Below are positions 1-23,476 of a DNA stretch of 23,476 nucleotides, one piece after another. Positions within the stretch are counted from its first letter, which is position 1, and the number at the start of each line of letters is the position of its first letter. Position numbers and translations under genes: made by a program. The stretch is from IMG/VR virus record IMGVR_UViG_3300028800_000316, positions 1 through 23,476 of that record. One strand, written 5' to 3'. Source of the stretch: a virus. The notes under the pieces are model-generated. The model had not been told where the DNA came from. It made no database searches and worked only from the letters and a program-made list of their open reading frames with translations.

Positions 1-1
1 G

Positions 2-175
2 CTGGGTGCGGCGCGGGGTGCGGCGTGGGGTGCGGCGCGGGATGCGGCGTGGGATGCGGCGCGGGTTGCGGCGCTGGATGCGGGGCTCGCCGAACTAACC
101 CGCGACCTGATCACACCCGAGCAGTACCAGACCCTTACCGGGCCGTGGACCTCCGTTGTTGGGAGCACCGCATGA
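2..175 (+). CDS. C-terminal fragment of a tetrapeptide-repeat protein (5' truncated by window edge)
   Basis: Reading from base 2 gives 57 residues without a stop before TGA at 173-175. The first part is a tetrapeptide repeat of the type (G/D)-A-A-(R/W), about seven units, followed by a non-repetitive tail ending LITPEQYQTLTGPWTSVVG-STA. Ala-rich repeats with W/R/D at fixed spacing followed by a 'LITPEQY..L.GPW' tail recur in actinophage early proteins of unknown function (from memory, not searched). The stop overlaps the next start as ATGA (172-175), which supports this frame over the Gly/Cys-rich frame that starts at 25. The start lies outside the window. Function unknown; a long helical structure is an inference. 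Confidence 0.75.
   Translation: MGAARGAAWGAARDAAWDAARVAALDAGLAELTRDLITPEQYQTLTGPWTSVVGSTA
5..88 (+). repeat. 12-nt tandem repeat, seven units
   Basis: Seven consecutive 12-nt units close to GGTGCGGCGCGG run from 5 to 88, the last two degenerate. The period equals four codons and encodes the (G/D)-A-A-(R/W) tetrapeptide of the partial gene, so it is a coding repeat and not a CRISPR or origin element. The array may begin further left, outside the window. Confidence 0.8.
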
Positions 176-510
176 CCGTCGTCCCTACCCCAGAAGCAAC
201 AGAGCGGAAAAGGGCAAACTTCCCCGGAAAGCGTGACCTGATGGCCCTCACAACGGCAGAGATGCGCCGGCGGATCCGCACCCGCTATGGATCGACCAGC
301 GGCTCCGTCATCGTCCCCGAGCACCTGGTGGTCTACGAGGTCGCCGCACGCGAGCAAGTCCGCGGTGACTACGCCAGATGGGCATGCCAGCGCCGCATCG
401 ACGTCGTCGCCGTAGGGCTCCTGCACCGCACCGAGTACCTGATCGCCTTCCGCCGCGGTGAGACCGCCGGCCGCTGGACCCAGAAACACGAGCAGGAGGC
501 CACGGGCTGA
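172..510 (+). CDS. Hypothetical early protein, 112 aa
   Basis: The ATG at 172 overlaps the preceding stop as ATGA and has a GGGAG ribosome-binding site 5 nt upstream (161-166 region), which decides this start over the longer Gly/Cys-rich extension to 25. The protein is basic. An Arg-rich stretch RRRIRTRYG (about residues 33-41) precedes a segment with EVAA, RIDVVAVGLL and LIAFRRGE. The order 'RYG...EV...R-DV-AVGL...' faintly recalls the N-terminal half of MmcB-like DNA-repair proteins, but the similarity is too weak to name it. The stop overlaps the next start (TGATG), placing it in the early operon. I do not recognise the family. Confidence 0.75.
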   Translation: MTVVPTPEATERKRANFPGKRDLMALTTAEMRRRIRTRYGSTSGSVIVPEHLVVYEVAAREQVRGDYARWACQRRIDVVAVGLLHRTEYLIAFRRGETAGRWTQKHEQEATG

Positions 511-1055
511 TGCCTTGGTTCCGCGTCGACGACAACCTCGCCCTACACCCGAAGACCATCCGGGTAGGCAACGCCGCCGTAGGCATGTGGGTGCGAAGTG
601 GATCATGGTGCGCACAGCAGTTGACCGACGGATTCATCCCCGACCAGATGGTCCGCGTCTTCGGGGGTCCAGCACTCGCCGAGAAGCTCGTCCGCGCCGG
701 CTTCTGGCTCAAGGTCGACGGTGGGTACCAATTCCACGAATGGGGCGAAAGGCAACCGTCCCGAGCGCGAGTCGAGGAGAACCGCAAGGCCGCAGCAACG
801 CGAAAGGAACGCTGGCGGGAACGCCACGAGAACGGCGTTCCAGAGACCGTTCCGAACGGTGTGACGGACAGCGTTCCGAACGCCGTGGGGAACGCCAATG
901 CCGCGCCCCCCCACGCGCGCGCAACCCGGCCCGGCCCGGCCCGTAGTAGTTCTTCTGTAGGTGAAGAATCATCTAGCTCCGTACCGCGCGCGACCACCAC
1001 CGCCGTCATCGACCCGTGGGCGCCGGGCCGTCCCACCGACGAGCCGCCGTTCTGA
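510..1055 (+). CDS. Putative replication initiator / DnaT-like winged-helix protein, 181 aa
   Basis: The N-terminus MPWFRVDDNLALHPKT followed by G-NAAVGMWVRSGSWCAQQLTDGFIPD (about residues 1-45) and L...GFWL..DGGYQFHEWGERQ (64-82) is the typical opening of actinophage winged-helix replication/DNA-binding proteins. A basic helix ENRKAAATRKERWRER (90-105) follows, then a low-complexity tail with repeated V-P-N/E units (109-125) and a Pro/Ser-rich end. These proteins are usually thought to bind the origin or load helicase; that role is inferred here. The DNA encoding residues about 99-130 is an iteron-like cluster (see the origin candidate). Start TGATG-overlaps the previous gene, and the stop overlaps the next start the same way. 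Confidence 0.8.
   Translation: MPWFRVDDNLALHPKTIRVGNAAVGMWVRSGSWCAQQLTDGFIPDQMVRVFGGPALAEKLVRAGFWLKVDGGYQFHEWGERQPSRARVEENRKAAATRKERWRERHENGVPETVPNGVTDSVPNAVGNANAAPPHARATRPGPARSSSSVGEESSSSVPRATTTAVIDPWAPGRPTDEPPF
806..977. other. Candidate replication origin: GGAACG/CGTTCC iterons plus A/T-rich stretch
   Basis: Within 91 bp there are GGAACGC at 806-812, GGAACGCC at 818-825, its complement GGCGTTCC at 834-841, a perfect inverted repeat ACCGTTC-c-GAACGGT at 846-860, a second GCGTTC-c-GAACGC at 871-883, and GGAACGCC again at 889-896. After a GC-rich CCCGG repeat (about 923-942) comes a stretch about 60% A/T (943-977) containing TTCTTC/GAAGAA as an inverted repeat (950-955 and 963-968). Iterons followed by A/T-rich DNA inside the initiator gene is the layout of the lambda O-gene origin. 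The assignment is inference; the repeats could instead reflect selection on the V-P-N repeats of the protein. Confidence 0.45.
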
Positions 1056-1312
1056 TGGCCACCGACACCGTCCGCGCCGCCGGCACCCTCGACCTCACCG
1101 TCCACCGACGCGACCCCCACGCCAAACCCCACCTCCGCGTCCAAGGCCGCTACTCGACCAACACCGACGTCCGTGAGTACGACGGCAACTTCGGCAAGAC
1201 ACTCTGCGGAGCAAGACTCGCCACCGACCAACTGTGGGTCGACTACGAACCCGAAGACCGCGATCCGCTCTGCCCCCGCTGCTTCACCGAACCAAGTGAC
1301 GACCGACGATGA
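1055..1312 (+). CDS. Small putative zinc-binding protein, 85 aa
   Basis: The ATG at 1055 shares TGATG with the previous stop, which favours it over an in-frame ATG at 1016. The C-terminal half carries C51-G and C73-P-R-C76, a pattern like a small zinc ribbon with one upstream ligand and a C-x2-C knuckle; a fourth ligand is not clear. The N-terminal half is rich in R, H and T without a recognisable motif. Third codon positions are strongly C-biased (ACC, CCC, CGC, CAC). Stop TGA overlaps the next ATG as ATGA. Function unknown, and I do not recognise a family. Confidence 0.75.
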   Translation: MATDTVRAAGTLDLTVHRRDPHAKPHLRVQGRYSTNTDVREYDGNFGKTLCGARLATDQLWVDYEPEDRDPLCPRCFTEPSDDRR

Positions 1313-1779
1313 CTCTCACTCCCCAGCAAGCCCTCAGCCTCGCCCGCCTACTCGTCCAGCTCCGCGACGACTGGGACCCATCCGGCACCACATCGGCCAC
1401 CGAACAGCTCGCCACCGACCCGCGCGACCCGTTCACCCTCTGCCACCAAGCCATCGACCGCGCCGCAATCACCAGCCACCGCACACCCGCCGCCATCAAC
1501 TGGGCCGAGCAATACCAACCCACCCCCTACACCGAAGCCACCGCCTGCCCCGACCACGGCTCCCGCATCCAACGACCCGACGGCCAATGGCACTGCTGCG
1601 TCATCGACCAGCACTGGCCCACCCCCGTCACCGCCATCCCACGAGGCGGCAGCAACCACCCAGCCGACCACATCAACGCCATCCGAACCACCCTGACCGC
1701 CCAGCGGACCACAAACCAGCCGGACCCTCCGATCGAACCACCCGCGACCACCATCGAACCCAAGGAGCAGTTCCTGTGA
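1309..1779 (+). CDS. Hypothetical early protein, 156 aa, Cys/His cluster
   Basis: Starts in an ATGA overlap at 1309. Residues 1-60 look helical (LTPQQALSLARLLVQLRDDW near the start). The middle has C80-P-D-H83 and H95-C96-C97, which could bind a metal, around a short 'RIQRPDGQWHC' strand-turn-strand. The last 30 residues are Pro/Thr-rich. The stop overlaps the next start as GTGA. The C-ending codon style matches the upstream gene. No recognised family; the Cys/His content and neighbourhood fit a small accessory protein of the replication/early region. Confidence 0.75.
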   Translation: MTLTPQQALSLARLLVQLRDDWDPSGTTSATEQLATDPRDPFTLCHQAIDRAAITSHRTPAAINWAEQYQPTPYTEATACPDHGSRIQRPDGQWHCCVIDQHWPTPVTAIPRGGSNHPADHINAIRTTLTAQRTTNQPDPPIEPPATTIEPKEQFL

Positions 1780-2273
1780 CGATCACCGATGAGACGACCG
1801 AGACCCTGACCGAGCCGGCCGAGGGCGAGACCCCGCCGGATGCCGAGCAGATCCTCGAGCACCTGCCCGAGTGCACGGCGGAAGGTTGCGGTGAGGGCTG
1901 CCCGGTCGCGGCTGCGGTGGCGTTCATCAACCAGCAGCAGATGGACCGGGCTTTGCATCCGTTGCGGACGGCTGAGGGTTGGTTGAACGAGACGCTGCAG
2001 ATCGCGGTCGGGAAGGTGCAGGGGCCGGGTGGTCAGCGGGCGTTGAACTTCTCGGATCGGATCGCGTTGACGCAGGCAGCGGCGTTGGTCGCGTTGGCGT
2101 CGGCGACTGAGCGTCAGGTGTCGTTGATGGCGGCGCAGTTCGGGTTGCAGCAGCAGCAGGTCGCGTTGTTGGCGCAGGCGACGGCGCCGGCTGGCCCATC
2201 GAAGCCACCGGATGCGGCGGACGCGTTGCTGGTGCCTGGTCATGTCGCCGCGGCCCGGGCGGCCGCCCGGTGA
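1776..2273 (+). CDS. Hypothetical protein, 165 aa, Gln-rich helical
   Basis: The GTG at 1776 is preceded by AAGGAG (1762-1767) with 8-nt spacing and overlaps the prior stop as GTGA. The open frame continues upstream to 1173, but that part translates to a Pro/His/Arg-rich shadow of the two preceding genes and is excluded. The N-terminal 28 residues are acidic. C33, C38 and C42 form a CTAEGCGEGC cluster, followed by long helices with QQQM (53-56) and GLQQQQVALL (123-132). Codon choice differs from the gene before (GCG, TTG, CGG rather than C-ending codons). Function unknown. Confidence 0.8.
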   Translation: MTITDETTETLTEPAEGETPPDAEQILEHLPECTAEGCGEGCPVAAAVAFINQQQMDRALHPLRTAEGWLNETLQIAVGKVQGPGGQRALNFSDRIALTQAAALVALASATERQVSLMAAQFGLQQQQVALLAQATAPAGPSKPPDAADALLVPGHVAAARAAAR

Positions 2274-2357
2274 CGTCCGGGGCCGTGACCACGGTGGCGA
2301 TTGCCGTGGGCTCCTGTGGCCGCGCTGAGGCGAACGGGGGGCGGGGAGGGTGGTTGT

Positions 2358-2404
2358 ACCCGGAATGCCCTTCGGGTAGTTCCACGGCTGTCGTTACGCG
2401 TAAC
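2358..2404. promoter_or_regulatory. Hairpin and 12-bp palindrome in the 157-bp gap before the 2431 gene
   Basis: The gap 2274-2430 is the longest non-coding stretch of the early region. It contains ACCCGGA/TTCGGGT (2358-2364 with 2371-2377, one G-U pair, 6-nt loop) without a T tract, and the perfect palindrome GTTACGCGTAAC at 2393-2404 in a locally A/T-richer stretch 26 nt before the next start. No good -35/-10 pair is evident. An operator or a promoter region for the downstream gene is plausible but inferred. The rest of the gap shows nothing further. Confidence 0.35.
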
Positions 2405-2430
2405 TATCAACCTACAGTCGAGGGTCACAG

Positions 2431-3195
2431 GTGACCGCCTTCGCGGCTGAGACCGCCGTCACCGAACTACTGACCGCGCTTACCTGGCTGACCGCGAACC
2501 TGCAACCCGGCACCCACCGGATCTACATCCCACCCCAGCTCTCCGCCGAGAAACGAGCCGAGATCGGCGCCCAGATCTGGCTCGAACGGCACACCGGCGT
2601 CGCGAGCACCATGCCCCTCGGCGAATCACCAGCACCGCTCGACCTCGACATCGCCGACCTCATCGCCGAAATCTCCGACGCCGCCGACGACATGTGCCGC
2701 CTCGTCAGCCTCGCCGCCCGAACCACACCACCACGGCAAGCAACCTGGGCGTTCGAAGACCCCCGCCCATACCTGCACCGGGTCCTCGACCTGCTCCCGA
2801 AAGCCCGGACCGTGCACGCCACAGTCGAAGCCCGCTGCGACAACCTGATCTTCCGCGCCCACACCCTGCTCGGCCTGTTCGGCGACGGGCAGCTCCTCAA
2901 AGCCACCTGCCCGTGGTGCGGCGGCCGCACGTCGAAGCACCCGGCCGGTGGCGCCGAAACACTGCGGGTACGCGCGATGACACCGAAAGACTCGGCCGGG
3001 AAACCACTGCCGATCACGAAATGCGGCCCCGATGACGTCGACTGGTTCGTGGTCTGCGAGTCAGGGCTTTGCGAACCACCCGAGGCCGATTACGGCACCA
3101 GGCTCCGTGGCCGCCCCGCTTGGAACTTGCGGAACGAAGGCGGATTCCTCGCCGACCGGATCGAACGCAGCCAGCCCGAGCTGGTCGCCAGTTGA
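2431..3195 (+). CDS. Hypothetical protein with C-terminal zinc ribbon, 254 aa
   Basis: GTG start at 2431 with GAGGG at 2420-2424, 6 nt upstream. Residues 1-155 are predicted helical: ETAVTELLTALTWLTANL, then a D/A-rich region 70-97, then a Tyr/Leu-rich helix 113-150. The C-terminal 95 residues carry C160-P-W-C163 and C209-x4-C214, a two-knuckle zinc ribbon, followed by the motif RLRGRPAWNLRNEGGFLADRI. Similar 'CPWC...C...C..W+GRP.W...EW..LA.RL' endings occur in many Streptomyces phage and prophage proteins of unknown role (from memory). It ends in a TTGA overlap with the small HTH gene, so the two are probably translationally coupled. Confidence 0.85.
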   Translation: MTAFAAETAVTELLTALTWLTANLQPGTHRIYIPPQLSAEKRAEIGAQIWLERHTGVASTMPLGESPAPLDLDIADLIAEISDAADDMCRLVSLAARTTPPRQATWAFEDPRPYLHRVLDLLPKARTVHATVEARCDNLIFRAHTLLGLFGDGQLLKATCPWCGGRTSKHPAGGAETLRVRAMTPKDSAGKPLPITKCGPDDVDWFVVCESGLCEPPEADYGTRLRGRPAWNLRNEGGFLADRIERSQPELVAS

Positions 3196-3503
3196 GACGC
3201 GACCAAGCGCGTCGCGACCTGATCGCGGATGTCGCCGTCACCTACCAGGCCGCGGTCAAGGCCGGCGAACCGACATCGAAAGCGATCGCCGACCAGTTCC
3301 GTGTCACCCTCGACCAAGCGCGATCTCTGATCCGCGCCGGGCGTCGCGACGGCCGAATCCCATCCGCCGAAAAGCACTACCTCCACGCCCCGGCGCTGGC
3401 CGTCATCCACCCTCGCGGTGCGCGCCGCAAGTCGTGGACCGTCTGCGAGACCTGCCTCGTCGAGTGGCCGTGCCGACACGCGCGAACCAACCACGTTTCT
3501 TGA
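3192..3503 (+). CDS. Small helix-turn-helix protein, 103 aa
   Basis: The best start is TTG at 3192, overlapping the preceding TGA as TTGA; an in-frame ATG at 3069 would lie deep inside the upstream gene and translates to Arg/Pro-rich shadow sequence. Residues about 27-53 (SKAIADQFRVTLDQARSLIR, then AGRRDGRIP) form a helix-turn-helix like those in actinophage 'alternative helix' DNA-binding proteins that probe A-x-x-F/Y...A...I. The C-terminus has C81-E-T-C84 and C91 with H93, possibly metal-binding. It is the last gene before the terminator/tRNA junction, so it may act on the junction promoter just downstream; that is inference. Confidence 0.75.
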   Translation: MRRDQARRDLIADVAVTYQAAVKAGEPTSKAIADQFRVTLDQARSLIRAGRRDGRIPSAEKHYLHAPALAVIHPRGARRKSWTVCETCLVEWPCRHARTNHVS

Positions 3504-3528
3504 CACGTCGCGTGACGCGATGTGTACT
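3500..3528 (+). promoter_or_regulatory. Sigma70-like promoter with inverted-repeat spacer
   Basis: TTGACA (3500-3505) is a consensus -35 box; 17 bp later TGTACT (3523-3528) matches four of six -10 positions. The spacer is dominated by an inverted repeat ACACGTCGCG-tga-CGCGATGTGT (3503-3525; 10 bp with one G-T), a good place for an operator. Transcription would begin near 3535, just before the 3539-3574 hairpin and the tRNA. The -35 overlaps the stop of the HTH gene. No experimental support; the inverted repeat could alternatively be a 3' hairpin of the early transcript. Confidence 0.5.
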
Positions 3529-3538
3529 TCCCGTCAAG

Positions 3539-3574
3539 CGACGCATACCCGGATCCGGGTAGGGCGTCGTTTTT
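3539..3574 (+). terminator. Intrinsic terminator-like hairpin with T5
   Basis: CGACGC (3539-3544) pairs with GCGTCG (3564-3569). Inside sits the perfect 16-bp palindrome TACCCGGATCCGGGTA (3546-3561), and five T follow at 3570-3574. This is the strongest terminator-like structure in the window and separates the early genes from the tRNA and late genes. It lies only about 5 nt after the predicted start of the 3500-3528 promoter, so if that promoter is used the hairpin would form in the nascent 5' leader. Confidence 0.7.
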
Positions 3575-3581
3575 CACGCTC

Positions 3582-3657
3582 AGCGCGGTAGGGGAGCTCG
3601 GCCGTCCCCGCAGGCCTCATAAGCCTGAGATCGCTGGTTCGAATCCAGCCTGCGCTA
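3582..3657 (+). tRNA. tRNA with CAU anticodon (elongator Met or Ile2)
   Basis: All four arms fold. Acceptor AGCGCGG (3582-3588) pairs with CTGCGCT (3650-3656) with one G-U. D stem is GGGG/CCCC (3591-3594 with 3606-3609). Anticodon stem is CAGGC/GCCTG (3611-3615 with 3623-3627) around loop CTCATAA, with CAT at 3618-3620. A 5-nt variable loop follows, then T stem GCTGG/CCAGC around TTCGAAT (3633-3649). Discriminator A at 3657; CCA is not encoded. The normal A1-U72 pair and the absence of GGG/CCC in the anticodon stem argue against initiator tRNA. Elongator Met and lysidine-modified Ile2 cannot be separated without a model. Confidence 0.93.
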
Positions 3658-3674
3658 CAACCCGGGACGGCCTG

Positions 3675-3863
3675 ATGCGCTTCCGGCTCTCGCTGCTCGG
3701 CGGTCAGCTTCTCGACCTCGACCTGCGGACCGGTGAGTCCGAGCCCACCGAAGACGACGCCGCTGATGGTGACCGGCCGTTCGGGTTCCTGCCGTCCGGG
3801 AACACCGGCAGCCAGACCCTGGCCGACATCTACACCGACCCGCGACACGACGAGGTGGACTGA
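3675..3863 (+). CDS. Small acidic hypothetical protein, 62 aa
   Basis: ATG at 3675, 17 nt after the tRNA; upstream sequence has only a weak GGGACGG. The protein opens MRFRLSLLGGQLLDLDLRTG, then an acidic TEDDAADGD stretch and a C-terminal NTGSQTLADIYTDPRHDEVD. Tiny proteins with this 'MRFRLSL.G..LLDLDL..G' opening are common near terminase or structural genes of actinophages (from memory); no function is known. It ends in a TGATG overlap with the small terminase, so it is the first gene of the packaging operon. Confidence 0.7.
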   Translation: MRFRLSLLGGQLLDLDLRTGESEPTEDDAADGDRPFGFLPSGNTGSQTLADIYTDPRHDEVD

Positions 3864-4456
3864 TGCCACGTCGCCAGAACGGCTCACCAGCGTCGAACTC
3901 GACCAGGTTCCGGGCAAGCTACGCCACCGCCGAACGCGACCGTGAGATCGCGATCTACCTTTCCGACCGAACCAAAACCGGGTACGACGCCGCCGACCAC
4001 TTCAAGATGTCGAAGTCCGCGGTCTACGAGGCTGTGCACCGGGCGCACGACGCGGTCCGCCGCGACGGTGGCGAGCAGTACGTCGCCGCGCAGCTCCTCG
4101 AGATCGAAGCGCTCCGCCACGTCGCGTGGGGTGTGCTCCGCTCCTCGCACGTGATGGTCAGCGACGGGAAAGTCATCACCGACCCCGACAGTGAGCTCAC
4201 CGAACGGGACTGGCGGCATGTGCTCGCCGCGATGCGTGAACTGGTCCGCCTCGCCGAGCACGAAGCGAAGATCAAGGGCCTGTACGCACCGACCCAGTCC
4301 GAGGTCACCGTGCTCACCCGGGATGTCACCGAGCAGGCGATCGCCGAGCTGGAGGCGCGTCTTGCCGAGAATGACCCGCCAACCGCCGGCCCTGATCGTC
4401 GAGGCGGATCTCGAAAGGCTGCGCTACCTGCGGGAGTTGCAGCAGCAGGTTCGTGA
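3863..4456 (+). CDS. Terminase small subunit-like protein, 197 aa
   Basis: The ATG at 3863 overlaps the previous stop. Residues 38-62 (TGYDAADHFKMSKSAVYEAV...) form a helix-turn-helix that would bind the packaging site. Residues 70-170 are helical, with long Leu/Ala/Glu heptads (ELVRLAEHEAKIKGLYAP, then a V-T helix to 169) typical of the oligomerisation core. The tail is short and basic. Length and position directly before terL fit a small terminase. The last 86 nt overlap the start of the large subunit, a longer overlap than elsewhere here, so the exact terL start is uncertain. Confidence 0.8.
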   Translation: MPRRQNGSPASNSTRFRASYATAERDREIAIYLSDRTKTGYDAADHFKMSKSAVYEAVHRAHDAVRRDGGEQYVAAQLLEIEALRHVAWGVLRSSHVMVSDGKVITDPDSELTERDWRHVLAAMRELVRLAEHEAKIKGLYAPTQSEVTVLTRDVTEQAIAELEARLAENDPPTAGPDRRGGSRKAALPAGVAAAGS

Positions 4457-5999
4457 TCTCACCCCGTCACGGGTGTCGACGCACCCGCTGTACGACGACC
4501 CGGTCGGGTTCGCCACCGACTGCATCCGCTGGCCGTCCGGTCAAGGGCTGACGGACTACCAGGCTGAGACGCTCGCCGCGGTCCCGGAGCATCGGCGCGT
4601 CGCGGAGCGTGGCCCGCATGGTCTCGGGAAGACCACGACCGCCGCGATCCTGGTGCTGTGGTTCGCCGCCACCCGCAACGCCAGCGCGGTCGACTGGAAG
4701 GCCGCGACGACCGCCGGTGCGTGGCGGCAGCTCGAGCGGTATCTGTGGCCGGAGATCCAGAAATGGGCGCGGCGGATCCGCTGGGATGTCCTCGACGTGC
4801 AGCCGTGGGACCCACGCACGCAGCTGCTCACGTTGAACATCAAGCTCGCGCACGGGCAGGCGTTCGCGGTCGCCTCCGATGAGCCGGCGCTGATCGAGGG
4901 TGTGCACGCCGACAGCGTCCTGTACGTGTTCGACGAGTCGAAGTCGATCGCCGCCGGCACGTTCGACGCCGCTGAAGGCGCGTTCTCCGGTGCCGGTGAC
5001 GACGCGCCGATGGAAGCCTTCGCGTTCGCCGCCTCAACCCCAGGTGAGCCGTCGGGCCGGTTCTACGACATCCACACCCGCAAACCCGGGCTTGAGGACT
5101 GGTGGGTCCGGCACGTCACCGTCGAGGAGACGGTCCGGGCCGGCCGCGTCACCTCCGAATGGGTGCAGCAACGCCGCGCGCAGTGGGGCGAAACGTCGGC
5201 GGTGTACGCGAACCGGGTCCTCGGCGAGTTCCACACCTCGGACACCGACGGTGTGATCCCGCTGGAATGGGTTGAGCTCGCGAACGAACGCTGGCAGGCA
5301 TGGGCCGACGCTGGCCGGGTCCTCGAAGGGCCGATGGCGCTCGGTGTCGACGTCGCCCGCGAAGGCGAAGACCAGACCGTCCTCGCACCCAAGCACGGCG
5401 ACATCGTCCTCGAGCTGCGCCGGCACACGAAGCAGGCGACCACCCAAACCACCGGGCAGGTCGTCGGGATCCTCGACGCGAACGACGGGATGCAAGCGAT
5501 CGTCGACGTGATCGGCGTCGGTGGTGGCGTCGTCGACCAGCTCCGGGAGCAAAAGAAGCTCGTGGTGGCGTTCAACGCTTCCGAGAGCAAAGCGATCGCG
5601 CACCTGACGGACCGGTCCGGTGAGCTGCACTTCCTGAACACCCGCGCCGCGGCCTGGTGGAACCTGCGGGAGATGCTCGACCCGGCGTTCGGTGCGACGC
5701 TCGCGTTGCCACCCGACCCGGAACTGACCGGCGACCTTTGCGCACCGCGCTGGAAGATCATGTCCGGCGGGAAGATCCAGGTCGAAGCCAAGGACGACAT
5801 CAAGAAACGACTCGGCCGCTCACCCGACGCCGGCGACACGGTGATGCAGGCGTGCTGGACGATCACGAGCTCCGGCTCAGCGTTCCTCGAACATCTGAAG
5901 CGACGCGAAGCGGCCGGTGAAGCGACCGTGACCCACACCGACTGGCGGTCGAGAGCCGCAACGACCAAGACCCGGAAGGCGGTCAGCCTTGACCGCTGA
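4371..5999 (+). CDS. terL: Terminase large subunit (DNA-packaging ATPase/nuclease), 542 aa
   Basis: This is the motor that pumps and cuts DNA at the portal. Visible motifs are Walker A GPHGLGKT (81-88), Walker B VLYVFDE (183-189, with D188 and E189), motif III AASTP (220-224), and an RNase H-like nuclease with D327 in GVDVA, D379 in IVDVIG and D487 or D489 in PDAGDT near the C-terminus. Length is normal for the family. ATG 4371 is the first reasonable start; the frame is open to 4191 but that part is shadow of the small subunit. No good ribosome-binding site is seen, so translation may be coupled to terS. The stop overlaps the portal TTG start by 11 nt. Confidence 0.93.
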   Translation: MTRQPPALIVEADLERLRYLRELQQQVRDLTPSRVSTHPLYDDPVGFATDCIRWPSGQGLTDYQAETLAAVPEHRRVAERGPHGLGKTTTAAILVLWFAATRNASAVDWKAATTAGAWRQLERYLWPEIQKWARRIRWDVLDVQPWDPRTQLLTLNIKLAHGQAFAVASDEPALIEGVHADSVLYVFDESKSIAAGTFDAAEGAFSGAGDDAPMEAFAFAASTPGEPSGRFYDIHTRKPGLEDWWVRHVTVEETVRAGRVTSEWVQQRRAQWGETSAVYANRVLGEFHTSDTDGVIPLEWVELANERWQAWADAGRVLEGPMALGVDVAREGEDQTVLAPKHGDIVLELRRHTKQATTQTTGQVVGILDANDGMQAIVDVIGVGGGVVDQLREQKKLVVAFNASESKAIAHLTDRSGELHFLNTRAAAWWNLREMLDPAFGATLALPPDPELTGDLCAPRWKIMSGGKIQVEAKDDIKKRLGRSPDAGDTVMQACWTITSSGSAFLEHLKRREAAGEATVTHTDWRSRAATTKTRKAVSLDR

Positions 6000-8493
6000 A
6001 ATCGTCGCCCGGCCGCAGCTCCTCAAACCGAACGGTGAGCCGTTCACGATCCGTGACCGCCGCGCGATCGCGAAGGCCGGTGCGGCCAGCGGCCCGACGC
6101 CAGCCGCGATCGACACCGCGATGGCATCCGAAGGCATGGGCTGGACGTCAACGTTCGGTCCCGGCCGGCCGCTCAACCCGATCTGGGGCTACTCGCGGCG
6201 GCCGCGTGGGTTCGACTACCCGGCTGGCGTCAACATCACGACGCAGCCCCGCGCTGCGTACAACCGGCCGTCGTTCGACACGCTCCGGGCGATCATCAAC
6301 GCCTACGACATCGCGCAGACGTGCATCGCGCACAAGATCGACTCGCTGCGATCGATGGACCTGCAGTTCAAGCCGTCGGACGTCTCTGAGGGCGACGTCG
6401 ACCTGCCGATGAAGGCGGCCCGGGCCGCGTTGGAATCCCCCGACCGTGAGCTCCCGTTCGATCTGTGGCTCGCGAAGTTCATGGACGGCGTCTTCCGGTA
6501 CGACGCGGGCTGCCTGTACCGGCGCCGGAACCGCGCCGGGCAGGTGATCGGGCTCGAGGTCGTCGACGGGACGTCGGTCACGCCGTACATCGACGAGCAC
6601 GGCCGGAAGCCCGCGCCGCCGGCGCCCGCCTACGCGCAGATCATCAAGGGCATCCCGTGGGATGACCTGACCACCGATGACCTGATCTACGCGCCGTTCC
6701 GGCCGCAGACCGACTCGCCTTACGGGTTGGCGCCGATCGAGACGATCCTGCTGACCGCGAACAACGACCTGCGGTTCCAGTGGCACATGCTGAACTACTT
6801 CACGGCCGGGTCGATGCCCGCCGGGTTCCTGACCGCGCCGACGAACGCGACGACACCGGACCAGGTCGCGGAGTGGCAGGCCTACTGGGATGCGTTCATG
6901 ATCGGCGACCAGGAAGCGATCCGGCAGATCAAGCTCGTCGAGTCGACGATGAAGTTCAGCCAGGCCCGCGACGCGACGTTCGACGAGAACTTCCAGCTGG
7001 CGCTGATCCGCCGGACCTGCGCGGCGTTCGGTGTGGTCCCGAACGACCTCGGGTTGACGATGGACGTCAACCTCGCCAACGGCGAGACCCAGATGGACGT
7101 CCAGTTCCGGGTCAACGACCGGCCGGTGCAACGGTTCGTCGAGAAGCTGCTCACGAACTACCTGCAGCGTGATCTCGGTCTGCCGGTGAAGGTCGAGTTC
7201 GACGACGGGCAGGAGAAGGAGGACCGGCTCACCGAGGCTCAGGCGTGGCAGGTCTACATCGAGACCGGGATGGCTTCGGTTGACGAGGGCCGCGAGGCGC
7301 TGCTCGGGTTGCCGACCGACAACACCCGGCCGGTGCCGCGGTTCTACGCGGGTGGGAAGCAGGGCCCGATCCCGCTGGTCGACATCGTCGCTGCGTCGGG
7401 CCCGATCGACCCGGACACGGCCGCGCCGGCGGATGACGTGCCGATCCCGGCGGTTGACTTCCCGGGCGGTATCCCTGGCGTGGTGCCGGTGAAACTGCCG
7501 GGACAGACGGACTTCACTCGTGCACCGGTCGACACGACGGGCGCACCGGAGCAGCAGACGGCGGAGATCGTGCCGCCGCCGGTGGCGAAGGCCGCGACCG
7601 AGGGTGTGACCGCCGCGACGGGGATCACCGGGTACGACCTGCGGGGCGCACCGAAGGACGACGAGGACGAGGACGACGACGCCCGCGGGATGACCGGGGT
7701 GGTGAAGGGCGCCGACGAGCTCGCTGCCTTCAGCAGGTTCATCAAGGCCCGCAAACGCGACGGGAAGTGGCGCGACTTCACGTTCACCGCGCTCGACCCC
7801 GTCACCGCGCACCGATACAACGACCGGGTCCGCAGCCAGATCCGGAAGGCCGCCGGCGAGATCATCGCCGCGGGTCTCGCGGTGGTCGCGGAGGACTCGG
7901 GCCGGGTGCTGATGTTGCAGCGCGGCCTTGATCCGACGGATCCGGCGTCCGGGATGTGGGAGTTCCCCGGGGGGCATGTCGAGACCGGTGAGGACCCGCA
8001 GGCTGCGGCGTGCCGCGAATGGGCGGAAGAGACGGGCCTGGTGGGTGTCGAGGTCGCGATGACTTCGGGGTGGACGTCAGCGAACGGTGTCTACCAGGGG
8101 TTCGTCGCGACGGTGCCGTCCGAGGATGCTGTGCCGTTGCTGAACCGGGCTGCGGGTGTGAACCCGGACGATCCTGATGGTGATCTGGTCGAGTCGATCG
8201 CCTGGTGGGATCCGGCCTTGTTGGTCGGGAATCCGGCGGTCCGTGCGGAGCTCGCCGACTCGCTCGACCTGGTGCTCGACGCGCTGCCGTCGTCTGAGGA
8301 TGTGGCTAAGGCCGCCGCTGATGCTGGCCCAAAAGGCGTTCACACGCGTTGGCATGATGCGCCGATCCGCCGTCTGGATGACCGGGCGGTCGAGTTCCAT
8401 GCCGTCAAGGTCAAGGCTGCGTTGGCGTCGCTGGTTGACCCTGCGGCGCTCGAGGGGCTGATCGAGTCTTACCGGGCGGTGTCGGGTGGCTGA
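5989..8493 (+). CDS. Portal protein fused to a C-terminal Nudix hydrolase domain, 834 aa
   Basis: TTG start at 5989 with AAGG about 10 nt upstream. Residues about 85-440 are a phage portal: FDTLRAIINAYDIAQTCIAHKI, DDLIYAPFRP, SPYGLAPIETI, and FGVVPNDLGL. A Pro/Asp-rich linker follows with an acidic run (about 554-566), then a conserved-looking segment FSRFIKARKRDGKWRDF (about 580-596). Residues about 625-765 hold a Nudix fold: MWEFPGGHVETGEDPQAAAC then REWAEETGL fits GX5EX7REUXEEXGU exactly (G662, E668, R676, E677, E680, E681, G683), with all metal-binding glutamates intact. Portals are normally 400-550 aa, so about 300 residues are extra. Residues 534-551 repeat the capsid N-terminus almost exactly. 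The Nudix substrate is unknown. Confidence 0.9.
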   Translation: MTAEIVARPQLLKPNGEPFTIRDRRAIAKAGAASGPTPAAIDTAMASEGMGWTSTFGPGRPLNPIWGYSRRPRGFDYPAGVNITTQPRAAYNRPSFDTLRAIINAYDIAQTCIAHKIDSLRSMDLQFKPSDVSEGDVDLPMKAARAALESPDRELPFDLWLAKFMDGVFRYDAGCLYRRRNRAGQVIGLEVVDGTSVTPYIDEHGRKPAPPAPAYAQIIKGIPWDDLTTDDLIYAPFRPQTDSPYGLAPIETILLTANNDLRFQWHMLNYFTAGSMPAGFLTAPTNATTPDQVAEWQAYWDAFMIGDQEAIRQIKLVESTMKFSQARDATFDENFQLALIRRTCAAFGVVPNDLGLTMDVNLANGETQMDVQFRVNDRPVQRFVEKLLTNYLQRDLGLPVKVEFDDGQEKEDRLTEAQAWQVYIETGMASVDEGREALLGLPTDNTRPVPRFYAGGKQGPIPLVDIVAASGPIDPDTAAPADDVPIPAVDFPGGIPGVVPVKLPGQTDFTRAPVDTTGAPEQQTAEIVPPPVAKAATEGVTAATGITGYDLRGAPKDDEDEDDDARGMTGVVKGADELAAFSRFIKARKRDGKWRDFTFTALDPVTAHRYNDRVRSQIRKAAGEIIAAGLAVVAEDSGRVLMLQRGLDPTDPASGMWEFPGGHVETGEDPQAAACREWAEETGLVGVEVAMTSGWTSANGVYQGFVATVPSEDAVPLLNRAAGVNPDDPDGDLVESIAWWDPALLVGNPAVRAELADSLDLVLDALPSSEDVAKAAADAGPKGVHTRWHDAPIRRLDDRAVEFHAVKVKAALASLVDPAALEGLIESYRAVSGG

Positions 8494-8701
8494 TCCGCGG
8501 TTGGCGCAGATCGTGGTTGAGGTGACCGGGATCCGGGTGCAGTGCGGGATGTGCTGTCAGTTCCTGGTGTTGTGGGATCAGCCGTCGGCGCAGTTGCAAG
8601 AATGCGCCGGGTTGTGGGCTCGCCCGCACCGGCGGCCGTTCGTGGCGGCTTTCCGGGTCAGCGTGAACGGTGTCGACCAGGGTTGGAGCGCGCAGCGATG
8701 A
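8486..8701 (+). CDS. Small Cys-containing hypothetical protein, 71 aa
   Basis: GTG at 8486 overlaps the portal stop by 8 nt; the stop TGA overlaps the next ATG (8698-8701), so the gene is fully embedded in the operon. C20-G-M-C23-C24 and C40 could form a metal site or disulfide. The rest is a short alpha/beta sequence with no recognisable domain. Small proteins between portal and MuF are common in actinophages and unassigned. Confidence 0.7.
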   Translation: MADPRLAQIVVEVTGIRVQCGMCCQFLVLWDQPSAQLQECAGLWARPHRRPFVAAFRVSVNGVDQGWSAQR

Positions 8702-9387
8702 CCGCGACGCCGGTCGAGCGCCAGGCGGCCCGCGACTACCTGCTGAACAACACCGACCCCGACATCAACGACCTCCTCGACGCGATCCGCGCGATCTACG
8801 CCGACGGGATCGTCACCGGCACCGGCACCGCAGCCGAGGCCACCGGCACCCCAGTCACCGCCACACTCCGTGACCTGCTGCCAGACAGCACACAGGGCGA
8901 TGTCGACTGGGGGAAGTTCTGGGACGCCTGGACACCGGGCGACCCGAAAGCCGCGGCCTTGCTCACCGACGGCGGCTGGTCGGATCTGCTCGCGCAGGCC
9001 GACATCACCGTGAAAGGGATCACCGACACGGTGCTCTCACAGATGGGGACCGCTCTTGCTGATGGTGTCGCGGCCGGTGACTCAGTGGCGACGATCACCG
9101 CGTCGCTGGCGCAGGTCATGGGTGATCAGGCGTCACGCGCGGAACTTGTAGCCCGAACTGAGACCGACCGGGCCGTGTCAGCGGCGAGCATCAAGACTTA
9201 CCTCGATGCGGGGCTCGGTCAGTACGAGATCCTTGTCTCGCCGGACGCGTGCGATGAGTGCGCGGACCTTGAGGACGGTAATCCTTACGACCTCGACGAC
9301 GACAGCGCCGTACCACCGATTCACCCGGCGTGCAGGTGTAGCTGCGCTCCGATCACTGGCACTGACGCCGGGACAGAGTCCGACTGA
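8698..9387 (+). CDS. MuF-like minor head protein, 229 aa
   Basis: ATG at 8698 in an ATGA overlap; the frame is open back to 8542 but that extension is shadow of the preceding gene. The C-terminal half is a phage Mu gpF-like domain: ARTETDRAVSAAS (152-164), then a hydrophobic strand, C185-D-E-C188, G194-x-P-Y, and the closing H209-P-A-C212-R-C motif. MuF proteins sit at the portal inside the head and may be ejected with the DNA. The family often carries a fused enzyme or toxin; none is visible here. The 3' end is overlapped for 35 nt by a reverse-strand micro-gene. Confidence 0.88.
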   Translation: MTATPVERQAARDYLLNNTDPDINDLLDAIRAIYADGIVTGTGTAAEATGTPVTATLRDLLPDSTQGDVDWGKFWDAWTPGDPKAAALLTDGGWSDLLAQADITVKGITDTVLSQMGTALADGVAAGDSVATITASLAQVMGDQASRAELVARTETDRAVSAASIKTYLDAGLGQYEILVSPDACDECADLEDGNPYDLDDDSAVPPIHPACRCSCAPITGTDAGTESD

Positions 9388-9502
9388 GCCACTCGCGCAG
9401 GAACCGCGTCGCCTGATGATCGATCAGCCCGCACTTCGCGCACCGGTGAGTGAGCTCGTCGGTGGTCCGCCAGTCGCACTCGTCCGGCGTCGGGCACGTC
9501 AC
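9353..9502 (-). CDS. Reverse-strand zinc-knuckle micro-protein, 49 aa
   Basis: On the minus strand a GTG whose first base is 9502, with GTGGGA about 10 nt upstream, opens a frame ending at TGA (9353-9355). The product begins MTCPTPDECDWRTTDEL and continues THRCAKCGLIDHQATRFLRE. C3-x5-C9 and C21-x2-C24 suggest a treble-clef or knuckle metal site followed by an amphipathic helix. Third positions are G or C in 43 of 49 codons, as expected for a real gene here. It fills a 144-nt gap (9388-9531) that has no sensible + strand gene. This is the only minus-strand gene I can support in the window, standing opposite the late operon. Function unknown. Confidence 0.6.
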   Translation of the reverse strand: MTCPTPDECDWRTTDELTHRCAKCGLIDHQATRFLREWLSRTLSRRQCQ

Positions 9503-9531
9503 CGCCGCAGCATCCCACCCGAGGAGACCCC

Positions 9532-9873
9532 GTGAACACGTTTCCCGCCGAATCCGGGCCCTACGGCGTCAGCGGCAGCGTCCCCGTCTACACCGACCCC
9601 GCCTGCCGCAACCAAGCCCCCATCTTCGACGGGAACGGCGCGCAGCTCCGCAACAACGCCCCGATCCTCGTCACCGGCCGGATCGCCCCATTCCAGTCCA
9701 CCGCGAGCGTGCTCTACATCCGCGACGGCGTCGGGAACGTGATCACCCTCTACCCCGCCATCGTCAACAAGACCCCACCGACCGTCACCGGCAGCAAAGG
9801 CGGCAACGCTGCTCTCGCGTCCCTGGTCGGTGCGCTCGCCGCCGCCGGCGTCATCGTCGACACCACAAGCTGA
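9532..9873 (+). CDS. Hypothetical head-module protein, 113 aa
   Basis: GTG at 9532 with GAGGAG (9521-9526) 5 nt upstream. The sequence is beta-rich and mostly uncharged: SGSVPVYTDPACRNQAP, then a D-G-N turn, APILVTGRIAPFQS, then VLYIRDGVGNVITLYPAIV and an Ala/Gly-rich hydrophobic C-terminus AALASLVGALAAAGVIVDT (about 92-110), possibly a membrane or packing helix. No family recognised. Its position between MuF and the protease suggests a structural or decoration role; that is inference. Confidence 0.78.
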   Translation: MNTFPAESGPYGVSGSVPVYTDPACRNQAPIFDGNGAQLRNNAPILVTGRIAPFQSTASVLYIRDGVGNVITLYPAIVNKTPPTVTGSKGGNAALASLVGALAAAGVIVDTTS

Positions 9874-9884
9874 GGAGAACCACC

Positions 9885-10052
9885 ATGGACGTCTTCGCTT
9901 TTCTGGCAGCGCTGGTCGCGTTGGTCCTGTTCGCCATCGCCGCATTCAACGTGGCGGCCCGGGTCAACCTCGTCGCGCTCGGGCTCGCGTTCCTGGTCTT
10001 CGCGTGGATCGTCGAACTGTCCGCGCGCAACACGACCCGGATCCACTTCTGA
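9885..10052 (+). CDS. Small membrane protein, 55 aa
   Basis: ATG at 9885 with GAGGAG (9872-9877) 7 nt upstream, overlapping the previous stop. Two hydrophobic segments (about 3-22 and 28-45) flank a short loop containing R26; a basic tail ARNTTRIHF follows. It looks like a two-helix inner-membrane protein. Comparable tiny membrane proteins are scattered in actinophage structural operons and have no assigned role. It is too short and too early in the operon to call a holin. Confidence 0.72.
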   Translation: MDVFAFLAALVALVLFAIAAFNVAARVNLVALGLAFLVFAWIVELSARNTTRIHF

Positions 10053-10054
10053 GC

Positions 10055-10426
10055 ATGACCGAGCAGCGTTACGTCCTCGGCCTCGCCTACCAGGCCGGCC
10101 CGTCCGACCGGATCATCAAGGGCGCCGACGGCAAACGCGACTTCTTCACCACCGAAGAGCTCGAGAAGGCCGCCTGGTCGTTCATGAAGTCCGGCGCCCG
10201 CGAGGTCGGGCTATTTCATGCAGACGGCACATCAGGCCATTTCACGGTTACCGAATCGTATGTGTATCGGGGTCCGGACTGGCAGGTCGGGGACACCGTG
10301 ATCAAGGCCGGCGATTGGCTGTTGGGTGGGATCTGCGACGAGGTCGCCTGGAACCTCGCGAAGTCCGGCCGGATCGATGGCATGTCACCGCAGGGCAAAG
10401 CGAAGCGAAGGAAGGCCAGCTCATGA
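10055..10426 (+). CDS. XkdF-type prohead serine protease, 123 aa
   Basis: ATG at 10055, two bases after the previous stop. The order YVLGLAYQAG...DFFTTEELEKAAWSFM, H55 in LFHADG, TESYV (66-70), GDWLLGGI (87-94) and the terminal D-G-M-S111-P-Q-G matches the XkdF-like protease family, in which a His in 'vgl.H' and the Ser in 'tGfSigG' are the expected catalytic residues. It would mature the procapsid by cleaving scaffold, capsid and possibly portal. At 123 aa it is only the protease core; the following gene, starting in an ATGA overlap, probably supplies what is fused on in longer relatives. It contains IIKGADG (20-26), resembling motifs in portal and scaffold. Confidence 0.85.
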   Translation: MTEQRYVLGLAYQAGPSDRIIKGADGKRDFFTTEELEKAAWSFMKSGAREVGLFHADGTSGHFTVTESYVYRGPDWQVGDTVIKAGDWLLGGICDEVAWNLAKSGRIDGMSPQGKAKRRKASS

Positions 10427-12306
10427 CGCAGCCGGACGAGGATCTGCTCGAGGCCTACGACGCCGACATCCCACGCGTCGATCTCGTCAAGCGGTCAGCG
10501 AACGGCACCACCTTCCTGCTGATGAAGTCCGGCGACAGCCTGCTCAGCCACGACCAGGTCGAGGAGCTGCTCAAGGAAGCCGCGCCCATCCCGACTCCGC
10601 TCGAGGTGTTCGCGAAGGCCGGCTACGAGGCGTTCATCAAGGCGAAGTACAACGCCGACGAGAAGCGCGCGATGGCCGCCAACGGTCAGGCGATGAAAGA
10701 CGAGTCGTACCCGATCGCCGACGAGGACGACCTCGATAAGGCGATCCACGCGGTCGGCCGCGGCGGCGCCGATCACGACGCGATCCGCCGGCACGTCATC
10801 AAACGCGCGAAGGCGCTCGGCAAGAGCAGCTCGATCCCCGACAACTGGAACGCCGACGGCTCACTCAAGGAGACGACCGTGACCAAGACCGCTGAGATCG
10901 AGCCCGACGCGCCTGTCATCAAGGCCGACGGTGACGGGGAAGGTGTCGACGGGCTCGACCCGACCGTCACGCTCGCCGAGACCGGTGAAGACGCGCCCGG
11001 CGACCCGGCGCAGCCCGGCAGTCCGGCATGGGAGGCGATCGACGCGGCGACCGCCGTCAAGTGGTCCGCGATCCTGTCCCGCGCGAAGAACGCGCTCTGC
11101 GAGCTCGCCGACCGGGAGTGGATGGAAGCGGACACCGTCGACCCGTCCGACGCCGACAACGGCTGGAACCTCGACGACGCCGGTTGCGCGATCGACTACG
11201 CGATCTCGGTGCTCGCGCCCTACGCGGTCGCTGAGCAGAACGAGGTCGACACCGCGACCGAGGCGATCGAAGCGATCACGAAGACTGCGGCTGCGATCGA
11301 CGTGGCTGGTCTCGACGCGATCGAAGGCTGGACCCCGCTACTGAAGGCCGGCAAGGTGCTGTCCGCCGCGAACGAGTCCGCGATCCGCACGGCCGTCGAG
11401 TCGTTGCAGAACGTTCTGTCCACACTCCCGCAGGCCCCCGAGGAGGCCCCAGTGTCCAAGACCGCCGAACTCGAGCCGCCTGTCGTCGAGGAGGACGTCG
11501 CGAAGGGCGCCGACACCCCGCCCGATCCTGCGCCGGCCGCGGCCGTCGAGGCGCCCGCACCGGAACCCGAAGCGTCTCCCCCCGCGGCGGAGCCGGTGGC
11601 GAAGGCGAAGGGCGACCCGCAGATGGCGGTCTTCGACGCCAACGGGCAGCTCGTCGGCACGATCGACCCGGGCGATCTGTCCCCGATCGCTGCTCCCGAG
11701 CCGCCCGCCGGCGGCGACGCGCAAGGTGCGGACGACACCACGGGTGCGGACGCGACGGCCGACGCGGCTCCCGCCACGGACACCGGCGCCGCACCGGACA
11801 CGACCGCCGCCGCTGCTGCTCCCGCCGCAGCCCCTGACTCGACGGTGATCCCGGGAACGGACACCGTCCAGGCTCCCCCCGAAGACGACGACACTGACAG
11901 CACCGTGGCCAAGTCCGCGGACCGCACCAGGGCCGTCGTCGACGCACTTTCCACGATCGGTGAGTACCTGCTGAAGGAGCAGGGCCAGACAGAGGCCGTC
12001 ATCAAGGCGGCAATGGCCCCGCTCGAAGAGCGACTCGCAACAGTGGAGAAGCACCCGGCAGCTGGTGGCCCGTTGCTCAACGGCGCCAACGGCACGGCCG
12101 GTCTCGCGGCACGAACCCCCGACGACAACTCCGACGGGCTCGCAGCCCTGACGAAAGCCGCCGAGGATGAGGCCGACCCGATCAAGAAGGCTGCGCTGCA
12201 GTCCCAGCTGCTCGTCGAGCAGATGAAGGTCACGCAGTCTCCGTTCGCCGCGCCGAGGTTCAAGCAGTCCTCGCCGGCTGACGTTCTCGAGCGCTTCACC
12301 AGCTAG
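10423..12306 (+). CDS. Large scaffold-like head assembly protein, 627 aa
   Basis: ATG at 10423 (ATGA overlap with the protease). Residues about 62-146 resemble DUF6582: EKRAMAANGQAMKDESYPIA, DLDKAI, RRHVIKRAKALG, IPDNW. Residues 200-315 form a helical domain (PAWEAIDAATAVKWSAILSR, then DAGCAIDYAISVLAPYAV) that recurs in actinophage putative scaffolds. Residues 350-490 are Ala/Pro/Asp/Thr-rich and disordered. The C-terminus is a coiled-coil-like helix pair (500-545, 572-605) ending in a basic/aromatic tail. Acidic, elongated and placed between protease and capsid gene, it fits a scaffold. Two internal in-frame GTG codons (residues 153 and 344) have strong ribosome-binding sites. Confidence 0.78.
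   Translation: MTQPDEDLLEAYDADIPRVDLVKRSANGTTFLLMKSGDSLLSHDQVEELLKEAAPIPTPLEVFAKAGYEAFIKAKYNADEKRAMAANGQAMKDESYPIADEDDLDKAIHAVGRGGADHDAIRRHVIKRAKALGKSSSIPDNWNADGSLKETTVTKTAEIEPDAPVIKADGDGEGVDGLDPTVTLAETGEDAPGDPAQPGSPAWEAIDAATAVKWSAILSRAKNALCELADREWMEADTVDPSDADNGWNLDDAGCAIDYAISVLAPYAVAEQNEVDTATEAIEAITKTAAAIDVAGLDAIEGWTPLLKAGKVLSAANESAIRTAVESLQNVLSTLPQAPEEAPVSKTAELEPPVVEEDVAKGADTPPDPAPAAAVEAPAPEPEASPPAAEPVAKAKGDPQMAVFDANGQLVGTIDPGDLSPIAAPEPPAGGDAQGADDTTGADATADAAPATDTGAAPDTTAAAAAPAAAPDSTVIPGTDTVQAPPEDDDTDSTVAKSADRTRAVVDALSTIGEYLLKEQGQTEAVIKAAMAPLEERLATVEKHPAAGGPLLNGANGTAGLAARTPDDNSDGLAALTKAAEDEADPIKKAALQSQLLVEQMKVTQSPFAAPRFKQSSPADVLERFTS
10867..10881 (+). promoter_or_regulatory. Internal ribosome-binding site and in-frame GTG start in the scaffold gene
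   Basis: AAGGAG (10867-10872) lies 6 nt before GTG at 10879, which is codon 153 of the 627-aa frame. Initiation here would give a 475-aa product beginning MTKTAEIEP that lacks the DUF6582-like domain. The next internal site precedes a near-identical MSKTAELEP start. Confidence 0.5.
11441..11454 (+). promoter_or_regulatory. Second internal ribosome-binding site and in-frame GTG start
   Basis: AGGAGG (11441-11446) lies 5 nt before GTG at 11452, codon 344. Initiation would give a 284-aa protein beginning MSKTAELEP, made only of the disordered region and the C-terminal helices, which resembles a free scaffold. The arrangement recalls lambda Nu3, which is translated from inside gene C. Confidence 0.5.
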
Positions 12307-12323
12307 ACCCACCCGCTCTTCTC

Positions 12324-12348
12324 ACGCCGAGCCCTTGGGTGACGGCGT
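12324..12348 (+). other. Hairpin upstream of the capsid gene
   Basis: ACGCCG (12324-12329) pairs with CGGCGT (12343-12348), with a small CCC/GGG pair inside the loop. There is no T tract. It lies in the 75-nt gap between the scaffold stop and the capsid ribosome-binding site and could protect or help process the capsid mRNA; weakly supported. Confidence 0.35.
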
Positions 12349-12381
12349 ACTTCCGCTTGCCTCGAAGGAGGACACACGATC

Positions 12382-13872
12382 ATGGATCTCGACCGCATCA
12401 CCGCGGAGACCCTCGAAGGTCTCAAGGATGCGTTCACCAAGGCCGCCACGGCTGGCGTGAACGCAACGACCGGCCTCTACGGCTACGACCTCGGTTCGCT
12501 CGTCAGCCAGGTCCCGGTCAACACCCCCACCTACGACGCGACGCCGCGTGAGAACGGCGACGGGTCGAAGAACGCCGCCTGGCGTGCGCTGCTCAACGTG
12601 AACAGCGGGCAGCCTGGCCCGTTCGTCGGCCTCGACACCGGCGGCTACCTGATCAACGTCAGCGAGCAGGACGTGTTCGCTCCCTACCTGCCGGTGCGTG
12701 TTTCCGGTGAGGTCACCGACGACGCGATCGACCTCGCGAAGAACTACGAGGACGCGAAAGCGATCGCCTCTGTCCAGACCCTCATGCAGTGGAGGATCCA
12801 GGACAACAAGGCGATCATCGGCGGGCAGGGTTGGGCGTTGCACACGATCAGCGCCCAGTCGACCCCGACGACCGCGACGACCGGCGGCACGATCGCGCTG
12901 TCGACTGCGGTCCACGTCAAGGTTGCGGCACGCTCCGCCCTGAACTACTACTGGGGTGCGAGCGGTCTCGGCCAGGCAGCCGGCGGTGGTGTGGCGACCG
13001 CCGACGCGACCGTCACGACCGGTGGCGGCACCTCGACGAACACGGTCACCGCATCATGGCCGGCGCTGAAGGGTGCGGTCGCCTACGACGTGTGGGTCGG
13101 GCCGTCGTCCGGCACCTACTTCTACTACACGACGGTCACCGCGCCGACGTGCCTGATCACGTCGCTACCGGTGGCGAACCAGGCCCTGCCGGCGTTGCCT
13201 GGGCTGTTCCAGACCGCGCCGACCGCTGTGCCTTACGCCGCGGACACCACGTCCTCGGCGTCGAGCTACAACGGGATGATCGCGTCGATCCTCGGTGACT
13301 ACGGGTCGAACTCGATCGTCACGCCCGGCTCGGGCACCGGCTCCGGTGCGACCTGGACCGACCTCGGCGGCGCTGCCCTCACCGGCACGGCGCAGGGCGT
13401 CACCCAGATCGACTCGATGCTGCTCGCGATCTTCAACGCGGCGCAGCTCACACCGACCCGGATCGTCACGAACGCCCGGGTCGCGCAGGAGATCGGTTCG
13501 GCGTCGATGGGGTCGAACGCGGCGGTCACCTACCTGATGCCCGACGGCGCCAACCGCAGCGGGATCACGGTCGGTGTGATGGCATCGCGGTACATCTCCC
13601 GGGTGACCGGCGAGACCATCGCGATCGACGTCGACCCGTGGGTCCCCGATGGGATGGCGATCTTCGCCTCCGACCGGATCCCGTACCCGAACGCGGGGAT
13701 CGCGAACAACTTCGCGGTCCGGTGCCTGCGTGACGTCCGCCAGAAGGACTACGGCGTCGCGCTCACGCAGGGTGGCGGCGTCGGGCCGGCCGAGCAGTGG
13801 GACACGTCCAGCGTCGAGACGCTGGTGTGCCGCGCTCCGGTTACGTGCGGTGTCCTGACCGCTGTCGGATAG
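12382..13872 (+). CDS. Major capsid protein (HK97 fold) with inserted FN3/Ig-like domain, 496 aa
   Basis: ATG at 12382 with the strongest ribosome-binding site in the window, AAGGAGG (12365-12371), as expected for the most abundant protein. The N-terminal arm continues into LGSLVSQVPVNTPTYD (38-52), the usual start of the capsid core. An E-loop/P-domain region follows (55-170, with DAKAIASVQTLMQW 124-137). Residues about 172-275 are an insertion with VTASWPALKGAVAYDVWVG and a hydrophobic strand pair, resembling FN3/Ig-like domains inserted in other actinophage capsids. The core resumes with YNGMIASIL, the A domain (335-380) and the P domain (385-490). Residues 20-37 closely match portal residues 534-551; cleavage near K20 would remove a short propeptide (inference). 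Confidence 0.9.
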   Translation: MDLDRITAETLEGLKDAFTKAATAGVNATTGLYGYDLGSLVSQVPVNTPTYDATPRENGDGSKNAAWRALLNVNSGQPGPFVGLDTGGYLINVSEQDVFAPYLPVRVSGEVTDDAIDLAKNYEDAKAIASVQTLMQWRIQDNKAIIGGQGWALHTISAQSTPTTATTGGTIALSTAVHVKVAARSALNYYWGASGLGQAAGGGVATADATVTTGGGTSTNTVTASWPALKGAVAYDVWVGPSSGTYFYYTTVTAPTCLITSLPVANQALPALPGLFQTAPTAVPYAADTTSSASSYNGMIASILGDYGSNSIVTPGSGTGSGATWTDLGGAALTGTAQGVTQIDSMLLAIFNAAQLTPTRIVTNARVAQEIGSASMGSNAAVTYLMPDGANRSGITVGVMASRYISRVTGETIAIDVDPWVPDGMAIFASDRIPYPNAGIANNFAVRCLRDVRQKDYGVALTQGGGVGPAEQWDTSSVETLVCRAPVTCGVLTAVG

Positions 13873-13888
13873 CCCGTCTAGTTGCTGT

Positions 13889-13920
13889 CGGCGGCCGGGA
13901 TGTCACCGGCCCGGCCGCCG
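13889..13920 (+). terminator. Strong hairpin after the capsid gene
   Basis: CGGCGGCCGGG (13889-13899) pairs perfectly with CCCGGCCGCCG (13910-13920), an 11-bp almost pure G/C stem with a 10-nt loop, 17 nt after the capsid stop. No T tract follows, so it is not a classical terminator; in high-GC hosts such stems can still terminate partly or act as 3' stabilisers. It probably lowers expression of downstream genes relative to the capsid. Confidence 0.5.
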
Positions 13921-13947
13921 CAGTCACTCCTACCGAAAGGCCGACTC

Positions 13948-14199
13948 ATGTACCTCGTCTCGATCACCGACCCGCCGCAGGTCAGCGCGGACGGCGGTCC
14001 CATCTTCGACGTCAGCGAGTACGACGGGCAGGTTTACCTTCGCCGTCCCGACCAGTGGCGCCCGGCGACCGAGGACGAGGTCGCTGAGTACGTCGGGGCG
14101 CACGGCGGCCCGAAGACCGCCGCGCCTCGGAAGCGGACCGCACGCAAGGCCGCGCCCGCCAAGAAGGCGCCGGCGAAGAAGACCGCCGCCAAGTCCTGA
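13948..14199 (+). CDS. Small protein with histone-H1-like Lys/Ala tail, 83 aa
   Basis: ATG at 13948 with GAAAGG (13936-13941) 6 nt upstream; an in-frame ATG at 13882 would lie before the hairpin and has no good site. Residues 1-50 form a small beta-rich domain (MYLVSITDPPQVSADGG, then a Y-D-G-Q-V-Y-L strand and W40). Residues 54-83 are a Lys/Ala/Pro tail containing AARK/APAKKAPAKKTAAK-type repeats like linker-histone tails. Position right after the capsid gene suggests a capsid accessory protein; the basic tail could contact packaged DNA. Both roles are inference. Confidence 0.78.
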   Translation: MYLVSITDPPQVSADGGPIFDVSEYDGQVYLRRPDQWRPATEDEVAEYVGAHGGPKTAAPRKRTARKAAPAKKAPAKKTAAKS

Positions 14200-14202
14200 C
14201 CG

Positions 14203-14490
14203 ATGCGCGCCCGGTGGCGGCTCTGGCTGCTCGGTCTGATCGCGGTCGTCTGGTGTGCCCTCGCCACCTGGCTGTTCGTGCGCGGTGCCCGCGCGCAAGG
14301 GTTCGTCGACTACCTCGACAACGGGAACGTCCCGAGCTGCTTCATCGGGCTGGTGCTGCCCGGGTCGTTCCTCGCGGTCTGGCACAACCGTGAGCAGGTC
14401 AAGCACCACCGGGCGACCCGCGACCACAACGAGCAGCTGCACGCCCAGACCCGTGAGCATGTGACCAGGCTGACCGGAGGCGCACCGTGA
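14203..14490 (+). CDS. Small membrane protein with basic His-rich tail, 95 aa
   Basis: ATG at 14203, three bases after the previous stop, without a clear ribosome-binding site. Hydrophobic segments at about 7-27 and 45-60 are joined by a loop with G-F-V-D-Y-L-D-N-G-N and C46. The C-terminal third is a charged helix HNREQVKHHRATRDHNEQLH. Two transmembrane helices with a cytoplasmic helical tail are likely. The gene ends in a GTGA overlap with the connector. Unrecognised family; a membrane protein in the middle of head genes is unusual. Confidence 0.72.
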   Translation: MRARWRLWLLGLIAVVWCALATWLFVRGARAQGFVDYLDNGNVPSCFIGLVLPGSFLAVWHNREQVKHHRATRDHNEQLHAQTREHVTRLTGGAP

Positions 14491-15377
14491 GCCTCGCCAT
14501 CAACCCGCAGGTCACGACCTACGCCGCCGCCACGCCGTACCTGACGGTGGCCGAGTACCAGAACGCACCGACGTCGGTCAACACCGACAACCTCGTCTCC
14601 GGCGGCACCAAGGCCCAGAACGCCGCCGAGCTCGCGAACGTGATCGCCCGGGCGTCGTCATGGGCCGACAACATCTGCCGGCAGGTCCTCGCCGCGACCC
14701 TCGACATCGACCCGATCGCGCGATACCGGGTCAACCGGTGGGGCACCGTCATCGTCCCGCTGAACCGCAAACCGATCCTCGAGATCGACGCGATCTCCGT
14801 CGGGCCGACACCTTCGCTGATGGCACCGCTGACGTCGGCGCAGGCCGCCGACCTGGTGATCGGCGCGTCAACGCTAGAGATCCCCGTGGCGAGCCTCCCG
14901 CAGCTCGGCAACGCCTACCTCGCATATGGGATCGGGTCACGGGTGCTTGTCCAGGTGAACTACGTCAACGGCTACCCCAACACGGTCAGCACCGACCCGG
15001 CCACAGTCGGCGACAGCAGCATCGACGTGGCCTCGGTCCTCGGGATCTACCCCGGGTCGACGCTGCAGGTGTACGACGACGTGAACAGCGGCGAGCAGAT
15101 CCAGGTCGCGAGCACCTACACGACCGGTGACCTGACGCTCCCGCTCGTAGCGCCACTGATGGCGGATCACGCGGCTGGGGTGAGCGTGTCCGCGTTGCCG
15201 CCGGCGGTGAAGCAGGCCGTGATCTCGCTCACGTCGTCGTTGCTGAAGTCCCGCGGGTCGACCGCGATCGTGATGCGGTCCGCGACGGAGCCCGGTGGGA
15301 GCGCACCGACGGACCCGGCCGGCCCGGACGTCGCGCGTGCGACGAAGCTGTTGGATCCATTCAGACGGGTGAGATAA
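14487..15377 (+). CDS. Head-tail connector protein (HK97 gp6-like), 296 aa
   Basis: GTG at 14487 with GGAGG (14476-14480) 6 nt upstream. The N-terminus (YLTVAEYQNAPTSVN, then LANVIARASSWADNICRQ, 50-67) and RYRVNRWGTVIVPLNRKPILEI (79-100) follow the helical pattern of gp6-like adaptors that ring the portal. Residues 171-234 are an extra small beta domain (SSIDVASVLGIYPGSTLQVY, ending DHAAGVSV) that resembles the N-terminal domain of the tail tube protein. The C-terminal helix VKQAVISLTSSLL and a DVARATKLLDPFRRVR end are typical of the family. Confidence 0.8.
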   Translation: MSLAINPQVTTYAAATPYLTVAEYQNAPTSVNTDNLVSGGTKAQNAAELANVIARASSWADNICRQVLAATLDIDPIARYRVNRWGTVIVPLNRKPILEIDAISVGPTPSLMAPLTSAQAADLVIGASTLEIPVASLPQLGNAYLAYGIGSRVLVQVNYVNGYPNTVSTDPATVGDSSIDVASVLGIYPGSTLQVYDDVNSGEQIQVASTYTTGDLTLPLVAPLMADHAAGVSVSALPPAVKQAVISLTSSLLKSRGSTAIVMRSATEPGGSAPTDPAGPDVARATKLLDPFRRVR

Positions 15378-15382
15378 CCGCC

Positions 15383-15883
15383 GTGAGCCGGTCGGAGGTT
15401 CGGGCGGCGACACTGTCCTGGTTCAACCCGCTCGGCGCATGGACCAACCCGCCGGACCAGCTCGACAAGGTCTGGGCATCGTTCCCGACCGAGATCGACT
15501 TCCGGCAGAACAACCGGATCCAGGGCATCCCGACCCACGCGCAGCTCGTCATCTTCGTCGTCCGGCAGTCCGAGACCCGGATCTCAATCGGCGGTCAGCA
15601 CGACGGCTGGAAGTACGCGACGTACAACCTGGTCCTGCAGGTGTACTGCGAGTCGACGCTGCCCGACCCGGTCGAGGCGATGGCCGACATTGACCTGCTG
15701 ATCGACGCGGTGCACGACCGGGCCGTCGCCGACCACACGTTCGGGCAGCCGTCGACGACGATCTTCCTCGCCGCCGAGCCGGACCTGGCGGTCACGTTGG
15801 GTGAGCCGTTGCAGAACGACTCCGGCGCGACGCAGCAGTGGGCGCAGTTCACGTTCGACGTCACCCAGTTCTTCCAAGCCTGA
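15383..15883 (+). CDS. Putative tail terminator / head-tail joining protein, 166 aa
   Basis: GTG at 15383, five bases after the connector stop; the ribosome-binding site is weak. The protein has the order of minor tail/neck proteins: FPTEIDFRQN, AQLVIFVVRQSETRISIGG, a strand WKYATYNLVLQVYCES, an AMADIDLLIDAVHDR helix (about 108-122) and a final beta strand WAQFTFDVTQFF. The helix plus paired strands and its place between connector and tube gene fit a gpU-like tail terminator, but no diagnostic residue proves it. Confidence 0.65.
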   Translation: MSRSEVRAATLSWFNPLGAWTNPPDQLDKVWASFPTEIDFRQNNRIQGIPTHAQLVIFVVRQSETRISIGGQHDGWKYATYNLVLQVYCESTLPDPVEAMADIDLLIDAVHDRAVADHTFGQPSTTIFLAAEPDLAVTLGEPLQNDSGATQQWAQFTFDVTQFFQA

Positions 15884-15894
15884 GGAGACCCGTC

Positions 15895-16146
15895 ATGGCG
15901 CTGTTCACCTACACCGGCCCGCCCGAACGGGACTGGCCGGATATCGGCGCCTGCCCGGCACCAGGTGAGGTCTGGGACTGGCCCGACCGGCTCGACGCCG
16001 CCGGGAAGCCGGTCAAGGACTGGAACCCGGACCTGAACTGCTGGGAGCCGGCGCCGAAGAACGCGAAGGTCACTCACCGCACCCACCCGACGGACGAGCA
16101 GTCGCCCGAAACCCCGGCCGCGTCGGCCGACGACTCGAAGGAGTGA
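15895..16146 (+). CDS. Small Trp/Pro-rich hypothetical protein, 83 aa
   Basis: ATG at 15895 with GAGGAG (15882-15887) 7 nt upstream decides this start over an in-frame ATG at 15838. The sequence MALFTYTGPPERDWPDIG and WDWPDRLDAAG has six Trp in 83 residues, followed by a disordered T/P/E/D tail. Small proteins of this kind often lie just before the tail tube gene in actinophages and may be tail or head decoration proteins; unproven. The stop is inside the ribosome-binding region of the tube gene. Confidence 0.7.
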   Translation: MALFTYTGPPERDWPDIGACPAPGEVWDWPDRLDAAGKPVKDWNPDLNCWEPAPKNAKVTHRTHPTDEQSPETPAASADDSKE

Positions 16147-16149
16147 GCC

Positions 16150-17334
16150 GTGCCCAACGCTAGTTACCGCCGGGCCGTAGGGATCGCGCGTGAGCTTGGC
16201 CATTCGGCGCTCGCGGCCGCGATCACCGCCGGCGCGACCTCGATTCCGCTTGTCAGCGCGACCGGGTTCGTCGCGACGTCGAAGATCACGATCTACGACG
16301 GGTCGAACACCGAGGTCGTCACCGCATCCGCGCTGGTCGGCACCACACTGACGACCGGCGCGACCGCGAACGCGCACTCCGCCGGCTGTGTCGTCACGAC
16401 CGTCGGCACCTCCAGCGCCGGGCCGACGACCTACGCGCCGGTCACGAAGTTCGACCCGAAGGACAACCGGACCCGTCTCAACGACGCCGGCTGGCGGGCG
16501 GCCGTCGCCCAGTCGTTCGGGCTGATCGACGGTGTCGCATCCTCCGACATCTCGCTGTCCGGGGACTTCTTCCCGGACACCACCCCGTACCTCCTGATCG
16601 GGATGCTCGGCGCGGTCGACTTCACCGGCGGCACCCCGAACACTCATCTGGCGGCGTTGAAGAACACCGGCACGACCGCCCCGTCGTATCTGCAGCTCAC
16701 CGACCTGTACTTGCCGAACGTCGGCGCGGGCGTGACCCGGCAGTACAGCGCGCGGATGACGGACTTCACGTTGAACTTCACCGCCGACGGGATGCTGTCC
16801 TGGGATGCGACCGCGTCCGGCTGCCCGTCGGGTCTCGTCGCGTTGCCGACCGTCAGCGTCCCGTCGACCGTGCCGCTCGCCGCCTACATCGGGTTGCTGA
16901 AGATCGGCGGGACGCTCACGCCGCTGATCGTCGACGGGTCGATCGACTGGAAACGCGACCCGGACATCATCAACAACGTCGACGGGAACACCGCCCCCTA
17001 CGACGTGTTCGTCGGGCCCTTGGATGTGACCGGCAAGATCCAGGTGATCGCTGAGGACGAGACGTTCCTCACCTACTTCGAGGCGAACACTCAGCCGTCG
17101 TTCGAGCTGCTGTTCGGTAATGGCATCGTCGGGGCCGGGTTGCTGTCGCTTGACTGTTTCTTCAACCAGATCGGGTTCATCGACGGCAGCCCCGACATGG
17201 GGAAGGCGCATCTGGAGTACGCGATGGACTGGCGCGCGATCGCGAACCTCACCGACGGGAACGTGGCCGGGACCGGCTACTCACCGGGTCGGGTCACCGT
17301 CAAGAACAGCTTGGCGACCGGGACTTACGGGTGA
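16150..17334 (+). CDS. Major tail protein (tail tube), 394 aa
   Basis: GTG at 16150 with AAGGAG (16138-16143) 6 nt upstream. Residues 22-82 are a small beta domain (ATSIPLVSATGF, KITIYDG, HSAGCVV). Residues from 95 on (TKFDPKDNRTRLNDAGWR, SDISLSGDFFPDTTPYLLIG, MTDFTLNFTADGMLSWDATA, then a Pro/Val-rich strand, DGSIDWKRD, and FELLFGNG) show the pattern of siphovirus tube proteins. It precedes the frameshifted chaperone gene, as tube genes do. The N-terminal domain resembles one in the connector and may project from the tube surface (inference). Confidence 0.85.
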   Translation: MPNASYRRAVGIARELGHSALAAAITAGATSIPLVSATGFVATSKITIYDGSNTEVVTASALVGTTLTTGATANAHSAGCVVTTVGTSSAGPTTYAPVTKFDPKDNRTRLNDAGWRAAVAQSFGLIDGVASSDISLSGDFFPDTTPYLLIGMLGAVDFTGGTPNTHLAALKNTGTTAPSYLQLTDLYLPNVGAGVTRQYSARMTDFTLNFTADGMLSWDATASGCPSGLVALPTVSVPSTVPLAAYIGLLKIGGTLTPLIVDGSIDWKRDPDIINNVDGNTAPYDVFVGPLDVTGKIQVIAEDETFLTYFEANTQPSFELLFGNGIVGAGLLSLDCFFNQIGFIDGSPDMGKAHLEYAMDWRAIANLTDGNVAGTGYSPGRVTVKNSLATGTYG

Positions 17335-17348
17335 TGGAAGGACCACGG

Positions 17349-17828
17349 ATGACTGACCAGCCTTACACGAGCTCCCTGCCACCGGTCGAGACGGAGACCG
17401 CCGAACCAAGGTTGGCGGCTGTCCCGCCGACCGGACGGCACACCCTGCCGTCCGGCGGGTGGGTCGACTTCCGGGACATCGACTCGATCCGGCAACGCGA
17501 CCGGCGCGCCGTCATGGAGAAAGTCGACGAGGTCGACGCCTCGGCGAGCATCGTCGCCGCGATGGACATCGCTGAGCGGATGGCCGCGATGATCATCACC
17601 GGCTGGTCGTTCGCCCGGTCGTGGACCGACGACCAAGGTGAGCACACCGCTCCGCTGGTGTTGCCGATCGAGAACCCGCGGATCCTCGACGAGTTGTCGG
17701 TCCCGGACTACGACGCGATCATGAAGGTCTGCGAGGAGTACAAGGACGCGCTGTTCGGCGCCGATGACAACCCGGACCCGGCCGGTGACGGCAGCCGCGT
17801 GGGCCCTACTGGGACTACCAGCGGCTGA
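17349..17828 (+). CDS. Tail assembly chaperone, short form (gpG-like), 159 aa
   Basis: ATG at 17349 has GGAAGG (17336-17341) 7 nt upstream; alternative starts in frame are GTG 17331 and ATG 17334, which overlap the tube stop. The protein has a disordered N-terminus, TLPSGGWVDFRDIDSIRQRDR (38-58), and a helical C-terminal half AAMDIAERMAAMIITGWSF. Length, content and position between tube and tape measure match gpG-type chaperones that coat the tape measure during tail assembly. A slippery heptamer near its end feeds a longer fusion. Confidence 0.85.
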   Translation: MTDQPYTSSLPPVETETAEPRLAAVPPTGRHTLPSGGWVDFRDIDSIRQRDRRAVMEKVDEVDASASIVAAMDIAERMAAMIITGWSFARSWTDDQGEHTAPLVLPIENPRILDELSVPDYDAIMKVCEEYKDALFGADDNPDPAGDGSRVGPTGTTSG

Positions 17829-18022
17829 TCTGGTGGTTCAAAGGCCGCAGGGTAGCGGCTGACCTGCTCCCGCCGCGCAGCGTCCTCGACTACTGGACGG
17901 CCGCGCACTACTTCGGTTGGACACCTGACCAGGTGGATCTGACACCGGCGCGGCTGCTCGACCGGATGATCCAGGTCGAGAAGGCGTACCGGGAAGTGCA
18001 GGGGGACACTCCGGATGGCTGA
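17349..18022 (+). CDS. Tail assembly chaperone, -1 frameshift fusion (gpGT-like), about 224 aa
   Basis: The frame one base back of the chaperone is open from 17789 to the stop at 18020-18022 and encodes YWDYQRLIWWFKGRR, then DLLPPRSVLDYWTAAHYFGW and LLDRMIQVEKAYREV, a coherent helical domain typical of gpT extensions. It has no start of its own. Slipping at GGGCCCT (17801-17807) joins 153 codons of the first frame to 71 residues of the second. The stop overlaps the next gene's ATG region by 8 nt. Confidence 0.82.
17801..17807 (+). other. -1 ribosomal frameshift slippery site GGGCCCT
   Basis: Read in the chaperone frame this is G GGC CCT, fitting X XXY YYZ; both tRNAs can re-pair one base back on GGG CCC. 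The window allowed for slipping is 17789-17825, bounded by TGA at 17786-17788 in the -1 frame and TGA at 17826-17828 in the zero frame. GGGCCCT is the only X XXY YYZ heptamer I see in it. Confidence 0.8.
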
Positions 18023-18461
18023 GATCGTGTCCGGCGCGAAGGAACTCGTCGCGGCACTGAAAGCGAAAGCCGCAGCGGTCGACGACGGTGTCGGCCGGGC
18101 GGTCGGGATCGCGGCGCTTGAACTCGAAGCGACCGTGAAGAAGCAGTTCACGACGTCGCACCCGGCTGGCACCCCGTCACCGTCGTCGCCTGGTTCGCCG
18201 CCGTCGGTGGTCACCGGGTCTTTGCGCCGCTCGTACCACACCGAGGGCCCGATCCGGCTCGGGTTCGGGCGTTACGAGGCGATGGTCGGCCCGTCGATGG
18301 TCTACGCGCGGATCCAGGAGCTCGGTGGTGACGCGGGCGTGAACCATTCGGTGCATCTCCCGGCCCGGCCAGCGTTGCGCCCGGCATGGGAGGAGTGGCG
18401 TGAGCGGGACGTGTTGTGGGACCGGGCCCGTGAGGCTGTCATCGAAGGTTTGAAAGCGTAA
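18015..18461 (+). CDS. HK97-gp10-like tail completion/virion morphogenesis protein, 148 aa
   Basis: ATG at 18015 overlaps the chaperone fusion stop by 8 nt. The opening MAEIVSGAKELVAALKAKAA, then a helix with ALELEATVKKQF (34-45), TGSLRRSYHTE (66-76), VGPSMVYARIQELGG (91-105), and PARPALRPAWEE match the HK97-gp10-like family. Those proteins normally lie before the tube gene; here it follows the chaperones, an atypical order. The last gene before two strong hairpins. Confidence 0.8.
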   Translation: MAEIVSGAKELVAALKAKAAAVDDGVGRAVGIAALELEATVKKQFTTSHPAGTPSPSSPGSPPSVVTGSLRRSYHTEGPIRLGFGRYEAMVGPSMVYARIQELGGDAGVNHSVHLPARPALRPAWEEWRERDVLWDRAREAVIEGLKA

Positions 18462-18474
18462 CTCAACTAGTCAG

Positions 18475-18526
18475 CCCACGGATTGATCCCCGTGGGTAGG
18501 TGGCCCGGTTCCAGGACCGGGCCACC
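18475..18526 (+). terminator. Two tandem strong hairpins after the gp10-like gene
   Basis: First stem CCCACGG/CCGTGGG (18475-18481 with 18490-18496, 8-nt loop). Second stem GGTGGCCCGGT/ACCGGGCCACC (18499-18509 with 18516-18526, 11 bp perfect, 6-nt loop). There is no T tract. They fill most of the 87-nt gap 18462-18548. Likely partial termination or 3' protection, reducing the cargo-like gene and tape measure relative to the abundant upstream tail genes; inferred. Confidence 0.55.
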
Positions 18527-18548
18527 GTCCCCTCCTGGAAGGTTGCAA

Positions 18549-19382
18549 ATGACCGCTGTCCTTTATCGTCCGCAAGACGTCCCCGAACTCCGTCACTCGC
18601 TCCGCGAGGCGTACCGAGGGATCGTCGAAGCCCGGCGCGGGCCAACCGAATACGGCGACTCGCTCGACCGCGCCGACTGTTTCTGGGTCGCTCCGCCGAT
18701 GTTGGACTTGGCGCACGGTCTCGCGACCACGCTGCGCAGTTCCGAGATCGACGTGGTCCCCGTCGCCATCGACGGCTTCATGGTGTTCGGTGTGCCGTTC
18801 GATCTCGGCCTCCCCGAGCCGGTCGCAGGCTTCACTTGGACAACCGTTCAGGATGGCGACGGCTACGCGTTCGAGGTCAACGTCCTGCATGAGATTCACG
18901 TGGCTCAGTGGCGCGCTGGGTTCGTCCCGCACCGCATCACCATCGGCGGCGGCTTCGGGGTCGGCAGCGAAGGTCGCGTCTACGAGATCCACGACGACCT
19001 CTCGTACAACCCGGTCGAGAAGGAGCACCCTCACAAGGCCGTCTGGCACACGCTGGCGCGGTCGTGGGCGCTGATGCTGACACCGAAGTACGCCGAGCGC
19101 ACCATCGAGTATCCGGACCGTGCGGCTCGACGTCGCCTCGCACGCGCAGGCGCTGATCCTGACGTGCGCATCATTGTCCTGCGGTCCATCCGGACACTTG
19201 AGCCGCACGGCGGCACCCATGAGTCGCCCGCGCTTCACAACGTCAGGCGCTACCCGAAGCGCCAGCGCTACGGGCCGGGCAACTCGCTCGTCAAGACGAT
19301 CTGGGTCGAGGAATGCGAACGCGGCGACATCAGCCGCGGCGACCTTCGAGGTAAGGACAAGGTCAATGCCTGGAAGCGTTAG
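18549..19382 (+). CDS. Unassigned 277-aa protein inserted before the tape measure (moron-like)
   Basis: ATG at 18549 with GGAAGG (18537-18542) 6 nt upstream; a longer in-frame start at 18483 would lie inside the hairpins. The N-terminal half is mixed alpha/beta (RHSLREAYRGIVEARRG, DVVPVAIDGFMVFGVPFDLG, YAFEVNVLHEIHV). The C-terminal half has W-H-T-LARSWALMLTPKYAERT, RAARRRLARAG, VRIIVLRS and RQRYGPGNSLVKTIWVEE ending in KVNAWKR. The C-terminal pattern 'V..LR...H..R.QWYG.G....+.IWI...KV.' recurs in many actinobacterial and prophage proteins of unknown function (from memory). It has nothing tail-like, uses more CTT, TAT, CGT and CAA codons than its neighbours, and interrupts chaperone-tape measure synteny, so it looks acquired. 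Confidence 0.8.
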   Translation: MTAVLYRPQDVPELRHSLREAYRGIVEARRGPTEYGDSLDRADCFWVAPPMLDLAHGLATTLRSSEIDVVPVAIDGFMVFGVPFDLGLPEPVAGFTWTTVQDGDGYAFEVNVLHEIHVAQWRAGFVPHRITIGGGFGVGSEGRVYEIHDDLSYNPVEKEHPHKAVWHTLARSWALMLTPKYAERTIEYPDRAARRRLARAGADPDVRIIVLRSIRTLEPHGGTHESPALHNVRRYPKRQRYGPGNSLVKTIWVEECERGDISRGDLRGKDKVNAWKR

Positions 19383-19384
19383 CG

Positions 19385-21643
19385 ATGCCTGAAGGCTTCA
19401 CCCCCCCGATCGTCGTCCGGATCATCGGGGACTCGAAAGAGTTGACCGCGTCGATGGCGAAAGCCGGCGGCGAAGTCGAAGGGTTCTCCAAGAAGTCCGG
19501 CGGGTCGCTGGCACGGTTGCAGTCGGTCGGTAAGGCGGCGCTGCTCGGGATCGGTACGGCTGCGGTCGGGCTCGGCGCTGAGGCCGTTCATCTCGGTGAC
19601 AAATGGGAGACGGCGCACGCCGCGATGCAGGCCGCGATCACGAAGACCGGCGCGAAACTGTCCCAGTTCCAGGCCCCGATCAACGCGGTGCAGAACAAGA
19701 TGCAGTCCCTCGGGTTCACCTACGCGGACACTGACTCCGGGTTGCAGTCGCTGGTGCAGGCGACCGGGTCGACGCAGAAGTCGCTGAGCCTGATGGGGTT
19801 GACCGCGGATGTGGCGCGGGTGAAGCAGATCTCGCTCGCGCAGGCCGGTGTCCTCGTCGCGAAAGCCTCCGAAGGTCAGGGCCGGGCGCTGAAAGCGTTG
19901 GGTATCAACGTGAACACGGCGACTGGTGGCGCCCGGGCGTTGATCACGACGCAACGGTCCCTCGCCTCCGCGCAACTGTCAGCGAAGCAGGCGCTCGACA
20001 ACTACAACCGTGCGGGTGGGAAGACCGTCGCGAACCATCAGGCGATGGTGTCCGCGAACCTCGCGCTGAAACACGCGCAGGAGACGTACAACGACACGGT
20101 GAAGGCCGGTGCTGGTGACATCGGCCTGCTGACGAAGTCGATCGGTGGTCAGGCGCAGGCGTATGCGGGGACGTTCGCCGGGAAAATGCAGGTGTTGAAG
20201 ACCCGGACTGAGGATCTGGGCGCGAAGATCGGTGTCGCGTTGATCCCGAAGCTCGAGGCGCTTGTCAACTGGACGATGGACGTCGTCAACTGGTTCGGGA
20301 AGCATTCGACGGTCGCGAAGGTCCTGGCCGGCGTGATCGGTGGTGCGCTCGCTGCTGCGATCGCGGTCTATGTCGCGGGGCTGATCTCCGCTGCGGCGCA
20401 GTCGGTCGCGTCGTTTGCGAAGATGCTCGCGTCCGGCGCCACCTGGGTTGCGGAGCAGTCCGGCTACTTCATCACCGTGGCGGCCGAGGCCGTGTCGTCG
20501 TTCATCGCGATGTCGACGGCCGCCCTGTCGTGGGCGGCGGAGATGCTCGTCGCTGGCGCTGAGGCGCTGCTCCCGTTCCTGCCGATCATCCTCGCGGTCG
20601 CGGCGGTCGGGATCGCCGCCTACGAGCTGTACAAGCACTGGGACACGGTGTGGGGGTTCGTGAAGCGGATCGCGAACGACGCGTGGTCGTTCCTGCGTCC
20701 GATCCTGACCGCGATCGTGAAGGTCGGGCTCTGGCCGATCCGGATGGAACTGCAGATCGCGCAGCAGGTGTGGTCGACGGTCTGGTCCGCGGTGAAGACC
20801 GCGGTGAACGGGGCGTGGAACTTCCTGCAGCCGATCTTCTCCGACATCGTGAAGGTCGGGATCCTCGTCATCAAACGGGAGATCCAGGGGCTGAAGAACA
20901 TCTGGCATGACGCCTGGCATGGGATCCAGACCGTCGTGCAGGACGTGTGGTCCTTCATCAAGCCGATCTTCGACGCGATCAAGAAAGGCGCCGACGACAT
21001 CACCGGCGCGCTCGGGCATGTGACCGGGATCCTGTCGCACCTGCCGGGCGGTGGCCTGGTGAAGAAGTACCTCGCGGGTGGCGGGACCGCCGACGAAACC
21101 GGCCTGTACGTCGTCGGTGAGCAGGGCCCGGAGATCGTGCAGCTACCCGGCGGCGCGCAGGTCAAGTCGAACCCGGACAGCCTGTCGTTCCTGCAGAACA
21201 TGGCCGGGCAGCCGGGCGGCGCCGGCTTCTCGCCGATGACCGACGCGGTGACCGGCGCGGCCCGGAAGGCGCACGCCAAGGCCGCGAAAATGCGGATCGT
21301 CAACCCGTCCGGACCGATCGAAGGACTCCCGATCACCGCCGGGCAGCTCGAGAAGTTCGCGAAGTCCCTCACCGACGCGTTCGCGAAGGCGATCGCCGCG
21401 AAACTGGCACGGGAACGCCGCGCCGCCGGAGCCGTCGGGAACTACGTCGCGCCACCCACCCCGGCCTACTCCTCCGCCGCCGGGTCCTATCTCGCCGCGC
21501 GGACCGGGGTCACGCACATGCAGCCGATCCAGACGCAGGTGATGCTCGACGGTCAGGTCCTGCTCACGCACCTGCAGACCCACGCGCAGCAGTATTACCG
21601 GCGTAACGGTCGCGGCCCGTTCGACCCGTCCATGTCCGTCTAA
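19385..21643 (+). CDS. Tape measure protein, 752 aa
   Basis: ATG at 19385, two bases after the preceding stop, with a weak site. It begins with the usual VRIIGDSKELTASMAKAGGE, then a long helical/Ala-rich core (45-300) with Q, K and A. A hydrophobic stretch at about 305-400 contains several transmembrane-like helices. At about 418-535 there are three imperfect repeats of W..VW..V......AW.FL.PI...I.KVG. The C-terminal third has a GGG-rich patch and LYVVGEQGPEIVQLPGGAQV (about 575-600), seen in many tape measures. At about 0.15 nm per residue it predicts a tail near 110 nm. The stop TAA overlaps the next ATG by one base. Confidence 0.92.
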   Translation: MPEGFTPPIVVRIIGDSKELTASMAKAGGEVEGFSKKSGGSLARLQSVGKAALLGIGTAAVGLGAEAVHLGDKWETAHAAMQAAITKTGAKLSQFQAPINAVQNKMQSLGFTYADTDSGLQSLVQATGSTQKSLSLMGLTADVARVKQISLAQAGVLVAKASEGQGRALKALGINVNTATGGARALITTQRSLASAQLSAKQALDNYNRAGGKTVANHQAMVSANLALKHAQETYNDTVKAGAGDIGLLTKSIGGQAQAYAGTFAGKMQVLKTRTEDLGAKIGVALIPKLEALVNWTMDVVNWFGKHSTVAKVLAGVIGGALAAAIAVYVAGLISAAAQSVASFAKMLASGATWVAEQSGYFITVAAEAVSSFIAMSTAALSWAAEMLVAGAEALLPFLPIILAVAAVGIAAYELYKHWDTVWGFVKRIANDAWSFLRPILTAIVKVGLWPIRMELQIAQQVWSTVWSAVKTAVNGAWNFLQPIFSDIVKVGILVIKREIQGLKNIWHDAWHGIQTVVQDVWSFIKPIFDAIKKGADDITGALGHVTGILSHLPGGGLVKKYLAGGGTADETGLYVVGEQGPEIVQLPGGAQVKSNPDSLSFLQNMAGQPGGAGFSPMTDAVTGAARKAHAKAAKMRIVNPSGPIEGLPITAGQLEKFAKSLTDAFAKAIAAKLARERRAAGAVGNYVAPPTPAYSSAAGSYLAARTGVTHMQPIQTQVMLDGQVLLTHLQTHAQQYYRRNGRGPFDPSMSV

Positions 21644-23476
21644 TGCCGATCATCGGTGGGGGCTCGAACCCGAACTGTCCGCTGATCAGCCTGATGTTCG
21701 GGTTCGGTCAGGCACCGAACCAGCTGGCCCCGTCGTACAACACGCCGGTCGCCTATCTGAACCGGTCGCTGGCGATCTCCCCACGTGGCCGGCAGTACGA
21801 GCAGGGTCAGTACCAGTCGTCGACGATGACCGGGCAGCTCGACAACCGTGATGGGCAGTTCGCTCCGGGGCCGGGCTTGAACGCGAACCTGTTGACGCCT
21901 GATGTCGCGGCGCCGGGTTGCGTGTCGGGTGCGGTCCCGTTCCAGTTCGCTGCGGTGTCCGGCGCGACGTTGAGCCGGGACACGACGTCGAAGCTCGGGC
22001 CGAACCGCTGCTCGCTGAAGGTCGTCATCCCGGGATCGTTGGCGTCGCTGTCGCAGGTCGCGACGGTCGGCGGGTTCCTGGTCAAGCCGGGTGTCGTCTA
22101 CTCGTTCGCGTCGCAGATCGTGAACCAGGGTCCGACGGTCAGCGCGCTGCTCGAGATCCAGTGGCTGGATATCACCGGGACGCTGATCTCGACGCAGCTC
22201 GGGTCGCCGGCGGTCGTGACGGGCACGACCGGGTATTGCCTGGTCGAGAACAAGACCGCACCGGTGAACGCCTGGACGGTCCGGCTGGCGTGGATCACTT
22301 CCGGTGGCGCGACGACCGGGGTGACGACCTGGTATATCAGCAATATCGAGATGGTCGCTGCGGCTGTCTCAGCGTTCGAGACGGTGTCGGCGCACTACCC
22401 GAATGTCCGGCCGGAGACCCCGGTCCAGTTCCTCGCGACGTGGGCGGGTACGCCGTACCCGGTGTGGACGGGGTTCGTTGAGAGGTGGCCGCAGACCTGG
22501 AACTCGCCGGGGTTCGGGGTGGGGAACTTCGTCGGGGTGGATGCTTACGCGGCGTTGGCGAATATCACGTTGGACTCGGCGTATGACGCTGAGGTCCTGT
22601 TGGCTGGGCCGGTCGCGTACTACCCGATGCACGAAGCGGCCGGGTCGACGTCGATCGCGAACGCATCCGCGACGCTGCAGCTCGACGGGCAACTGATCCT
22701 GTCGAAGCTCGTGCCGCTGTCCCCGACGTTCGGGTCAGCAACGCTGCTGGCGCCGCTCGGCGACGGTGGCACCTCGATCCTGGGTGCCGCGACGTCCGCG
22801 AACTCCTTCCAGGACGGCGGCTGCTTCCTCATCGGGTCGGCCGGTGTCGGACCGTTCCTCAACCCAGTCGGCGGCTTCACGGTCGAGGCGTGGTTCTCAA
22901 CGACGACCGCTGTCGACCCCATCGTCATCGTCAACCAGCAGGCCCCGCTCCTGCAGGGATTCAGCCTGATCGTCCAGGGCGGCTCGGTCGGGTCGATCAA
23001 CGTCAACGGCCCGAGCGGAAATCTCGCGCAGTACCTCGGACCGGTCACGCTGAACCAGGACCACCACGTCGTGATGACCCTCGGGGTCGACCAGGAGACG
23101 ATCACCGTCTGGCTCGACGACGTGATCGTGCTCACCCACGTCCTCGGCTCACCGCTGACCCTGTCATCGTTCGCCACCAGCGTCATGTCGATCGGCGGAG
23201 AGATCACCGGGGCCGGCAACCCGGTCGCGCAGATGGGCAACGTGCTGTCGGTCCACACGCGGCTGTCGAACGTCGCCCTGTACGACTACCCGATCGCGGC
23301 GCCCCGCGTCGCGTCGCACTACCTGGTCGGGTCGACGGCCGCCGCCGGCGAAGGCACCGACGCACGGCACGCCCGGATCCTCTCCTACGCCGGATGGTCC
23401 GGCCCGCAGACCGCGTTCGGGTGCGCCAGCCAGGCCGGCCCGCTGATCTGCAAGGGAGCGCTCGCGACCGACGCGC
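21643..23476 (+). CDS. Minor tail protein with LamG-like domain (3' end cut by window)
   Basis: The ATG at 21643 overlaps the tape measure stop (TAATG), and the frame stays open for 611 codons to the edge. The N-terminus has YNTPVAYLNRSLAISPRGRQ, then MTGQLDNRDGQFAPGPG, a strand-rich signature of actinophage minor tail proteins following the tape measure. Residues about 85-245 look like a carbohydrate-binding beta sandwich. WAGTPYPVWTGFVERWPQTW (267-286) is a tail-hub-like linker. From about 324, GPVAYYPMHEAAGSTS, then GGFTVEAWFSTTT (about 408-420) and ETITVWLDDVIV form a LamG/concanavalin-like jelly roll. Probably at the tail tip and possibly in surface glycan binding; inferred. Confidence 0.85.
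   Translation, partial: MPIIGGGSNPNCPLISLMFGFGQAPNQLAPSYNTPVAYLNRSLAISPRGRQYEQGQYQSSTMTGQLDNRDGQFAPGPGLNANLLTPDVAAPGCVSGAVPFQFAAVSGATLSRDTTSKLGPNRCSLKVVIPGSLASLSQVATVGGFLVKPGVVYSFASQIVNQGPTVSALLEIQWLDITGTLISTQLGSPAVVTGTTGYCLVENKTAPVNAWTVRLAWITSGGATTGVTTWYISNIEMVAAAVSAFETVSAHYPNVRPETPVQFLATWAGTPYPVWTGFVERWPQTWNSPGFGVGNFVGVDAYAALANITLDSAYDAEVLLAGPVAYYPMHEAAGSTSIANASATLQLDGQLILSKLVPLSPTFGSATLLAPLGDGGTSILGAATSANSFQDGGCFLIGSAGVGPFLNPVGGFTVEAWFSTTTAVDPIVIVNQQAPLLQGFSLIVQGGSVGSINVNGPSGNLAQYLGPVTLNQDHHVVMTLGVDQETITVWLDDVIVLTHVLGSPLTLSSFATSVMSIGGEITGAGNPVAQMGNVLSVHTRLSNVALYDYPIAAPRVASHYLVGSTAAAGEGTDARHARILSYAGWSGPQTAFGCASQAGPLICKGALATDA

Follow-up and report, generated by a model that had tools for sequence, protein, structure and literature searches.

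Positions 806 to 978 of the phage sequence studied here most probably form a replication origin located inside the gene for its own initiator, and we put the likelihood of this reading at roughly 85%. Binding of the initiator and initiation itself are inferred from sequence, as there are no replication, footprinting, or marker-frequency data. An origin is by far the best explanation for an initiator gene found together with clustered repeats, both inverted and direct, an adjoining A/T-rich stretch, a fixed order and place for these elements, and their independence of coding. In-gene origins are already a known kind; what is new is a C-tract, whose template strand is capable of forming a G-quadruplex, together with a strand-oriented hairpin.

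The initiator gene and its internal elements

The window, by which we mean the whole stretch that was analyzed, is a linear fragment (23,476 bp) of a G+C-rich phage and constitutes an entire IMG/VR record; its relevant features are listed in Table 1. The product of the initiator gene matches the profile phrog_2447 ('replication initiation protein') over residues 1 to 158 with an E value of 1.7e-51. Searching with tblastn gives matches in 598 phage records, many of them annotated as replication initiation protein or RepA-like replication initiator, and the hosts are mainly Mycobacterium and Gordonia, with Streptomyces, Arthrobacter, Microbacterium, and Propionibacterium also represented. No experiment on initiation activity of the phrog_2447/RepA-like family was found in the literature searched, and the window protein matches no Pfam family at E≤0.1, and hence neither RepA_N (PF06970) nor DnaT (PF17948).

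An AlphaFold2 model of the window protein, built on an alignment of 89 sequences, has pLDDT values of 88 to 98 up to residue 110 (H45-51, H54-63, and a wing of E66-69 and E72-75). Residues 1 to 108 are confidently folded and the protein is disordered from there on, so that the DNA of the iterons, C-tract, and A/T-rich stretch mostly encodes the disordered part (approximately 834 to 1052). The proposal in the first-pass annotation that a low-complexity protein segment tolerates constraints on the DNA thus holds.

Table 1. Features of the initiator gene and its internal elements in the window
Feature	Position	Strand	Basis
RepA-like replication initiator gene, 181 aa	510..1055	+	phrog_2447 match; tblastn relatives
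Part coding for winged helix (residues 1-84) and long helix (85-107)	510..830	+	AlphaFold2 model
Iteron cluster, nine GAACG/CGTTC cores, both orientations, ~12-nt register	806..894		exact counts; synonymous null p 5e-5
Inverted pair GAACG-G-CGTTC	830..840		exact count
Palindrome ACCGTTC-C-GAACGGT (arms ACCGTTC/GAACGGT)	846..860		core CGTTCCGAACG at 848
Palindrome GCGTTC-C-GAACGC (arms GCGTTC/GAACGC)	871..883		core CGTTCCGAACG at 872
C-tract CCCGGCCCGGCCCGGCCC, period 5, G-quadruplex motif on - strand	925..942	+	sole match in record
A/T-rich stretch, candidate unwinding element	944..978		A/T count; synonymous null p 0.003
Weak hairpin TTCTTC-TGTAGGT-GAAGAA in A/T-rich stretch	950..968	+	p 0.23 alone; counterparts common in relatives

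Several other features of the record are noted here. The initiator gene lies 2.8 kb upstream of a small-terminase-like gene, which is itself preceded by a tRNA-Met (cat) at 3582-3658; a second tRNA call, tRNA-Leu at 22309-22395, has ARAGORN support only. An 834-aa open reading frame (5989-8493) combines portal protein (PF04860) and NUDIX hydrolase domains. The record starts within a G/C-rich tandem repeat of GGTGCGGCGCGG-like units (1-85), which has the top repeat density of the record and probably reflects an assembly break at a repeat.

The first-pass annotation counted at least six GGAACG/CGTTCC elements, and there are exactly six, with GGAACG at 806, 818, and 889, and CGTTCC at 836, 848, and 872. 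When the 5-mers are counted there are nine within 88 bp, GAACG at 807, 819, 830, 854, 878, and 890, and CGTTC at 836, 848, and 872, with spacings that are mostly 12 nt or multiples thereof. The two perfect CGTTC-c-GAACG palindromes that it reported are present as described, and CGTTCCGAACG occurs nowhere else in the whole 23.5-kb record. We compared these counts with 20,000 synonymous-codon shuffles in which the protein sequence is kept. Neither the six hexamers (shuffle mean, 1.0) nor the nine 5-mers (shuffle mean, 2.8) were ever reached by the shuffles (p 5e-5 for both), and the three palindromic pairs in the cluster compare with an expectation of 0.13 (p 1.5e-4).

Between the iteron cluster and the A/T-rich stretch lies the C-tract, CCCGGCCCGGCCCGGCCC, which is absent from the first-pass annotation. 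It is the only instance of CCC-NN-CCC-NN-CCC-NN-CCC in the record when both strands are searched, and its minus strand meets the G-quadruplex motif, having four runs of at least 3 G with short loops. The A/T-rich stretch contains 22 A/T in 35 positions, only 63%, and is nonetheless the richest 35 bp in the entire record, a stronger result than the earlier claim, which concerned the surrounding region alone. The hairpin within it is not significant by itself.

A shared plan in related phages

Our sample consists of 192 non-redundant homologues in which 300 nt or more follow the winged-helix domain. It comes from viral contigs, searched once with a protein and four times with profiles, and from one search of bacterial genomes, and it includes the window. 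When the linkers are read, the DNA following the N-domain has a common plan: short repeats in both orientations, CCC blocks 5 to 6 nt apart, an A/T-rich stretch, and often a hairpin. The iteron cores vary by phage (GTnAC, GGGAC, CGAAC, GGCAA, and GAAGCA, with GGAAC in the window); they are present in either orientation and fall in each of the three frames. Among the 173 long relatives, repeats are significant against synonymous shuffles (p≤0.05) in 60% of linkers, compared with 16% of N-domains and 20% of C-termini; the corresponding Stouffer Z values for repeat excess are 23.7, 7.1, and 7.9, and the mild excess in the control regions (Z of 7 to 8) indicates that the synonymous null is slightly liberal.

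Within the linker, enrichment of a phage's own core is 12-fold, which is expected because the iteron class was called there; upstream of the gene and in other places it is about 1.1-fold. In general, neither the N-domain nor the promoter was seen to carry extra iterons, the exceptions being the GGCAA and GAAGCA classes, where four relatives (L084, L147, L170, and L082) carry additional iterons within the winged-helix coding part, encoding peptides such as AMANAMAN; to judge from these repeats, the DNA constraint extends into the folded domain. N-domain similarity tracks iteron class, with the nearest neighbor being of the same class in 52% of cases versus 18% expected. Such an association would be expected if the N-domain reads the iterons; linkage alone could also produce it, because the two map within 300 bp of each other. 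When iteron class is mapped residue by residue against the N-domain columns, the signal is diffuse, with no focus on the recognition helix.

Because iteron arrays serve also as operators and centromeres, the element could be a DNA site of another function, such as an autoregulation operator, a partition/centromere site, or a packaging site, and the window gene does lie not far upstream of a small-terminase-like gene. However, the own core shows only 1.1-fold enrichment in upstream DNA, which gives no sign of a promoter operator. In Gordonia phage Leonard, where the initiator is gp52 (43,949-44,800) and the counterpart of window 806-980 is at about 44,300-44,480, the gene is at 44 kb of 59 kb, after the lysis and RecE/RecT genes, and not beside terminase. 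An origin accounts better for the strict link to the initiator gene, for the C-tract, and for the A/T step, and we regard a different function as very unlikely.

The C-tract is a prominent part of the plan. It is found on the coding strand in 123 of the 192 relatives and on the opposite strand in two, and control windows of equal size contain it four times upstream and five times downstream. A four-run tract is present in 110 of the 173 long genes, compared with 28.2 expected from synonymous shuffles; in these 110 relatives it is in frame in the middle of the gene, and the C-terminal part follows it. Of the 192 linkers, 100 have the strict 18-mer pattern, and 0.98 Mb of flanking DNA contains it twice on the same strand and not at all on the other. 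Fifty whole phage records (2.17 Mb), chosen for carrying the initiator and mostly having the tract, contain the strict pattern at the initiator gene in 43 cases and elsewhere at only three places. A version with CC in place of CCC and the same five-nt period accounts for a further 14 loci (3.7 expected), and the other strand has no such locus. Five-nt periodicity is missing in both its C3 and its C2 form from 55 of the 192 relatives, which include a Streptomyces-type group with a different conserved element, and the C-tract is therefore not universal.

The coding phase of the tract is spread over three frames (50/40/20), and its spacers among relatives include GA, GT, AT, GTA, GG, and T. This variety would favor a structural role, although the preference for GA is unexplained, and the sequences leave undecided whether a quadruplex, an i-motif, or a host-protein site is involved. 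We rejected an H-DNA triplex by argument alone: the CCCGA units are not homopyrimidine.

Twelve Streptomyces-type relatives (L102, L108, L168, L172, L175, L272-L274, L284, L285, L289, and L294) have no C-tract and have the word GCAGGTCAG in common; several also carry GTCACGGCGTGAC, followed by a hairpin such as GTACTTCCTACGGAAGTAC. This group may represent a distinct type of origin that shares the hairpin loop. We also note two circular records listed as plasmids: an 86-kb Saccharopolyspora record (L307, 12460-12530) has the initiator with iterons, tract, and hairpin, and a 52-kb Streptomyces record (L308, 12260-12620) has the initiator with no obvious iterons, tract, or hairpin.

A plausible objection is that the DNA repeats are merely the shadow of a low-complexity protein with NGV/NAV and PTRPDP peptide repeats, combined with codon bias or repeat slippage. 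The encoded segment is indeed of low complexity and disordered, and peptide motifs such as PTRPDPTRP recur, but codon-preserving shuffles fail to reproduce the repeats, the iterons run in both orientations and all frames, and the tract uses all three phases. The short-protein relatives are particularly informative. Translation in 18 relatives ends before the linker (108 to 126 aa), yet the C-tract is present past the stop codon in 12 of these, compared with 0.18 expected from dinucleotide shuffles, and iterons lie beyond the stop codon at p≤0.05 in 13; examples in which the plan follows the stop include L095 (Nocardioides), L027, L047, L166, and L180. Iterons and tract that are kept in non-coding DNA must be a DNA element, which a protein repeat cannot explain, and we find the protein-derived account exceedingly improbable. 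The first-pass annotation would have been refuted by relatives with conserved protein repeats and scrambled DNA repeats. We observed the reverse: the protein and the frame of the repeats change, and the DNA plan stays, also outside coding DNA.

The tract is followed by a step in base composition. The mean A+T fraction in 149 relatives rises from 0.23 within the tract to 0.57 over the 15 nt that follow, then falls to 0.43 over another 15 nt and to about 0.33 farther on. Of 167 long linkers, 43% contain a perfect hairpin with a stem of at least 8 bp, versus 4.5% in synonymous shuffles, and in the control parts such hairpins are found in 1.8% of N-domains and 2.0% of C-termini. The stems vary and the loops recur (CTAAAG, CTACG, CTAACG, CTTCG, and CTGACG); none of the loops listed after the tract is the reverse complement of a recurrent one, and this single orientation points to either a single-stranded coding strand or its transcript. 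Seven relatives (L033, L037, L044, L065, L070, L103, and L233) have, just 3' of the C-tract, a G-run, ACGCGCGCGA, and a C-run with no canonical hairpin, and window positions 944-992 look like a worn version of this element. DnaA-box-like sequences are near the tract in about five to six of 149 relatives, a count without a chance control, and the element has no Rfam match of note.

These hairpins raise the question as to whether the element acts in RNA, either as a C-rich site for Rho loading with a stem-loop behind it or through some other mRNA structure. The sense transcript is C-rich, and in many relatives a stem-loop with its loop in the one orientation stands just after the tract; several of these loops resemble stable RNA tetraloops. 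An RNA role, however, leaves the iterons unexplained, and termination before the C-terminal part would be harmful in the 110 relatives in which the tract is mid-gene and in frame. Nor did reading of the short-gene loci with a non-coding tract reveal such a hairpin after it, and we consider an RNA-acting element very unlikely. Within the origin that we favor, the hairpin seems to be an accessory element of unsettled role, as judged from its apparent absence at short-gene loci and its weak version in the window.

A proposed route to initiation

The protein models suggest how an origin at 806-978 could function. A long relative (L010) is modeled with a winged-helix domain, a disordered stretch (approximately residues 125 to 170), and a helical C-terminal domain. 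The DnaT profile (PF17948) is matched by five of 30 long relatives at E≤0.01 (best, 1.7e-5), and the C-terminal domain of L010 (model residues 174-239) aligns with DnaT structure 4ou6 with Z 6.8 and rmsd 3.2 (63 of 70 residues aligned); by both profile and fold, this domain resembles the ssDNA-binding domain of DnaT.

We propose that the 181-aa protein, acting as a multimer, would use its N-terminal winged helix to bind the GAACG/CGTTC iterons (806-894), inverted as well as direct, and that this binding would strain and open the A/T-rich stretch at 944-978. The C-tract would then expose the G-rich bottom strand, whose folding into a G-quadruplex would hold the bubble open and favor one direction, and host helicase and primase would load on the opened strands. 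In the longer relatives, the DnaT-like C-terminal domain probably binds exposed single strand or aids helicase loading; the window protein, which does not have this domain, would have to rely on a partner.

The strand-specific quadruplex is the more tentative part of this proposal, and we rate it at somewhat less than an even chance: the G-rich template strand beside the iterons may fold when the duplex opens and hold the origin open, while helicase or primase would be received by the coding strand, which is rich in C and A/T and often carries the conserved-loop hairpin. Folding has not been shown. No origin of a phage or plasmid is known to us to have a fixed quadruplex element of this sort, and our search of the literature on G-quadruplexes at phage origins found nothing relevant. 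The first-pass annotation had suggested an in-gene origin with iterons preceding A/T-rich DNA, as in lambda O, and this fits every sequence test that we ran with the exception of GC skew, the cumulative skew of three complete relatives (Leonard, G004, and G005) not turning at the tract; direct evidence of initiation is lacking.

We found no report of this layout in the open-access literature, although most subscription journals were outside our coverage, and the replication start sites of this large initiator family seem to be unmapped in the literature searched. The plan (initiator gene, iterons, CCC-NN-CCC-NN-CCC-NN-CCC, and A/T step) allows sequence-based prediction of origins in many actinobacterial phages, including isolates with laboratory hosts, and it provides a short cassette for trial as a new actinobacterial replicon. 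The plan further suggests that a C/G tract plays a structural role at an origin, and the predicted origin evidently moves between coding and non-coding DNA with its layout kept.

Relationship to known replicons

The N-domain is about equally similar to many winged helices, including those of RepA_N initiators and the DnaD N-domain. The window domain aligns with the RepA_N structure 4pql with Z 6.4 and rmsd 2.7 over 74 residues, and with 4pt7 and 5kbj with Z 6.2 and rmsd 3.1 over 76 residues, values that are tied with those for unrelated winged helices. A Foldseek search of the PDB returned nothing significant beyond a generic winged helix, no convincing sequence relatives were found among solved structures, and none of the 30 long relatives has a Pfam match to RepA_N (PF06970). 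This structural likeness establishes a fold and does not establish kinship.

RepA replicons of the cluster A mycobacteriophages Miko, Rachaly, and Jeeves have an ori inferred to be within or next to repA, and their RepA proteins are 320 to 350 aa, with no repeated motifs found by the authors (PMC7157519). They are like the window family in that RepA-dependent replication in actinobacteria is a cluster A feature; membership in the family is not established. In phage SPP1, gene 38 contains direct repeats of oriL, next to an A/T-rich unwinding element, and its product gp38, an origin-binding protein, binds these repeats (PMC6316719). The window similarly has repeats and an A/T-rich stretch inside the initiator gene, but SPP1 has a second origin and no C-tract has been described in it. 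The lambda ori has iterons and then an A/T-rich tract in the middle of gene O (PMC7466680), an order shared by the window iterons (806-894) and A/T-rich stretch (944-978), both of which are inside the initiator gene. The window differs in that its cores face both ways and a C-tract separates the iterons from the A/T stretch, and no sequence relation was found.

The staphylococcal RepA_N plasmid pSK41 is also similar. Its origin is within rep, the Rep boxes are in DNA encoding a dispensable linker, and Rep has an N-terminal winged helix that binds the Rep boxes and a C-terminal domain that contacts the replisome (PMC5703833). The models of long relatives have the same succession of winged helix, disordered linker, and C-terminal domain, and the iterons and tract fall largely within the DNA that codes for the disordered linker, although there are no binding data for the family described here. 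Unlike pSK41 rep, these genes have no Pfam RepA_N match and belong to actinobacterial phages rather than to Firmicutes plasmids, the C-tract is conserved in the phage family, and some members have their predicted origin outside the gene.
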